Assembly (NCBI RefSeq): GCF_030817835.1
Contig: NZ_JAUSZR010000001.1
Coordinates: 1,240,001 to 1,304,000 of the forward strand
DNA from: Pseudarthrobacter sp. W1I19
GTDB taxonomy: Bacteria; Actinomycetota; Actinomycetes; Actinomycetales; Micrococcaceae
Direction: 5' to 3'
Length of the DNA stretch: 64,000 bases
The notes under the pieces were generated by a model, which made no database searches, had not been told where the DNA came from, and saw nothing but the letters and a program-made list of their open reading frames with translations. Below, piece by piece: positions 1 through 64,000 of the stretch (positions are counted from its first letter, which is position 1; each line of letters starts with the position of its first letter). Position numbers and translations under genes: made by a program.

Positions 1-1351
<1,351 letters not shown>

Positions 1352-1378
1352 TCCCCACCGGCCCAGGCCCGTACTCAC

Positions 1379-1412
1379 AAAACCGGTCCAGCATCAGCTG
1401 GGCCGGTTTTTT
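1379..1412 (+). terminator. Intrinsic terminator of groL
   Basis: A 14-base arm AAAACCGGTCCAGC pairs with GCTGGGCCGGTTTT across a 4-base loop, with one G-T pair, and runs into six T residues. This is a textbook rho-independent terminator. Confidence 0.93.
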
Positions 1413-1655
1413 GTGCCGTCGGCCGCATGTGGACCCGCCATCACGTCCTGCAGAAATTGGGGCAACCCTCCATCACCATCGGGGTGAACCGAAGGTGCCG
1501 AAGGCATAACGCCGGCGGAAGCACCGCCGCCGGACTTTCCCTGTAAGTGATGGCGCGATGAGTCAAAAGCCGCAGGAGCTGATGGAGCATGGGATGGAAG
1601 ACGGCAAAAGCTGATGGCGCGTTGGTGCATTTGTCCTAATTACCGCGAGTAAGCC
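1413..1655. other. Gene-free stretch between groL and a reverse-strand reductase
   Basis: No convincing coding frame is seen here. The gap holds a short GC dyad near 1520 and two near-copies of the word CTGATGG(A/C)GC around 1577-1622, but nothing assignable. With the groL terminator the whole gap is 304 bases, between convergent genes. Confidence 0.5.
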
Positions 1656-2255
1656 CTACTTCTTTACGGCGTAACGCACATGGGTGGCAAATGTGGAGCT
1701 GACTGTTTTGATGATTTCAAGGTCGACGTCGCGATCGAAGCCGTCGAACAGGCGCTTGCCCGCTCCCAGGATCACGGGTGCCGTGGACAGCACGAGCTCG
1801 TCCACCCGCCCGGCGGCCAGCGCCTGCCTGATCACGTCCGCGCCGCCGCCGATCGACACGTCTTTGCCTCCGGCCTCCGCAATAGCCCGCGCCAGGGCGT
1901 CCTCAAGCCCGGACACAAACGTGAAGCCGGACTCGGCGGCAGGTTGGTCCTGCACACGGTGGGTAAGCACCATCAGCGGGCCCGGGAACGGGTTGGTCCC
2001 GCCCCATGCTCCGGCAGCGTCGTACATCCCGCGGCCCACAATGCCGGCACCCAACCCTGCAACAAGTCCGTCATAGAAGTCTTTGTCGGGGCCGTTCATT
2101 GCGAAGTCGTGTCCGCCGTCGTAGGTCCAGGGGCCGCCCATCACCCAGTAGTGCAGCCGTTCGCCGCCCTTGCCCAGGCCGTAGGCCGGCCCGTCGTCGG
2201 GGCCGGTAATAAAACCGTCAACCGAGGTGGTGATGGCTGCGATGACCCTGGCCAA
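1656..2255 (-). CDS. Dihydrofolate reductase / RibD C-terminal domain family protein
   Basis: A small cytoplasmic reductase of the RibD C-terminal (bacterial bifunctional deaminase-reductase) fold, which binds NADPH. The N-terminus ARVIAAITTSVDGFITGPDD is the usual first strand and helix. GRGMYDAAGAW, the glycine-rich VSIGGGADVIRQALAAGRVDEL and LGAGKRLFDGF are the other family blocks. The first possible start is TTG at 2282. TTG at 2255 fits better because GGGAG lies about 12 bases upstream and the protein then begins MARVIAAITTS, giving 199 residues and a 4-base gap after the preceding gene. The substrate is unknown. It forms a two-gene unit with the related gene upstream. Confidence 0.85.
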   Translation of the reverse strand: MARVIAAITTSVDGFITGPDDGPAYGLGKGGERLHYWVMGGPWTYDGGHDFAMNGPDKDFYDGLVAGLGAGIVGRGMYDAAGAWGGTNPFPGPLMVLTHRVQDQPAAESGFTFVSGLEDALARAIAEAGGKDVSIGGGADVIRQALAAGRVDELVLSTAPVILGAGKRLFDGFDRDVDLEIIKTVSSTFATHVRYAVKK

Positions 2256-2259
2256 GGCG

Positions 2260-2856
2260 CTAGCCCATCTCCCGGGTCTCAACGTCGCCCGCGCGCTCGT
2301 AGACCAGGGACACTGCGCCTTTCGGGAAGCTTCGTGCGGGCTCGGCGAGGCGGAAGGAGGCGGGGATGGTCCCGGCGTCGAAGAGGCGTTTTCCCTGCCC
2401 CAAGGTCACCGGATAGAGCCAGATGTGGAGGCGGTCCAGCACGTTGGCCGCGAGCAGCGAGCGGATGAGGACGCCGCTGCCAAACATGTGCACCTCGCCG
2501 TACTCGTCACGGAGCCTACCCGCGGCGGTGGCATCCGGCAGTACCGTGGTGCCCTCCCAGCCAGGGGATGTAATGCCCTTGGACACAACGAACTTGGGCA
2601 CCCGGTTCAGTGTGCCCCCGATCTCGTCGGACTGGTGGGGCCAGTAGGCGGCGAAGATGTCATAGGTCTTCCGGCCCAGAAGCAGGGCGTCAATCTTGGC
2701 GATCTCCTCGCCGATGGCGGCCCCGGCGTCGTCATCGGACACCGGCGCCTGCCAGCCACCGAAGGCGAAGTTGCCCTCGGTGTCCTCTTCGCGGCCGCCG
2801 GGCGCCTGGTACACGCCGTCAAGGGTAAGGAACAGGTTTGCGACTATGATTCCCAC
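2260..2856 (-). CDS. Dihydrofolate reductase / RibD C-terminal domain family protein
   Basis: A second reductase of the same fold, 198 residues, starting at GTG 2856. The first strand is IIVANLFLTLDGVYQAPGG, the nucleotide-binding region is LLLGRKTYDIFAAYWP, and the glycine turn is VHMFGSGVLIRSLLAANVLDRL, followed by LGQGKRLFDAG. The downstream paralogue lies only 4 bases away on the assumed start, so the two are probably co-transcribed and may derive from a duplication, though they are well diverged. Stand-alone members of this family are mostly uncharacterised, so no substrate is proposed. The gene is divergent from the DNA ligase. A weak CACACT box lies six bases upstream of the GTG. Confidence 0.87.
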   Translation of the reverse strand: MGIIVANLFLTLDGVYQAPGGREEDTEGNFAFGGWQAPVSDDDAGAAIGEEIAKIDALLLGRKTYDIFAAYWPHQSDEIGGTLNRVPKFVVSKGITSPGWEGTTVLPDATAAGRLRDEYGEVHMFGSGVLIRSLLAANVLDRLHIWLYPVTLGQGKRLFDAGTIPASFRLAEPARSFPKGAVSLVYERAGDVETREMG

Positions 2857-2915
2857 GCGTCCAGTGTGGGGCAGCCTCCGGGCGCTGTCCAGAGTCCGCG
2901 TGGCAGACTGATGCC

Positions 2916-4439
2916 ATGCTGCTCGACGAGCTCGTGAAGACCACGGACGCCGTCGCGTCCACCCGCTCCAGGCTCGCGAAGGTGGAGGCGCTGGCGGACC
3001 TGCTGCGCCGGCTGGACCCGGCGGCGATCACGACGGCGGTGGGCCTGCTCAGTGCCAAGCCGCGCCAGGGCCGGGTAGGGATCGGTTGGCGCGGTATGTC
3101 GGCGGCCATGGGAGAGCCCGCCGCTGCACCCAGCCTCACCGTGGCCGACCTCGACGCCGCACTGGACCGGCTGCTCGCCAGTGCCGGCGCCGGATCCGCC
3201 GCGGAACGCGCCGCCACCCTCCGCACACTGACCGCGGCAGCCACCGAACGCGAGCAGGCATTCATCGCTGGAGTGCTGCTGGGCGAGCTGCGGACCGGCG
3301 CGCTGGAGGGCGTACTGACTGATGCGGTGGCGCGTGCCGCGGACCGGCCGGTTGAGGCAGTTCGCCGCGCGGCCATGCTCTCCGGCGATCTCGGCGGTAC
3401 CGCCCTGCTGGCGCTGACGGGCACGGCGGCCGAGCTGGACGAGGTGGGCCTCGTCGTCGGCCGTCCCGTGCAGCCCATGCTCGCCGCCACCGCGGCCAGC
3501 GTGGGCGCGGCGCTGGAGGTCACGGGCGAAGCCTCCGTGGAATATAAGCTCGACGGCGCCCGCATCCAAGTGCACCGCGTTGGCGACGACGTGCGCATCT
3601 TCACCCGAACGCTCGCCGAAGTGACCCACCGCCTGCCCGAGGTGGTGGAGGTGGTGCGTGGTTTGCCGGTGCGCGACGTGATCCTCGACGGCGAGACCCT
3701 CGCCCTGGACGAGGACGGCGGGCCCCGGCCATTCCAGGAGACGATGTCCCGTTTCGGGGCGGAGGCGGCGCGCACCACCCTGCTGCACCCATGGTTTTTC
3801 GACGTGCTGCACCTGGACGGCCGCGACCTGTTGGACGAGCCGCTGGCCACGCGGCTCGCGGTGCTCGAACGCATCGCGCCCGGGCACAGAATCCCCGGAA
3901 CAATCACCGCTGATGCCGCTGTTGCCGGGCAAGTGTCCAGCGATGCGCTCGCCGCCGGCCACGAGGGCGTGATGGTGAAGGCCGTGGGATCGGCCTACGC
4001 GGCCGGTCGGCGTGGATCCAACTGGATCAAGGTGAAACCGGTGCTCACCTACGACCTGGTGGTGCTCGCCTGCGAGTGGGGGTCGGGGCGGCGCACCGGG
4101 CTTCTGTCCAACCTGCACCTGGGCGCGCTTGACCCCGCCGGAGAGTTCGGGCCGCCCGGCGGGTACGTGATGGTGGGCAAAACCTTCAAAGGCCTCACCG
4201 ACGCGTTGCTGCAATGGCAGACCAAAAGGTTCCAGGAGCTCGAGGTGCGCCGCACCGCCGGAACCGTGTGGATGGAACCCGTCACTGTCGTCGAGATCGC
4301 AATCGACGGCGTGCAGCAGTCCACGCGCTATCCGGGCGGGATCGCGCTCCGCTTCGCCCGCGTCAAGCGCTACCGCGACGACAAAACGGCGGCGGAGGCA
4401 GACAGCATCCAAACACTCCGCGGGCTGCTCCGCTCCTAG
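2916..4439 (+). CDS. ligB: ATP-dependent DNA ligase, LigB type
   Basis: This enzyme seals DNA nicks through a lysyl-AMP intermediate using ATP. It supplements the NAD-dependent LigA in actinobacteria, probably in repair. The 507-residue length equals that of mycobacterial LigB as I recall it. The N-terminal third is the helical DNA-binding domain. Motif I is EYKLDGAR with the adenylated lysine at residue 211. Motif III is VILDGE, motif IV is [12 protein letters not shown], and motif V is WIKVKP. The OB-fold follows, with [17 protein letters not shown] and the C-terminal [21 protein letters not shown]. All nucleotidyl-transfer residues appear intact. The ATG at 2916 has a weak CAGACT box exactly six bases upstream and no obvious ribosome binding site. 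Confidence 0.95.
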
Positions 4440-4569
4440 CCGGTCAGGCTGTTGTCTCAGCTGCGCCGCGGGCGTACGGTGGCGCTTAAGCACGGCCGGC
4501 CGTGAATTGTGGGATGTCCTGCAGGCGCCGGGATGGCGGCCGGCAGGGTGGTATCCGAAAGGAGGCCAG

Positions 4570-6204
4570 GTGACAGCTGAGACAGGCCTGGACCAGGGCC
4601 GGTCAGCCTTTCGTGAGCACCGCTGGACCGATGCGTTCGAAAACTTCCGCGATGCGGACCAGCGTGGCGGACTGCCGGCAGCGGACCTTGAACGGCTGGC
4701 CACAGCGGAGATCCTTACCGGCAGCGCGGTCACCGGCCTTGAATCGCTCACCCGGGCCCACGAGGAGTACCTGGTCATGGGCGACATCGTGGGCGCCGCC
4801 AGGTGTGCAGGCTGGATGGCGATGCACCTAACGCATCTGGGGGAGGGGGCGCGGGCCGGAGGCTGGCTGGCACGCGGCCGGAGGCTGGTGGATGAACTCG
4901 GCGAACCGGCCGCGGTGCAGGGCTTCCTGCTCATCCCCCAGTGCCTGGGAATGCTGTACGGCGGGGACCCCGCAGGAGCCCTCAAGCTGTTTTCCGAGGC
5001 TGCGCAGATCGGCCAACGGTTCCAGGACAGGGACCTGTCCGCGCTCGCGCTGCTCGGCACCGGCCAGGCCACCCTGGAACTGGGCCGGTCCGAGGAAGGC
5101 CTGCGGATCTTCGACGAAGTGATGGTGGCTGTCACGGCGGGCGAACTTTCAGCAGTGCCGTCAGGGATTGCCTACTGCGCCGTGATCGGAAACTGCCACA
5201 TTGCCTTCGACCTGGAGCGGGCCTTGCAATGGACGGCCGCCCTCGACCGCTGGTGCCGGGACCGCCCCGACATGGTCGCCTTCAGCGGACAATGCCAGGC
5301 CCACAGGGCAGAGCTATTCCGGCTGCACGGGGCCTGGGCGGAAGCGCTTGAGGCAGCCGCCGCGGCCCAGGAGCGATCCGGCCGGGGTGATCCCCAGGCG
5401 ATGTACGGGGGCCATTACCAGCAGGGCGAAGTAGAGCGGTTGACCGGAAAACTGGATCTGGCTGAAACTTCCTTCACGCAGGCGGCGCGCAGCGGTTATG
5501 AGCCGCAGCCCGGACTGGCCCTGGTGTCCTTGGCGCGCGGCGACGTGCAGCAGGCACAGGCAATGATCCGCCGCGCGGCTGGCCTGGCTGACGCGGCTAC
5601 CCGCCGGCATCTGCTGCCCGCGCTGGTGGACATCGAGCTGGCAGCGCCGGACCTGCCCGCGGCGCGGCAAGGAGCCCAGGAACTGGCCCGCTTCGCGCAG
5701 GAGTGCCCCCTGCCCATGGTGCGGGCGGTCGCACACCAGGCTGATGGAGCGGTCCGGCTGGAGGAAGGTGATCCGGGCGGTGCGTCCCAATCCTTGCGGC
5801 AGGCCTGGCATCTCTGGTTTGAACTTGGCGTGCCGTACGAGGCTTCACGCTGCCGGGTGCTGATCGGGCGGGCCTGCCGGGACCTTGGCGATGAAGCGTC
5901 AGCCCGCATGGAGTTCGAGGCGGCGCATGCGGAATTCCTGGAATTGGGGGCGGCTCCGGCTGCGGCCTGGGCGGCGTCACTCATGCCAAGGGACGAGGGC
6001 GGGACTGCCGGGCCCCTGACCCCCAGGGAAGCGGAGGTGCTGCGCCTCGTGGCCTCCGGGCAGGGCAACCGGGCCATTGCGGCAGGCCTGTTCCTGAGCG
6101 AGAAAACCGTGGCCAGGCACATCAGCAACATCTTCCTGAAGCTGGGCCTGTCCTCGAGGGCCGCGGCCACCAGGTATGCCTTTGAACACGGGCTCGCCGG
6201 CTGA
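4570..6204 (+). CDS. LuxR-family transcriptional regulator with TPR-like sensor region
   Basis: A 544-residue regulator. The last 65 residues form a LuxR/GerE DNA-binding domain: [22 protein letters not shown], then [20 protein letters not shown]. The preceding 470 residues are alanine-rich helical repeats resembling TPR or MalT-like arrays (for example [26 protein letters not shown]), with no Walker A motif, so it is not an ATP-binding LAL/MalT protein. An upstream GTG-less extension reaches 4507, but GTG 4570 is preceded by GAAAGGAGGCC at ideal spacing, so I place the start there. The two genes downstream have their own promoter-like box but run in the same direction and may be targets. The signal sensed is unknown. 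Confidence 0.88.
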
Positions 6205-6285
6205 CGGGATCTGCACACAATTACCCAGCCGTTCCTGCCAGACGTTTGCATATTTTGCCCGACGCGTACCTCATGCCCGCGCCCA

Positions 6286-6291
6286 TAGCCT
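6286..6291 (+). promoter_or_regulatory. -10 box for leaderless PQ-loop-like gene
   Basis: TAGCCT lies six bases before ATG 6298, so the transcript should begin at or beside the start codon. No convincing -35 is seen. Confidence 0.55.
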
Positions 6292-6297
6292 CAAAGC

Positions 6298-6645
6298 ATG
6301 AACCTTCCAGTCCTTGCCGGCACGCTTTCGACGGTGCTGTTCGCCGCAGGAATGCTGCCAATGCTGGTGAAAGCCGCACGCACCCGCGACCTCGCTTCCT
6401 ACAGCCTGGGGAACCTGGTCCTGAGCAATGTAGCCAACGCCGTGCACTGCGTCTACGTTTTCAACCTCCCGGCCGGGCCCATCTGGGTCCTCCACCTGGC
6501 CTACGTCATGGCGTCCGCGCTGATGCTGGCATGGTGGCTGCGCTACCGGGAAGCGGACAGCGACGGCCGGAGCACCCGGACAGCAGGACACCAGGAACGT
6601 TCAACAGCAGGCATCCGCGTTAAAGAAGCAGGAGCAACGCCATGA
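6298..6645 (+). CDS. Small three-helix membrane protein, PQ-loop / SemiSWEET-like
   Basis: A 115-residue integral membrane protein with three predicted helices at about residues 4-22, 36-56 and 61-81, followed by a polar tail. Size, helix number and the motif FAAGMLPMLVKAARTRDLASYS resemble one PQ-loop repeat unit (SemiSWEET), a family that moves sugars or other small solutes as dimers. The canonical Pro-Gln pair is not clear (LP here), so this is a fold-level suggestion only. Its stop overlaps the start of the monooxygenase in an ATGA, implying translational coupling. The start is ATG 6298, with TAGCCT six bases upstream and no ribosome binding site. Confidence 0.7.
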   Translation: MNLPVLAGTLSTVLFAAGMLPMLVKAARTRDLASYSLGNLVLSNVANAVHCVYVFNLPAGPIWVLHLAYVMASALMLAWWLRYREADSDGRSTRTAGHQERSTAGIRVKEAGATP

Positions 6646-7751
6646 ACAACAACAACGTGACCGGCATGCTGGACACGATCATCATCGGCGGCGGCCAGGC
6701 AGGCCTCACTTTGGGCCATCACCTGAAGAAGCAGCAACGGAAATTCCTCATCCTGGACGCGAACCCGCGCACGGGAGACGCATGGCGCCAGCGCTGGGAC
6801 TCGCTCCGGGTGTTCACCCCCGCCAAGTACGACGGACTGCCGGGCGAGCCGTTCCCGGCAGACCCGCTGTCCTTCCCCACCAAGGATGAGGTGGCCGGAT
6901 ACCTGGAAGAATACGCCGAACGGAACGCCCTGCCCGTGCTGCACGGCACCCGGGTGGAACGCTTGTGGCGGGAAGGCGGGCACTTCATCGCAGCAGCCGC
7001 CGATGGACGCCGATGGGAGGCGCACAACGCCATCGTCGCCACCGGAGTCAGCCAGGCCCCCAAGGTTCCCGCCTTCGCCGCGGAGTTGGCACCCTCCACG
7101 TTCCAGCTCCATTCGGCCGCTTACCGGAATCCGGGACAGCTGCAGGACGGCTCCGTCCTGGTGGTGGGGCTGGGAAACTCTGGTGCGGAGATCGCCTTCG
7201 AAGTGAGCAGGACGCATCCCACCACTGTCGCCGGAAAGCCCGGCGGCGAACTGCCGGTGAAGCACGGGCGGGCCGCCGCCCGTTATGTGCTGCCGGTGGT
7301 GCGTTTCCTCGGCCTGCACGTCCTGAACCTCAACACTCCGGTGGGACGCAAAGTGGCGCCCGCATTCAAGGCACACGCCGCGCCCCTGATCAGGACCAAA
7401 ACCAAGGATCTGGCCGCGGCCGGGGTGCGCCTGGTGCCACGGGTCACTGGCGTGCAGGACGGGAAGCCGGTCCTGGCGGACGGCACCCGGCTGGACGTTG
7501 CAAACGTGATCTGGTGCACCGGTTTCCGTGACGACTTCAGCTGGATCGATCCGGACCTGCTCGTGGACGGTGAGCTGCCGCGGCAGCACCGTGGCGCGGC
7601 GCTCGATACGCCGGGTTTGTTCTTCCTGGGGCAGGAATTTTTGTACGCCGCGGCATCGGCAACGCTGCCGGGAGCGGGCCGCGACGCGCGGTACTTGGCC
7701 GGAAAAATACCCGCCCTGGGTAGAATCGATGTTTTGCCTATGCGCCAGTGA
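6642..7751 (+). CDS. FAD/NAD(P)-dependent flavin monooxygenase-like oxidoreductase
   Basis: A 369-residue single-component flavoprotein of the FMO/Baeyer-Villiger-like (CzcO) group. The FAD-binding Rossmann motif is IIIGGGQAGL at residues 13-22. RWDSLRVFTPAKYDGLPGEPFP is the substrate and flavin loop usual in this group. The NADPH-binding motif is VVGLGNSGAEIAFE near residue 175. VIWCTGFRDDFSWID is the conserved ATG-like strand that closes the FAD site. The strict FMO fingerprint FxGxxxHxxx(Y/F) is not obvious; LHSAAYRNPG stands near its place. It is translationally coupled to the PQ-loop-like gene by a 4-base overlap, so the pair probably acts on a shared small molecule. The LuxR gene upstream is a candidate regulator. 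Confidence 0.88.
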   Translation: MNNNNVTGMLDTIIIGGGQAGLTLGHHLKKQQRKFLILDANPRTGDAWRQRWDSLRVFTPAKYDGLPGEPFPADPLSFPTKDEVAGYLEEYAERNALPVLHGTRVERLWREGGHFIAAAADGRRWEAHNAIVATGVSQAPKVPAFAAELAPSTFQLHSAAYRNPGQLQDGSVLVVGLGNSGAEIAFEVSRTHPTTVAGKPGGELPVKHGRAAARYVLPVVRFLGLHVLNLNTPVGRKVAPAFKAHAAPLIRTKTKDLAAAGVRLVPRVTGVQDGKPVLADGTRLDVANVIWCTGFRDDFSWIDPDLLVDGELPRQHRGAALDTPGLFFLGQEFLYAAASATLPGAGRDARYLAGKIPALGRIDVLPMRQ

Positions 7752-7760
7752 GGTCTATTT

Positions 7761-11590
<3,830 letters not shown>

Positions 11591-11600
11591 CCAACCAGGA

Positions 11601-11632
11601 GGGATGGGCACTACTGCCCATCCCTTCTTTTT
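11601..11632 (+). terminator. Intrinsic terminator of guaB
   Basis: A perfect 10-bp stem, GGGATGGGCA with TGCCCATCCC, has a CTAC loop and is followed by TTCTTTTT. Confidence 0.93.
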
Positions 11633-11658
11633 GAGCCAGAAAGTACATTCGATAGATA
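11631..11658 (+). promoter_or_regulatory. Putative promoter for the WXG100-like/hydrolase gene
   Basis: TTGAGC at 11631-11636 and TAGATA at 11653-11658, 16 bases apart, are embedded in an AT-rich run unusual for this window. The start codon lies 12-25 bases farther on. Confidence 0.45.
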
Positions 11659-11682
11659 TATATCCGGCAATTGGGGGACGGT

Positions 11683-13038
11683 TTGGGCGGCGGATTCTAT
11701 GGGGCCGATATTGACCAGCTGCGGCAGCTCGCAACCGCGATGCGCACGGCCTGCCGGAAACTGGATGGACAACGCCTGGCATTGACCGGCAGAGTGGCCG
11801 GCACGGCCTGGCCGGGCCCGGATGCGGAGGCCTTCCGCCAGGAATGGAAGAACGTCCACAGCCGCTCGCTCGGGGTGGCCGTCACGCTCCTTCAGCAGGC
11901 CGCAGAGGACCTGATGCGGCAGGCCGATGAACAGCAGTCTGCGAGTGCGGCAGGCGGTGCTTCAACGCTGCCGTCTCTGCCCGGCGTCGAGCGGTTGCCG
12001 GAGCCGCGGCCGGAAGACCTTGACGGCAAGTCTTCTGCCGAGGTCAGAACCTGGTGGCTCGGGCTGACCAGCGACCAGCAGGAGGCATTCATCCGCAACC
12101 ACCCGCAGCTGGCGGGAAACACCAATGGAATCCCGTTTGATGCACGGATCGAGGCCAACCAACACAACGCCCAGGCCCGGATTGACTGGCTGGAGAACAA
12201 CGATCCTGAGCCCCGGCTGAATCCCTGGATCCTTGACTCAAGCTATCCTGCACGCTTTGCTGCCGAACACGATGCGTGGCAAAAACGGCAGGATGGACTC
12301 CAATACCTTCAAAAGGTGGTCGACGGCAAGGTGCAGCTGGCGGCGTATGACCCAGCCAACAGTTCGATCGTGGAGATGATCGGCAGCTACGGTCCCGGTA
12401 CCTCCACGGCCATCACCTATGTCCCGGGTACCACCACGAATGAAGCCTCCTTCCACGATGGAGGTCCACAGGCGGTTGGGCGGTACCTGGTGGAGTCCGA
12501 CCCCACCAACGGCACGGTGGCCTTCGTCTACAAGGGAACTGAGTTCCCTGACGGTGATTTCGTTGAGGCGTTCCTCGTCGAGGCTAAAAGCGACGAATTT
12601 GTGGCGTCCACCGCACCGGCGCTGCGTGACTTCCAGGCGGCGGTGGACCTTGAACTGGCGCCCAACGCCCAAACGGTGGGAATCGGTCACAGCTGGGGAC
12701 TGCGCAACGTCACGGGCTCTGAGGTTGCGGGCGCGCAGTATGACAAGGTGATTGCCTTGTCCGGCGCTGCTATGCCCCTTGGCTGGTCGCCTAACCAGGA
12801 CACAAAGTACTTCAGCTACACCTACCCTGACATCCTCCTGACCGCGGAACTGAGCGGCGCCGTGGGGGACAACTACCCTATGAAGGAGCCAGCCTTTGAG
12901 AAGCACGTCTATACGCCGCCGGGAGGGACCGATTGGACGGACGCTTACGATATCGGCAACCACAGCCTCGTTGCGACCACCGGCCCGGATAATGAGGCTG
13001 CTTTGGAAGACGTCCGCAGCGCTATCAACAGCCGGTAG
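11683..13038 (+). CDS. WXG100-like N-terminal domain fused to an alpha/beta hydrolase (DUF1023-like)
   Basis: About 451 residues. The first 100 are helical with the spacing of WXG100/ESX-type domains: FYGADIDQLRQLATAMRTACRKLD, then TAWPGPDAEAFRQEW. A Ser/Pro linker leads to a C-terminal alpha/beta hydrolase whose nucleophile elbow is VGIGHSWG (Gly-His-Ser-Trp-Gly, near residue 345). DAYDIGNHSLVATTGPDN probably carries the catalytic His. There is no signal peptide, so export, if any, would use a type VII route. No secretion genes are visible here. The start is uncertain: TTG 11683 (GGGGGAC just upstream) or TTG 11671. Base composition is less GC-rich than in neighbours. The following lipoprotein gene lies 25 bases downstream. 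Confidence 0.75.
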   Translation: MGGGFYGADIDQLRQLATAMRTACRKLDGQRLALTGRVAGTAWPGPDAEAFRQEWKNVHSRSLGVAVTLLQQAAEDLMRQADEQQSASAAGGASTLPSLPGVERLPEPRPEDLDGKSSAEVRTWWLGLTSDQQEAFIRNHPQLAGNTNGIPFDARIEANQHNAQARIDWLENNDPEPRLNPWILDSSYPARFAAEHDAWQKRQDGLQYLQKVVDGKVQLAAYDPANSSIVEMIGSYGPGTSTAITYVPGTTTNEASFHDGGPQAVGRYLVESDPTNGTVAFVYKGTEFPDGDFVEAFLVEAKSDEFVASTAPALRDFQAAVDLELAPNAQTVGIGHSWGLRNVTGSEVAGAQYDKVIALSGAAMPLGWSPNQDTKYFSYTYPDILLTAELSGAVGDNYPMKEPAFEKHVYTPPGGTDWTDAYDIGNHSLVATTGPDNEAALEDVRSAINSR

Positions 13039-13063
13039 CAGAAGAGGGCGGCCGTCCGCGCGG

Positions 13064-13570
13064 ATGCGATCCGCCGGATTTGCCCTCACGCTGGGTCTGG
13101 CGCTGTCAGCGTGCGGGACAGGAACCGGAGCAGGAACAAGGTCACAGGAAAGCGGAACAATGCCGTCAATCTCACTCGAATCTGCCAAGTCCAAGCTCCT
13201 GGCCGCGCAGCACGAAATCATCGAGATGGTGCCGGGAGAGCTGGCCATCTCGGTTTTCGAGAGCGACACATCGAGCCTGATGTCTTGTCGCGGGGAACAG
13301 AAGAAGTGGGTCGGAACCGGGCAGGTGCAGCTGCGTCCCGGCCTCGATCGGGACGATTTTCTCGACGGCGTGAAGGCCTCCTTCTCCGACCGGTCCGGCT
13401 GGTCCGCCAAAGACTCGAAGGACAACGAAGGTAAACGTCGGGTTGATCTTCTGCACGAAGACGGAACCCACCTGCTGGTCTCGTTCTGGGATGGCCCCGA
13501 GAGCCTTCAGATTGGAAGTTTCAGTGCCTGCTTCGACTTCCCGGAGTACGAATACGGGGAAGAGTACTGA
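13064..13570 (+). CDS. Small secreted lipoprotein of unknown function
   Basis: A 168-residue protein from ATG 13064. MRSAGFALTLGLALSAC is a lipoprotein signal peptide with lipobox LSAC, and the modified cysteine is residue 17. The mature part is acidic and polar, with VPGELAISVF, LDRDDFLDGVKASFSDRSGW and a C-terminal run FDFPEYEYGEEY. It has no motif I recognise. The frame is open much farther upstream, but that extension lies inside the hydrolase gene and lacks a signal sequence. It sits just downstream of the WXG100-like/hydrolase gene and is probably co-transcribed. A surface partner or immunity-like role is speculation. Confidence 0.72.
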   Translation: MRSAGFALTLGLALSACGTGTGAGTRSQESGTMPSISLESAKSKLLAAQHEIIEMVPGELAISVFESDTSSLMSCRGEQKKWVGTGQVQLRPGLDRDDFLDGVKASFSDRSGWSAKDSKDNEGKRRVDLLHEDGTHLLVSFWDGPESLQIGSFSACFDFPEYEYGEEY

Positions 13571-13592
13571 CCCGCCTTGCCGGGCACGGCAC

Positions 13593-13598
13593 TAGGCT
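13593..13598 (+). promoter_or_regulatory. -10 box for leaderless ABC exporter gene
   Basis: TAGGCT lies six bases before ATG 13605. Confidence 0.55.
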
Positions 13599-13604
13599 GA
13601 TTCC

Positions 13605-15521
13605 ATGCCCCCACCGCGCCACCCCGCTGAACTGACCCCCAATCGGGAACCCTCGCGGCGGCTGGCCCTTCGCCCGTATGCCCGGGCCGTGGCACAGGTA
13701 CTGCGGGTCAGCTTCCGTGCCTCTCCGGGCGCTGTGGTCATGAAAGTGCTCGGCTCGCTGATTTCGGCGGTGCTTCCCCTGGTGACCACGTACTTCGCCG
13801 CGCTCACCACCACGGCACTGGCAGCCGCCTACGCCGGTGACGCCGGGGCGGGCCAAGTGGCAATTGTCTACGTCATTATCACCGCCGCGCTGGGCCTCTT
13901 CTGGGGCGCCTTCAACAGTGTGGACCGCTACATCCAGCAGCTGATGAGTTTCAAAGTGGGCGCCATCGTGGGCGACCAGATGTACGAGCGGTTCCTCGCG
14001 CTCGAGTTCTGGCGCTACGACGACAAAGAAACCGTTGACCTGTACGACCGCGCCAAGCGGTTCTCCGACTCCTACGCCCGCGTACTGGACCGGATTGCCG
14101 CCATCTTCACCCAGCTCGTCTCGGTGGTCCTCGCCGTGGGAGCCCTGCTGCTGGTCAGCTGGTGGATCGCGGTGATTGTCCTGGTGGCCATCGTGCCCAG
14201 CGTGTATCTGCAGTTCAAGCTGTCCCGGGAGCAGATCGCGCACTGGAACACGCAGGTGGACTCCCGGCGGCAGCGCCGGATGATAGAACAGAACCTGCTC
14301 CGGCCGCAGCACATTGCCGAGATGCGGCTGTACGGCATCGTGGGCTTCCTGATGGATCTCCGCTCCCGCCTTCGTGATGCCGATGAGCGCCGCCGCCTTG
14401 ATTTCCAGCGCCGCTACATCCCCAAGCAGCTTGCCGCCGACGCCCTTCAGTACGGCGCAGAAGTGGTCTCGCTGATCTGGGTGGTGGGGCAGATCATCAC
14501 CCGCGCACAGCCGGTGGGCCAGTTCCTCTACGTGCAGCAGATCGTCAGCCGGGCACTGTCCACGGCCAACAACCTGGTCTCCTCCCTCAGCTCCATTGAC
14601 GAGGATCTGGCCAATCTCAAGGACTACGAACTGTTTATGGCGTTGCCAGTGCACTCGGAACAAGCCCCGCCGCTGCTGCAATCCCCGAAAACCGTTGAGC
14701 TGAAGGACATCCGCTTCACGTACACTGGCAGCGACATCGAGGTGATCCGCGGCATCAGCCTGACCATCCGCGAAGGCCAGCACATCGCCATCGTGGGGGA
14801 GAACGGTGCCGGGAAGTCCACCCTGATCCGCATCCTCGCCGGCCTCTACCGCCCCGACTCCGGGCAGGTAATGCTCGACGGCGTGGACCTGGCCGCCGTC
14901 GACGTCACCTCCTGGCACCGGCACCTGGCCGTGCTGAGCCAGGAGTTCCTCAAATACGAGTTCGCCACGGCAGCGGAAAACATCTACTTCGGCGACGTCG
15001 ACTCGGCCCGGGACGAGGTCCGCATCCGCAGGGCCGCCGCGGACGCTGAGGCGCTGGACTTCATCAATAAGCTCCCCAACGGACTGGACAACCACGTCAG
15101 CAACTGGATGGAAGACCCGCGCGGACGTAAGGGCAGCGGCCTTTCGGGCGGCCAGTGGCAGCGGCTGGCGATGGCCCGGAACTTCTACCGGGATGCCTCA
15201 TTCATGGTGATGGACGAGCCAACGTCGGCCATCGACGCCCTGGCTGAGCACCGCATTTTCACCCGCCTTTTCGCGGACCGGAGCAGCACCATCATCGCTA
15301 TCAGCCACCGCCTGGCCACCATCGAAAAGGCGGACATTGTGTACATGCTGGAGGACGGCCGGATAGTGGAGCAGGGCACGCACAAAGAACTGGTGTCACT
15401 TCGGGGCCGCTACTTCCGGATGTTCGAATCCCAGATCCCCGCCAGCCCCCTGACCTCGCAAGCTCGGCTGGGGAACCCTGCTGGCGTGGGCCCTGAGGAC
15501 GCCGAGGCCGAAGGGGTGTAG
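13605..15521 (+). CDS. ABC transporter, fused permease and ATPase (exporter type)
   Basis: A 638-residue half-transporter that should dimerise in the membrane and use ATP to move a substrate, probably outward. Residues 40-340 carry about six helices, interrupted by the cytoplasmic loop AKRFSDSYARVLDRIAAIFTQ. The ATPase domain has Walker A GENGAGKST near residue 400, the Q-loop LSQEFLKYEF, signature LSGGQWQRLAMARNFYRDA, Walker B FMVMDEPTSAID and the switch histidine in IAISHRL. All catalytic residues are present. It is a single gene with its own leaderless start and no partner half-transporter nearby, so a homodimer is likely. The substrate is unknown. Confidence 0.93.
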   Translation: MPPPRHPAELTPNREPSRRLALRPYARAVAQVLRVSFRASPGAVVMKVLGSLISAVLPLVTTYFAALTTTALAAAYAGDAGAGQVAIVYVIITAALGLFWGAFNSVDRYIQQLMSFKVGAIVGDQMYERFLALEFWRYDDKETVDLYDRAKRFSDSYARVLDRIAAIFTQLVSVVLAVGALLLVSWWIAVIVLVAIVPSVYLQFKLSREQIAHWNTQVDSRRQRRMIEQNLLRPQHIAEMRLYGIVGFLMDLRSRLRDADERRRLDFQRRYIPKQLAADALQYGAEVVSLIWVVGQIITRAQPVGQFLYVQQIVSRALSTANNLVSSLSSIDEDLANLKDYELFMALPVHSEQAPPLLQSPKTVELKDIRFTYTGSDIEVIRGISLTIREGQHIAIVGENGAGKSTLIRILAGLYRPDSGQVMLDGVDLAAVDVTSWHRHLAVLSQEFLKYEFATAAENIYFGDVDSARDEVRIRRAAADAEALDFINKLPNGLDNHVSNWMEDPRGRKGSGLSGGQWQRLAMARNFYRDASFMVMDEPTSAIDALAEHRIFTRLFADRSSTIIAISHRLATIEKADIVYMLEDGRIVEQGTHKELVSLRGRYFRMFESQIPASPLTSQARLGNPAGVGPEDAEAEGV

Positions 15522-15605
15522 CTTCCTCCACGGTGGTGTGCACCCCGACGATGCCGTGCCGTACGTGGGCCCGGCCTTCAGACGAGGACACCAGCCTGGC
15601 TGGGA

Positions 15606-15611
15606 TAACCT
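15606..15611 (+). promoter_or_regulatory. -10 box for leaderless guaB3
   Basis: TAACCT lies six bases before GTG 15618, and no ribosome binding site is present. Confidence 0.6.
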
Positions 15612-15617
15612 AGAGCA

Positions 15618-16754
15618 GTGACTTACGAGATCGAGATCGGCCGTGGCAAGCGTGGGCGTCGTGCCTACTCCCTGGATGACATTGCAATTGTCCCTAACCG
15701 TCGTACCCGCGACCCTAAGGACGTCTCCGTCTCGTGGCAGATCGATGCCTACCAGTTCGAAATGCCCGTCATCGCGGCCCCCATGGACTCGGCCATGTCT
15801 CCGGCAACAGCCATTGCCCTGGGCAAGCTCGGCGGCCTGGGTGTGCTGGACCTTGAAGGGCTCTGGACCCGGTATGAGGACCCGCAGCCCGTCCTCGACG
15901 AGATCGGTGCGCTCGAAGACGAGGTCAACAGTCCCGCCGTGACCGGCCGGATGCAGGAGCTGTACAAGGCACCCATCCAGCCCGACCTGATTACGTCGCG
16001 CCTGGCTGAGATGCGGGCCGCCGGCGTGACCGTGGCCGGCTCCCTCACCCCGCAGCGCACCCAGGAGCACTACAAGACCGTCCTGGCCGCCGGCGTCGAC
16101 ATCTTTGTGATCCGCGGCACCACGGTGTCCGCCGAGCACGTGTCCAAGGACCACGCGCCGCTGAACCTCAAACAGTTCATCTACGAACTGGACGTCCCCG
16201 TGATCGTGGGCGGCGCGGCCGGGTACACCCCTGCCCTGCACCTCATGCGCACCGGCGCAGCCGGCGTCCTGGTGGGCTTCGGCGGCGGCGCCACCACCAC
16301 CACCCGCCGCGCCCTTGGCATCCACTCGCCCATGGCATCGGCCATTTCCGACGTCGCAGCGGCCCGCCGCGATTACATGGACGAATCAGGCGGGCGGTAC
16401 GTGCACGTGATCGCCGACGGCGGCATGGGCACCTCCGGCGACATCGTCAAGGCGATTGCCATGGGAGCCGATGCCGTGATGCTGGGCAGCGCGCTGGCCC
16501 GCGCGGAAGAAGCTCCCGGCAAGGGCTGGCACTGGGGCCAGGAGGCACACCACCTGGAACTGCCCCGCGGCGACCGCGTCAACGTCGGAACGGTCGGACG
16601 CCTTGAAGAGGTCCTCTTCGGACCCGGCCACCACACCAACGGAACAGCTAACCTCATCGGTGCCCTTCGCCGCTCCATGGCAACCACCGGTTATTCGGAC
16701 CTGAAGGAATTCCAGCGCGTCGACGTCGTCGTTTCCCCCTACTCCGGGAACTGA
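15618..16754 (+). CDS. guaB3: GuaB3 family IMP dehydrogenase-related protein
   Basis: A 378-residue TIM-barrel protein of the IMPDH/GMP reductase superfamily that lacks CBS domains. The actinobacterial GuaB3 group is defined by this short form, and its exact reaction is not settled in my knowledge. It begins at GTG 15618, followed by TYEIEIGRGKRGRRAYSLDDIAIVP. PVIAAPMDSAMSPATAIALGKLGGLGVLDLEG and IADGGMGTSGDIVKAIAMGADAVMLGSALARAEEAPG are conserved barrel segments. In place of the IMPDH loop GSICTTR it has GFGGGATTTTRRALG, so the usual catalytic cysteine is absent. It lies between guaB and guaA on the same strand. Confidence 0.95.
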   Translation: MTYEIEIGRGKRGRRAYSLDDIAIVPNRRTRDPKDVSVSWQIDAYQFEMPVIAAPMDSAMSPATAIALGKLGGLGVLDLEGLWTRYEDPQPVLDEIGALEDEVNSPAVTGRMQELYKAPIQPDLITSRLAEMRAAGVTVAGSLTPQRTQEHYKTVLAAGVDIFVIRGTTVSAEHVSKDHAPLNLKQFIYELDVPVIVGGAAGYTPALHLMRTGAAGVLVGFGGGATTTTRRALGIHSPMASAISDVAAARRDYMDESGGRYVHVIADGGMGTSGDIVKAIAMGADAVMLGSALARAEEAPGKGWHWGQEAHHLELPRGDRVNVGTVGRLEEVLFGPGHHTNGTANLIGALRRSMATTGYSDLKEFQRVDVVVSPYSGN

Positions 16755-16758
16755 CGGA

Positions 16759-16794
16759 GGGGGCAGCAGGCCGATCCGTGCCTGCCCTGCCCAA
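16759..16794 (+). terminator. Hairpin after guaB3
   Basis: GGGCAGCAGGC can pair with GCCTGCCCTGCCC (2-base bulge) around an 8-base loop. There is no T-tract, so termination is uncertain. Confidence 0.4.
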
Positions 16795-16854
16795 GCGTGC
16801 CGCGACAAAGTAGTGTGGTTCCACGACCGGGACAAGCGGCACTGGAGGCGTTCA

Positions 16855-18594
16855 ATGAGGAGTTTTCCGGACAACGGCGGAGCCTTGGGACCTGCGGCCA
16901 GGGAAGCTGCGATCGACCGGCTGAGGGCGACGGCGGACCCCGGCCGGGAGCTGGACATCCTCATTGTTGGCGGCGGCATCGTGGGCACGGGAGCTGCCCT
17001 GGATGCCGTCACCCGTGGGCTGGACGTGGGCATCGTCGAGGCGAGCGACTGGGCGGCGGGAACCTCCTCCCGGTCCTCCAAGCTCATCCACGGTGGACTG
17101 CGTTACCTGGAAATGCTTGACTTCGCGCTCGTCAAGGAGGCGCTGCAGGAGCGCGGACTGCTGCTCTCCGAGCTCGCGCCACACCTGGCCCGGCCCGTGC
17201 CCTTCCTGTATCCGCTGACTAAACCCTTCCTCGAACGGCCCTACGTTGGCGCCGGAATTGCCCTGTACGACGCCATGTCGGTCTCCAGTGGCCACAGCAG
17301 GGGAGTACCGTTCCACAAGCACCTCACCAGACGGGGAACGCTGCGCGCGGCCCCAAGCCTGAAGGACGACGCCTTTGTGGGATCCATCCGGTACTACGAC
17401 GGCCAGGTGGATGACGCGAAATACGTCGCCAACCTGGTGCGGACGGCCGCCTACTACGGCGCCCACGCCGTAAACCAGATGGCAGTGGTGGACTTCCTGC
17501 GCGAAGGCGAACGGGTGGTAGGCGCCAAGGTGGTCAACCATGAGGACGGGACGCAGTTCAAGATCCGGGCCAAGCAGGTCATCAATGCCACCGGCGTCTG
17601 GACCGACGAAACCCAGGCCATGGTCACCGAGCGCGGCCAGCTGAAGGTCCGTGCCTCCAAAGGAATCCACCTGGTGGTTCCCCGCGACCGTTTCCAGTCC
17701 ACCGTGGGCCTGATCCTGCGCACCGAGAAGTCCGTGCTGTTCGTCATCCCCTGGGGCCGGCACTGGATTATTGGCACCACGGACACGGACTGGCACCTGG
17801 ACAAAGCCCATCCCGCCGCTTCCAGCAAGGACATCGACTACATCCTGGAGCACGTCAACAAGGTCCTCAAGCGGCCGCTGACCCGCGAAGACGTGGAAGG
17901 GGTCTACGCCGGCCTGCGCCCGCTGCTGGCCGGGGAAAACGACTCCACCGCCAAGCTGTCCCGCGAGCATGTTGTGGCACACCCTGTTCCCGGCCTGGTG
18001 GTGGTAGCCGGCGGCAAATGGACCACCTACCGGGTGATGGCCAAGGATGCAGTGGACGAGGCCACCCGGACCATGGACGAACGGGTCCCGCCAAGCTGCA
18101 CGGAAACCATCCCGCTGCTGGGCGCGAGCGGCTTCAAAGCGGCCTGGAACCGGCGGAACCGCACAGCGGAGGAATCCGGCGTGCACGTTGCCCGGATAGA
18201 ACACCTGCTCAACCGCTACGGGTCCATGACCCCCGAGGTGCTGGCCATCATCAAGGAAAACCCGGCCCTCGCCGAACCGATCCCCGGCGCGGACGACTAC
18301 CTGCAGGCCGAAGCGGTCTACGCCGCCACGCACGAAGGCGCCCGCCACGTCCACGACGTCCTCACACGGCGGACCCGGATTTCGATCGAGGCGTGGGACC
18401 GCGGTGTGGCAGCCGTTCCCGTAGTGGCTAAACTGATGGGTGACGTCCTTGGCTGGAGCGAGGCCCAACGCGAAAACGAGATCAGGCACTACATCGCACG
18501 GGTGGAGGCGGAACGCCTGAGCCAGCAACAGCCGGACGACGAATCCGCAGACGCCGCCCGGCTGGGCGTGGAAGATATCGTGCCCTTGCGCTGA
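16855..18594 (+). CDS. glpD: Aerobic glycerol-3-phosphate dehydrogenase
   Basis: This FAD enzyme at the membrane face oxidises sn-glycerol-3-phosphate to dihydroxyacetone phosphate and passes electrons to quinone. The protein is 579 residues from ATG 16855, which has GGAGG seven bases upstream; the open frame reaches 16813. The FAD motif is ILIVGGGIVGTGAALDA at residues 35-51. TSSRSSKLIHGGLRYLE, FVIPWGRHWIIGTTDTDWH, GLRPLL and VVAGGKWTTYR are diagnostic of GlpD. The C-terminal 150 residues form the helical cap domain. A lone PTS IIA gene follows after 39 bases with its own ribosome binding site, suggesting an operon. No glpF or glpK is seen in the window. Confidence 0.96.
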   Translation: MRSFPDNGGALGPAAREAAIDRLRATADPGRELDILIVGGGIVGTGAALDAVTRGLDVGIVEASDWAAGTSSRSSKLIHGGLRYLEMLDFALVKEALQERGLLLSELAPHLARPVPFLYPLTKPFLERPYVGAGIALYDAMSVSSGHSRGVPFHKHLTRRGTLRAAPSLKDDAFVGSIRYYDGQVDDAKYVANLVRTAAYYGAHAVNQMAVVDFLREGERVVGAKVVNHEDGTQFKIRAKQVINATGVWTDETQAMVTERGQLKVRASKGIHLVVPRDRFQSTVGLILRTEKSVLFVIPWGRHWIIGTTDTDWHLDKAHPAASSKDIDYILEHVNKVLKRPLTREDVEGVYAGLRPLLAGENDSTAKLSREHVVAHPVPGLVVVAGGKWTTYRVMAKDAVDEATRTMDERVPPSCTETIPLLGASGFKAAWNRRNRTAEESGVHVARIEHLLNRYGSMTPEVLAIIKENPALAEPIPGADDYLQAEAVYAATHEGARHVHDVLTRRTRISIEAWDRGVAAVPVVAKLMGDVLGWSEAQRENEIRHYIARVEAERLSQQQPDDESADAARLGVEDIVPLR

Positions 18595-18633
18595 AGGGCC
18601 CGCGGCACCAGCTCCTGACTGAAGGGATACGCC

Positions 18634-19122
18634 TTGGCGGAACCACTTGACCGGTACGATGCCGATCTCACCACCCCCGACATGGTCATCCTGGAGCTTG
18701 AGGCAAAAGACAAGGCGGACGCCGCCACCCAGCTTGCGGAACGGCTCTTCGCCGCCGGCCGGGTGTCGGACCTGCCCGGGTTCCTTGAGCATGTCAACGC
18801 CCGGGAGCACCAGCTGGCCACCGGGCTTCCCGGCGGCATCGGCTTGCCCCATGCCCGCAGCGAATACGTCTCCCGCACCTCGATCGCCGTGGGCATTGCC
18901 AGGTACGGCCATGCCCTGGACTTCGGCGCCGCGGACGGCCCGGCCACGGTGATCCTGTTGATCGCCACCCCGGCCAGTTCTTTCTCGGACCACCTCGAAG
19001 TCCTGGCCACCCTGGCCCGTTCGCTGTCCAAGGAGTCCTTCCGCGAATCGCTCCGGCGTGCCTATGACGCCGAAGTCATTTCGGAGCTCATCAATTCCAG
19101 CCTGGTGTTTTTCGACCACTGA
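18634..19122 (+). CDS. PTS sugar transporter IIA domain protein (fructose/mannitol family), stand-alone
   Basis: A 162-residue single IIA (PTS_EIIA_2) domain that accepts phosphate from HPr on a histidine. The active site is GGIGLPHARS with His73. ALDFGAADGPATVILLIATPAS and SDHLEVLATLARSLSKESFRE are the following conserved strand and helix. The start is TTG 18634, preceded by GAAGGG at good spacing. No IIB or IIC partner lies in the window, and the gene sits directly behind glpD. It may therefore serve as a regulatory phosphocarrier or supply a transporter encoded elsewhere; which one cannot be decided from the sequence. Confidence 0.88.
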   Translation: MAEPLDRYDADLTTPDMVILELEAKDKADAATQLAERLFAAGRVSDLPGFLEHVNAREHQLATGLPGGIGLPHARSEYVSRTSIAVGIARYGHALDFGAADGPATVILLIATPASSFSDHLEVLATLARSLSKESFRESLRRAYDAEVISELINSSLVFFDH

Positions 19123-19171
19123 CTCCCCGGCCGGGCCACCAGGCGTTTAGTTGTTCTACAGCGGGACGAAG

Positions 19172-19177
19172 TACGGT
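19172..19177 (+). promoter_or_regulatory. -10 box for leaderless SURF1 gene
   Basis: TACGGT lies six bases before GTG 19184. TTGTTC, 15 bases upstream of it, is a weak -35. Confidence 0.55.
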
Positions 19178-19183
19178 TAAGAC

Positions 19184-20041
19184 GTGTGGAAAACTGCCCT
19201 CAAGCCCCGATGGATCGCAGGCTTTGTCTTTGCGATCGTGATATCCGGGGTCTTCGTGCTGCTCAGCCAATGGCAGTTCGGACGCTCCACCCAGCCGGAA
19301 GCGCCCGTCAACCCGGCCACCGAGCAGGTGCAGCCCCTCACCCAGACGCTGGAGCCCGGCGACTTTTTCCACGGGACCGACGCCGACCAGATGGTCAGTG
19401 CGCAGGGCACCTACGATCCCGCCAAACAGGTCCTGGTGCCGGGCCGGCTGCACGACGGCAAGACCGGCTACTGGGTAGTCTCCGCCTTCGCCGTCTCCGG
19501 CGCTCCCACCCTGAGCGGCGTGGGCGCCTCACCGCAGACGTGGATCCCGGTGGCCCGGGGATGGGTGGCCGATCCCGCTGATGCCGGCGACCCGCCGTCG
19601 GGCACTATTGAACTCACAGGGCGGCTCCTGCCGTCCGAGGCGCCCTTGGCCGGCACGGCAGCAGCACCCGGGCAGGCCACCGCGGTGTCCGTGGCTGAAC
19701 TGATCAATTACTGGGAAGTGAGCAGCTATCCCGGCTTCGTAGCGGCCACCGCCGAGGTGGCCAACGGCGTGGATGCCAGTGCCGCAGCCGTGCGGGGAGA
19801 CCTCCTTCCCCTTGAGATCGGGCCCCAGCCGCCCGCCCAGAAAATCAACTGGCTCAACCTTTTCTACTCCCTTGAGTGGGTTGTGTTCGCCGGCTTCGCA
19901 CTCTTCATCTGGTGGCGGCTGGTCAAAGACGACTACCACCGGGACCTCGAAGAAGCCCTCGACGAAGCCGAGGACCATCCACCGGCCGGGCAAAACCAGC
20001 ACCAGCAACCTGATAAGAACCAGCAAAAGGTACAGCCATGA
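19184..20041 (+). CDS. SURF1 family protein (cytochrome oxidase biogenesis)
   Basis: SURF1/Shy1 proteins help insert haem into cytochrome c oxidase at the membrane. This one has 285 residues with the family topology: an N-terminal helix (about residues 10-30, WIAGFVFAIVISGVFVLLSQWQFGR), a large external domain, and a C-terminal helix (about 225-245, INWLNLFYSLEWVVFAGFALFIWWRL). The WQF-R motif after helix one, and PVARGWV with the later linker region, are family marks. A Gln/Asn-rich cytoplasmic tail of about 35 residues follows. Its stop overlaps the start of the DUF3817 gene by ATGA, so the two are translationally coupled. Confidence 0.9.
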   Translation: MWKTALKPRWIAGFVFAIVISGVFVLLSQWQFGRSTQPEAPVNPATEQVQPLTQTLEPGDFFHGTDADQMVSAQGTYDPAKQVLVPGRLHDGKTGYWVVSAFAVSGAPTLSGVGASPQTWIPVARGWVADPADAGDPPSGTIELTGRLLPSEAPLAGTAAAPGQATAVSVAELINYWEVSSYPGFVAATAEVANGVDASAAAVRGDLLPLEIGPQPPAQKINWLNLFYSLEWVVFAGFALFIWWRLVKDDYHRDLEEALDEAEDHPPAGQNQHQQPDKNQQKVQP

Positions 20042-20568
20042 TCGATCCGAAGCCGGCCAACCCCGCCTCTGCCAGCGGCATCAACACAGGCACCAACACC
20101 AGTGGCAAGGCGGGCGGCAAGAAGCGCCGTTTCGGCGGCACTGAGGCGCAGATCCGGTCCGCCCTGAAGTTCTACAAGGTGCTGGCCTACCTGACGGGCA
20201 CCATGCTCCTGCTGCTGTGCGCCGAGCTCATTGCGAGGTACGGGTTCGGGCAGTACCTGTTCGCCGGCGGCACGAACGCCGTCACGGGCCAGCCGTTCGG
20301 CTTCGGGTTCGCGGACGCGGAACCCCAAGGCGTGCTGGGCGGCGTTAATCTGTCCGTGACGGTCCTGATCGTGCATGGCTGGATGTACGTGGTGTACCTG
20401 ATCTCCAACTTCCGGCTGTGGTCCTTGATGCGCTGGCCGTTCCTGAAGCTGGTCCTGCTGGCACTGGGCGGCGTTATCCCGTTCCTGTCCTTCATCGTGG
20501 AGAAGAAGTTCCATGCCGAGGTGGAAGCCGAACTCGCGGCCCACCCGCAGGCACCCCAGCGGTACTGA
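20038..20568 (+). CDS. DUF3817 family integral membrane protein
   Basis: A 176-residue protein with a polar Gly/Lys-rich N-terminus and three membrane helices in the DUF3817 pattern: ALKFYKVLAYLTGTMLLLLCAELIARY, VNLSVTVLIVHGWMYVVYLISNFRLW, and FLKLVLLALGGVIPFLSFIVEKKFHAEVE. The H-G-W-MY-VY segment and the PFLSFIVEKK end are what I recognise in this actinobacterial family. Its function is unknown. Coupling to SURF1 by a 4-base overlap suggests a link to respiratory complex assembly. Confidence 0.9.
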   Translation: MIDPKPANPASASGINTGTNTSGKAGGKKRRFGGTEAQIRSALKFYKVLAYLTGTMLLLLCAELIARYGFGQYLFAGGTNAVTGQPFGFGFADAEPQGVLGGVNLSVTVLIVHGWMYVVYLISNFRLWSLMRWPFLKLVLLALGGVIPFLSFIVEKKFHAEVEAELAAHPQAPQRY

Positions 20569-20664
20569 TGGCCGCCGGCCGCCGCCATGGCCGCGGCGGT
20601 CGGTTGAGGGGAGTGGTGCGTCACAGCGCGGCTTCTCAAGGTGCGCGGGCGCAACGGCGCCAAG

Positions 20665-20670
20665 TAGGCT
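20665..20670 (+). promoter_or_regulatory. -10 box for leaderless guaA
   Basis: TAGGCT lies six bases before GTG 20677, and no ribosome binding site is present. Confidence 0.6.
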
Positions 20671-20676
20671 AGTACG

Positions 20677-22266
20677 GTGACTACTCCCACTGCATCCCAG
20701 ACTTCCCAGAAGCCGGTGCTGGTTGTTGACTACGGTGCCCAGTACGCGCAGCTGATTGCCCGCCGCGTCCGGGAAGCAAATGTGTATTCGGAAGTGGTTC
20801 CGCATACCTATACAACCGAGCAGCTCCTCGCCAAGAACCCCGCCGCCATCATCCTTTCCGGCGGCCCCTCCAGCGTCTACGCTGATGGCGCCCCGAGCGT
20901 CGGAGCAGACCTGTTCGAAGCCGGTGTTCCCGTTTTTGGCATCTGCTACGGCTTCCAGGCCATGGCCAACGCCCTGGGCGGCAAGGTGGACAAGACCGGG
21001 CTGCGTGAGTACGGCTCCACGGAAACCACCATCCTTGGCGAGGGACGTTCCGTCCTTGAGGGCATGCCACAGCACCAGAAGACCTGGATGAGCCACGGCG
21101 ACTCCGTCCACGAGGCGCCGGAGGGGTTTGAAGTACTGGCGACGACGGCGGGAGCCGAAGTGGCTGCCTTCGCGAATGAGGAGAAGGGCCTCTTCGGTGT
21201 CCAGTGGCACCCCGAGGTCAAGCACTCCGCCTACGGCCAGCAGGTCCTGGAAAACTTCCTCTTCAAGGGCGCCGGGATCGAACCCAACTGGACCACGGGC
21301 AACATCCTCGAGGAGCAGGTGGAGCGGATCCGCAAGCAGATCGGCGATGCCCGGGTCATCTGCGGCCTCTCCGGCGGCGTGGACTCCGCGGTTGCTGCAG
21401 CCCTTGTCCAGCGCGCCGTTGGTGACCAGCTCACCTGCGTATTCGTGGACCACGGCCTGCTTCGCGAAGGTGAAGCCGAGCAGGTGGAACGCGACTTTGT
21501 TGCCGCCACCGGCGTGAAGCTCTACGTTGCAAACGAGCAGGAACGCTTCCTGTCCGCACTGGCCGGTGTCAGCGATCCGGAAACCAAACGCAAGATCATC
21601 GGCCGCGAGTTCATCCGCGCCTTTGAGGAAGCGGAACTGGCCATCATCGCCGAGGCGGCCGCACACGGCGAGAAAATCAAATTCCTGGTCCAGGGCACCC
21701 TGTACCCGGACGTCGTCGAATCCGGCGGCGGCGAAGGTGCAGCGAACATCAAGAGCCACCACAACGTGGGCGGGCTCCCCGAGGACCTGCAGTTCGAGCT
21801 CGTGGAACCGTTGCGCGCCCTCTTCAAGGACGAGGTCCGCGCAGTCGGTGCCCAGTTGGGCCTGCCCCAGGAAATCGTTGGCCGCCAGCCCTTCCCGGGT
21901 CCCGGACTCGGTATCCGCATCGTTGGCGAAGTCAACAAAGAGCGGCTTGACCTGCTGCGCAAGGCCGATGCGATCGCCCGTGCCGAGCTCACCGCAGCCG
22001 GACTGGACAACGAAGTCTGGCAGATGCCGGTTGTCCTCCTGGCCGACGTCCGCAGCGTCGGTGTCATGGGTGATGGACGTACGTACGGACACCCCATCGT
22101 CCTCCGTCCGGTCTCCTCCGAGGACGCCATGACGGCGGACTGGTCACGGCTGCCGTACGAACTCCTCGCAAGGATCTCCAACCGCATCACCAATGAGGTG
22201 GAAGGCGTCAACCGCGTGGTGCTCGATGTCACCAGCAAGCCGCCGGGAACCATCGAGTGGGAGTAG
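20677..22266 (+). CDS. guaA: GMP synthase, glutamine-hydrolysing
   Basis: GuaA converts XMP to GMP using glutamine nitrogen and ATP in the cytoplasm. The protein is 529 residues from GTG 20677. The class I amidotransferase domain (about 1-205) has the nucleophile Cys90 in [10 protein letters not shown] and the His/Glu pair in GVQWHPEV. The ATP pyrophosphatase domain has the PP-loop [17 protein letters not shown] near residue 232. The dimerisation domain contains [13 protein letters not shown] and ends [17 protein letters not shown]. It completes the IMP to GMP route begun by guaB upstream, and a long GC-rich terminator follows. Confidence 0.98.
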
Positions 22267-22273
22267 CAGCATG

Positions 22274-22315
22274 AGTGGCCGGCCTCTGGTGAAGAGGCCG
22301 GCCACTGCTGTTTCT
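22274..22315 (+). terminator. Intrinsic terminator of guaA
   Basis: A perfect 14-bp stem, AGTGGCCGGCCTCT with its complement across a 5-base loop, is followed by GCTGTTTCTT. The stem is very stable and the T-run is modest. Confidence 0.85.
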
Positions 22316-22447
22316 TCCCCGAAATCCTCGCCCAATTTAGCCCGCCCCAGTGTTGCGGTCGCTCAGTCCGGCGCCGGAGCGGCTACTCTCGAATCTATGC
22401 CGGTATGGTCCAGGGCGTCACGCGCAAGCGCAGAAAAGAAGGCAGTA

Positions 22448-25400
22448 GTGTCAGTTGGTCAAGGCCACCCGGAGGGCTCGGAGGAGCTCCGTAAATGGCT
22501 GTCCGGGCTTAAACCCGTCACCGGGGCGGACACCATGCTGCGCTTCACCAAGACGCCCGAAGGGTCAATCGACCTGACCCATGCACACCCGTCCGGCCTG
22601 GCCCAGCTCATGGCAGGGCGCCGGACCCGGCTCTCCACCCTCATCCGGGACCGCCAGCAGTACGTGGTGGCAGCCCGGGCGTCCCGTAATATCCGGTCCA
22701 AGATCTTTGAGCTTGCCAACGACCGCGGCATCGACGCCGGATACCTCTCGGCGGGCACGGTGGTGTGGACCTCCGCAGTAGGCGGCAAGCCGCAGCGCAT
22801 CTCGGCGCCGGTGATGCTCACGGCGATTTCGCTTACCGTCCGTCCGGGCGAGGACGACTACGAGCTGCAGCTCACCGAGCAGGCCCACATCAATCCCGCC
22901 CTGGTGCGGCATCTGAAGAACATCCACGGCATCGTCTTTGACGTCAACGCCGTCACCCGGCTCGCCTACAGCACGGCCCGGTTCGATCCGCAGCCCGTCC
23001 TGGACCGCCTGGCGGCGCTGATCAGGCCCATCCATGGGGCCGAGGCCCAGCACAACCTGCTGGTGTCCACGTTCGCGGACCTTTCCGGAAACCTGGACGA
23101 TCCGTGGATCAACGACTCCAACCCCCTCGTATCCGCCCTCGCCACTGCGGCCGGCGGCGAAGTAGTGGACGTCGAGGAGCCGGATCCATCACGGTTCCCG
23201 CCACTGGACAGCAGGCACCCGCAGGACGAGATGCTCCTGCTCGATGCCGACGTCGACCAGCAGTACGTCATCGACGCTGCCCGTGCCGGCGATTCGATGG
23301 TGGTCAGCAGCCCTCCCGGAACAGGCCAGACACAAACTGCCATCAACACCATCGGTGCCCTCGTGGATGCCGGGAAGACCGTGCTGGTGGTGGGCGACCG
23401 GCGGGCCAGCCTCAACGAGGTGTCCGGCCAGCTGGAGGCCCTGGGGCTTGAATCCATCCTGTTCCAGCTGTCCGGGAACGTTACTCCGCAGCAGCTGAAG
23501 GGACAGCTGGTCCGGGCCATTGTCCGGAACGAGAAATCCCTCGAACCCCAGCTGGGGAACCTGCACAACACCCTGACCGAGCACCGCCATGCCCTGATGG
23601 ACCATGTGGCGTCGCTGCACAACGTGCGCCAGCGCTGGGGCTGCTCGCCGTACCAGGCCATGCAGTCACTGGCTGAGCTCACATCTATCCACCCGTCACC
23701 GGCCACTACTGTCCGCCTGAAGCGAAGCGTCCTGGACAGCATCCGGGACCGGGACGAGCTGGCCGGGCGGCTCCGCCGGGCGGCGGAGCTGGGAAGCTTC
23801 AGCAAGGCGTCCACCACCAGCCCCTGGTATGGTGCGCGGCTGCTCACCCGCAAGGAGACAGAAGAGGCGCAGGACCTGGTCCGGTCCGTTGAAAAGAGCC
23901 TTCCCGCGCTGCGTGAGCGGATGAACGCAGTGGCCGAGCACGCCGAGATCCGGCTGGGTGAGTCCTTTGCTGAATGGGGAGAGCAGCTCGAGCTCCTGAT
24001 GGCTGTGCGTGGAAGCCTGGACAAGTTCACCCCGGACATTTTCGACCGGCCCGTCACGGACCTGATCTCCGCCACCGCGCCCTCAGCCTGGCGCCGCGAG
24101 CGGGGCATCGAAATGACCGCCATGCAGCGTTCGCGCCTGCGCAGGGTTGCCAAGGAATACGTCAGGCCGGGCGTGCATATCGCCGACCTGCACAGCTCGC
24201 TTGTGCTGGTTCAGGAACAGCGCTCGCTCTGGGCAGGCTACGCCACCACCCAGCGGCACCCCGCGGTTCCTTCCGGGCTCGCGGAAATCAGTACCATGTA
24301 TCGTGCCCTGGACCGCGAGCTGGCCCAGTTGGGCGAAGCGCTGCGGCACACCAGTGCCGGGGGCGACCTGTCCGCCGTCCGGTACGCGGAGCTCATGGAG
24401 CGGCTCGAGCGGCTGGTCGCGGATACCGATACGCTCAAGACCCTGCCCGAACGCACCCTCCTGATAGAGAACATGCGCGAGCACGGGCTCGGGGAGCTCC
24501 TGGCTGACCTCGCGGAGCGCGAGGTGCCGGCCCATTCAGTGGCGGCAGAACTTGAACTGGCCTGGTGGCAATCGGCGCTTGAGGCCATGATCAGCGGCGA
24601 CGACTACCTGGCGATGTCCGACGGTGACGCCCTGCGGCAGCTTGAGGCCGAATACAGGTTGGCGGACAACGCCCATATCGCCAGCGGCGCTGCACGGCTT
24701 CGCTGGGACCTTGCCGAGCGGTGGCGGGCCGCTATTGCCGCCCACCCCCGCCAGGCCGATCTCCTCAAGAGCCTGCTCAAGGACGGCAGGGTATCCCTGC
24801 CGGCACTGACTGCGCAGGCCCCGGACCTCATCGGCACCCTGGTACCGGTCTGGTCCGTCAGCCCCTACCTGATGACGGGCCTTCTGCCAGCGGAACAGCA
24901 CTTCGACGCTGTGGTGATCCTCGATTCCGAGGCGACCTCGCTCCAGGCCGTCCTTCCGTCCATCGCCCGCGCCCGCCAGGTCATAGCCTTCGGCGACGCC
25001 ATGATCGCCAGCCCGCGGACCTTCACCGTGGGCGTGGAGCGGCTGGCGGCGGGGGAGACGGCCCACCAGCGGGTGGAGAGTGCTTTCAAGGCATTGTCCG
25101 CGGTGCTTCCTGTGTGGCGGCTTAACTTTGTGTACCGCGCGGTGGACGAGGACCTGGTCCTTCAGCTGAGCAAGAACTTTTACGACGGCGGCCTTCGCCG
25201 GCTGCCCGAGGGCCAGTCCGCAACGGGCCTGGACCGGGCGCTGCTGGTGGAGTACCTGCCGGACGGGACCGGACTGCCCAGCGCCGACCATGAGGGTGTG
25301 GAGTCGGTGGTGGCCGAGGTTAACCGCGTGGTGCAACTGGTTTTCGAACACGCACGCACCCGTCCCCGCACGTCACTGGCTGTGGTCACCGCCAGCCTCC

Positions 25401-26626
25401 GCCACGCGGCGAGGATCGGCGAGTCCATCCGGCTGCAGCTGCCCAACCATCCGGGCCTGGCAGGATTCTTCGGCGCCGGACCTGAATCGTTCCGGGTGGT
25501 TGACCTGGAACGCGCCCAGGGCCTGGTGCGCGACCACGTCATTTTCTCGCCGGGCTTCGGCCGCACCCCGCACGGGCGCGCGCTGCACAATTTCGGTCCA
25601 CTCTCCGCCGAAGGGGGCCGGGAGAAGTTTGCCCTGGCCATGACCCGTGCCCGCCGGTCCCTGCACGTGCTGACGTGCTTCCGGCCTGAGGACCTGGACC
25701 ACACCCGGCTGACGCACGGCGCGGTGGACCTGTACTCGCTGCTGGACCGTGAGATTTCGGGCAACACTGACCTCGGAACTCCCGCGTCGCGCGCTGCTGC
25801 CAGCGAGCAGGCACTGGGCGCAGATCCTTTGGTGGCTGACCTCGGCGACAGGCTGCGGGCACGCGGAGCCCGGGTTTGGCACCAGTACGACGGTGCCATT
25901 GACGTGGTGGCTGCCGCCGATCCGCTGGGCACCATGGGCCAGGAGGACAAGGATCTGCCGTGGCCGGTGGCCATTGAGTCCGACGGCACGGAACAGTACC
26001 GGACCATGAGCGTGCGGGAACGGAGCCGGTTGCGGCCGCAGCTGCTGGAGCGGCTGGGGTGGCGGTACATGCCGCTGTGGACCATCGAGGTGTTCACCGA
26101 TCCGTCCGCTTGTGCAGACCGTATTGCCGGCTATCTGGGCCTGGAGCGGGTTGTGCTGCCGGGCCGGGCAGATACGTCAATTGGGTTCCTTGACGACGAC
26201 GTGGACCAGGCGCTCAACGGCATCCAGGCCGGGGAGCAGCGGTCCCGGCGCAGTGCCGGCCTGGGCCAGAACGTGCCCGGCGGGGACCAGGGCCGCCAGC
26301 AGGCCAAACATCAGGACAACAAGGAGGCGGTCGCCGTGGCCACCGAAGACAAGAACAATAACCCTTCGCAGGAGCCGTCCGTCGCGGCCGGCACTGCGCC
26401 GGAGGACGGCGAAGTCCAGGGGCAGGATCAAGGCCAGAACCAGGAGCAAGACCAGAACAGGGAGCAAGACCAGGACCAGATGCGGAGCCGGGGGAAGGGC
26501 AAAGACCAGGCCGGTGGCGGTGTCCTGCCCACGAAGGCCGCCGAAGATGACCCCCGCCGCTGGGGCGACGCAGACGAGGACCACGATGCCTGGCTGAAGG
26601 AACAGAAGCCCCCGCACTGGGGCTGA
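22448..26626 (+). CDS. Large SF1 helicase-like protein with degenerate ATPase motifs and C-terminal REase-like domain
   Basis: About 1392 residues from GTG 22448, which has AGAAGG five bases upstream; ATG 22397 is an alternative. The middle resembles the DNA2/NAM7-like helicases of the DUF4011 group. Here, however, Walker A reads PPGTGQTQT, with Gln294 where lysine is expected, motif II reads VVILDSEAT instead of a DEA(S/T) box, and the GDxxQLPP motif reads GDAMIASP. The later block GRTPHGRALHNFGPLSAEGGREKFALAMTRARR is well kept. Residues about 1130-1240 resemble the Vsr/PD-(D/E)xK domain found behind such helicases: GARVWHQYDGAIDVV, then VAIESDGTEQYR and LLERLGWRYMPLWTIEVFTDP. The last 90 residues are Gln/Asp/Glu-rich low complexity. 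Its function is unknown. Confidence 0.85.
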   Translation: MSVGQGHPEGSEELRKWLSGLKPVTGADTMLRFTKTPEGSIDLTHAHPSGLAQLMAGRRTRLSTLIRDRQQYVVAARASRNIRSKIFELANDRGIDAGYLSAGTVVWTSAVGGKPQRISAPVMLTAISLTVRPGEDDYELQLTEQAHINPALVRHLKNIHGIVFDVNAVTRLAYSTARFDPQPVLDRLAALIRPIHGAEAQHNLLVSTFADLSGNLDDPWINDSNPLVSALATAAGGEVVDVEEPDPSRFPPLDSRHPQDEMLLLDADVDQQYVIDAARAGDSMVVSSPPGTGQTQTAINTIGALVDAGKTVLVVGDRRASLNEVSGQLEALGLESILFQLSGNVTPQQLKGQLVRAIVRNEKSLEPQLGNLHNTLTEHRHALMDHVASLHNVRQRWGCSPYQAMQSLAELTSIHPSPATTVRLKRSVLDSIRDRDELAGRLRRAAELGSFSKASTTSPWYGARLLTRKETEEAQDLVRSVEKSLPALRERMNAVAEHAEIRLGESFAEWGEQLELLMAVRGSLDKFTPDIFDRPVTDLISATAPSAWRRERGIEMTAMQRSRLRRVAKEYVRPGVHIADLHSSLVLVQEQRSLWAGYATTQRHPAVPSGLAEISTMYRALDRELAQLGEALRHTSAGGDLSAVRYAELMERLERLVADTDTLKTLPERTLLIENMREHGLGELLADLAEREVPAHSVAAELELAWWQSALEAMISGDDYLAMSDGDALRQLEAEYRLADNAHIASGAARLRWDLAERWRAAIAAHPRQADLLKSLLKDGRVSLPALTAQAPDLIGTLVPVWSVSPYLMTGLLPAEQHFDAVVILDSEATSLQAVLPSIARARQVIAFGDAMIASPRTFTVGVERLAAGETAHQRVESAFKALSAVLPVWRLNFVYRAVDEDLVLQLSKNFYDGGLRRLPEGQSATGLDRALLVEYLPDGTGLPSADHEGVESVVAEVNRVVQLVFEHARTRPRTSLAVVTASLRHAARIGESIRLQLPNHPGLAGFFGAGPESFRVVDLERAQGLVRDHVIFSPGFGRTPHGRALHNFGPLSAEGGREKFALAMTRARRSLHVLTCFRPEDLDHTRLTHGAVDLYSLLDREISGNTDLGTPASRAAASEQALGADPLVADLGDRLRARGARVWHQYDGAIDVVAAADPLGTMGQEDKDLPWPVAIESDGTEQYRTMSVRERSRLRPQLLERLGWRYMPLWTIEVFTDPSACADRIAGYLGLERVVLPGRADTSIGFLDDDVDQALNGIQAGEQRSRRSAGLGQNVPGGDQGRQQAKHQDNKEAVAVATEDKNNNPSQEPSVAAGTAPEDGEVQGQDQGQNQEQDQNREQDQDQMRSRGKGKDQAGGGVLPTKAAEDDPRRWGDADEDHDAWLKEQKPPHWG

Positions 26627-26740
26627 GAGCCGGGCCCGGCATCCGCCGCAGCCCGCTTTCCTTCGCACCACCGCTGTACTTCGGGGCACCGCTGTCCTTT
26701 GCCGCACCGGTTGAAACATCCCTGGCCGGCGCTTCTTTCG

Positions 26741-27466
26741 TTACGGTCCCACCAGGACAAAGAAGAGTTTGCCCTGTGTTGAGGCGCCGGCCAGCCGCGC
26801 CGCCTGCTCGGCACTTGCCGCAACAACAATCAGGCCGTCCGTTTCGGCCGTGCCCAGCCACTGCCCGCTCTGGCCGCCCTTGCCGGACGTCCAGAGAACG
26901 GGAACAGCCGTTGCCAGGACTTCTGACGCCGCCTGCTGGTCAAAGCCGTTGGCAGCCGTCAGGACCACATTGACCAGCTGCCCGGGAGAGACGAGCTGGA
27001 TGGAGGACGGGTCCGCCATTCGAAGGGGCACGGCGGCTGAACCCGGAGGTGTTCCGGCCAGCAGCCCCGGCCCCAGCAGCTGGGCGTCTGTCAGCAGCTG
27101 GCCCTTGCGGAGCGGAGCTGCCAACTGCTTGCCGGCCAGTTCATTTTCCTGGTCCAGGAAACCCGCAGCCATCATGTCCGGCGGGACCCGTACGTGCGCC
27201 AGGTCGGCCGGCGCCAGCGCCGAGCCGGCGGGGAGGTCCCTCGCGGCAGCAAGTCCTGTGACGGTGTGAACGGGTGCGGGGGTTAGTTGATGGACGCTGA
27301 TCGCGGCAGCTGCGCACAACAGCAGGGCGATGGCCAGCCGGCGGTTCCGGCTCAGCCAGCCGCCAAGACGGAGAGTCGACGGCCGCCGGCCGGAGCCGCG
27401 GGGATTGCGGGTGCCACGTGGATAGCGGGAACCGCTCGCGTCGGGACAGAAAAGTTTTGCAGGCAT
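26741..27466 (-). CDS. SAF domain protein, CpaB/RcpC-like
   Basis: A 241-residue protein with a basic N-terminus, one membrane helix at about residues 43-60 (RRLAIALLLCAAAAISVHQL), and an external SAF domain beginning VTGLAAARDLPAGSALAPADLAHVRVP. LAGKQLAAPLRKGQLLTDAQL and SIQLVSPGQLVNVVLTA match the Flp-pilus assembly proteins CpaB/RcpC. No pilus genes (tadA, tadB, tadC, flp) occur in the window, so it may serve a locus elsewhere or have another role. The start is ATG 27466, where TAGCGT lies six bases upstream, indicating a leaderless message. Confidence 0.82.
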   Translation of the reverse strand: MPAKLFCPDASGSRYPRGTRNPRGSGRRPSTLRLGGWLSRNRRLAIALLLCAAAAISVHQLTPAPVHTVTGLAAARDLPAGSALAPADLAHVRVPPDMMAAGFLDQENELAGKQLAAPLRKGQLLTDAQLLGPGLLAGTPPGSAAVPLRMADPSSIQLVSPGQLVNVVLTAANGFDQQAASEVLATAVPVLWTSGKGGQSGQWLGTAETDGLIVVAASAEQAARLAGASTQGKLFFVLVGP

Positions 27467-27472
27467 GCGCCA

Positions 27473-27478
27473 ACGCTA
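27473..27478 (-). promoter_or_regulatory. -10 box for leaderless SAF-domain gene
   Basis: On the reverse strand TAGCGT lies six bases before ATG 27466. Confidence 0.5.
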
Positions 27479-27566
27479 AAGCCGGCCGGACTGCCCGTGA
27501 CAGGCGCAAGGCGCCTTATGTGGACAAACCGGCCGGCCGGCGTCGAACGGTGCTGTTCAGATGGCC

Positions 27567-27842
27567 TTAACTGGCCGCTGCAGCCGGAGCGGAAGCGGCG
27601 GGTGCCGCAGCCGGAGCCGGCGCTGAAGAGGCCGGAGCGGCGGCAGAGACCGTGCTGCCCTTGGAGTCGCGGGAGTCTGTGCGGTAAAAACCGGATCCCT
27701 TGAAAACGACACCTACGCTGTTGAACTTTTTGCGCAGCGTCCCCTGGCACTCGGGGCACGAGGTCAGAGTGCTGTCCGAAAACGACTGGACGATGTCGAA
27801 GGCATGGCCGCAATCCTTGCAGGCGTACGCATACGTTGGCAC
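27567..27842 (-). CDS. ruc: FmdB-type zinc ribbon protein with disordered tail, Ruc (Rv0991c) homologue
   Basis: A 91-residue protein with a single zinc ribbon (Cys8, Cys11, Cys29, Cys32; CKDC then CPEC) and a C-terminal 35 residues of almost only Ala, Pro and Ser. That architecture and its place next to 5-formyl-THF cyclo-ligase match Mycobacterium tuberculosis Rv0991c. That protein was reported as a redox-regulated chaperone (Ruc), in which oxidation releases zinc and activates binding of unfolded protein. The cysteines needed are all here. The start is GTG 27842, behind GAGGAGGAG. The chaperone role in this organism is inferred from family and synteny. Confidence 0.85.
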   Translation of the reverse strand: MPTYAYACKDCGHAFDIVQSFSDSTLTSCPECQGTLRKKFNSVGVVFKGSGFYRTDSRDSKGSTVSAAAPASSAPAPAAAPAASAPAAAAS

Positions 27843-27965
27843 TGGTGCTCCTCCTCTTGGGCAAAACGAGAGGTCCCGTGCTGCCCGGCCGGATGGTCCG
27901 TCCGTTAGCAGTCGCAGGGCCTGAGTGCCAATTCTATCATCCCCGCAGAACCAGGGGAGTTGGAT

Positions 27966-28586
27966 TCAGCCGTGACCGTTGAGCACCCGGATTCCTGATG
28001 GCGACAGGATGGCCGGGACCGGACGGTCGAACTCCTCCTCCGGAATCTGCCCCGCGGGAAGCAGTTCCTCGTCGTACACAACGGCCGCCAACGGGATATT
28101 CTTCCCGGCGGTGGCCAAATGGCCCAGGAACTTGTCGTAGTAGCCGCCGCCTTGTCCGATCCTGTTGCCCGCTGCGTCCACGGCCGTCGCCGGGATAAAG
28201 AGCGCGGCAGCCGTTCCCGCCACGTCCGGCCCGTGCCGCTCACCCCTGGGCTCAAGGATGGGAGCGAACCGGCTCTGCTCGAAACCCGCGGCAGGGTCCC
28301 AGAAGACCCAGGCCAGTTCCCGTCCCGGCTCGCAGACCGGGAGCAGGACGCTGTGGCCGTTGTTGTACAGCGCGTTGATCAGCGGAAGCGTTGGGGGCTC
28401 CACGCCAACCCCAAAGTACACGCAGAGCGTGGCCGGGGCTCCACCGGTCAGGGCATCGGCCCAGGCTGCGCCATGGCGTGCCAGGGCAGCACCTGCCGCC
28501 TCAAGCTGCTGCGGGGTCAGCGTGGCCCGCCGCTGGCGGTGTGCCGTGCGGATTCTGTTCTTGACGGCCCTGGCGTCCTCCAACAT
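27966..28586 (-). CDS. 5-formyltetrahydrofolate cyclo-ligase
   Basis: This enzyme uses ATP to convert 5-formyl-THF to 5,10-methenyl-THF, returning a folate storage form to one-carbon metabolism. The protein is 206 residues. It has the N-terminal basic helix AVKNRIRTAHRQRRATLT, the substrate loop FGVGVEPPTLPLINAL, VFWDP, and the ATP-binding signature NRIGQGGGYYDKFL. Two in-frame ATGs exist. ATG 28586 has GGAGGA six bases upstream and is preferred, while ATG 28592 directly abuts that motif. It is divergent from galU and lies upstream of ruc on the same strand, as in mycobacteria. Confidence 0.94.
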   Translation of the reverse strand: MLEDARAVKNRIRTAHRQRRATLTPQQLEAAGAALARHGAAWADALTGGAPATLCVYFGVGVEPPTLPLINALYNNGHSVLLPVCEPGRELAWVFWDPAAGFEQSRFAPILEPRGERHGPDVAGTAAALFIPATAVDAAGNRIGQGGGYYDKFLGHLATAGKNIPLAAVVYDEELLPAGQIPEEEFDRPVPAILSPSGIRVLNGHG

Positions 28587-28659
28587 GTGCATTCCTCCAT
28601 CACTCGCCGCTAGGGCGGATTTCGCCGCGGCCGCGCACCCGGCGGCCCTTCAACAATTA

Positions 28660-28686
28660 TTGATTGCTTGACGCTGACGTTAGATT
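28660..28686 (+). promoter_or_regulatory. Promoter of leaderless galU
   Basis: TTGATT at 28660-28665 and TAGATT at 28681-28686 are 15 bases apart. GTG 28693 begins six bases after the -10 box, so transcription should start at the initiation codon. Confidence 0.6.
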
Positions 28687-28692
28687 AGTCGG

Positions 28693-29598
28693 GTGACTAC
28701 CAGTAACCCCAGAGTTCGCAAAGCCGTCATACCCGCAGCCGGACTCGGCACAAGGTTCCTGCCTGCCACCAAGGCCATGCCCAAGGAAATGCTTCCCGTC
28801 GTGGACAAGCCGGCCATCCAGTATGTGGTTGAAGAAGCCGTGCACGTGGGCCTCAACGACGTCCTGATGATTACCGGACGGAACAAGCGTGCCCTGGAAG
28901 ACCACTTCGACCGCGTTCCATCGCTGGAGTCCACGCTCGAGGGCAAAGGCGACGCCGAAAAACTGGCCTCCGTACAGGCCGCCAGCAACCTCGGCGATAT
29001 CCACTATGTCCGCCAGGGCGACCCCCATGGCCTGGGACATGCTGTCCTCCGCGCCAGGCAGCATGTGGGCAATGAAGCCTTCGCTGTCCTCCTGGGCGAT
29101 GACCTCATCGATGCCCGCGACGAACTGCTCAGCACCATGATCGACGTGCAGGCCAAAACGGGCGGCTCCGTCGTGGCCCTCATTGAGGTGGAACCCTCAC
29201 AGATCAGCGCCTATGGCTGCGCCGACATCGAGGAGATCGATGGCGAGGGCTATGTCCGCATCAACAGGCTGGTGGAAAAGCCTGCCGCCGGGGAAGCGCC
29301 GTCCAACCTGGCCATCATTGGCCGCTACGTGCTCCACCCTGCCGTTTTTGACGTGCTGGAACGTACCGGTCCTGGCCGCGGCGGCGAAATCCAGCTCACC
29401 GATGCCCTGCAGGAACTCGCGTCCGGAGAGGGCGACGGGCAGGGCGTCTACGGTGTGGTGTTCCGGGGACGCCGCTACGACACCGGTGACAAACTGAGCT
29501 ACCTGAAGGCCTGTGTCCAACTGGCCATTGACAGCGACGACCTTGGCCCCGGCCTGCGGGAATGGCTGCCGGGCTTCACCGCCGGACTCTCCAAGTAG
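28693..29598 (+). CDS. galU: UTP-glucose-1-phosphate uridylyltransferase
   Basis: GalU makes UDP-glucose from UTP and glucose-1-phosphate for cell envelope and storage sugars. The protein is 301 residues from GTG 28693. The nucleotide-binding signature is AAGLGTRFLPATKAMPKEMLPVVDKPAIQYVVEEA. LLGDDLID carries the metal-binding aspartate, and VEKPAAGEAPSNLAIIGRYVL with GEIQLTDALQ are downstream family blocks. The acetyltransferase gene begins four bases after its stop, so they form an operon. In mycobacteria a moeA-type gene lies between these two; it is missing here. Confidence 0.97.
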   Translation: MTTSNPRVRKAVIPAAGLGTRFLPATKAMPKEMLPVVDKPAIQYVVEEAVHVGLNDVLMITGRNKRALEDHFDRVPSLESTLEGKGDAEKLASVQAASNLGDIHYVRQGDPHGLGHAVLRARQHVGNEAFAVLLGDDLIDARDELLSTMIDVQAKTGGSVVALIEVEPSQISAYGCADIEEIDGEGYVRINRLVEKPAAGEAPSNLAIIGRYVLHPAVFDVLERTGPGRGGEIQLTDALQELASGEGDGQGVYGVVFRGRRYDTGDKLSYLKACVQLAIDSDDLGPGLREWLPGFTAGLSK

Positions 29599-29602
29599 CA
29601 CA

Positions 29603-30223
29603 ATGCGCGCCGGCCCCATCTGGCCCGTCACCCTGGAGTGCGGCGACCTGGTCCTGAGGCCCATCAGGTACCGGGACAAAAAAGAGTGGACAGAAGTCCG
29701 TGCCCGCAACAGCGAATGGCTGGCGCCGTGGGAGGCCTCGAACCCGGATCCGGCCGGAGGGCTGCCGGACTACCGGCAGATGGTGCGTTCCCTCAACGCC
29801 CAGGCCGCCCAGGCCACCGCGCTTCCCTTTGTGATTACCGAACGCGTCCCGGCAGTCCGGAATCCCGTGATCGTGGGCCAGTTAACTGTCTCTTCGATCG
29901 TCTGGGGTTCAGCCATGATGGCCACGCTCGGTTACTGGGTGGACCGGGCCCGGGCGGGGCGCGGGATAGCGCCCACCGCCGTGGCGCTGGTGACAGACCA
30001 CTGCTTCAGGAACCTGGGCCTGCACCGGATGGAGATCAACATCCGCCCGGAGAACGGGCCCAGCCTTCGGGTGGTGGAGAAGCTCGGATTCCGGGATGAG
30101 GGATACCGGCCCCGCTATCTGCACATCAACGGCGAGTGGGCCGACCACCGGTCATTTGCCCTGACCTCAGAAGAGGTCCCGGAAGGGCTGCTGAACCGGT
30201 GGCTGGGTTCCCGGGCTTCATAA
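29603..30223 (+). CDS. GNAT family N-acetyltransferase (RimJ/RimL type)
   Basis: A 206-residue acetyl-CoA dependent N-acetyltransferase. GDLVLRPIRYRDKKEWTEVRARNSEWL is the N-terminal RimJ-like region. GYWVDRARAGRGIAPTAVALVTDHCF holds the acetyl-CoA binding (R/Q)xxGxG/A loop, and HRMEINIRPENGPSLRVVEKLGFRDEG is motif B with the Asn-x-x-Ser turn. Members acetylate ribosomal protein N-termini or small molecules, and the substrate is not known here. The frame is open upstream within galU, but ATG 29603 places the protein at the usual N-terminus. It is co-transcribed with galU and is the positional match of Rv0995. Confidence 0.9.
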   Translation: MRAGPIWPVTLECGDLVLRPIRYRDKKEWTEVRARNSEWLAPWEASNPDPAGGLPDYRQMVRSLNAQAAQATALPFVITERVPAVRNPVIVGQLTVSSIVWGSAMMATLGYWVDRARAGRGIAPTAVALVTDHCFRNLGLHRMEINIRPENGPSLRVVEKLGFRDEGYRPRYLHINGEWADHRSFALTSEEVPEGLLNRWLGSRAS

Positions 30224-30291
30224 ATCCAATGATTTGCCAGCCGCGCCACGACACACCGTGGCCAATGCGGCTGCAGCCCCCGTATTGCTCA

Positions 30292-30297
30292 TACGGT
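30292..30297 (+). promoter_or_regulatory. -10 box upstream of the rimJ-distal membrane protein gene
   Basis: TACGGT lies seven bases before GTG 30305 and argues for that start over TTG 30299. Confidence 0.5.
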
Positions 30298-30304
30298 TTT
30301 GAGT

Positions 30305-31222
30305 GTGGACTTCCCCCTTAGCAGCTCCGTGATCCTTGTGGTTGCCGTTGTGCTCTGGATTGTATGGGTTGCCCCCTACGTCCTCCGGAACCGCCGGCAC
30401 CAGTTCCAGCCCGCCGGCGACTTCCTGGCAGACACTCCTGCCGAGGACGTGCCGGACCCGCGAGCGGGTCTGGTTTTGAAGGTTGCCGCCCAGCAGGAGA
30501 AAGCCATGGACACCAGGAAGAGCACCGGATCCGCAACGGCAGCAGGCAGCACCGCCACAACAGGCCATTTCAAGATCCGGTACGGCCGCACGGCAATTGC
30601 CCTGGCAGGGCTGCTTTCCCTGCTGACCGCCTTCGTCTCCGCCGTCCTGCTGGCATTCGGGCTGGGAAGTCCCGTGCTTCCCTTGAGCTGCGCCGCCCTG
30701 GCCGTGGCGTCCGTGGTCCTGCTCCGCAGGCTCGCGGTCCGTGACCGGAAGGCCAAGGTCAACGCTGCCTTTCGCTCCGCCATGGCGGCACCGGCCGTGA
30801 GGCCCGCGGCCGTCCAGGTCCCGCCGAAGCCCGAAGCCGCGCCGGTGCGCAGTGAAAGCCCCCTTTTTGACGCCGAGGCCGACCGGCCGGTGATCAAGCC
30901 GCTGACTGCCATGGAACTTCGCGAGGCAGCACTCGCCGTCGCCGTGGCAGCTGGTGACACGAGTGCCGTGCAGGCGGCACCGAGCACCACCTGGGACCCG
31001 GTGGAGGTGCCCAAGCCGGTTTATGTCGAGGCGGCCAAGGCCGAACGCCCGGCTCCGGAACCCCTTGAGCTGCCTGAGGCGCCCAAGGCCACCGGCAAGC
31101 CGTCCCTCAAGCAGGGTGCGGCCGGCGTCCCCGCTACACCGGCCCCCGAGGCCCAGCAGCTCACCAAGGCACAGAGCGCCCTCAGCAATCTCGACGACGT
31201 CCTGCAGCGCCGCCGCGCCTGA
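30305..31222 (+). CDS. Membrane protein, positional counterpart of Rv0996 / corynebacterial GlpR
   Basis: About 305 residues. An N-terminal helix (DFPLSSSVILVVAVVLWIVWVAPYVLRNRR) is followed by a cytoplasmic linker, then two more helices at about residues 95-115 and 120-140, then a long Pro/Ala-rich tail ending in a short predicted helix, LTKAQSALSNLDDVLQRRRA. It follows galU and rimJ as in mycobacteria and corynebacteria. There the equivalent membrane protein has been described as GlpR, the receptor for the MoeA-like cell-division protein Glp. I infer homology from position and topology, not from a clear motif. A strong terminator follows. Confidence 0.75.
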   Translation: MDFPLSSSVILVVAVVLWIVWVAPYVLRNRRHQFQPAGDFLADTPAEDVPDPRAGLVLKVAAQQEKAMDTRKSTGSATAAGSTATTGHFKIRYGRTAIALAGLLSLLTAFVSAVLLAFGLGSPVLPLSCAALAVASVVLLRRLAVRDRKAKVNAAFRSAMAAPAVRPAAVQVPPKPEAAPVRSESPLFDAEADRPVIKPLTAMELREAALAVAVAAGDTSAVQAAPSTTWDPVEVPKPVYVEAAKAERPAPEPLELPEAPKATGKPSLKQGAAGVPATPAPEAQQLTKAQSALSNLDDVLQRRRA

Positions 31223-31230
31223 CTCTTTGG

Positions 31231-31260
31231 AAAGGCGGCCGGGCATCCGGCCGCCTTTTG
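31231..31260 (+). terminator. Intrinsic terminator of the galU-rimJ-membrane protein unit
   Basis: A perfect 12-bp stem, AAAGGCGGCCGG with CCGGCCGCCTTT, has a GCAT loop and ends in TTTT. Confidence 0.92.
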
Positions 31261-31268
31261 CATGCCAG

Positions 31269-31298
31269 TTGGCATTGGCGGCGGAAAATTTGTAGCCT
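31269..31298 (+). promoter_or_regulatory. Promoter of tRNA-Ala
   Basis: TTGGCA and TAGCCT are separated by 18 bases, and the mature tRNA starts 43 bases after the -10 box. Confidence 0.55.
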
Positions 31299-31341
31299 AG
31301 GGTCACCGGTGCCGCACAGCAGCTGCAAGGCGGCTCGTCCC

Positions 31342-31414
31342 GGGGTTATAGCTCAGTTGGTAGAGCGCTTCGTTCGCATCGAAGAGGTCAGGGGTTCGAA
31401 TCCCCTTAGCTCCA
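31342..31414 (+). tRNA. tRNA-Ala (anticodon CGC)
   Basis: A 73-base cloverleaf. The acceptor GGGGTTA pairs with TAGCTCC, and the D arm contains AGCTCAGTTGGTAGAGC. The anticodon stem CTTCG/CGAAG encloses loop TTCGCAT with anticodon CGC, and the T arm has GGTTCGAATCC. The discriminator is A and CCA is not encoded. CGC reads GCG alanine codons, which are frequent here. Confidence 0.96.
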
Positions 31415-31452
31415 CATAATCTCCCACGGTCAATCTTTGTTGGCCTGCGCCG

Positions 31453-31851
31453 TCAGCCGGCCACTGTGTCTCCGTGACGATGGGCGACCTTCCAGCCATC
31501 GTCTTCCCGGCGGTAAACCTGGGTAGCCCGCAGGACATAGCTGCGCGGCTCGCCATCCACTGAGGCGGAGGTGTGTTCCAGGCCCGCCGTGTACGCCATG
31601 TCGCCCGCGACGTCGTATGAGACCAGCTCGAAACGGTAGGAAGTGCAGTTCGAGAACTGCTTGGCAAGGCTTGCGAACAATTCATCCAGTTCCTGCTGGC
31701 CTGTTGCGTTGCGCCAGGCGCCCAGGACACTCACGGGTTCATTGCGGGACCAGAGGCCCCGCCGTGGGCCCGCGTCGCCGTTGTGAATAGCCAGCTCCGC
31801 CTGGTACAGGGAGGTCCTCACCCAGTCCAGGAAATCACTGCGATCGCTCAT
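31453..31851 (-). CDS. SnoaL / NTF2-like (DUF4440-type) protein
   Basis: A 132-residue cytoplasmic protein with the cone-shaped NTF2-like fold pattern. It has an N-terminal helix FLDWVRTSLYQAELAIHNGDAGPRRGLW, the helix TGQQELDELFASLAKQFS, and the closing strands RSYVLRATQVYRREDDGWKVAHRHGDTV, which are typical of DUF4440/SnoaL-like stress or ketosteroid-isomerase relatives. No catalytic residue can be assigned. It stands alone between tRNA-Ala and a divergent lipoprotein gene, with a CATACT box five bases before ATG 31851. Confidence 0.83.
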   Translation of the reverse strand: MSDRSDFLDWVRTSLYQAELAIHNGDAGPRRGLWSRNEPVSVLGAWRNATGQQELDELFASLAKQFSNCTSYRFELVSYDVAGDMAYTAGLEHTSASVDGEPRSYVLRATQVYRREDDGWKVAHRHGDTVAG

Positions 31852-32033
31852 GCCTTAGTATGCTCCCGGCGCCGCGGCTGTCGCGAGGGGCCCAGGGGCT
31901 CCGGTTAGTGGCCTGCCCAGGCTTCCCTGGATAAATGAGGCGTCTCCCGGCTGGCGACCCTTCCTTGAGGCCTGTGCCGGGCGCATCTTGATGGTCCAGC
32001 GCGGCTCCTTCTTTAGTTCGACAAGAGGCCATC

Positions 32034-32852
32034 ATGGTCGTCAGGAAATTCAGTGCCCGGGAGCGGCGAAGAGCAGTTTCGGACCGGCCGTCCCGCCTTC
32101 GCCGCCCGCGACCTGTGGCATTACTCGTGGTGGGCCTTCTGGCAGGAGTCCTCTCCGGTTGCACTTACGAGGATCCTGACGCGGCGCCATCCATTACCGC
32201 AACGTCCAGCCAACCTGAACCGACGTCGCTGACCTGTCCGGAAAGGGACAGAGGTGACTGCCTGGGCCCCCTCGATCCGGGCACTTACTCAACCACCGCC
32301 TTCGAACCGCCATTGACCTATACCGTCCCGGCAGGCTGGGCCAACGGAGAGGACCTGCCAGGAAATGTGCTGTTGAGCCGGCTGGACGATCTCCAGGGTG
32401 GCGTATGGGGTGGCAGCTACGTAGGTGCCTACCAGAATGTCCGGGCACCCGAGCTCTGCAGGGAATATCCAGAGCCAGGGATCGGCACCAGCTCCAAGGA
32501 ACTTACCGAGTGGTACCGGACGGTACCGGGCCTCGAAATCATGCGGGAGGCTCCGGCGTCGGTGGGTGGCTTGTCCGGGATCGCACTCGACTTCCGGGTG
32601 AGTGACGAGTGGAGAAGCGCATGCCCTATCGGTGGAGTCATCCATGCGGTCCCGGTGATCATCGGCGGCGGTGTTTCATACCTGCATCACGTGGTCGGTG
32701 CCCCGATCGAAATGCGCCTCTTCCTGCTCGACTGGAGGGGAGGAAACGTCGCGGTGGAGGTGACCGCCGTGAGCGAGCAGCACAGCCTCACCGACTATCT
32801 TGGGGAAGCCGGGGCAGCGTCAGTGGTCGGATCCTTCAGGTTCAGGCCATAA
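32034..32852 (+). CDS. Hypothetical lipoprotein
   Basis: A 272-residue protein from ATG 32034 with AGAGG upstream. A very basic 27-residue n-region precedes the hydrophobic core PVALLVVGLLAGVLSGC, and the lipobox is LSGC with Cys43, so it should be anchored outside the membrane. The mature part begins with a Thr/Ser/Pro linker and contains paired cysteines (TCPERDRGDC) and a repeated beta-strand character, such as FEPPLTYTVPAGWANGEDLPGNVLLSRL. The ending SLTDYLGEAGAASVVGSFRF resembles the terminal helix-strand of secreted stress lipoproteins. Its function is not recognised. Confidence 0.78.
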   Translation: MVVRKFSARERRRAVSDRPSRLRRPRPVALLVVGLLAGVLSGCTYEDPDAAPSITATSSQPEPTSLTCPERDRGDCLGPLDPGTYSTTAFEPPLTYTVPAGWANGEDLPGNVLLSRLDDLQGGVWGGSYVGAYQNVRAPELCREYPEPGIGTSSKELTEWYRTVPGLEIMREAPASVGGLSGIALDFRVSDEWRSACPIGGVIHAVPVIIGGGVSYLHHVVGAPIEMRLFLLDWRGGNVAVEVTAVSEQHSLTDYLGEAGAASVVGSFRFRP

Positions 32853-32880
32853 AGGAGCGCGGCGGGCGGGCAGGCGGTCC

Positions 32881-33876
32881 CTAGAGCCAGCCCTTCCTCT
32901 TGAAGATGGCGTACATGACGGCTGCCGTTGCCGCCATTAGAACGATGGCCATCGGATAGCCCAGCGTCCAGTGCAGTTCGGGCATGTGGTCGAAGTTCAT
33001 GCCGTAGACACCGGCAACGAATGACGGCGCGAAGAAGATGGCGGCCCAGGATGAGATCTTCTTGACCTGTTCGTTCTGTTCGGCGCTTGCCTCGTTCTGC
33101 CGGTTGGCCGTGAGCGTGCCGTCCAGGGTCAGGGCGTTCTGCAGCAGGTCCCGGAAGGAGTCTGCCCGGGAGATGACCCGCTCCACATGGTCCTCCACGT
33201 CGCGAAGGCTGTGCCGCAGGTCGCTCTCAACATCGTATTTTTCGAAGCCGCGTTTGAGCTGGTGCATCATGTCCGGCAGTGGGTGGATGGCGCGCTGGAA
33301 CTGGATAACCTCCCGCGCGAGTTCATAGATGCGCCGCGACACCGCAGTGTCCCCGCTGAAAAGCTGATCCTCGATTTCGTCAATGTCGTTCTCAAGCCCG
33401 GCCACCACCGGGCCGTAGTCATCCACCACCCGGTCCAGCAGGGCATACAGTACGGCCTCGGGGCCATGCCGCAGCAAGTCCGGCCGGCCTTCCAACCGCT
33501 GCCGCACCCGCGCCACACCCCCGGTCTCCGCGTGCCGGACTGTGACCACGAAATTCTTGCCCGTGAAGATATGCAACTCGCCGAACTCCACCGTTTCGGT
33601 GGCGTCCAGGTACCGGGCGGGCCGAAGCACCGTGAACAGATTGTCCTCGTACCGCTCAAGCTTGGGACGCTGGTGCGCGGAGATGGCATCCTCAACGGCA
33701 AGCGCGTGCAACCCGAACTCCGCGGCCACCGCCGCCATTTCCTCAGCTGTGGGCCGGTACAGGCCAATCCAGGCCATGCCGCCATGCTCCGCCAGCGTCT
33801 CGAAGGTCTGTTCCAGGCTCTCAGGCTCAGCGTGGCGGACGCCGTTGACGTACACGGCGTTGTCAATGATCGTCAT
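32881..33876 (-). CDS. corA: CorA family magnesium/cobalt transporter
   Basis: A pentameric inner-membrane divalent cation channel. The protein is 331 residues from ATG 33876. The long N-terminal cytoplasmic domain includes the stalk helix with DSFRDLLQNALTLDGTLTANRQNEASAEQNEQVKKISSWAAIFFAPSFVAGVYGMNF. The signature GMN follows helix one, then DHMPELHWTLGYPMAIVLMAATAAVMYAIFKRKGWL forms helix two and the basic tail. All channel marks are present. TAGGAT lies seven bases before the start and overlaps the stop of the Lrp gene, so CorA may have its own leaderless transcript as well as reading through from the regulator. Confidence 0.95.
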   Translation of the reverse strand: MTIIDNAVYVNGVRHAEPESLEQTFETLAEHGGMAWIGLYRPTAEEMAAVAAEFGLHALAVEDAISAHQRPKLERYEDNLFTVLRPARYLDATETVEFGELHIFTGKNFVVTVRHAETGGVARVRQRLEGRPDLLRHGPEAVLYALLDRVVDDYGPVVAGLENDIDEIEDQLFSGDTAVSRRIYELAREVIQFQRAIHPLPDMMHQLKRGFEKYDVESDLRHSLRDVEDHVERVISRADSFRDLLQNALTLDGTLTANRQNEASAEQNEQVKKISSWAAIFFAPSFVAGVYGMNFDHMPELHWTLGYPMAIVLMAATAAVMYAIFKRKGWL

Positions 33877-33883
33877 TGTCAAA

Positions 33884-33889
33884 ATCCTA
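33884..33889 (-). promoter_or_regulatory. -10 box for leaderless corA
   Basis: On the reverse strand TAGGAT lies seven bases before ATG 33876, across the end of the Lrp gene. Confidence 0.45.
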
Positions 33890-34438
33890 GCCGTCCGCCC
33901 CTTCACCGCCCGTCCGCGACGACTTGGCCTGGCCGTGTTGGCCGGCCGTGGACGCCTTGGCCAGTCCGCTGATCAATGGTTCAGTCCGGTACGGGATATG
34001 CGTGTGCAACGCCAGGACCGTTTCGGTCCGGATGACGCCTTTGATCCTGAGCACCTGCCGCAGTGCTGCTTGAAGGTTATGGGTATCGGTGGCCACCACA
34101 CGGCACCACACGTCGCCCCGCCCCGAAATTTCATGCACTTCAAGGACCTGTGGAATCATCCGCAGGGCACCCACCACCCCGTCCAGCTCACGGTGGGACA
34201 CTTCGATGGTCACAAAGGCAACCACGTCGTACCCCACAGCCTCGAGGTCCACTTCCCGGCCGCCGGACCGCAGCACCCCCGCCCTGAGCAGCCGCCGGAC
34301 GCGCGACTGGGCCGTGTTCCGGGCAACACCAAGGGAATCGCTCAGTTCCGCGATCTGGATCCTGGGATCCCTGATGAGCTCCAGGAGGATTTTCAGGTCG
34401 GTGGAGTCCAGGTTGTTCAAATGATCACTCTCCGTCAT
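33887..34438 (-). CDS. Lrp/AsnC family transcriptional regulator
   Basis: A 183-residue DNA-binding protein. Residues about 8-60 are the winged helix-turn-helix: LNNLDSTDLKILLELIRDPRIQIAELSDSLGVARNTAQSRVRRLLRAGVL. The C-terminal RAM ligand domain follows, with DVVAFVTIEVSHRELDGVVGALRMIPQVLEVHEISGRGDVWCRVVATD. A charged tail of about 25 residues, rich in Gly/Ser/Gln, is atypical. I choose ATG 34438 (MTESDHLNNLDS); the frame also extends to 34501. It is divergent from an MFS transporter gene, a common layout for Lrp-controlled amino acid or drug exporters. Confidence 0.92.
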   Translation of the reverse strand: MTESDHLNNLDSTDLKILLELIRDPRIQIAELSDSLGVARNTAQSRVRRLLRAGVLRSGGREVDLEAVGYDVVAFVTIEVSHRELDGVVGALRMIPQVLEVHEISGRGDVWCRVVATDTHNLQAALRQVLRIKGVIRTETVLALHTHIPYRTEPLISGLAKASTAGQHGQAKSSRTGGEGADG

Positions 34439-34587
34439 ACCAGCGCAGTTATTTTGACGATCCTGCTCAATTCTGGCAGTCATCTCCGCCCAATAGGGCA
34501 ATCCTGCCCCACTCTGGAGCTACCACTATCCATCCGCGCCGGGCTCCCACAAGGACCACCTGCCGCGGCAGCAGCAAAGGCGGCACC

Positions 34588-35838
34588 ATGACGGTCTTCA
34601 GCGAGCTCCGGATGCGTCCGGCACCGGCCACCACCGCAGGCTGGGACGCGTCCACCACGGCGCGCCTGGTGCTGGCCGGCGCCGTCATCTTTACGCTCCT
34701 GGTGGGTGCCAACCTGGCCACGCCGCTGTATCCGGTGCTGCAGGTGCAGCTGGGGCTTTCCCCGCTCGATGTTTCGGCAGCATTCACAAGCTACGTCCTG
34801 GCGCTGGTGGCCGTGCTTATGCTGGCCGGTCACTGGTCGGACCATATCGGCCGCAGGGCCGCCCTCATCCTGGCTGTTCTTGCCGGCCTTGCCGGCGGCT
34901 GGCTGTTCGCCGGAGCACACACCCTCGCTGCGCTGTGCGCTGCGCGGGCGCTCCAGGGCACCGCGGTGGCCCTGGCGACCGGCGCCAGCGCCGCAGCCCT
35001 GCGTGAGCTGCTTCCCGCCCGGCCGGAGTGGGCATCCCGCTTCACCCTGCTGGCGTCAGCCGGGGGAGTGGCCGCGGGCCCGGTCATCGGCGGGCTGCTG
35101 TCCCTTCTTCCCGGGGCCACCTCGACCCCCTATTACATTCATTCCGCTGTCCTCGCCGTGCTCCTGGTCCCGCTGTACCTGCTTCGGGCCCGCCCCGCCA
35201 TCGCGCCTTCGGCAGGACCGAGGCCGCTGCAGCTGCTCGCACCGCGGCGTCCGTGCGTCACGCGGGAGGCGCGGGACGCCTTCTGGCTCGCCTCCGGCGT
35301 CGGCTTCCTCAGCTTCGCTGTCTTCGGGTTCTGCCTCTCGCTGGCTCCGGGCTACTTCGCCCGGATCCTGGCGATCGATAGCCGCCCGGTGATCGGTGTC
35401 CTGGCCTGCCTGACGCTGGCCGCATCGGCGCTGACGCAGCTGGTGAGCGTTCGGGGCCGCTTTGTAGTGCCAGGCGGGCTGGCGGTCCTGGGCGCTTCTG
35501 TCCTGCTGCTCGGCGCGGCAGGGGCCTGGAACAATGCGGCACTGCTGGTGGCGGCAAGCCTTGCCGCCGGCGTGGGACAAGGACTCGCTTTCCGCACCGT
35601 TTTCAACGATGTGGCCGGCCGTCTGGAGCCGGCCCGGCAGGCCCAGACCATCAGCTCGCTGTACGTCATCACCTACCTGGGCAGCGCCGTCCCGGTGCTG
35701 GGGCTCGGCTGGGCCTCGGGCGTCTTCGGCCTGGAACAGTCCGTTGCGGGCTTCGTGCTGGTATGCGCCGCGGCAGCCTTCATCATGGCAGCCCTCACGC
35801 TGCGCCAGGCTGTGCGCAGCCGTATGTCGAGAAGCTAG
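34588..35838 (+). CDS. MFS transporter
   Basis: A 416-residue protein with twelve predicted membrane helices. The loop 2-3 signature is GHWSDHIGRRAALI, followed by LFAGAHTLAALCAARALQGTAVALATGASAAAL (helices 3-4) and a central cytoplasmic loop near residue 205-230. The first helix, VLAGAVIFTLLVGANLATPLYPVLQ, resembles drug or sugar-efflux members. It starts at ATG 34588, 149 bases from the divergent Lrp gene, which is the probable regulator. It is convergent with a second Lrp gene. The substrate is unknown. Confidence 0.9.
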   Translation: MTVFSELRMRPAPATTAGWDASTTARLVLAGAVIFTLLVGANLATPLYPVLQVQLGLSPLDVSAAFTSYVLALVAVLMLAGHWSDHIGRRAALILAVLAGLAGGWLFAGAHTLAALCAARALQGTAVALATGASAAALRELLPARPEWASRFTLLASAGGVAAGPVIGGLLSLLPGATSTPYYIHSAVLAVLLVPLYLLRARPAIAPSAGPRPLQLLAPRRPCVTREARDAFWLASGVGFLSFAVFGFCLSLAPGYFARILAIDSRPVIGVLACLTLAASALTQLVSVRGRFVVPGGLAVLGASVLLLGAAGAWNNAALLVAASLAAGVGQGLAFRTVFNDVAGRLEPARQAQTISSLYVITYLGSAVPVLGLGWASGVFGLEQSVAGFVLVCAAAAFIMAALTLRQAVRSRMSRS

Positions 35839-35842
35839 CGCG

Positions 35843-35858
35843 GCGCCGGGGCCGGCGC
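35843..35858. terminator. GC-rich hairpin between convergent MFS and Lrp genes
   Basis: GCGCCGG pairs with CCGGCGC around GG in the 27-base gap. There is no T-run, so the termination role is uncertain. Confidence 0.35.
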
Positions 35859-35865
35859 TGCACGA

Positions 35866-36369
35866 CTATTCCGGCAGCGGCCCGTGGTTGCCCTGGATAT
35901 GTTCGAACACCAGCGTGGTTTCCGTGTGCCCCACCACGGGGTCGGTGGCCAGGTTGTCCAGCACCCAGTCCCGCAGGTCCTCGGTGGTGGCCACGGCGAT
36001 GTGCAGCAGATAATCCACCGAACCTGACGTGTGGAACGTGGACAGCACCGCCGGGAGCTGCGGGACACGGGCCGTGAAGCGGTCGATCTGGTCGCGGTCA
36101 TGTGCCCGGAGCCGTACGGCAACCAGGGCCTGCACTGATCTGCCGATGGAGGAGAGGTTGAGCTTCGCCTCATAGCCCTGCACGATGCCCCGCTCCGAAA
36201 GGGCCCGGGTCCGCATCAGTGCAGTAGAAGGCGCTATGCCCACCAGTTCCGCCAGCTGTTTGTTGGAGATCCTTGCGTCCGCCACCAGGGCTGCCAGCAG
36301 GCGTTCGTCAATGGCATCCAGGGGCTCCAGGTGCACTCCCGGCCTGACATTCCTGGCATTTGTGCTCAC
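35866..36369 (-). CDS. Lrp/AsnC family transcriptional regulator
   Basis: A 167-residue regulator from GTG 36369, with GAGGAG eight bases upstream. The DNA-binding region is LDAIDERLLAALVADARISNKQLAELVGIAPSTALMRTRALSERGIVQGYEAKL. The ligand domain contains VQALVAVRLRAHDRDQIDRFTARVPQLPAVLSTFHTSGSVDYLLHIAVATTEDLRDWVLDNL. It is only about 20 % like the other Lrp protein in the window by eye, so it is not a recent duplicate. An MFS gene ends 53 bases upstream of its start on the same strand. TAGGAT near 36400 may be its -10 box. Confidence 0.92.
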   Translation of the reverse strand: MSTNARNVRPGVHLEPLDAIDERLLAALVADARISNKQLAELVGIAPSTALMRTRALSERGIVQGYEAKLNLSSIGRSVQALVAVRLRAHDRDQIDRFTARVPQLPAVLSTFHTSGSVDYLLHIAVATTEDLRDWVLDNLATDPVVGHTETTLVFEHIQGNHGPLPE

Positions 36370-36421
36370 GACGGCTCCTCACAGTGTTCCTGCGTTTATC
36401 CTAGACGCCCGGCGGCGGCGT

Positions 36422-37678
36422 TCAGGCGGCGGCGCCTTTGCGAGGTACTGCTTCCCTGGGATGGACGACGGCGACAGTCACCGCTGTGAGGCAGGCAAGG
36501 ACCATCACTGCGGCTGCCAGGGCGTTCCAGCCGCAGGACTGGAAGAGCAGGCCTCCGGCCCAGCCGATGATGCTGGACCCGAGGTAGTACGCAAGGTTGT
36601 ACAGCGATGCCGCCTGGGCCCGGCCGGTGCTGGCAATGGCGCCCGTCCAGCCGGCACCGATGCTGTGGGCCGCAAAAAAGCCGCCGGTGAAAACCACCAG
36701 CCCGGCGAGGATCAGTACCAGTGACGGGGCCAGGGTCAAGGCGAGGCCCGCCGTCGAAAGGGCAAGCCCGGTGAGCAGTACGGTGCGGCGCCCGAACCGC
36801 AGGGTCAGGCCTGCTGCCCAGCGGGACGTGAAGGTCCCGGAGAGGTAGGCCAGGAACATGAGGCTGACCACGGTGGCGGGCAGGCCAAAGGGCGCACCGG
36901 AAAGACGGAACCCCAGATAGTTGTACACCGCCACAAACCCGCCCATCATCAGGAAGGCCTGGATGTAGAGCGCGAGCAGGCGGATGTTTCGAACGTGCCT
37001 GCCGAGGGTGCGGGCCGCGCCGCGGAACCCTGCAGCCTTGGCGGCGGTAAACCCCCGTGCCCGAGGGACAAGCACCAGGAAAGCGACCGCGGCGAGCGTT
37101 GCGAGGACGGACACGGCCAGGGCCGCGGCGCGCCACCCCCACAGCTCACCGGCAGGGCCGGCCACCAGCCGTCCGGCGAGACCGCCCAGCGTGGTGCCGG
37201 CAACGTAGCTTCCCGCGGCGAGTGCGGCGTGCGCCTTGGTGACCTCCTCGTTGAGGTAGGCAATGGCGATGGCCGGGATTCCGCCCAGTGCCATGCCCTC
37301 GAGGAGCCGCAGGCCCAGGAGCAACGGGAAGCTGGTGGCCAGGGGAACCAGCAGGCCCAGGACGGTGGCCATCGAGATGCCCCAGGCCATCGCCTTGACC
37401 CTGCCAATCCGGTCTGCCAGGAAGGACCAGGGGATCACCGTGACCGCCAGCCCGACGGTGGCCAGCGAAATGGTCAGTGCTGCCTCGGCAGCGGTGACTT
37501 TCAGGTCCGAGGCAAGGATCGGCAGGACAGCCTGGGTGGAATAAAGCTGGGCGAACGTTGCCACCCCGGCGAAGGCGAGGCCGAGGATGATCCGGCCATA
37601 CGCCCGGGAACCCTTAGCATGCCCGTTCCAGCCCGGACCGGGAGCCTGGGAGCCGGGATGGGAGACACTGCGCTGCAT
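36422..37678 (-). CDS. MFS transporter, YnfM-like
   Basis: A 418-residue, twelve-helix transporter from ATG 37678. The frame reaches 37720, but TACGCT lies six bases before 37678. FAGVATFAQLYSTQAVLPILASDLKVTAAEAALTISLATVGLAVTVIPWSFLADRIGRVKAMAWG holds helices 1-2 and the loop signature. The match to the E. coli YnfM group, typically an exporter paired with a LysR regulator, rests on this N-terminus and on the divergent LysR gene next door. The substrate is unknown. Confidence 0.9.
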   Translation of the reverse strand: MQRSVSHPGSQAPGPGWNGHAKGSRAYGRIILGLAFAGVATFAQLYSTQAVLPILASDLKVTAAEAALTISLATVGLAVTVIPWSFLADRIGRVKAMAWGISMATVLGLLVPLATSFPLLLGLRLLEGMALGGIPAIAIAYLNEEVTKAHAALAAGSYVAGTTLGGLAGRLVAGPAGELWGWRAAALAVSVLATLAAVAFLVLVPRARGFTAAKAAGFRGAARTLGRHVRNIRLLALYIQAFLMMGGFVAVYNYLGFRLSGAPFGLPATVVSLMFLAYLSGTFTSRWAAGLTLRFGRRTVLLTGLALSTAGLALTLAPSLVLILAGLVVFTGGFFAAHSIGAGWTGAIASTGRAQAASLYNLAYYLGSSIIGWAGGLLFQSCGWNALAAAVMVLACLTAVTVAVVHPREAVPRKGAAA

Positions 37679-37684
37679 CCGGCA

Positions 37685-37690
37685 AGCGTA
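37685..37690 (-). promoter_or_regulatory. -10 box for leaderless YnfM-like gene
   Basis: On the reverse strand TACGCT lies six bases before ATG 37678. Confidence 0.55.
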
Positions 37691-37715
37691 GTCCTGGCCG
37701 GACTGACCCTTCCAA

Positions 37716-37730
37716 TGCATCTTTTATGCA
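37716..37730. promoter_or_regulatory. Probable LysR operator in the LysR/MFS divergent region
   Basis: TGCATCTTTTATGCA is a perfect 5+5 dyad with a 5-base AT centre, the form expected of a LysR-type binding site. It sits about 25 bases upstream of the MFS -10 box and 59 bases before the LysR start, so it could serve both genes. Confidence 0.6.
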
Positions 37731-37788
37731 AGACTCATAGCAATTTCGGAACGATAAGACCTGCGAGGGCAGCGGCCAGGAGGCCCAG

Positions 37789-38796
37789 ATGGACACCGAT
37801 CACACACAACTGGTGCAGCTTCTTCCGCTCCTGCCGTTGCTGGCGGAGCTGGGCCGGACGCAGCACGTCACGGAAACCGCCGAACTTCTCGGAGTACCCC
37901 AGTCCACGGTGAGCAGGGCACTGTCACGGGCCAGCGCCGTCGTCGGAACGGAACTGCTGGTCAAAGACGGCAGGGGAGTCCGCCTCACACCCGCAGCCCG
38001 CTCCCTGTTGCCCTACATCGAGCGGGCGCTGGCGGAGTTCCAGGCCGGCCTGGACCTGGTCCGCAACGAATCTGACGTTGTCCGCGGCCGGATCTCACTG
38101 TCCTTCCAGCACACCTTCGGCGAGTCCACCCTGCCGCTCCTCATCAGCACCTTCCGAAGCCGCCACCCCGGCGCTGTCTTCACGCTGACCCAGGGAGCGC
38201 GGGATACCTGCCTGGCCGAGCTCGCCGCCGGTGAATCCGACCTCGCACTGACCGCGCCCGTGGCCGCCGAAGGCCGGAACCTGTTGTCAGCCCTGCTCTA
38301 CCGTGAGCCCCTGCGCCTGGTGGTCCATCACAACCACGCGCTCGCCGGGCGCACCATTGCCTCCGTCACCGACATCCGTTCCGACCCGTTCGTGGCGCTC
38401 GGCCCCGGCTATGGAATGCGCTCGCTCACTGATGCCTTGTTCCGGGAAGCCGGATTCAGGCCGCGGATAGCCTTCGAAAGCCAGGACACCCACACCGTCC
38501 GGGGCCTCGTTTCGGCCGGGCTCGGCGTCAGCATCCTGCCGCCCGGCGGGGATGCCCCCGGAAGGGACATAAGCGCAGAGACAGGCAACCTGGGTTGGGT
38601 TGAAGTGCCCCTCGACTCCGCGCTGGCTTTCCGCGACGTGGGCTTGAGCTGGCGGCAGCGCAACCGGGACATGGAACCGCTGGCAGCCCGGTTGTTCCGC
38701 GAAATGGTCATCACCGACGGGCCCGGGCTCCTGGCCGGTCTGGTCAAACGGCGCTCCCGGCTGCCTGGCGCCGGGCCACGCGGCCACGACCAGTAA
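37789..38796 (+). CDS. LysR family transcriptional regulator
   Basis: A 335-residue regulator from ATG 37789 with AGGAGG upstream. The N-terminal helix-turn-helix is LLAELGRTQHVTETAELLGVPQSTVSRALSRASAVVGTELLVKDGRGVRLTPAARSLLPY, followed by a linker helix and the periplasmic-binding-like effector domain: GRISLSFQHTFGESTLPLLISTFRSRHPGAVFTLTQG, then VSAGLGVSILPPGGDA. The divergent MFS gene and the dyad at 37716 make it a local regulator of that exporter. Its stop codon overlaps the -10 box of the kinase gene downstream. Confidence 0.93.
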   Translation: MDTDHTQLVQLLPLLPLLAELGRTQHVTETAELLGVPQSTVSRALSRASAVVGTELLVKDGRGVRLTPAARSLLPYIERALAEFQAGLDLVRNESDVVRGRISLSFQHTFGESTLPLLISTFRSRHPGAVFTLTQGARDTCLAELAAGESDLALTAPVAAEGRNLLSALLYREPLRLVVHHNHALAGRTIASVTDIRSDPFVALGPGYGMRSLTDALFREAGFRPRIAFESQDTHTVRGLVSAGLGVSILPPGGDAPGRDISAETGNLGWVEVPLDSALAFRDVGLSWRQRNRDMEPLAARLFREMVITDGPGLLAGLVKRRSRLPGAGPRGHDQ

Positions 38797-38799
38797 TCT
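38794..38799 (+). promoter_or_regulatory. -10 box for leaderless kinase gene
   Basis: TAATCT lies six bases before GTG 38806, and its first three bases are the TAA stop of the LysR gene. Confidence 0.6.
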
Positions 38800-38805
38800 T
38801 GTGGC

Positions 38806-39753
38806 GTGACCAATACCGAAAACCCCAACGCCCTGCCTTCCCAGCCGACCGCTCCTCCACTGAATGCGCCACGTGGTGTGGTGATCGGCCTGGACATCGG
38901 CGGGACCAAGACCCGGGGTGTCCGGTTCGAGGATGGGGTTCCAGTCATGGACGAGTCCGTTGGCAGTTCGAACGTGCAGAACGTCACCCGTGATGAGGCG
39001 GCGCACAACCTTGCCAGCCTGTTCGCGCGGATCGGCAGCGGCGATGTGTCCCACGTGTATGCCGGGTCCGGAGGTATTGACACCGCGGAAGATGCCGCGG
39101 CCCTCGCAGCGCTCATTGAACCCCACGTCCCCGGAGCACAGGTTACCGTGGTGCATGATTCGCGCCTGCTGCTCGCCGCCGGCCACGCCAGCACCGGAGT
39201 GGCCGTGATCGCCGGGACGGGTTCGGCGGCGTGGGGCCGTAACGCCGACGGCGGCGAGGCCAGGGCAGGCGGCTGGGGTTACCTCCTGGGGGATGAAGGC
39301 AGCGGGTACTGGCTGGGACGCGAGGCCGTGCGGCACAGCCTGCGGCGGATGAACCAGGGCCTTCCGGTGGACCAGCTCACGGCCGCCCTGCTGCAGTCCT
39401 GCGGTGTGGACCACCCCAACAAGCTGATTGCGCTGTTCCACTCCCCGGACACCGGCAGGCGGTTCTGGGCGCAGCAGGCGCGGCCCGTGGTGGAAGCCGC
39501 GGCCGCCGGCCATTCCGCAAGCCAGGACATGCTGGATCAGGCAGGTAAGGACCTGGCCGCCCTGGCGCTGCAGGTGTTGCAGCAGCTGGGCCTCCAGGGC
39601 CCGGTGATCCTGGGCAGCGGACTGGGGATGAACGTGGTGCCCCTGCAGGAGGCCTTCCGGCGGCACCTCGCCGAGGCCGGCGTGAGCGATGTCCGGGTCC
39701 TGGACCAGGACCCGGTGTTCGGCGTGCCGCAGCTGCTGGCGGAAAAGGCCTGA
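38806..39753 (+). CDS. BadF/BadG-type ATPase, N-acetylglucosamine kinase-like
   Basis: A 315-residue ASKHA-fold kinase. The phosphate 1 loop is VIGLDIGGTKTRGVRFEDG, the central motif is YAGSGGIDTAED with VVHDSRLLLAAGHASTGVAVIAGTGSAAWGRN, and the following GGWGYLLGDEGSGYWLGREAVR is strongly diagnostic of the GlcNAc kinase / BadF group. The adenosine region PVILGSGLGMNV closes the site. Phosphorylation of an amino sugar is the likely reaction, with the exact sugar uncertain. It is convergent with the pirin gene, only six bases between stops. Confidence 0.88.
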   Translation: MTNTENPNALPSQPTAPPLNAPRGVVIGLDIGGTKTRGVRFEDGVPVMDESVGSSNVQNVTRDEAAHNLASLFARIGSGDVSHVYAGSGGIDTAEDAAALAALIEPHVPGAQVTVVHDSRLLLAAGHASTGVAVIAGTGSAAWGRNADGGEARAGGWGYLLGDEGSGYWLGREAVRHSLRRMNQGLPVDQLTAALLQSCGVDHPNKLIALFHSPDTGRRFWAQQARPVVEAAAAGHSASQDMLDQAGKDLAALALQVLQQLGLQGPVILGSGLGMNVVPLQEAFRRHLAEAGVSDVRVLDQDPVFGVPQLLAEKA

Positions 39754-39759
39754 CGGACT

Positions 39760-40773
39760 CTACACCGCGCGCTTGCGCGGAGTGAGCCGAACGGCGGGCA
39801 GCGGCGGAGCGGGGATCCGGCCTGCCTCGGCGCCGGCATCGGGGCCGTGTCCCGGGACGAGCCCGTAGCGGGCTGCCGCAGCTTTGCCGTTGGACATGGC
39901 GGCCTGGGCTTCCCACTCATCCCGGGCCTGCTCCACTTCCTCGTGTGTGCGGCCCACAAAGTTCCACCACATCAGCAGCTCCTCCTGTAAGGGCTCCCCG
40001 CCGATCAGGAGGAAACGGGTGTCCGGTGACGCCTCAATCCTGAGCTCCCGGCGTCCGATGCCCAGATAGCCCAGCGGTCCCGGCGGGATGTCCTGTCCGT
40101 CCACCGCCAGGCCGCCGTCGAGCACCAGGATGCCGTGCTCAAAATGCTCATTCAGCGGAAGTACGCCGCTGCCCGTGCAGGAAACCTCGGCTCCGACAAT
40201 GGGCGAATACATGGTGGCAGGAGAAACCACCCCGCCCAGTTCCCCCACCATCACAGTGGCGGTAAAACCCTCACCGGCCAGGACAGGAAGGTCCCGGTGC
40301 TGCTCAAACGCCGGCTGCCGGTGCCGCTGCCCATCAGGAAGGGCCACCCACAGCTGGAGTCCGCGCTGCACCGGCAGCACGCCGTCGGACGGGAGCACGG
40401 CGAATTCCGAATGCGAGACCCCATGCCCGGCTGTCATGATGTTCAGCTCGCCCGGACGGACCACCACGTCGCTGCCCACGCTGTCCCGGTGCCGGATGGT
40501 GCCGGCGAGCGGCCATGTCACGGTCTGCAGCCCTATGTGCGGGTGCGGAAGCACGGACATGGCGGTGCGGTCGGGGCCGAAACTGTCCAGGAAACACCAC
40601 GCCCCGATGGTGGGCAGGCCGCGCTGGGGAAGCGTCCGCTGCACATTCATGGCCCGTACGCCGCCGAGCGGCACTTCACGCTCCGGCCATAGCTGCAAAC
40701 ACGGTCCGGAACTTCCTTCCGGGCTCGCCGGCGGGCAGACTTCCTGCTGGGGGGATACTTCCAAATTGGTCAC
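39760..40773 (-). CDS. Pirin family protein
   Basis: A 337-residue bicupin. The N-terminal cupin has the metal motif HPHIGLQTVTWPLAGTIRHRDSVGSDVVVRPGELNIMTAGHGVSHSE (His, His, His, Glu), which is the pirin signature. The C-terminal cupin has FEHGILVLDGGLAVDGQDIPPGPLGYLGIGRRELRIEA, then RFLLIGGEPLQEELLMWWNFVGRTHEEVEQARDEW. Pirins bind iron, and some oxidise quercetin; the role here is unknown. The start is GTG 40773, and the reverse-strand TAGAGT lies six bases upstream of it, so the message is probably leaderless. Confidence 0.93.
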   Translation of the reverse strand: MTNLEVSPQQEVCPPASPEGSSGPCLQLWPEREVPLGGVRAMNVQRTLPQRGLPTIGAWCFLDSFGPDRTAMSVLPHPHIGLQTVTWPLAGTIRHRDSVGSDVVVRPGELNIMTAGHGVSHSEFAVLPSDGVLPVQRGLQLWVALPDGQRHRQPAFEQHRDLPVLAGEGFTATVMVGELGGVVSPATMYSPIVGAEVSCTGSGVLPLNEHFEHGILVLDGGLAVDGQDIPPGPLGYLGIGRRELRIEASPDTRFLLIGGEPLQEELLMWWNFVGRTHEEVEQARDEWEAQAAMSNGKAAAARYGLVPGHGPDAGAEAGRIPAPPLPAVRLTPRKRAV

Positions 40774-40779
40774 CTCCCC

Positions 40780-40785
40780 ACTCTA
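40780..40785 (-). promoter_or_regulatory. -10 box for leaderless pirin gene
   Basis: On the reverse strand TAGAGT lies six bases before GTG 40773. Confidence 0.5.
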
Positions 40786-41020
40786 AGCCGGGCGGACATC
40801 CTGTGGTACGCCCGGCCCTCAGCCGGAAGCTGCGCCGTGCGAGGAGGCCCATCCGCCGGTGCAGCAGCCCCGAATGATTACAGTAGGGATTCCTTTGCCG
40901 GAAATGGGGCGCGATGCAGGTGTTGACCAGTCCGGTTTGGGCTACCGTAACTAACAGCGTGCCGTGACAAATTTGCGTTGCTTTTTCGAAGCCGTCCAAC
41001 AGAACAGGTAAGTCCGCACC

Positions 41021-42118
41021 ATGGACCAGGCCATGATCGAGTTTAAGAGCGTCACCAAGCAGTACCAGGGCGGGCAGCCGGCCGTGGACCGGCTCACCAT
41101 GTCCATCAGCCCGGGTTCCATCACCGTGTTTGTGGGGCCCTCGGGCTGCGGGAAAACCACTTCGCTGCGCATGATCAACCGTATGGTGGAGCCCACGTCA
41201 GGTGTTATCACCGTTGGCGGCAAGGACGTCACCTCCGTGCCGGCGCCCGAACTGCGCCGCTCCATGGGATACGTCATGCAGTCCTCCGGCCTCCTGCCGC
41301 ACCGCTCGGTGCTGGACAACATCGCCACGGTGCCCAGGCTCAACGGGGTCTCCAGGTCCGAGGCACGCAAGCGGGCGGAAGAGCTGCTCGACGTCGTTGG
41401 CCTGGCCAGCACCCTGGGCAAGCGCTACCCCTCGCAGCTCTCCGGCGGCCAGCAGCAGCGCGTGGGCGTGGCCCGCGCACTGGCGGCTGATCCGCCGGTC
41501 CTTCTGATGGATGAACCCTTCAGCGCGGTGGACCCTGTGGTCCGGGACGAACTGCAGCAGGAACTCCTTCGGCTGCAAAAGGACCTGGCCAAAACCATCG
41601 TTTTTGTCACCCACGACATCGATGAGGCCACCGTCCTGGGCGACAAGGTGGCCGTCTTTGCCACCGGTGGAAAGCTGGCGCAATACGCCACAGCGGAGGA
41701 GATCCTGCGGGCTCCGGCGAACGATTTCGTGGCCTCCTTCGTGGGACGCGACCGGGGCTTCCGCCACTTGGGATTCACAGGGTCCGACGGCGTGGCGGTG
41801 CACCAGGTGCCTACGGTGCTCCGCTCACCCGGTGGCGCATTTGAATCCGGGCCGGGCCGCGGCTGGCAGCTGGTGGTCGATGAGGCCGGGCGTCCGCTGG
41901 GGTGGACCGGGCCGGGTTCCGGCACGGGAATCATTCCCGGCGGGTCCCTTTTCAAGCCGGGGGAGAGCCTGCGCCGCGCGCTGGATGCGGCCCTGTCCTC
42001 GCCGTCGGGCCTGGGCGTTGCCGTGGATCCCGAAGGCAGGGTGCTCGGCGTCGTCAGGGGCGGTGAAGTCCTGGCCCTCATCGAAGAGGCGCGCCAGGTC
42101 AGGCAGGCTGCCCTCTGA
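41021..42118 (+). CDS. Glycine betaine/choline-type ABC transporter ATPase (OpuCA-like)
   Basis: A 365-residue ATPase for uptake of quaternary amine osmolytes. Walker A is VGPSGCGKTTSLRMINRMVEPTSG, the Q-loop is VMQSSGLLPHRSVLDNIATVPRL, the signature is LSGGQQQRVGVARALAADPPVLLMDEPFSAVDPVVRDELQQEL including Walker B, and the switch is FVTHDIDEA. The C-terminal 120 residues are a CBS-like regulatory region, as in OpuCA/OpuA, where they sense ionic strength. ATG 41021 or 41033 may be used. A TTGACC at 40923 is a possible -35 for the operon. The stop and the next start share an ATGATG-type overlap. Confidence 0.94.
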   Translation: MDQAMIEFKSVTKQYQGGQPAVDRLTMSISPGSITVFVGPSGCGKTTSLRMINRMVEPTSGVITVGGKDVTSVPAPELRRSMGYVMQSSGLLPHRSVLDNIATVPRLNGVSRSEARKRAEELLDVVGLASTLGKRYPSQLSGGQQQRVGVARALAADPPVLLMDEPFSAVDPVVRDELQQELLRLQKDLAKTIVFVTHDIDEATVLGDKVAVFATGGKLAQYATAEEILRAPANDFVASFVGRDRGFRHLGFTGSDGVAVHQVPTVLRSPGGAFESGPGRGWQLVVDEAGRPLGWTGPGSGTGIIPGGSLFKPGESLRRALDAALSSPSGLGVAVDPEGRVLGVVRGGEVLALIEEARQVRQAAL

Positions 42119-42840
42119 TGGACTGGTTCCTGGCAAACAGCGGCATGGTCCTGGAACGGGCCGGCCAGCATATGGTGCTCGCCCTGGTGCCCATGGTCCT
42201 GGGACTGGCGATTTCCATTCCGCTGGCGCAACTGGCGCGCCGCCACCAGGTGCTCCGCTCGGTGGTGCTCACAGCCTCCTCGCTGCTCTACACCATTCCT
42301 TCGCTGGCCCTTTTTATCATCCTGCCCACCATCCTCGGCACACGGATCCTTGATCCCCTCAATGTGGTGGTGGCCCTGACCATTTACGCCGTGGCGCTTC
42401 TTGTCCGCGCAGCCCTGGACGCCTTCGACTCCGTGGATCAGGACGTCAGCCAGGCCGCCGTTGCCATGGGCTACAAACCCCTCGCCCGGTTCCTGCAGGT
42501 GGACCTGCCCCTGTCACTGCCAGTGATGTTCGCCGGGCTCCGGGTGGTGTCTGTCAGCAACATCTCCCTGGTCAGCGTGGCGGCACTGCTGGGCGTGGGC
42601 AACCTGGGCATGCTCTTTACCGACGGACTGCAGCGGGATTTTGTGACCGAAGTGGTGGTGGGAATCGTCGCCATCCTGGTCCTGGCGCTGCTCATGGACG
42701 CCGTCCTGGTCCTGCTCGAACGGATCCTCACCCCGTGGGAGAGGGCCGGGAAACCGGGCCACCGGCAGCCGCTGGCGCCTGACGCCACTGATGGAGCCTG
42801 GCTGTTGGCCGAGCCGAAAACCGGAGGGGGAAACGCGTGA
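42118..42840 (+). CDS. Glycine betaine-type ABC transporter permease (OpuCB-like)
   Basis: A 240-residue permease with about six helices. The coupling-helix segment AAVAMGYKPLARFLQVDLPLSLPVMFAGLRVVSVSNISLVSVAALLGVGNLGMLFTDGLQ carries the EAA-loop pattern of OpuC/ProW-like permeases. SLLYTIPSLALFIILPTILGTRILDPLNVVVALTIYAVALLVRAALDAFDSVDQDV precedes it. It overlaps its neighbours on both sides, so expression is coupled. It should pair with the second permease to form the membrane channel. Confidence 0.93.
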   Translation: MDWFLANSGMVLERAGQHMVLALVPMVLGLAISIPLAQLARRHQVLRSVVLTASSLLYTIPSLALFIILPTILGTRILDPLNVVVALTIYAVALLVRAALDAFDSVDQDVSQAAVAMGYKPLARFLQVDLPLSLPVMFAGLRVVSVSNISLVSVAALLGVGNLGMLFTDGLQRDFVTEVVVGIVAILVLALLMDAVLVLLERILTPWERAGKPGHRQPLAPDATDGAWLLAEPKTGGGNA

Positions 42841-43583
42841 GCAATGTCTTCACGGATACCTTCGCCTGGCTGGCGGACCCCCTGAACTGGACCGGCAGCG
42901 CCGGCATTCCTGCACGGCTGGGCGAACACCTGCAGTACACGGGACTCGTGATGCTGATCGCTTCGGCCATCGCCCTTCCGGTGGGCCTGTATGTGGGCCA
43001 TACCGGCAGGGGCAGGGTGGCCGTCGTCGCCATCGCCGGCGCCCTTCGTGCCCTGCCCACGCTCGGCCTGTTGACACTGTTTGTGCTGCTGGCCGGAATC
43101 GGGTTGATGCCGCCCGTCTGGGCGCTGGTGATCCTCACCGTACCGCCGCTCCTGGCCGGCACTTACGCCGGGATTTCCAACGTGGACCGCAACGTGGTGG
43201 ACGCTGCCCGTGCCATGGGGATGACCGAACTGCAGGTCCTGTTCCGGGCTGAACTGCCCAACGCGCTGACGGTGATGTTCGGCGGCTTCCGGACCGGTGT
43301 GCTGCAGGTTATTGCCACCGTTTCCGTGGTGGCGTACATCAACCTGGGCGGCCTGGGGCGCTACCTGTTCGACGGACTGGTCCTCAGCGACTTTCCGCGG
43401 ATGCTGGGAGGCTCACTGCTCATCGCCGTCCTGGCCATCGCCGTCGATCTTGTCCTGTCCCTGTTCCAGAGAGTGTTCCTGACACCAGGGCCCTCACAGA
43501 AGTCCCACCGCGGCCATGAGGCCGCGGTCGATCGCACAGACCCCGTCCTGGCGGAGGCTGTGGCACAAGGAGGTAAATCATGA
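42837..43583 (+). CDS. Glycine betaine-type ABC transporter permease (OpuCD-like)
   Basis: A 248-residue permease homologous to the previous one, with the EAA-loop AARAMGMTELQVLFRAELPNALTVMFGGFRTGVLQVIATVSVVAYINLGGLGRYLFDGL. ALRALPTLGLLTLFVLLAGIGLMPPVWALVILTVPPLLAGTYAGISNVDRNVVDAA holds helices 2-4. GTG 42837 overlaps the upstream stop by GTGA. The C-terminal 30 residues are polar. The last codons overlap the binding-protein start by ATGA, and AGGAGG upstream of that start lies within this gene. Confidence 0.93.
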   Translation: MSNVFTDTFAWLADPLNWTGSAGIPARLGEHLQYTGLVMLIASAIALPVGLYVGHTGRGRVAVVAIAGALRALPTLGLLTLFVLLAGIGLMPPVWALVILTVPPLLAGTYAGISNVDRNVVDAARAMGMTELQVLFRAELPNALTVMFGGFRTGVLQVIATVSVVAYINLGGLGRYLFDGLVLSDFPRMLGGSLLIAVLAIAVDLVLSLFQRVFLTPGPSQKSHRGHEAAVDRTDPVLAEAVAQGGKS

Positions 43584-44542
43584 AAGAAAGCCGACTACAG
43601 GGCCTTGGCAGGCGCACATTCGGCGGGCTGGCCGCCGGAGTTGGCCTGGCCGTGGTGCTCTCCGCCTGCGGGGGATCGTCCGATCCGCTCAGCAAGGCCC
43701 CGGCCAGCAGTGGGACTGCGTCCGGTGGCGCCACCTCGCTGGTGATTGGTTCCGCCGACTTCCCCGAAAGCCAGATCATTGCCGAACTGTACGCCGGGGC
43801 ACTGAACGCGGGCGGTGTCAAGGCCACCACGAAACCGAACATCGGGTCCCGGGAGGTCTACTTCAAGGCTGTCCAGGACGGTTCGGTGGACGTGGTTCCG
43901 GATTACACCGGCAACCTGCTGCTGCACGTGGACAAGGAAGCGACCGAAGTATCCGCGGACGAGATCGCCAAGGCCCTGACGGACAAGCTGCCCGACGGCC
44001 TGGCCGTCCTTGACGCAGCCAAGGCCGAAAACAAGGACGCGATGGTGGTCACCAAGGCGACCGCCGAGAAGTACCAGCTGAAGTCCATCGAGGACCTGGC
44101 GAAGGTGTGCAGCGAGATCGTGGTGGGCGCCCCTGCCACGTTCGCCGAGCGCGCCTACGGCCTGCCCGGACTGAAAAAGAACTACAACTGCGAGCCCAAG
44201 AAGCTCGAGCCTTTCAGCGACGGCGGCGGTCCGGTGACGCTCAAGGCCCTGTTGGAGGACCAGGTACAGGTGGCCGACATCTACACCACCACGCCGTCCA
44301 TCGCCGACAACGACCTTGTGGTCCTGGAGGACCCGGAGAACAACTTCATCGCCCAGCAGGTCGTCCCGCTGTACAACAAAGCCAAGATGACGGACAAGGC
44401 GAAGGACGCGATCAACTCGGTGTCCAGGATCCTCACCACCGATGACCTGATCAACCTCAACCGGGCCGTCAGTGGCAGCCAGAAGCAGGGCGCCAAGGAA
44501 GCTGCTGAAGCCTGGCTCAAGGACAAGGGCATCGTCAAGTAG
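43580..44542 (+). CDS. Glycine betaine/choline ABC transporter substrate-binding lipoprotein (OpuCC-like)
   Basis: A 320-residue lipoprotein. The leader is RRTFGGLAAGVGLAVVLSACGG with lipobox LSAC, preceded by a twin arginine. The mature part follows the OpuAC_2/OpuCC pattern: LVIGSADFPESQIIAELYAGALNAGGVKATTKPNIGSREVYFKAVQDGSVDVVPDYTGNLLLHV, and later TTPSIADNDLVVLEDPENNFIAQQVVPL. Residues such as the Tyr in PDYTGN contribute to quaternary ammonium binding in this family. It is the last gene of a four-gene operon with ATPase and two permeases and is followed by a terminator. The system probably imports glycine betaine, carnitine or choline under osmotic stress. Confidence 0.93.
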   Translation: MKESRLQGLGRRTFGGLAAGVGLAVVLSACGGSSDPLSKAPASSGTASGGATSLVIGSADFPESQIIAELYAGALNAGGVKATTKPNIGSREVYFKAVQDGSVDVVPDYTGNLLLHVDKEATEVSADEIAKALTDKLPDGLAVLDAAKAENKDAMVVTKATAEKYQLKSIEDLAKVCSEIVVGAPATFAERAYGLPGLKKNYNCEPKKLEPFSDGGGPVTLKALLEDQVQVADIYTTTPSIADNDLVVLEDPENNFIAQQVVPLYNKAKMTDKAKDAINSVSRILTTDDLINLNRAVSGSQKQGAKEAAEAWLKDKGIVK

Positions 44543-44565
44543 GAATCATCGCGTGCTTTGCCGGT

Positions 44566-44620
44566 ACGACGGCGGCTGACGGACTTCGCGGGTCCGGCAG
44601 CCGCCGTCGTGCTTCCTTTT
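44566..44620 (+). terminator. Intrinsic terminator of the osmolyte ABC operon
   Basis: ACGACGGCGGCTG pairs perfectly with CAGCCGCCGTCGT around a 19-base loop and is followed by GCTTCCTTTT. Confidence 0.88.
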
Positions 44621-44718
44621 GGGGCTGGCTGCCAATGCGGTGCCGCCGGGTGCGGCTCTCCGGCGTGTGTGGCTGAGGTCTCACTGGAAGTACATCCCTG
44701 CTGTGGCATATTTGATGA

Positions 44719-45939
44719 ATGGCAGAATTCAAGCAGTCCACGAAGCTTCACAACGTCCTTTACGACATCCGTGGACCGATTCTCCAGGCGGCCCAGCAGA
44801 TGGAGGCGGAGGGCCACAGAATCCTGAAGCTGAACATTGGCAATCCCGCACCCTTCGGCTTCGAGGCACCGGACGCCATCCTCGTGGACATGATCCGCCA
44901 CCTCCCGCACGCCCAGGGTTACAGCGACTCCCGGGGCATTTTCTCCGCGCGCACCGCCGTCTCGCAGTACTACCAGACCCGCGGGATCCAGAACATCCAC
45001 GTCGATGACATCTACCTGGGCAACGGGGTGAGCGAACTCATCACCATGTCCCTGATGGCCCTGCTCGATGACGGCGACGAAGTCCTCATCCCCACGCCGG
45101 ACTACCCGCTGTGGACGGCATCAGTGGCGCTCGCCAGCGGCAAGCCCGTGCATTATCTCTGCGACGAGGAATCCGGCTGGCAGCCTGACCTTGAGGACAT
45201 GGAAGCCAAGATCACCCCGCGCACCAAGGGGATTGTGGTCATCAACCCGAACAACCCCACCGGTGCCGTTTATCCGGAAGAGACGCTGCGTAAGATCGTG
45301 GCTTTGGCCGAGAAACACGGCCTGGTCGTCTTCGCCGACGAGATCTACGAAAAGATCCTCTACGAGGACGCCGTGCACGTGAACCTGGCCGGTCTCACCG
45401 GGGACCACGTCCTTTGCCTCACCTTCAGCGGCCTGTCCAAGGCCTACCGGGTGTGCGGCTACCGTGCCGGCTGGATGGCCATCTCCGGTCCCAAAAAGGA
45501 TGCGGCGGACTACCTGGAGGGCATCAGCCTGCTGGCAAACATGCGCCTGTGTGCCAATGTCCCCGCCCAGCATGCCATCCAGACCGCGCTCGGCGGCTAC
45601 CAGAGCATCAACGATCTGATCCTGCCTGGCGGACGGTTGCTGGAGCAGCGTAATAAGGCCTACGACATGCTCAACGCCATTCCGGGTGTCAGCACCCAGC
45701 AGGCCAGGGGCGCCCTCTACCTCTTCCCCCGGCTGGACCCGGAGGTCTACCACATCAGGGACGACGAGAAGTTTGTCCTGGACCTCCTTCGGGAGCAGAA
45801 GATCCTGGTCTCACACGGCCGGGCCTTCAACTGGGTGCGTCCGGACCACTTCCGCATGGTCACGCTGCCCAACGTCAAGGACATTGAAGAGGCCGTGGGG
45901 CGGATGGGGGACTTCCTAAGCAGGTACCAGGGGAACTAG
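44719..45939 (+). CDS. alaA: Pyridoxal phosphate-dependent aminotransferase, AlaA-like
   Basis: A 406-residue class I aminotransferase that probably interconverts alanine/pyruvate with glutamate/2-oxoglutarate. It has the AlaA-type N-terminus STKLHNVLYDIRGPILQAAQQMEAEGHRILKLNIGNPAPFGFEAP. GNGVSELITMSLMALLDDGDEVLIPTPDYPLWTA is the cofactor phosphate-binding part, INPNNPTGAVYPEE the substrate loop, and FADEIYEKILY the PLP-pyridine Asp/Tyr. The Schiff-base lysine is Lys241 in FSGLSKAYRVCGYRAGW. It is 406 residues, matching E. coli AlaA in length class. A weak CATATT box lies six bases before ATG 44719. Confidence 0.94.
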   Translation: MAEFKQSTKLHNVLYDIRGPILQAAQQMEAEGHRILKLNIGNPAPFGFEAPDAILVDMIRHLPHAQGYSDSRGIFSARTAVSQYYQTRGIQNIHVDDIYLGNGVSELITMSLMALLDDGDEVLIPTPDYPLWTASVALASGKPVHYLCDEESGWQPDLEDMEAKITPRTKGIVVINPNNPTGAVYPEETLRKIVALAEKHGLVVFADEIYEKILYEDAVHVNLAGLTGDHVLCLTFSGLSKAYRVCGYRAGWMAISGPKKDAADYLEGISLLANMRLCANVPAQHAIQTALGGYQSINDLILPGGRLLEQRNKAYDMLNAIPGVSTQQARGALYLFPRLDPEVYHIRDDEKFVLDLLREQKILVSHGRAFNWVRPDHFRMVTLPNVKDIEEAVGRMGDFLSRYQGN

Positions 45940-45946
45940 CCTGTGC

Positions 45947-45971
45947 TTCACGGGCGCTTCGGACCCGTGAA
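45947..45971 (+). terminator. Hairpin between alaA and ppk2
   Basis: TTCACGGG pairs with CCCGTGAA around nine bases in the 53-base gap. It has no T-run and could attenuate rather than end transcription. Confidence 0.4.
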
Positions 45972-45992
45972 CCTTCGCGGAAAGGATTCCCC

Positions 45993-46847
45993 ATGGCCGG
46001 CGTCGTCCAGTTTGATCAGCACCCCTCCGAGACCCTTCGGGCGGGGGAGGGGTTTTCGCTCGACGACGTGGATCCGGATTCCACCCCCGGCTACAGGGGC
46101 GGCAAACAGGACGGCAAGGCGCTCCTGGCTGACCTGGACGATGAGCTGACGGAGCTGCAGGAAAAGCTCTTCGCAGAGTCCCGTTTCGGCGGCCGCAAGC
46201 GGATCCTGCTGATCCTGCAGGCGATGGATACCGCGGGCAAGGGCGGAATCGTCAACCACGTCATGGCGGCGATGGACCCCCAGGGCGTGCAGTTCAAGGC
46301 GTTCAAGGCGCCCACGGACCAGGAAAAGTCCTACGACTTCCTGTGGCGCATCGAGAAGGAAGTGCCGGCCGCCGGTATGGTGGGCGTTTTTGACCGTTCC
46401 CATTATGAAGACGTCCTGATTCACCGCGTTCATGACTGGGCCACGCCGGATGAGATCAAGCGCAGGTACGTGGCCATCAACGAGTTCGAGGCACGGCTGA
46501 CGGACTCGGGCACCAAGGTGGTCAAGGTGATGCTGCACATCAGCGGGGACGAGCAGAAGGCAAGGCTGCTGGCCAGGCTGGACAACCCCGCGAAGCACTG
46601 GAAATACAACCGCGGCGACCTCGACGAACGGGCCCTCTGGCAGGACTACATGGATGCCTACCAGGCCGCCATCGACGCGACGAGCACCGCGGACGCACCG
46701 TGGCATGTGGTCCCGGCCAACAAGAAGTGGTACGCGCGCATCGCCGTTCAGCAGCTTCTGCTGGGAGCGCTGTCCAGCTTGAACCTTGAGTGGCCCAAGG
46801 CGGAGTTCGACGTCGACGCCGAGCGGGAGCTGATCCTCCAGTCCTGA
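45993..46847 (+). CDS. ppk2: Polyphosphate kinase 2 family protein
   Basis: PPK2 enzymes phosphorylate AMP, ADP or GDP with polyphosphate. The protein is 284 residues, a one-domain form. Walker A is LLILQAMDTAGKGGIVNHVMAAMDPQGVQFKAFKAP, the lid/Walker B block is VGVFDRSHYEDVLIHRVHDW, and the motif LARLDNPAKHWKYNRGDLDERALWQDYMDAYQAAID with WHVVPANKKWYARIAV completes the family set. The class (I, II or III) and nucleotide preference cannot be settled by eye. The start is ATG 45993. It is convergent with xseB, with a 15-bp tandem repeat between them. Confidence 0.94.
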   Translation: MAGVVQFDQHPSETLRAGEGFSLDDVDPDSTPGYRGGKQDGKALLADLDDELTELQEKLFAESRFGGRKRILLILQAMDTAGKGGIVNHVMAAMDPQGVQFKAFKAPTDQEKSYDFLWRIEKEVPAAGMVGVFDRSHYEDVLIHRVHDWATPDEIKRRYVAINEFEARLTDSGTKVVKVMLHISGDEQKARLLARLDNPAKHWKYNRGDLDERALWQDYMDAYQAAIDATSTADAPWHVVPANKKWYARIAVQQLLLGALSSLNLEWPKAEFDVDAERELILQS

Positions 46848-46880
46848 CGTTTGGACCGGCTGGCTGGCCTTCCATCCGCT

Positions 46881-46925
46881 GGCGCTACATTGGCTGGCGC
46901 TACATTGGCTGGCGCTACATTGGCT
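46881..46925. repeat. Three perfect 15-bp tandem repeats at the 3' end of xseB
   Basis: GGCGCTACATTGGCT occurs three times without a mismatch. On the reverse strand each copy places TAG in the xseB frame. XseB stops in the first copy it meets (46915-46917), and the other two lie in the gap before ppk2. A copy-number-variable minisatellite is likely. Confidence 0.9.
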
Positions 46926-47133
46926 GGTCGCGGGCGGCGGCCAGCCGTTTCCGTGCACCTTCCAGCCATTCCTCGCAGCGCGCGGCCAACGCCTCGCCCC
47001 GCTCCCAGAGTGCGAGGGATTCCTCCAGGCTGGCACCTCCGGCTTCCAGCCTCCCCACCACAGCGATGAGCTGCTCACGGGCTTCCTCGTAGCTCAGTGC
47101 TGCGACGTCGTTTGCTGGCGTGGGCTCAGTCAT
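46915..47133 (-). CDS. xseB: Exodeoxyribonuclease VII small subunit
   Basis: The 72-residue small subunit binds several copies per XseA to form the single-strand-specific exonuclease [58 protein letters not shown] is the whole Exo_VII_S coiled hairpin. ATG 47133 lies inside the last codons of xseA (8-base overlap), so translation is coupled. The frame is open far upstream within xseA, but that is not family sequence. The C-terminal residues DQPM are encoded by the tandem repeat, which supplies the stop. Confidence 0.95.
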
Positions 47134-48484
47134 TGGGTTCTCCGGTTTCGGGTTGGGGCTGATGAAGTGCTCCCGCGGACTCAAGCGTCCCCGTGGACGT
47201 CGCGCCGAAGCGGCCTTCCGCCACACGCACGGACAACTGTGTTCCCGCCGGAGCCTCCGCCGGGCGGCGCACCACAGCATGCCCTGCACTGCTGCGGCCG
47301 GCCGCCTGCGGATTGGCGAGTTCGACGACGGCGTACCCCCGGTCGAGCGTTTTCTGCGGCGAGAGGGCGCGCACCTGGGCTTTCAGGTGTTCCAGCTGGT
47401 CCGCGGCACGGACCACGGTGGAACTCACCGCGGCGGAGGACCTGCGGAGCAGCCTTTCAATCTCTTCGGAACGATCCGTTACCAGGCGTTCGGGCGCTGC
47501 CAGCACTGGCCGTGAGTGCAGCGACGCCAGGCGGTCCGCTTCCCGGTCCACCAGGCGCTCCATGCAACGGCGCAGCTGTTCCCTGGCCTGGCGCACCCCG
47601 GCCAGCTCTTCGGAAACTTCCGGCACGATCCGCTTGGCCGCGTCCGTGGGGGTGGAGGCGCGGAGGTCGGCGACGTCGTCGAGCAGCGGCCGGTCCGCTT
47701 CATGGCCAATCGCGCTCACCACCGGGGTGGCGGCAGCAGCCACGGCCCGGACCAGTTCCTCGCTGTTGAATGGCAGGAGGTCTTCAAGTGCGCCTCCGCC
47801 ACGGGCGATGACAATAACGTCCACCTCCGGGCGGCCGTCCAGGTCGCGGAGTGCACGGATCACCTGGGCCACCGCGGTGTTGCCTTGGACGGCCACCTCC
47901 CGGATCTCGAATTCGACGGCGGGCCAGCGCAGGGCGGCGTTCCGGAGGATGTCCTTCTTCGCATCCGAGTCCCTGCCGGTGATCAAACCGATACGGTGCG
48001 GCAGCAGGGGGAGCGGCTTCTTGCGGGAGTCGGCGAAAAGACCTTCGGCGGAGAGCGCCTGGCGGAGCCGCTCAATCCGGGCCAGGAGATCACCCAGGCC
48101 CACCGGCCGGATGTCCCGGACCAGCATGTTAAGCCGGCCGGTCTTCAGCCAGAACTCAGGCTTCAGCAGGGCCACCACCCGGGACCCGCGTTCCAGGGGC
48201 AGGTTCTGGCGCTCCAGCACCTTGGTCCAAACGGAAGCGGGGAGGGAAACTTCGGCATCGACATCGCGCAGGGTGAGGTAGGCGTTAGTGCCGCGCCGGT
48301 TCAGTTCAATGACCTGCCCTTCCACCCAGGCTGACGGCGTCCGGTCGATGTGGGCTTTCAGTTTCTGCGACAGCAACTGGAGGGGCCAAGGGTTGTCCGG
48401 GCTGGTTTCCGCTGCCGTCGCAGGAAGGGTGGTGGGCCCGGACACTTGCGGACCGGGCACGGGAAGCGAGGCCTGTTCAGACAT
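47126..48484 (-). CDS. xseA: Exodeoxyribonuclease VII large subunit
   Basis: The catalytic subunit of exonuclease VII, 452 residues from ATG 48484 with AAGGGAG upstream. The N-terminal OB-fold (about 30-130) contains [29 protein letters not shown]. The nuclease core has [37 protein letters not shown], then [62 protein letters not shown], which is diagnostic. The C-terminal coiled coil and the ending, with [15 protein letters not shown], complete it. It is the upstream gene of the xseAB operon. Confidence 0.96.
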
Positions 48485-48646
48485 GCGGGCTCCCTTGCGG
48501 GGCTGGAGCTGAGGGCATGGGGTCCTTCGTCTGTTGTGCGGCGGTCATTCAACCATATCCATAAGCTCTACCATCCGGGACGGACAGTATCCGGCCACCA
48601 GGCCCGCCTAGGATGGGTTGACCGCCATCGACCCGAAGGATCTGCT

Positions 48647-49498
48647 GTGCGCACTTTCGTTTCCGCCCTCGCCACCCTGCTGGCCATACTGCTTGCCGCG
48701 GTGGCGGTTCCTGCCATCTGGCTGGACCGCAACATCGTCCAGGAGCAGGGCTTTGTGGAACTGGCTGCCCCGCTGGGGAGGGACTCGGAGTTCCAGCAGG
48801 GCCTCGCCGCGGCGGCGGTCGGAACCATCGATACCAGCTCTGTCCCCGGCTTTCTCTCCGACCTGGTCCGACCGGCGCTTGAGGATGCCGCCGCGTCAAT
48901 GACAGGTCTCCCCGGATACCCGGCGGCCTGGGAAGAAACGCTGCGCAGGAGCCACCGGCTCAGTTTTGCCGAACCGCAGGCTGGAACCGCGGAATCGGCG
49001 TCGGCCTCATCCCTCACACTGGATGTGGCGCCGCTGGTTGCGCTGGGGGCTGAAGAAATCTCGCGCACCACCCGGCTCCCTCTCGACCCTCCGGACCAGA
49101 CCCTGGTTAATGTGGGACAGCCCCAGCAGAAGGAATGGACAGAGCGGTTGCGCACCTATGCACCTGCCGGCTACCTGCTGGCCGGGGGAGCGGTGGTGGC
49201 CTTGCTTCTGGCACTGGTAGCAGCGCGCCGCCGATGGACTGTACTGGTCTGTGCCGGAGTGGCTGCACTGGTTTTGTCCGCGGCCTGGACAGTGGGCTCG
49301 CAGCTGGGCTCGGCCGCCGTGCTGGCCACGGACAGCGGCAGCGAGGTGGCCAACATGTTTAGGGACGGCTTTGTTCCTGCTGCCGCCGAGGACTTCGGGG
49401 GCTGGACGTTGGCCACGGCAATCACGGGCGGCGTGCTGCTGGTGGTGGGCATTGTGGCCGGGTTCATACCGCGGAAGCGGGCACGGGCAACCCGGTAG
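48647..49498 (+). CDS. Conserved membrane protein of unknown function
   Basis: 283 residues from GTG 48647, which has GAAGGA six bases upstream; the frame is open to 48350 inside the divergent xseA region but that part has no hydrophobic or family character. An N-terminal helix (residues about 4-22) is followed by an external domain of about 150 residues (DRNIVQEQGFVELAAPLGRDSEFQQGLAAAAVGTID), then three helices near residues 170-190, 195-215 and 255-277, ending FIPRKRARATR. The pattern 'one helix, external helical domain, C-terminal helices' is common among uncharacterised actinobacterial proteins. No motif allows a function. Confidence 0.8.
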   Translation: MRTFVSALATLLAILLAAVAVPAIWLDRNIVQEQGFVELAAPLGRDSEFQQGLAAAAVGTIDTSSVPGFLSDLVRPALEDAAASMTGLPGYPAAWEETLRRSHRLSFAEPQAGTAESASASSLTLDVAPLVALGAEEISRTTRLPLDPPDQTLVNVGQPQQKEWTERLRTYAPAGYLLAGGAVVALLLALVAARRRWTVLVCAGVAALVLSAAWTVGSQLGSAAVLATDSGSEVANMFRDGFVPAAAEDFGGWTLATAITGGVLLVVGIVAGFIPRKRARATR

Positions 49499-49501
49499 CA
49501 T
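49496..49501 (+). promoter_or_regulatory. -10 box for leaderless ispH
   Basis: TAGCAT, whose first three bases are the stop of the preceding gene, lies six bases before ATG 49508. GGAG in the gap could also act as a weak ribosome binding site. Confidence 0.5.
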
Positions 49502-49507
49502 GGAGTA

Positions 49508-50587
49508 ATGACCCCCTCAGCTGTTTCCCTTTCGATGCCCACCATTCCGCGTCGGCGCCGCTCTCCTGAGGAAGTAGCTGCTGCAGCCCCCGTATCCGGA
49601 ACCAAGAAGGTGCTGCTCGCTGCTCCTCGTGGATACTGCGCCGGCGTTGACCGTGCCGTTATTGCCGTTGAGAAGGCCTTGGAACACTACGGCCCTCCGG
49701 TGTACGTTCGCAAGCAGATTGTGCACAACGTCCATGTGGTGAGCTCGCTGGAGGAAAAGGGCGCCATCTTCGTCGACGAAACGGATGAGGTGCCCGAAGG
49801 CGCCCTGGTGATTTTTTCAGCGCACGGTGTCTCGCCCGCTGTGGTCCAGTCCGCCGAAGACCGCGGCCTGCGCACCATCGATGCCACCTGCCCGCTGGTC
49901 ACCAAGGTCCACAAGGAAGCCGTCCGGTTCGCCAAGGACGATTTCGACATCCTGCTGATCGGCCACGACGGCCACGAGGAAGTCGAAGGAACGGCCGGCG
50001 AGGCTCCGGAACATATCCAGATCATCAACGGCCCGCACGAAGTGGACAAGGTGCAGGTCCGGGACCCGGAGAAGGTTATCTGGCTTTCCCAGACCACCCT
50101 CAGCGTTGACGAGACCATGGAAACCGTCCGCCTGTTGAAGGACCGGTTTCCCACGCTGCAGGATCCCCCCAGCGACGACATTTGCTACGCCACCACCAAC
50201 CGGCAGGTGGCCATCAAGAAGATCTCGCCGCAGGCGGACCTGGTGATCGTGGTGGGCTCGGCTAACTCGTCCAACTCCGTGCGGCTGGTGGAGGTGGCCC
50301 TCGAATACGGGGCGAAAGCCTCCTACCGGGTTGACTTTGCCAATGAAGTTGATGAGGCCTGGTTTGAAGGCGTGGCCACCGTTGGCGTCACGTCCGGCGC
50401 GTCCGTACCGGAAGTACTGGTGCAGGACGTCCTGCGGCTGCTGGCAGATTACGGCTATGGCACTGTGGAGGAAGTGGTCACGGCCGAAGAAGACCTCCTC
50501 TTCTCATTACCCAAGGAGCTCCGGGCAACGCTGAAGCAGGCTGGCGACGTCAGCCGCGCCCTGGGTGGCCGCAAGTCCCGCAGCTGA
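49508..50587 (+). CDS. ispH: 4-hydroxy-3-methylbut-2-enyl diphosphate reductase
   Basis: IspH (LytB) is the last enzyme of the MEP isoprenoid route and makes IPP and DMAPP using a [4Fe-4S] cluster. The protein is 359 residues. The first cluster cysteine lies in [23 protein letters not shown], the second in [19 protein letters not shown], and the third in [23 protein letters not shown] (IFSAHGVSP), the E-containing TLSVDET, and [16 protein letters not shown] are substrate contacts. All three cysteines are present. The 30-residue N-terminal extension before GTKKVLL is poorly conserved in character. A strong shared terminator separates it from convergent rmuC. Confidence 0.97.
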
Positions 50588-50624
50588 CATCGGCAGCTGA
50601 CCCTCGGCTATAAGATATGGGAGT

Positions 50625-50663
50625 TCGGGCCTGGCAGCTGTTGCTGCCAGGCCCGATCCTATT
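50625..50663. terminator. Bidirectional terminator between ispH and rmuC
   Basis: A perfect 14-bp stem, TCGGGCCTGGCAGC with its complement around TGTT, lies between convergent stops. T-tracts are weak on both sides. Confidence 0.8.
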
Positions 50664-50675
50664 TCTGAGCGCTTC

Positions 50676-51902
50676 TCAGGCGGCCTCGTCCTCGCTTTGG
50701 AGTTCCGGGGCAGCCACTGCCCGCGGCGTCACCTCCACAACAGGCGGCGTGACCAGGCCGGATTCCTCCAGGGTGTTGAGCTTGCGTGCGGTGGGAAGGA
50801 CGCGGGCTTCCAGCGTGCCCACCATCGAGTTGTAACGGTCCACGGAGGTCTTCAGCGAAGACCCGAGCTTGGTGACGTTCTCGCCCAGGGTACCCATCCG
50901 GTCGTACAACTGCCGGGCCAAATCGAACAGTTCGCGCGCACTGTCCGTGAGGACGTCCTGCCGCCAGGTGAAGGCAACAGATTTCAGCACAGCCAGCAGG
51001 GTGCTGGGGGAGGCAAGGACCACGTTCCGGGACAATGCATGATCCAGGAGTTCCGCGTCGGCGGTCAGTGCGGCCGCGAGGATGGATTCGGCCGGGATAA
51101 AGCAGATCACCAGCTCCGGCGAGTTGCCGGGTATGTCCCAGTACTTCTTATTGCCCAATGCGTCCACGTGGGCCCGCAACGCCTTGGAATGCGCGGCCAG
51201 GAGCATCTGCTGTGAGCGGTGGCCGGTGGCGGAAACGGTCCCGGACGGGCCTGGCCTGGAATCATGTGCTCCGAGTTCCTGGGCCTCAAGGTATGCGGAC
51301 AACGGGACCTTGGCGTCAACCACCAACTGCTTTTCGCCGGGGAGCTGGACCACCAGGTCGGGGCGTACGGATGACTCATTGCCGGTGCTGTGGACCTGTT
51401 CGATGAAGTCCACATGGCGCAGCATTCCGGCGGCTTCCACCACGCGGCGCAGCTGGACTTCGCCCCACTGGCCACGGGCACTGTTGGACCGCAGTGCAGA
51501 TTCCAGGGCGTGCGTGGACCGGATCAGTTGCTCGTCCGAGAGGCGCGCTTCCTGGAGTTGCTGGGCGAGCTGGCCGTACTGTTCCAGCCGGTCCCGTTCC
51601 AGCAGGGCCACCTGCTGCTGCACTGCCGTCAGTTTCTCCGCCACGGGCGCAAGGGCACGCAGCACATTGCCGTCCTGGGACCGCGATTCGCCCAGCTCCC
51701 GGTTCTGTGCCGCCAAAAGGCGACGTTCGGCGTCGGCCGCCGCGAACTGCGCGCTGACTTCCGAAAGCCGGGACGAGACGGCGTCGAAGTCCTCCTCCAC
51801 TGCGCGGCTGTTTTTCCGCAGCGCAAACCAGGTGGCCGCGGCGCCCGCCAGGGCGCCCAGTAACAGCATGAACAAAGCCAGAATCAACGCGAAAGCATCC
51901 AT
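50676..51902 (-). CDS. rmuC: DNA recombination protein RmuC
   Basis: RmuC limits inversions and recombination at short repeats and has a nuclease-like core. The protein is 408 residues from ATG 51902; the longer frame to 51998 lacks family character. An N-terminal membrane helix, FALILALFMLLLGALAGAAATWFALR, is followed by a coiled coil to about residue 130. The RmuC domain then begins ARGQWGEVQLRRVVEAAGMLRHVDFIEQ, with RPDLVVQLPGEKQLVVDAKVPLSAYLEA (the Asp/Lys nuclease-like core) and VICFIPAESILAAALTADAELLDHALSRNVVLASPSTLLAVLKSVAFTWRQD. It is divergent from ychF. Confidence 0.94.
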   Translation of the reverse strand: MDAFALILALFMLLLGALAGAAATWFALRKNSRAVEEDFDAVSSRLSEVSAQFAAADAERRLLAAQNRELGESRSQDGNVLRALAPVAEKLTAVQQQVALLERDRLEQYGQLAQQLQEARLSDEQLIRSTHALESALRSNSARGQWGEVQLRRVVEAAGMLRHVDFIEQVHSTGNESSVRPDLVVQLPGEKQLVVDAKVPLSAYLEAQELGAHDSRPGPSGTVSATGHRSQQMLLAAHSKALRAHVDALGNKKYWDIPGNSPELVICFIPAESILAAALTADAELLDHALSRNVVLASPSTLLAVLKSVAFTWRQDVLTDSARELFDLARQLYDRMGTLGENVTKLGSSLKTSVDRYNSMVGTLEARVLPTARKLNTLEESGLVTPPVVEVTPRAVAAPELQSEDEAA

Positions 51903-51989
51903 GTGCCCACTGTCGCACGGGGCTGTGACATTTTGCCGAAGCGACATTTCCGGCTGCCCCAGGCGAACCGGCAGGATGTCCGCTGCGGG

Positions 51990-51995
51990 TAGAAT
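51990..51995 (+). promoter_or_regulatory. -10 box of ychF
   Basis: TAGAAT lies eight bases before GTG 52004 and only two before ATG 51998, which favours GTG as the start of a leaderless message. Confidence 0.55.
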
Positions 51996-52003
51996 CAATG
52001 CTC

Positions 52004-53089
<1,086 letters not shown>

Positions 53090-53113
53090 TTTCTGACCTT
53101 CCTGAGGCCTTTT

Positions 53114-53153
53114 GCGATAGCCGCTAAAGAACGCTGTTCTTGGCGGCTATCGC
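53114..53153 (+). terminator. Long hairpin after ychF
   Basis: GCGATAGCCGC pairs with GCGGCTATCGC, and the inner AAGAAC/GTTCTT extends the stem to about 17 bp with a small bulge. It sits 24 bases after the stop. The T-rich exit is short (ACTTTCG). Confidence 0.75.
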
Positions 53154-53460
53154 ACTTTCGGGCCGCCCAGTCAAAGTGAAGCCGTCAGCATTTTGTCGCA
53201 CAAGGAAGAGGCTTGGTGTAATCCTGAGGCGACCGAGCCCTTCCCTCGAAAGTTTGGCGCAGTGTTTTTTGGAGACCCCTAATCCTTCCCAGATTCGACT
53301 AGGGTTCTTTGCAGCTGGGCCGATGCGTGGCGTGGAGTGGCCATCCATAGAGCGCCAGTTGTACCGCTACGGCCGCAATAACCTCGTCGCCGCAGCCAAG
53401 AACGACCAGCGGGACAACGCCCGCTGCGGCCGTAAAGGAACCGCAGCATTAGCTGGCCAC
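53154..53460. other. Gene-free stretch inside the putative insertion
   Basis: 307 bases between two hairpins. Short frames exist, but none shows coding character. It contains the AT-rich patch GTGTTTTTTGGAGACC near 53262 and a CGGCCGC...GCGGCCG inverted repeat around 53371-53435. Nothing assignable was seen. Confidence 0.5.
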
Positions 53461-53498
53461 AAAGAAGCCCTTCCCGGTGACCCGGGAAGGGCTTCTTT
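53461..53498. terminator. Perfect 17-bp hairpin, terminator of the reverse-strand membrane protein gene
   Basis: AAAGAAGCCCTTCCCGG pairs without mismatch with its complement around TGAC. With A-rich and T-rich ends it can work in both directions. It lies 62 bases beyond the stop of the gene at 53561. Confidence 0.88.
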
Positions 53499-53560
53499 GG
53501 CACTGGCTTACACCGCCACAGGCGTAGTGTCAGGGGCCCCGCCAAGCGGATCGGTGCGTC

Positions 53561-56095
53561 CTAGTAGTTGCTGTAGGTCAGCTTCACTTTGCCGTCCTCC
53601 GGGCTGACACTGGCGCTCATGGACACGGAGGTTGTATCCGTTGCGGGCTTCCAGTCAGCTGTTCCGAAACCGTATGAGTTGTCCTTCTCATAGGTGACGG
53701 TGGCTTTCCCGGGAGTCTGCGTACGGACACGCCAGGGGGAAGAGCCGTACGGATCCTTGCTCATGGTGAACGTGGGCTTCGTGGTGAGTGTCCAGTGGAA
53801 GTTCCGTGAATAGCGCGAGGAAGTGTAGTTGTTGAGCGGGCAGTTGGCGGGTTGCGCCTCGGTGGACTTCACACATTCGGCAAGATAAGCGTCGATCTCT
53901 GCCATGGCTTCGGACTTGAGGGCATCAGAGGCGTCAACCTTGAGGCTGGCGGTCGGTGGTGCCTGGGCGGCCCCGATGGTCACCAGCGCCGTCGACTTCG
54001 GAGCGGTCAAATACTTTTCCGAGGACGGCAGTTCCACGGTGTATTCACCAGGCAAAGCGGGGTAGTTCAGGCTGGATGAACCGGAAAGGCTGCCGGCGAA
54101 GTCAACGTTGAGCTCCTGACCGTTGATCAGGACGGTCTTCACCGGGGTGTCCGAGGTGATGCGCAGACTCTGAAGAGGTGTCGACTCCATGGTCCAGTGG
54201 TCGTCCAACAGCTCGGGGTTGGACTTACGGAGGCTGAACGTCGTCTGCTGCTTACGGCCGTCCTGATGCAGGTCAGCCACTACCGTGGCGTTGCCGTCGG
54301 AGACCTTCGTCGATACGATGTCGAACCCGTCAATGCGCTTGCCCGCCTTGGCATAAACCTCGTCGGAAAGCAGGACCCTTTGATCGTTGGCCAGGCCGGG
54401 ATCGGCCAGAGCCATCGCCTTGGAAGCCTCGCCGTTCTGAAGCGCCTGGAGGTAGCTGTTCACGGCCTTATCGGGACCGTTGTTGCCCTTGATGATGTTG
54501 ACGGCGATGACTCCACCAACAACCAGGACGACAACGAGACCAGCAGATCCCAGGATGAGTCCAAGCTTGCGCTTCGTGTGGGCAGACATCGGCTCCCGCG
54601 GCGCCAGCGCAGGATGATCTCCAGGGGCTGCATACCCGGTTGGAACAGCAGCAGACGCAGTCGAAGCCGGTGCCGCTGCGGTCGGCTGGGCAGGAGCGAT
54701 CCTGTAAGCCAAGGCCAGGGGCACGTACCTGCTCAACTGAGGCGCGACATAGCGTGCTGAAGCTTCTGTTGCACCGCCCCAGAGCATCAGGAAGAACGGA
54801 GTCCACCACGCCAGCGTCATGCTGCCGGCGCCCGACGCCAGTGACCCGGCGTCGAAAGTGCCGGTCACGCTGCTGAGCCACGTCATCAGCGTCCCGGCAA
54901 CGAGGAATGCGGCAGGGAGCATAGCCCAGTCAGTGATCTTGTTGCTGACCACCGGTCCTCTGCGCAGGTACCAGAACACGGAAGCCACCACGATTGAAAT
55001 CAGCGCCAGGAGGAGCAGCAACCAGCCGGCCCAACCCGGGATGCCGTACTGGGCGAGGGCATTTCCGAAACCAAAGCTGATGTCTGAACCTGAAGAATTC
55101 GCCGATGAAGCCACTGAGGAGCCGAAATTCCAGGTGCGGGTGACAGCGCTCAGGTGGCCCAGGCCAAACATGAAGAAGCCTGCCGTGGGTGCCCACAAGG
55201 GCGACGAGAGCGTGGCCTGCCACCCGGACTCGATTCCCAGAGCGAGTACAACAACCGGAATGGCAATCGCCAGAAAAACGCCGTAGTGCACGGCCACGGT
55301 TTCAAGGGCCCGGCGAACTGCCGCGCGTACCCCGACCCCGGCATCCAAACCACGCCGCACCGATGCCCGCCCCGCCAAAGTCGCGAGCGTTCCGATAACC
55401 AGCGCAAACAGGAATGAACCGAACGTCACTGCCCCGACCGGGCTGATCCTCACGCTCGGTACCGGCAACGATATGGAGAAAATCGCCCCGACGATGTTGA
55501 CCAGGAGAGCGAAGACCAGACCTGTTATTGCTGCCTCGATCCAGATTCCGGCTGTAGTTTGGGCTGCGGACCGTTTGGCGGCGTAACGCCCGCCCAGGAA
55601 CAGCACCGCGATCGACACAGCCGTCAGCAGCAAGGGAACGGCGAAGAAGGAGGCCGATCCGTGCACGTTTCCCATGAACGGGATAGTCGCGTCGATGCTC
55701 GAACCGAGCGCACCAAGCTGGCTCATGACGACCAGCTGGATGGCCAGCTGGCCCACCAGGGACCACGGCGACGGCATCGCGTCACCACTGGGGAGCACGG
55801 AATTTGACGGTATTTCGGTGTTGCCACCGTTGCTGGCGCTGATACCGATCAATGCCAGAATCAGAAAGAGGAGCGCGGTGATCAGAACCGCCACATAAGA
55901 AATGGCCCCGACCAGGGCCCCGGGAATCAAAGTTTTGTAGTCGAAAGACTTCAGAAGGCTGGTGCTGGATGCCGGTGCAGCGCCCGACCCAGGTTCTATA
56001 TGGGCATGGTCCCCTGCGCTGCCAGTGATCCGCCTGCCAGGCGCCTCATTGGTTGGTCCGGATGACCCGGTCTGCGGGTAATGCGGTTCAGTCAC
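53561..56095 (-). CDS. Large multi-helix membrane protein with external C-terminal domains, unknown function
   Basis: 844 residues from GTG 56095, which has AGGGGGAA six bases upstream. Residues about 55-480 carry some ten membrane helices (SYVAVLITALLFLILALIGISA; LLLLLALISIVVASVFWYL and others). A Pro/Ala linker leads to one more helix (LGLILGSAGLVVVLVVGGVIAVNIIKG, near 535). The last 280 residues are outside. They start NGPDKAVNSYLQALQNGEASKAMALADP, which resembles the NTF2-like/DUF4878 and TcaA-type 'ADP' domains, and continue with two beta-rich modules (VKTVLINGQELNVDFAG; the C-terminal KATVTYEKDNSYGFG). It is the only gene in the putative insertion and less GC-rich than its neighbours. 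Cell-envelope sensing is a guess. Confidence 0.78.
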   Translation of the reverse strand: MTEPHYPQTGSSGPTNEAPGRRITGSAGDHAHIEPGSGAAPASSTSLLKSFDYKTLIPGALVGAISYVAVLITALLFLILALIGISASNGGNTEIPSNSVLPSGDAMPSPWSLVGQLAIQLVVMSQLGALGSSIDATIPFMGNVHGSASFFAVPLLLTAVSIAVLFLGGRYAAKRSAAQTTAGIWIEAAITGLVFALLVNIVGAIFSISLPVPSVRISPVGAVTFGSFLFALVIGTLATLAGRASVRRGLDAGVGVRAAVRRALETVAVHYGVFLAIAIPVVVLALGIESGWQATLSSPLWAPTAGFFMFGLGHLSAVTRTWNFGSSVASSANSSGSDISFGFGNALAQYGIPGWAGWLLLLLALISIVVASVFWYLRRGPVVSNKITDWAMLPAAFLVAGTLMTWLSSVTGTFDAGSLASGAGSMTLAWWTPFFLMLWGGATEASARYVAPQLSRYVPLALAYRIAPAQPTAAAPASTASAAVPTGYAAPGDHPALAPREPMSAHTKRKLGLILGSAGLVVVLVVGGVIAVNIIKGNNGPDKAVNSYLQALQNGEASKAMALADPGLANDQRVLLSDEVYAKAGKRIDGFDIVSTKVSDGNATVVADLHQDGRKQQTTFSLRKSNPELLDDHWTMESTPLQSLRITSDTPVKTVLINGQELNVDFAGSLSGSSSLNYPALPGEYTVELPSSEKYLTAPKSTALVTIGAAQAPPTASLKVDASDALKSEAMAEIDAYLAECVKSTEAQPANCPLNNYTSSRYSRNFHWTLTTKPTFTMSKDPYGSSPWRVRTQTPGKATVTYEKDNSYGFGTADWKPATDTTSVSMSASVSPEDGKVKLTYSNY

Positions 56096-56901
56096 AACAA
56101 ATTCCCCCTAATTGGTTTTTCACTTCTCATCGTGCCACGGGCTAATTCTTGTTACGCGCACGTCTCATACATTGCGGAATTTCGGCAGCATCTGCCCTTT
56201 ATCGACGAAGGTTGCGGAAATCCCAACAACAACTCAGACAGCAGCGGCAGCAATTCCTTGGCTGCCGGCGCAGCACCACGGCCACGGCGCTTGCCGGCGG
56301 CCGCCGCGCCGGCCTTGCGTTCCACCGTCTCGTAGACGATGTAGAGACCCTCGCGGTTCAGGTGCCTGGAGTAGCTCGAATCCAGGTACAGCGTCTCGTG
56401 GGGTAGCGCACTCGGGAGGGGAGTCAGTCGAGACGCACGCGATGGAGCCCTGTTTAAATGCGCTGGGCTTGGTAATCGAGCATGCCGGGCGCCAAAACCA
56501 TGAACAGTGTGTCGCAGCCTGCAAGCATCAATCGGTGGGCCCGTTTTCGGGTCCGTTCGCAGCGGTCTTCCTGGTCACCCGCGCTTGCGCTGGATGCCAG
56601 AGAGTCCGAAGACTCCGGCTGAGCATGATGAAGTGGTGCGCCCGCCCCTCCTGCATTTCCTCGCCTTACTCGTCATTCCGCTCGCAACTGCTCTTAGCTA
56701 TTTCTTGGTTCCCGGAACCTCCTTCGCCTAGAAGGGGGACGATCGCAGTGCCGGGGTTGCTCTCGATCAACTACGTGATTCACTACATGGGGCCCGTGCA
56801 GGAAAAAGAAGCGCGGCGAACAGACGACCGGTAGGCTTGAGGCCGACAGCGAGGAAGTGGTCCGGAAATTGTCAGGTGCGGCAGAGGTTACCCGGTTACG
56901 C
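56096..56901. other. 806-base gene-free stretch at the right end of the putative insertion
   Basis: Frames here are long on paper but look random in composition. One reverse-strand stretch (stop at 56152-56154, readable up to about 56420) has coding-like character, with LYLDSSYSRHLNREGLYIVY followed by a Lys/Arg/Ala-rich part. It has no sensible start or recognisable family and may be a gene remnant. No tRNA, terminal inverted repeat or transposase signature was found. Confidence 0.5.
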
Positions 56902-56931
56902 AACGTGGTGGAATTCCGCTTCAACGTCTAG
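56902..56931 (+). pseudogene. Displaced 3' end of ychF
   Basis: Codons for NVVEFRFNV and TAG repeat the end of YchF (DVVEFRFNV) with GC-rich codons. Immediately upstream in this frame the residues (AEVTRLR) have no YchF similarity. It is therefore only the last few codons, apparently cut off from the gene that ends at 53089. Confidence 0.65.
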
Positions 56932-56937
56932 GTGTTT

Positions 56938-56953
56938 CGCCACGATAGTGGCG
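56938..56953 (+). terminator. Hairpin after the displaced ychF end
   Basis: CGCCAC pairs with GTGGCG around GATA, six bases after the displaced stop. It is the size and place of an original ychF terminator but has no T-run. Confidence 0.35.
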
Positions 56954-57075
56954 GGTACATAAGATACGTTCGCTTCAATTGCTGGTGGGTTCGCCGGGGA
57001 CCTTATCCTGACTACAGGGGCGTACTCCCGGCGCTTCCGGCTGGACCGCCCGGGCAAAGTAAACAAGGAGGCGGC

Positions 57076-58848
57076 ATGCCGGTCAGGCGTCTGATGCAGT
57101 TCATCACCGCGGCGGCAGCGTCTGCGCTGGTGCTTTCGGGCTGCTCAGGCGGCGGAGGCACCACCCCGGTTGTGGCGGGGGAGTCCAAGCGCGGCGGCAG
57201 TGTCACCGTTGCCGAAGTCAACGCGTTCTCGTCGTTTAATCCCTACAGCGCCGACGGCAACACCGACATCAACTCCAAGATCGGCTCGATTACGCACTCG
57301 GGCTTCTACTACCTCGATGATGCGTCCAAAGTGGTGCGGAACGAAAAGTTCGGGCGGTTCGAGAAGGTTTCCGACAATCCCCTAAAGGTGAAATACACCG
57401 TCAACGAGGGCGTGAAATGGTCCGACGGCGAGGCGATCGATTCGGGTGACCTCCTGCTGGCCTGGGCTGCGGGTTCAGGCTACTTCAACGATGCCGATCC
57501 CATGGCCGGAACAGGAACCACGTACTTCTCCATCGCCTCCGACACCAGCGGGCTGGCAGGAACCGTCCTCCCCGAGCTCGGGGAGGATGGGCGCTCCATG
57601 ACCCTGGAGTATGCCGTGCCGTACGCGGACTGGGAGGTGGCGTTCGACGTCGGCCTGCCGGCCCATGTGGTGGCCGCAAAAAGCGGCCTGAACGATGAGG
57701 AAGACCTCATCGACCTGATCAAGGATTCACCCCGCGGGGACGTCGGGAAACCCGTGCCCAACACCGCGCTGAAGCGGGTCAGTGACTTCTGGAACTCCGG
57801 GTTCGATACCAAGTCACTGCCCGCAGACCCTTCGGTCTACCTCTCAAGCGGGCCCTACATCGTCCGGGACATTGTCCCGGAGTCGTCCATGAAGCTGGTC
57901 CGCAACCGGGACTACACCTGGGGCCAGGAGCCCTGGCTGGATGAGATCAGCATCCGGTTTACCGGAGCTTTGCCTGCCGCCGTGGATGCCTTGCGGAACG
58001 GTCAGGCGGACATCATCTCGCCTCAGCCTTCGGCCGAAACGGACAGCCTTTTCGCGGGCCTCGCCGAGCAGGGGAACACGGTGGACCGTTACAGCCAATC
58101 CGGCTATGACCACCTGGACCTGAATTTTTCCGGACCCTTTGCCGACGAGGACGTCCGGAAGGCATTCCTCAAGGCAGTGCCGCGCCAGGCCATAGTTGAT
58201 GCCGTCGTCGGCGGCCTCCTGCCTGACCCGAAGCCCCTTGACTCGCACGTGTTCCTGCCAGGACAGCCCAAGTACGCCGACACCGTAAAAAACAACGGCT
58301 CCGTCGACTATGCGGAGGTGGACATCGATGCAGCGAAGGCGCTCCTGGATGGTGAAACCCCTACCGTCCGCATCCTGTACAACCGCGACAACCCCAACCG
58401 GGCCAAGGCTTTTGCCCTGATTCGCGATTCCGCAGCGCTGGCAGGCTTCCAGGTGGTGGACGCCGGACAGGGCAGCGCCGACTGGGCGAAGGCTTTGGGA
58501 GGCGGCAGCTACGACGCTGCATTGCTCGGCTGGATCGGCACCGGGGTGGGCGTCAGCCGCGTTCCCCAGATCTTCCGCACCGGTGCTGGCAGCAACTTCA
58601 ATGGATTTTCCGACGGCGAAGCGGACAAGGCGATGGAACAGCTCGCCGGCACCACCGACCTTGCCAAACAGGACGAACTGCTGGCCGAAGTTGACAAGCA
58701 GGTGTGGGGGAACGCCTACGGGCTGCCGCTTTACCAGACCGTAGGCACCACCGCTTACAGTGCCCGCGTTGCCGGCGTGAAGCCAAGCGCAGGACCGCTG
58801 GGGGTTTGGTGGAACGTCTGGGACTGGCGCCTCACCAAGAGCCCGTAA
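57076..58848 (+). CDS. ABC transporter substrate-binding lipoprotein, family 5 (oligopeptide/dipeptide type)
   Basis: 590 residues from ATG 57076 with AAGGAGG upstream. The signal peptide MPVRRLMQFITAAAASALVLSGC has lipobox LSGC. The family-5 binding protein body includes LKVKYTVNEGVKWSDGEAIDSGDLLLAW (the signature strand), YLSSGPYIVRDIVPESSMKLVRNRDY, DEDVRKAFLKAVPRQAIVDAV and a C-terminal NAYGLPLYQTVGTTAY. It precedes a second binding protein gene by 267 bases and is the first gene of the transport cluster. A possible -10 box TATCCT lies at 57004-57009. It should bind peptides outside the membrane and hand them to the permeases encoded downstream, but pairing is inferred. Confidence 0.92.
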   Translation: MPVRRLMQFITAAAASALVLSGCSGGGGTTPVVAGESKRGGSVTVAEVNAFSSFNPYSADGNTDINSKIGSITHSGFYYLDDASKVVRNEKFGRFEKVSDNPLKVKYTVNEGVKWSDGEAIDSGDLLLAWAAGSGYFNDADPMAGTGTTYFSIASDTSGLAGTVLPELGEDGRSMTLEYAVPYADWEVAFDVGLPAHVVAAKSGLNDEEDLIDLIKDSPRGDVGKPVPNTALKRVSDFWNSGFDTKSLPADPSVYLSSGPYIVRDIVPESSMKLVRNRDYTWGQEPWLDEISIRFTGALPAAVDALRNGQADIISPQPSAETDSLFAGLAEQGNTVDRYSQSGYDHLDLNFSGPFADEDVRKAFLKAVPRQAIVDAVVGGLLPDPKPLDSHVFLPGQPKYADTVKNNGSVDYAEVDIDAAKALLDGETPTVRILYNRDNPNRAKAFALIRDSAALAGFQVVDAGQGSADWAKALGGGSYDAALLGWIGTGVGVSRVPQIFRTGAGSNFNGFSDGEADKAMEQLAGTTDLAKQDELLAEVDKQVWGNAYGLPLYQTVGTTAYSARVAGVKPSAGPLGVWWNVWDWRLTKSP

Positions 58849-59010
58849 CCGCTTTCGCCGCCGTCGTGGCGCGCTTCACACTTTCGATTCGCCGATAATC
58901 GTACCGGCGAGTAGCATGTGACTTGCACAACTTCCGTTGACCAGCTAGATCCTTGGAACGGCCCGGTCACGGTTTGGCAACGGAGTACCAGCATCTGGAC
59001 TTCGTGCAGT

Positions 59011-59016
59011 TAGGCT
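59011..59016 (+). promoter_or_regulatory. Possible -10 box of the second binding-protein gene
   Basis: TAGGCT in the AT-richer part of the gap would give a leader of about 95 bases before ATG 59116. Confidence 0.35.
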
Positions 59017-59115
59017 ACTCGTATATGTAGGTTGCGTCACAGTTCAACGCTGGGTCTCGCCTGCGGGGAAGCACAAAGATTCCCCTCGTTTCTCCCACAA
59101 CTCATAGGAGGCGGA

Positions 59116-60801
59116 ATGCGTTTTACGCGCACTTCCAAAGCACTGGGCATCGTGGCTATCGCCGCGCTTGCCCTGACCGGCTGCGGCGCTGGAGGCGGCA
59201 GCACTGAAGGAGCCAGCGATTCCGCTGGCGATCCGAACAAGGTGATTACGGCGTACAACAGTGAGCCCCAGAATCCCTTGCTTCCGGCGAATACCAACGA
59301 AACAAACGGCGGACGCGTTGTCGAGATGCTTTTTGAAGGCCTTCGGACGTACGACGCCAACGGCAAGCCGGTGAACGCCCTGGCGGAATCCATTGAATCG
59401 GCAGATGCCCAGAACTGGACTATCAAGGTCAAGCAGGGCACCAAATTTACCAACGGCGAAGAGATCACCGCCAAGACCTTCGTGGATTCCTGGAACTTCG
59501 CTGCGAACTCCAAGAATCTGCAGAACAACGGATTCTTCTTCGAATCGATCGAAGGATACGAGGACGTATCCGCAGTAACCTCCGAGAAGTCGGCTGACGG
59601 CAAGACCACCACCACGCCCGCGCCCACCGCGGATACCATGTCTGGTCTCGAAGCCAAGGATGACTCCACCATCACGGTGAAGCTCGCCCAGCCTGAGGCT
59701 GACTGGTCACTGCGTCTCGGGTACTCCGCCTTCTTCCCGCTGCCCTCCGCTGCGCTTGCCGATCCGAAAACTTACGGGGAAAACCCGGTGGGCAATGGAC
59801 CGTACAAGTTCGAGAAAGAAGGAGCGTGGGTCCACGACCAGTCCATCTCGCTCGTAAAGAACGCCGACTACAGCGGGCCGCGCGCAGCTAAGAACGGTGG
59901 TATAACGTTCAAGTTCTACACCGATCCGGCCCCTGCCTACACCGACCTGCAGGCCGATAACCTCGACATCACTGATGTGCTGCCGTCGAATGCCACTAAG
60001 ACGTACGTCAGCGATTTTCAGGACCGCAACGCCTCCAAGCCGGTGGCGACAAACGGCACCTTGAACATCCCGCCGTACAACCCGAACTTCCAGGGTGAAG
60101 CCGGCAAGCTCCGCCGCCAGGCCCTCTCCTACGCCATCAACCGCGAGGAAATTACCAAGGTGGTTTTCAGCGGAACGCGTACTCCGGCTAAGGCCTTCGC
60201 GCCACCGGTTATTGACGGCTTCAAAGAAGGCCTCAAGGGCAGCGAAGTCCTGAAGTTCGACCCCGCGAAGGCCAAGGATCTGTGGGCGCAGGCTGAGAAG
60301 ATCCAGCGGTACGACAACTCCAAGCCGCTCCAGATTGCCTCCAACACCGACGGTGGCCATAAGGAATGGATCGACGCGGTGGCGAACGGTTTCAAAAACA
60401 ACCTCGACATCCAGGCCGAAATCCAGCCGTTTGCCAAGTTTGCCGAAGTCCTCGATCTGCGCAAGTCCCAGTCGCTCCCCGGACTGACCCGCGCGGGCTG
60501 GCAGGGCGACTACCCGTCCCTCTACAACTTCCTGGGACCCGTCTGGGCCACGAATGCTTCCTCGAACTACGAGAAGTACTCCAACCCAGAGTTCGACAAG
60601 CTGCTCAAGGAAGGCCTCGCAGCCAAGAGCACGGAAGAGGCCAACGACAAGTTCAACCAGGCACAGGAAGTCCTCTTCGAGGACCTTCCGGGCCTGCCGC
60701 TCTGGGATTATGCGAAGCCGATTGTGTGGAGCAATAACGTCATCAAGGCCGAGACCGGCTGGAACGGCGCCATCCGCTATTTCGATATCACCGCAAAGTA
60801 G
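59116..60801 (+). CDS. ABC transporter substrate-binding lipoprotein, family 5 (OppA/DppA-like)
   Basis: 561 residues from ATG 59116 with AGGAGG upstream. Signal peptide GIVAIAALALTGCGAGGGS, lipobox LTGC. The body has VVEMLFEGLRTYDANGKPVNALAESIESADAQNWTIKVKQGTKFTNGEEITAKTFVDSW, the family-5 signature, then NPVGNGPYKFEKEG and LRRQALSYAINREEITKVV. The C-terminal EVLFEDLPGLPLWDYAKPIVWSNNV is like OppA. Codon use appears strongly biased toward GC-ending preferred codons, suggesting high expression. A GC hairpin separates it from the permease genes, which would lower expression of the membrane parts relative to the binding protein. Confidence 0.94.
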   Translation: MRFTRTSKALGIVAIAALALTGCGAGGGSTEGASDSAGDPNKVITAYNSEPQNPLLPANTNETNGGRVVEMLFEGLRTYDANGKPVNALAESIESADAQNWTIKVKQGTKFTNGEEITAKTFVDSWNFAANSKNLQNNGFFFESIEGYEDVSAVTSEKSADGKTTTTPAPTADTMSGLEAKDDSTITVKLAQPEADWSLRLGYSAFFPLPSAALADPKTYGENPVGNGPYKFEKEGAWVHDQSISLVKNADYSGPRAAKNGGITFKFYTDPAPAYTDLQADNLDITDVLPSNATKTYVSDFQDRNASKPVATNGTLNIPPYNPNFQGEAGKLRRQALSYAINREEITKVVFSGTRTPAKAFAPPVIDGFKEGLKGSEVLKFDPAKAKDLWAQAEKIQRYDNSKPLQIASNTDGGHKEWIDAVANGFKNNLDIQAEIQPFAKFAEVLDLRKSQSLPGLTRAGWQGDYPSLYNFLGPVWATNASSNYEKYSNPEFDKLLKEGLAAKSTEEANDKFNQAQEVLFEDLPGLPLWDYAKPIVWSNNVIKAETGWNGAIRYFDITAK

Positions 60802-60828
60802 TTCCAGATCTAACTTGCCGCCAGGCAG

Positions 60829-60858
60829 ATGGGGGCCCGGTCAGCGCCGGGCCCCCAT
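60829..60858 (+). terminator. Intercistronic hairpin between binding protein and permease
   Basis: A perfect 12-bp stem, ATGGGGGCCCGG with its complement around TCAGCG and no T-run. It may protect the upstream message or attenuate read-through. Confidence 0.6.
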
Positions 60859-60923
60859 TGGCTTGCATGGCAGGAAGGCACCAATGAACCTGTTTTCTTC
60901 CCATCCCGAAGGGCGGTGATCCC

Positions 60924-61853
60924 GTGCTCCGCTTTATCTTGCGCCGGCTCCTTCAAGTGATCCCGGTCTTCATCGGCACCACCCTTTTGGTCTATTACAT
61001 GGTGTTCGCCCTTCCCGGTGACCCCATTGCAGCGCTGTTCGGAGACCGCCAGCCGCCCCAGGCCGTCATCGATACACTCCGCAGCCAATACCACCTCGAC
61101 GAACCCTTCTGGGTCCAGTACGGACTGTTCCTGAAGAACCTCTTTACCTTCAACCTGGGCAACGACTTCACTGGGCAGCCGATTGCAGCCACTCTGGGCC
61201 GGGTCTTCCCCGTGACGGCAATGCTCGCCATTGAAGCCTTGGCCATCCAGGCCATTTTCGGTGTGGCCTTCGGCGTTTTCGCCGGCCTGCGTCGCGGCGG
61301 TTGGTTCGACTCCACCGTCCTGGTGGCCTCCCTGGTGGTAATCGCCGTCCCCACTTTCGTGCTGGGCTTCGTTTTCCAGCTCGTCTTCGGTGTCCGGCTT
61401 GGATGGGCTAAGCCCACGGTTGGCGCCAGCGCCGACTGGGGCAGCCTGCTTCTCCCGGCGGTAGTCCTGGGCCTGGTCTCGTTCGCCTATGTGCTTCGCC
61501 TGACCCGCACCTCGGTCAGCGAAAACATGAACGCTGACTATGTCCGGACCGCCACCGCCAAGGGCCTTTCACGGCCCCGGGTGGTTCTGGCGCACATCCT
61601 CCGCAACTCGCTGATCCCGGTGGTGACCTACCTTGGTGCCAACTTGGGCGGCCTGATGGGCGGTGCCATCGTCACTGAGGGCATCTTCAACGTTCCGGGC
61701 GTCGGCAACAAGCTCTACCAGGCGGTCCTCCGCACCGAAGGACCCACCATCGTTTCCATCGTCAGCGTGCTGGTGCTGGTGTTCGTGGTGGCCAACCTGC
61801 TTGTTGATCTCCTGTATGCCTGGCTTGACCCGAGGATCCGCTATGACCAGTAA
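60924..61853 (+). CDS. Oligopeptide/dipeptide ABC transporter permease (DppB/OppB family)
   Basis: 309 residues from GTG 60924 (MLRFILRRLLQVIPVFIGTTLLVYYMVFALPGDPIAALFGDR, the DppB-type first helix and PGDP loop). Six helices are expected. The EAA loop is DYVRTATAKGLSRPRVVLAHILRNSLIPVVTYLGANLGGLMGGAIVTEGIFNVPGVGNKLYQAVLRTEGP, which is diagnostic. The stop overlaps the next permease start by 11 bases. The upstream GGGCGG may be its ribosome binding site. Confidence 0.95.
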   Translation: MLRFILRRLLQVIPVFIGTTLLVYYMVFALPGDPIAALFGDRQPPQAVIDTLRSQYHLDEPFWVQYGLFLKNLFTFNLGNDFTGQPIAATLGRVFPVTAMLAIEALAIQAIFGVAFGVFAGLRRGGWFDSTVLVASLVVIAVPTFVLGFVFQLVFGVRLGWAKPTVGASADWGSLLLPAVVLGLVSFAYVLRLTRTSVSENMNADYVRTATAKGLSRPRVVLAHILRNSLIPVVTYLGANLGGLMGGAIVTEGIFNVPGVGNKLYQAVLRTEGPTIVSIVSVLVLVFVVANLLVDLLYAWLDPRIRYDQ

Positions 61854-62787
61854 TAAAAGCCACTTTGTGGCGCCCATCGAGGAAACCCCGCTCTTGGCCA
61901 CGGACGCCGTCAAGACCGACCAGGCCCCGCTCAGCCTGTGGGCAGGCGCCTGGCGCAAGCTCCGCCGTCGTCCGTTATTCATCATTTCGGCGTTGCTCAT
62001 CCTGGCACTGACTGTGGTTGCGCTGTTCCCCGGCCTCTTCACATCCGTTGCCCCCAACGAGGGCTGCGAACTGGCCAACTCCGAAGGAGGCCCCACAGCG
62101 GGGCACCCCTTCGGCTTCACTTTCCAGGGCTGCGACATCTACTCAAGGGTTATTCACGGCACCCAGGCCTCGCTGTCAGTGGGCCTGCTGTCCGTCCTGT
62201 GCGTCCTGGTCATTGGCGTCACCTTCGGTGCCCTTGCCGGCTACTACGGCGGCTGGATTGACGCTCTGCTCGCCCGTCTGGGCGACATTTTCTTCGCCCT
62301 GCCGCTGATCCTGGGCGCACTGGTCATTACCCAGCTGCCCTTTTTCCGCGAGAACAAGAGCGTATGGACAGTAGTCCTTGTCATCTCGCTCCTGGCATGG
62401 CCGCAGATGGCCCGCATCACCCGCGGCGCCGTCATTGAGGTGCGCAATGCGGATTTCGTTACGGCAGCCCAGGCTTTGGGCGTCTCCAGGTTCAGCGCAC
62501 TGGTCCGGCATGTGTTGCCAAACGCCCTCGCTCCGATCATTGTCCTGGCCACCCTGGAACTCGGCGTCTTCATTGTCGCCGAGGCAACGCTGTCCTTCCT
62601 GGGGATCGGCCTGCCTCAAAGCATCATGTCCTGGGGCAACGATATCGCCGGCGCACAGGCATCGATCCGAACCAAACCGGAAATCATGCTGTATCCGGCC
62701 GCGGCTCTTTCCATCACGGTATTGAGCTTCATCATGCTGGGCGACGCGGTACGTGACGCCCTTGATCCGAAGAGCCGCCAGCGATGA
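61843..62787 (+). CDS. Oligopeptide/dipeptide ABC transporter permease (DppC/OppC family)
   Basis: 314 residues from ATG 61843, overlapping the preceding gene by 11 bases. The frame is open to 61663, but that is inside DppB. SLWAGAWRKLRRRPLFIISALLILALTVVALFPGLFTS is the OppC-type N-terminus. The coupling loop is RNADFVTAAQALGVSRFSALVRHVLPNALAPIIVLATLELGVFIVAEATLSFLGIGLPQSIMSWGNDI, and the closing FIMLGDAVRDALDPKSRQR is typical. It overlaps the ATPase gene by ATGA. It forms the channel together with the DppB-like permease. Confidence 0.95.
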   Translation: MTSNKSHFVAPIEETPLLATDAVKTDQAPLSLWAGAWRKLRRRPLFIISALLILALTVVALFPGLFTSVAPNEGCELANSEGGPTAGHPFGFTFQGCDIYSRVIHGTQASLSVGLLSVLCVLVIGVTFGALAGYYGGWIDALLARLGDIFFALPLILGALVITQLPFFRENKSVWTVVLVISLLAWPQMARITRGAVIEVRNADFVTAAQALGVSRFSALVRHVLPNALAPIIVLATLELGVFIVAEATLSFLGIGLPQSIMSWGNDIAGAQASIRTKPEIMLYPAAALSITVLSFIMLGDAVRDALDPKSRQR

Positions 62788-64000
62788 GAGACAAAGAGAT
62801 GACCACTCCAGAAATACGCATCGCGGAGGCCGGCACCACGGGGACCAGGCCGCTGCTGGAGATCCGCGACCTCGCCATCACCTTCAAGACCAGCGGCGGG
62901 GAAGTCCAGGCGGTCCGCGATGCGCACCTGACCATCATGCCCGGCGAGACAGTGGCCATTGTGGGGGAGTCCGGCTCCGGCAAGTCCACCACTGCGCTGG
63001 CGGCGATCGGCCTGCTCCCTTCCAACGGCCGTGTTTCCGGCGGCCAGATCCTGCTCGACGGCGAAGATATCGCCCACGCCACCGAGCACCGGATGATTGA
63101 ACTGCGCGGCAACAGCATCGGCATGGTGCCGCAGGACCCGATGTCCAACCTGAACCCGGTGTGGAAGATCGGCTACCAGGTACGCGAAACGCTCCGCGCA
63201 AATGGCCAGCCCAGCGGTCCGGATGATGTTGCCAAGGTACTCGCCGAGGCCGGCCTGCCGGACGCCCACCGGCGCGCCAAGCAGTACCCCCACGAGTTCT
63301 CCGGCGGCATGCGGCAGCGGGCCCTGATCGCCATCGGGCTCTCCTGCCAGCCCCGGCTGCTGATCGCGGACGAGCCCACCTCGGCCCTCGATGTCACGGT
63401 GCAGCGGCAGATCCTGGACCACTTGGACACCATGACTACCGACCTGGGCACCTCGGTGCTGCTCATTACCCATGACCTGGGGCTGGCAGCCGAACGGGCC
63501 GACAAGGTAGTGGTGATGTACCAGGGCCGCGTGGTGGAGGCAGGACCTTCCCTGGAACTGCTGCAGAATCCGCAGCATCCCTACACCAGGAGGCTCGTGG
63601 AGTCCGCACCATCCCTGGCCAGCCGAAGGATCCAGGCTGCCAAGGAACAGGGCGTGGAGGCCGCGGACCTGCTCGCCCCGGCAGCCGAGCCGGCAGCGGC
63701 GGACAACGTCCTGCAGATCCAGGACCTGCGGAAGGTGTACAAGCTCCGCCAGGGACTGGGTAAATCATCGGACTTCGCGGCCGTGGACGGCGTCAGCTTC
63801 GATGTGAAACGGGGAACCACCACGGCGATCGTGGGGGAGTCGGGGTCCGGGAAGTCTACTGTGGCCAAGATGGTCCTCCAGCTGGAGAAGCCCACCGAAG
63901 GCAGGATCCTGTTCGACGGCGTGGACACGTCAGTCCTCAAGCCCGCAGACCTGTTCAAGTTCCGGCGGCGGGTACAGCCCATCTTCCAGGATCCCTACGG
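62784..64000 (+). CDS. Fused double-ATPase of the peptide ABC transporter (DppD-DppF type), 3' truncated by window edge
   Basis: The frame is open from ATG 62784 to the end of the window (405 codons), so the C-terminal part is missing. ATG 62799 is an alternative start. The first ATPase has Walker A VGESGSGKSTTALAAIGLLPSNGRVSG near residue 60, VPQDPMSNLNPVWKIGYQV, the signature HEFSGGMRQRALIAIGLSCQPRLLIADEPTSALDVTVQRQILDHL, and the switch LITHDLGLAAERAD. A linker of about 40 residues with a family oligopeptide-binding tail (QHPYTRRLVESAPSL) leads to the second Walker A VGESGSGKSTVAKMVLQLEKPTEG near residue 352. It is the energy unit for the two permeases. Confidence 0.95.
   Translation, partial: MRDKEMTTPEIRIAEAGTTGTRPLLEIRDLAITFKTSGGEVQAVRDAHLTIMPGETVAIVGESGSGKSTTALAAIGLLPSNGRVSGGQILLDGEDIAHATEHRMIELRGNSIGMVPQDPMSNLNPVWKIGYQVRETLRANGQPSGPDDVAKVLAEAGLPDAHRRAKQYPHEFSGGMRQRALIAIGLSCQPRLLIADEPTSALDVTVQRQILDHLDTMTTDLGTSVLLITHDLGLAAERADKVVVMYQGRVVEAGPSLELLQNPQHPYTRRLVESAPSLASRRIQAAKEQGVEAADLLAPAAEPAAADNVLQIQDLRKVYKLRQGLGKSSDFAAVDGVSFDVKRGTTTAIVGESGSGKSTVAKMVLQLEKPTEGRILFDGVDTSVLKPADLFKFRRRVQPIFQDPY

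Follow-up and report, generated by a model that had tools for sequence, protein, structure and literature searches.

A probable mobile cassette at the 3′ end of ychF in Pseudarthrobacter and related genera

A 3.84-kb segment at ychF in Pseudarthrobacter sp. W1I19 is best read as a mobile cassette inserted at the 3′ end of that gene. Its arrival was likely in circular form, through site-specific recombination that a large serine recombinase performed in trans; we give this reading a probability of roughly 0.7. The window (the whole stretch of 64,000 nucleotides analysed) holds ychF at 51998..53089 (+ strand, 363 aa) as the integration target, its last codons being supplied by the cassette. The gene was present in 101/101 genomes sampled from the genus. 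A typical cassette runs from a left half-site, which is at the same time ychF's last codons, through a hairpin and cargo to a 22-bp right half-site.

As the initial annotation had stated, the ending VVEFRFNV plus TAG is coded twice on the + strand of the window, in the ychF frame at 53063..53089 and again at 56905..56931, with synonymous differences at seven of the eight sense codons. Its description of an AT-rich attached tail with AGA (GTA GTT GAA TTT AGA TTT AAT GTG TAG) and a detached tail with TTC CGC (GTG GTG GAA TTC CGC TTC AAC GTC TAG) also held; the former is the cassette's left half-site and the latter the displaced native end of ychF. The claim of a less GC-rich interior hardly did, 500-base windows giving 0.57-0.63 inside as against 0.57-0.67 in the flanks read. 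Composition is therefore weak evidence, and it is the comparative data that are decisive. Downstream of the attached tail lies a strong hairpin (53114..53153, + strand, GCGATAGCCGCTAAAGAAC...GTTCTTGGCGGCTATCGC), taken as a terminator brought by the cassette; the folding energy of 53090-53175, which spans it, is -40.1 kcal/mol, and the same stretch recurs in Paenarthrobacter sp. PH39-S1 (G299). The cargo gene (53561..56095, − strand) encodes an 844-aa protein with membrane segments judged by eye, which matched 0 Pfam and 0 PADLOC families and has relatives in Paenarthrobacter sp. PH39-S1 and Pseudarthrobacter sp. Fe7. The right part of the cassette (56096..56882) has no clear gene, and its homology to the G299 cassette stops at about 56460. 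It is followed on the + strand by the 22-bp right half-site (56883..56904, AGAGGTTACCCGGTTACGCAAC), which shows the motif of 103 detached tails, the detached tail itself, the displaced short native hairpin of ychF (56938..56953, CGCCACGATAGTGGCG) and the first native gene beyond the site (57076..58848), which marks the chromosomal flank and which we take to encode a transporter solute-binding protein.

An empty site, named beforehand as a finding that would support insertion, exists in the close relative G200 (locus L105), whose ychF ends in GTAGTGGAATTCCGCTTCAACGTCTAG and continues directly into gtgtttcgccacgatagtggcg..., the DNA found at window position 56932, with the short native hairpin immediately 3′ of ychF. 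The two genomes are 98.1% identical in ychF and 95.0% identical over 1.9 kb of the native flank, and this arrangement supports the earlier proposal that foreign DNA entered at the ychF 3′ end and displaced the native tail together with its hairpin. The second proposed support, different cargo between the same tails in other genomes, was likewise found (see below). The same cassette also occurs in a second genus: a 3.4-kb copy lies in the tail array of G299, where homology begins at the tail and reaches 88.5% over 3,404 columns, against only 81.9% for ychF. Pseudarthrobacter sp. Fe7 carries this cargo gene in inverted orientation, with neither end in common with the window. One could instead regard the segment as an ordinary genomic-island relic, a one-off insertion with decayed mobility genes and no standing cassette system, and the degenerate right part of the window cassette, its lack of a recombinase and the broken state of some tails elsewhere would fit. 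We consider this quite unlikely, as many genera carry unrelated cargo between the same pair of ends, arrays reach seven tails, and the copy in the second genus keeps its left end intact.

Tail copies are widespread, and the segment in the window is one member of a class of cassettes spread over the family. The coding pattern GTNGTNGARTTYMGNTTYAAYGTN plus stop occurs with TAG in 103/206 genomes of the genus and with TAA/TGA in 111/206, while the reversed control matches in none of the same 206, so that the tail match is not due to chance. A chance match or a tandem duplication of the tail was rejected on the reversed-pattern controls and the empty site of G200. At least two tail copies are present in 24/206 genus genomes, generally following ychF on a single contig and strand, and in 85/395 family genomes, both figures having been counted by hand and the family count also accepting TGG as a "stop" and taking in copies distant from ychF. 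The longest arrays comprise seven tails on one contig (G349) and six (G209), and in the multi-tail genomes read (23 of the 24 in the genus for the motif, G204 not being included, and 30 of 77 in other genera) the tails bracket different cargo. Tails were assigned as attached or detached by a simple rule that misfiled at least one (L068 2074) as attached. Many AT-tailed single-tail loci were picked deliberately, so a figure of 14/33 obtained with such loci does not describe the population. Some tails are broken.

The 90 delimited intervals (median 2.6 kb, one of them a 23-bp overlap of two tails in L082, with intervals spanning two stretches, for instance in G044, G177, G185 and G421, left out) contain 332 predicted ORFs in 271 clusters, 182 on the + and 150 on the − strand. 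We searched the 139 cluster representatives of at least 170 aa, the window's own excluded, against Pfam and PADLOC. Among the matches listed (the first 25 families from each) are metabolic and phage-defence families, including anti-phage proteins, a formate-dehydrogenase set with selenocysteine genes, dehydrogenases and transporters, the PADLOC matches being to single proteins and not to whole systems. The transposase domains rve and DDE_Tnp_1 each match one cargo representative among those listed, and insertion sequences are thus present.

With this diversity of cargo, the constancy of the ends stands out. Directly upstream of 103 distinct detached tails, excluding those too near the end of a stretch, lies a common 22-nt motif whose information starts abruptly, with 0.85 bits at -22, at most 0.14 at -23 to -40 and up to 1.55 inside; by eye it has no fixed internal hairpin, and position -11 carries 0.19 bits. 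Right end and core together, allowing at most one mismatch, occur at 34 places in 22/206 genomes, as against 4 for the reversed pattern, and not every right end conforms to the motif, L191 and L207 being examples of departures. In full, the site is a 52-bp near-palindrome of two 22-bp arms around the 8-bp centre GTGGTGGA, seen in L265 and L266 and found also in ychF-attached form. Comparison of the window genome (G000) with G200 maps the exchange, on both sides, to between tail bases 3 and 6 (in the attached tail, 53063..53089), which in this one case places it at the GT; the left half of the attached tail and its flank recur in G299, and G200 reads GTA GTG GAA TTC CGC. Of 28 pairs with the same right end, 21 come from a single cassette present in seven genomes; across all 28, the mismatch stays at 0.00-0.04 through base 5 and reaches 0.29 at base 6 and 0.50 at base 9. 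Left tails whose 60-base flanks are identical nevertheless differ at bases 3, 6 and 15, and a pure two-base exchange would predict this only if mutation or conversion followed. Judged by its layout, a 52-bp site with exchange at a central GT corresponds to the geometry of large serine integrases. This geometry had been recognised before the serine recombinase clade described below turned up. Homologous recombination between ychF ends after DNA uptake, with no site-specific enzyme, is the explanation we find most improbable: the tails do resemble each other in part, and core-gene borders are frequent places of exchange, but AT-rich and GC-rich tails have only short identical runs in common, and the right motif begins abruptly and recurs with unrelated cargo at many independent right ends.

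A candidate enzyme is found in half of the genomes that carry the palindrome's arm. Relatives of one serine recombinase lie in the fetched stretches (6-20 kb) of 9 of the 18 arm-bearing genomes, the fetched stretches of the other nine having none; divided by context, they occur in 9/15 genomes with the arm attached to ychF and 0/3 with the arm not attached, and the other stretches contain no recombinase of this kind. The clade lies inside arrays: the gene in G349 shares its array with the seven tails, and G299 has the gene as well. Protein P0001, the 504-aa recombinase of Arthrobacter sp. I2-34, has PF00239 and PF07508 domains (Resolvase and Recombinase), and its best NCBIfam model is CcrB, at 80.3 bits against a cut-off of 900 and over residues 5-201 only. 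Site-like half-motifs stand directly upstream of several of these genes. A match to the right-end motif precedes the catalytic YxRIS of five recombinase genes by 48-79 bp in the same orientation, with scores of 23.3, 20.7, 16.8, 10.5 and 8.2, the last two weak, and a truncated sixth gene has a match 20 bp upstream (score 21.5). With a background still holding true sites, the fractions for the five genes are 0.009-0.037; the scan was rerun with sites masked, and 12 of 982,914 masked positions reach 16.8, upstream hits included. Since GTGGTGGA does not follow them, these half-motifs may be operators or relics. No motif lies directly upstream of the recombinase in L321 or L329 (L321 has one of 22.7 about 0.55 kb up), and a scan at score 16 found none in the G299 stretch L320.

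The earlier remark that an integrase is not visible was right for the window cassette, which has no tyrosine or large serine recombinase; nor do the 90 delimited intervals. The window genome lacks a recombinase of the candidate kind, its PF00239 matches being a 259-aa frame and fragments, as do many other cassette carriers, G044 having no PF00239 match at all. Serine resolvases near arrays were considered and rejected, a PF00239 search of 14 genomes (13 with matches) placing none inside an array; the nearest to one is a fragment in G088, 2.5 kb beyond that genome's final tail. The models used detected no tyrosine or large serine recombinase in a 75-kb element of G096. Viral contigs contained no recombinase of the candidate clade, phage relatives reaching about 31% identity at best, and the 52-bp site had no match in IMG/VR or phages and three in plasmids at E 0.3-1, which is chance level.

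Tyrosine integrases of prophage-like elements also use the ychF 3′ end, and might move the cassettes, which would then be their remnants or satellites. In ten genomes such an integrase lies 35-44 bp from a ychF-type tail and reads towards it; 10 of 11 matches of at least 69% identity are so placed (the remaining one, in G117, is a partial frame at a distance of 32 kb), three further loci (L013, L029/L054, L055) have integrase fragments next to the tail, and in G080 and G096 prophage-like elements adjoin a cassette-type right half-site. Their far ends, however, keep ACGTT-CCGCTTC-AACGT (G181, G151, G164, G096; CCGTTTC in G060; far ends were not found for G080, G034, G067, G016 and G191), which points to another core, with a 7-bp overlap in a different part of the tail, and the AT-rich cassette tails (TTTAGR) lack the CCGCTTC core, the window's attached tail reading TTTAGATTT there. 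No delimited cassette holds such an integrase, and three carriers (G193, G405, G422) have cassettes with only two PF00589 proteins, by their scores XerC and XerD. We rejected the prophage-type integrase as the mover, since it uses the same 27 bases but apparently another core, and hold the reading as a whole to be unlikely. The same three carriers would suit insertion by resident XerC/XerD, in the manner of dif-using elements, but the site, with its 22-bp arms, 8-bp centre and exchange at GT, appears unlike a dif site, and the association with the serine recombinase would stay unexplained; we judge this very unlikely.

Under the large serine recombinase reading, the cassette would enter as a circle, its two joined ends forming an attachment site related to the 52-bp near-palindrome, and would meet the ychF codons ...GAC GTG GTG GAG TTC CGC... 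as its target. The recombinase would act in trans, including on cassettes without a copy of it. With exchange at the central GT, ychF would receive the cassette's version of its last codons and a hairpin, and the native tail would be displaced to the opposite end of the cassette, creating there a palindromic core, typically CGGAAC-GTGGTGGA-GTTCCG; a further cassette could join at this core or at ychF itself. Elements supply in-frame YchF ends of FNV-stop, HGITSAxQGKK-stop or SGLTSGGKK-stop, and the palindrome's arm, in 18 genomes, mostly gives HGITSAxQGKK and not FNV. More tentatively, and with rather less than even confidence, we propose that cassettes throughout the family dock at ychF as part of an integron-like cassette-chromosome system, in which each brings a replaceable YchF C-terminus as one half-site, cargo and YchF tail (FNV or HGITSAxQGKK) are swapped together and re-coded tails remove the overlap needed by ychF-targeting prophage integrases.

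The openly accessible literature searched, by titles and abstract openings, yielded no account of such a ychF cassette system. To our knowledge, few gene-capture platforms are known in detail, namely integrons and the cassette chromosomes at rlmH in Firmicutes; ychF would add another, found in the Arthrobacter family and having a site of its own, a candidate recombinase and plentiful visible cargo. Cassettes are easily listed from tail copies, and gene flow among genera can therefore be read directly. The system also provides a serine recombinase whose natural target is likely to lie in a conserved gene, and the swapped tails raise the testable question of what role YchF's last residues play.

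SCC of staphylococci and ECC of Enterococcus faecium use CcrAB/CcrC at the rlmH 3′ end, SCC being known also as tandem composites and as elements without a recombinase, and their hosts belong to another phylum than those of the ychF cassettes. One published account describes SCC/ECC as combining a large serine recombinase, insertion into a conserved housekeeping gene at its 3′ end and very variable cargo (PMC6222049). The ychF elements likewise use the 3′ end of a housekeeping gene with variable cargo, have a large serine recombinase in elements at the site, though not in the window cassette, and supply the end of the target gene. They differ in their target, ychF and not rlmH; in having no CcrA, CcrB or CcrC, the single recombinase matching the CcrB model in its N-terminal part only; in a motif without TATCATAA; and in small cassettes, arrays with as many as seven tails, and alternative YchF C-termini. 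Integrons are resembled in the small arrayed units with one half-site pattern, unrelated cargo and no site-specific recombinase seen in the cassette, but no integron integrase was seen in ychF arrays (beside tails there are only the prophage-type clade and its fragments), the site is a palindrome doubling as a coding end, the platform is a housekeeping gene and cassette genes lie on both strands. Islands and prophages with tyrosine integrases also use and restore a gene's 3′ end, even the same ychF tail, but apparently with another core and overlap and with their integrase inside the element; another account places a pneumococcal prophage on the 5′ side of ychF (PMC6375853). By analogy, the ychF cassettes would work like SCC/ECC at rlmH, but at ychF, in the Arthrobacter-type family and in integron-like arrays.

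The initial annotation described two differently coded copies of the YchF C-terminus, and both are present: the last eight residues plus TAG are encoded at the end of ychF itself (attached tail, 53063-53089) and again at 56905-56931 (detached tail), with seven codons different. Its further proposal, that foreign DNA brought its own AT-rich tail and displaced the native one, is upheld by an empty site in one genus genome, G200 (ychF 98.1% and flank 95.0% identical to the window), in which ychF ends GTAGTGGAATTCCGCTTCAACGTCTAG and this native-type tail is joined directly to DNA matching the window from 56932 onward. The 3.84 kb in the window (the window being G000:C1:1240001-1304000) is therefore an insertion, and the AT-rich attached tail is that of the incoming element; the supposedly less GC-rich interior did not survive calculation, as base composition is nearly unchanged inside the cassette. 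The tail starts GTA GTG GAA in G200, GTA GTT GAA at the left of the window cassette and GTG GTG GAA at its right, and GTT also occurs in the copy of this cassette in Paenarthrobacter sp. PH39-S1 (G299). If G200 represents the ancestral arrangement, the exchange point lies between tail bases 3 and 6, where GT alone is shared.

The 844-aa cargo protein of the window cassette has no match in Pfam or PADLOC. Scanning the genome collection by pattern, a search that detects close relatives only, found two. In Paenarthrobacter sp. PH39-S1, 3.4 kb starting at a tail within an array is 88.5% identical to the window cassette in the same orientation, although the ychF genes are only 81.9% identical, which makes transfer between genera likely. 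In Pseudarthrobacter sp. Fe7 (G179), the cargo gene lies inverted between ychF and the native flank, with no ends in common with the window.

Tails recur widely. Among 206 genus genomes the coding pattern occurs in its TAG form in 103 and in its TAA/TGA form in 111, with at least two copies in 24 by our own count; across the family, matches occur in 354 of 395 genomes and at least two copies in 85 (hand count), the tails numbering seven on one contig in G349, six in G209 and five each in G469 and G384. Scanning 92 stretches (the window, L064-L119 and L182-L216) yielded 182 distinct tails, of which 79 were classified as attached and the other 103 as detached. The detached tails have in common AGAGGTTATTCGGYTACGGAAC immediately 5' of them, a motif whose information content is confined almost entirely to positions -22 to -1; a few right ends deviate from it (e.g. 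in L191 and L207). Genus-wide, right end plus core with at most one mismatch was found at 34 places in 22/206 genomes, and the reversed pattern at 4. Of the 44 arrays starting at ychF, 27 have an AT-type first tail and 29 a GC-type last tail, a tendency rather than a rule. Two tails at L082 2331-2380 (oriented) share a four-base overlap (GTAG), the TAG that ends one also opening the next, indicating a tail inserted into or beside another. On a second contig of G479 (C2; L205 5322-5978), the last 93 residues of a chimeric ORF are a YchF C-terminus with a docking tail, possibly a docking platform without a whole ychF.

Between tails, 90 intervals were delimited, with a median length of 2.6 kb and a maximum of 12.3 kb; one is a 23-bp overlap. 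Their 332 predicted ORFs lie on both strands and fall into 271 clusters. Their cargo includes dehydrogenases, transporters, matches to defence proteins (GmrSD, NACHT, KAP, AbiD, PifA, DrmD, HEC-06, AbiEi, RmrA) and transposase domains in one representative each. Two genus genomes share a near-identical cassette of ~11 kb (L065 1299-10446 and L080 1586-10733, oriented) whose genes were read by eye as formate dehydrogenase and selenocysteine genes, SelA being assigned by Pfam, and a 1,165-1,168 bp cassette was found in seven genomes of one genus. The 80 bases after tails form more stable folds than control stretches 400 bases further on (168 flanks, native included; median -32.5 versus -25.9 kcal/mol, p = 2e-11), in keeping with a terminator carried by the cassette. 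CTGA occurs past the stop, at offset 3 or 9, in 56/169 flanks, versus one in the control stretch.

Right-end matches away from ychF in two stretches, L265 and L266, are full near-palindromes (e.g. AGAGGTTTTCTAGGTACGGAAC-GTGGTGGA-GTTCCGTCACGGAATAACCTCT) adjoining defence-like genes. Tails or complete palindromic sites not located at ychF are found in these two stretches as well as in L198 (G349:C19) and L087 (G194); some lie next to genes that by eye resemble toxin-antitoxin or defence genes, and we regard them as secondary sites or moved arrays. In G096, ychF itself runs on into the right arm. A family-wide search found the right arm behind the core at 19 places in 18/395 genomes of 12 genera, with no control matches. 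At 15 of these (L295-L312) it is attached to ychF, and the YchF end is altered from VVEFRFNV to VVEFRHGITSAxQGKK (10), VVEFRSGLTSGGKK (4) or VVEFRHGQTSGSKK (1), so that HGITSAxQGKK, SGLTSGGKK or HGQTSGSKK replaces FNV in 15 genomes; the inserted element supplies these ends. Every version of the half-site is thus coding. Large serine integrases have this geometry, a 52-bp palindrome in which exchange takes place at a central dinucleotide; the likeness was noted before serine recombinases were found at these sites.

A model built from nine genus serine recombinases, applied to 20 stretches adjoining sites of the 18 arm-bearing genomes, matched seven full genes, one partial gene and three smaller frames (194-280 aa). 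By direct comparison, relatives occur in 9/18 arm-bearing genomes, or 9/15 with the arm at ychF. Seven recombinases share 50-85% identity, the one in L329 shares 36-50% with those, and identity to other genus serine recombinases is ~30% among the pairs listed. No tyrosine recombinase was found in the 20 stretches beside arm sites, and no large serine recombinase, the nine seeds apart, in the other stretches searched. The G349 gene is located between ychF and the seven tails on a single contig; G299 carries one too, on a different contig from its window-cassette copy. Many Actinobacteria have relatives: among the 7,993 candidates scored, 590 proteins reach E ≤1e-60. In five recombinase genes a right-end motif match, each time in the same orientation, lies 48-79 bp before the catalytic YxRIS (scores 23.3, 20.7, 16.8, 10.5 and 8.2), and in a truncated sixth 20 bp before the start (21.5); across 982,914 masked background positions, these hits included, scores of at least 16.8, 10 and 8 occur at 12, 48 and 125. 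Since weak scores account for two of the five upstream matches, and the number of recombinase genes without one is larger than first counted, we lowered slightly, to about 70%, our probability for the explanation as a whole, namely that cassettes at the ychF 3' end are moved by this serine recombinase, with catalysis, excision and circles as proposed steps.

The same 27 bases have a second user. In ten genomes (G080, G034, G067, G181, G016, G151, G191, G096, G060 and G164; stretches L089, L154-L162, L166 and L216-L233), a tyrosine integrase of one clade lies 35-44 bp from a ychF-type tail, which in G096 is a detached tail. The far end of the element was found in five of the ten, four with ACGTT-CCGCTTC-AACGT and G060 with CCGTTTC; the former resembles a typical integrase core, a 7-bp overlap flanked by inverted arms, and appears to differ from the cassette site. 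A single gene end is used by two unrelated recombination systems with apparently different cores. All 10 tails beside an integrase are GC-type, and CCGCTTC is absent from AT-type tails; a shielding of ychF from such prophages by the cassette is speculation. In the window genome but outside the window, a frame-broken relative (50%) of this integrase at G000:C1:1065033-1065962 (L143) adjoins what we take to be the 3' end of yajQ and probably marks another gene-end target.

Among known systems, integrons have similar arrays, but the ychF arrays are without an integron integrase. The target, Ccr identity and central motif differ from those of the staphylococcal and enterococcal cassette chromosomes (SCC/ECC), and the ychF cassettes are therefore not an SCC/ECC member. 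Functionally, SCC/ECC are nevertheless the closest, sharing, as described in PMC6222049, a serine recombinase, insertion at a housekeeping-gene 3' end, ~50-bp sites with inverted repeats and variable cargo.
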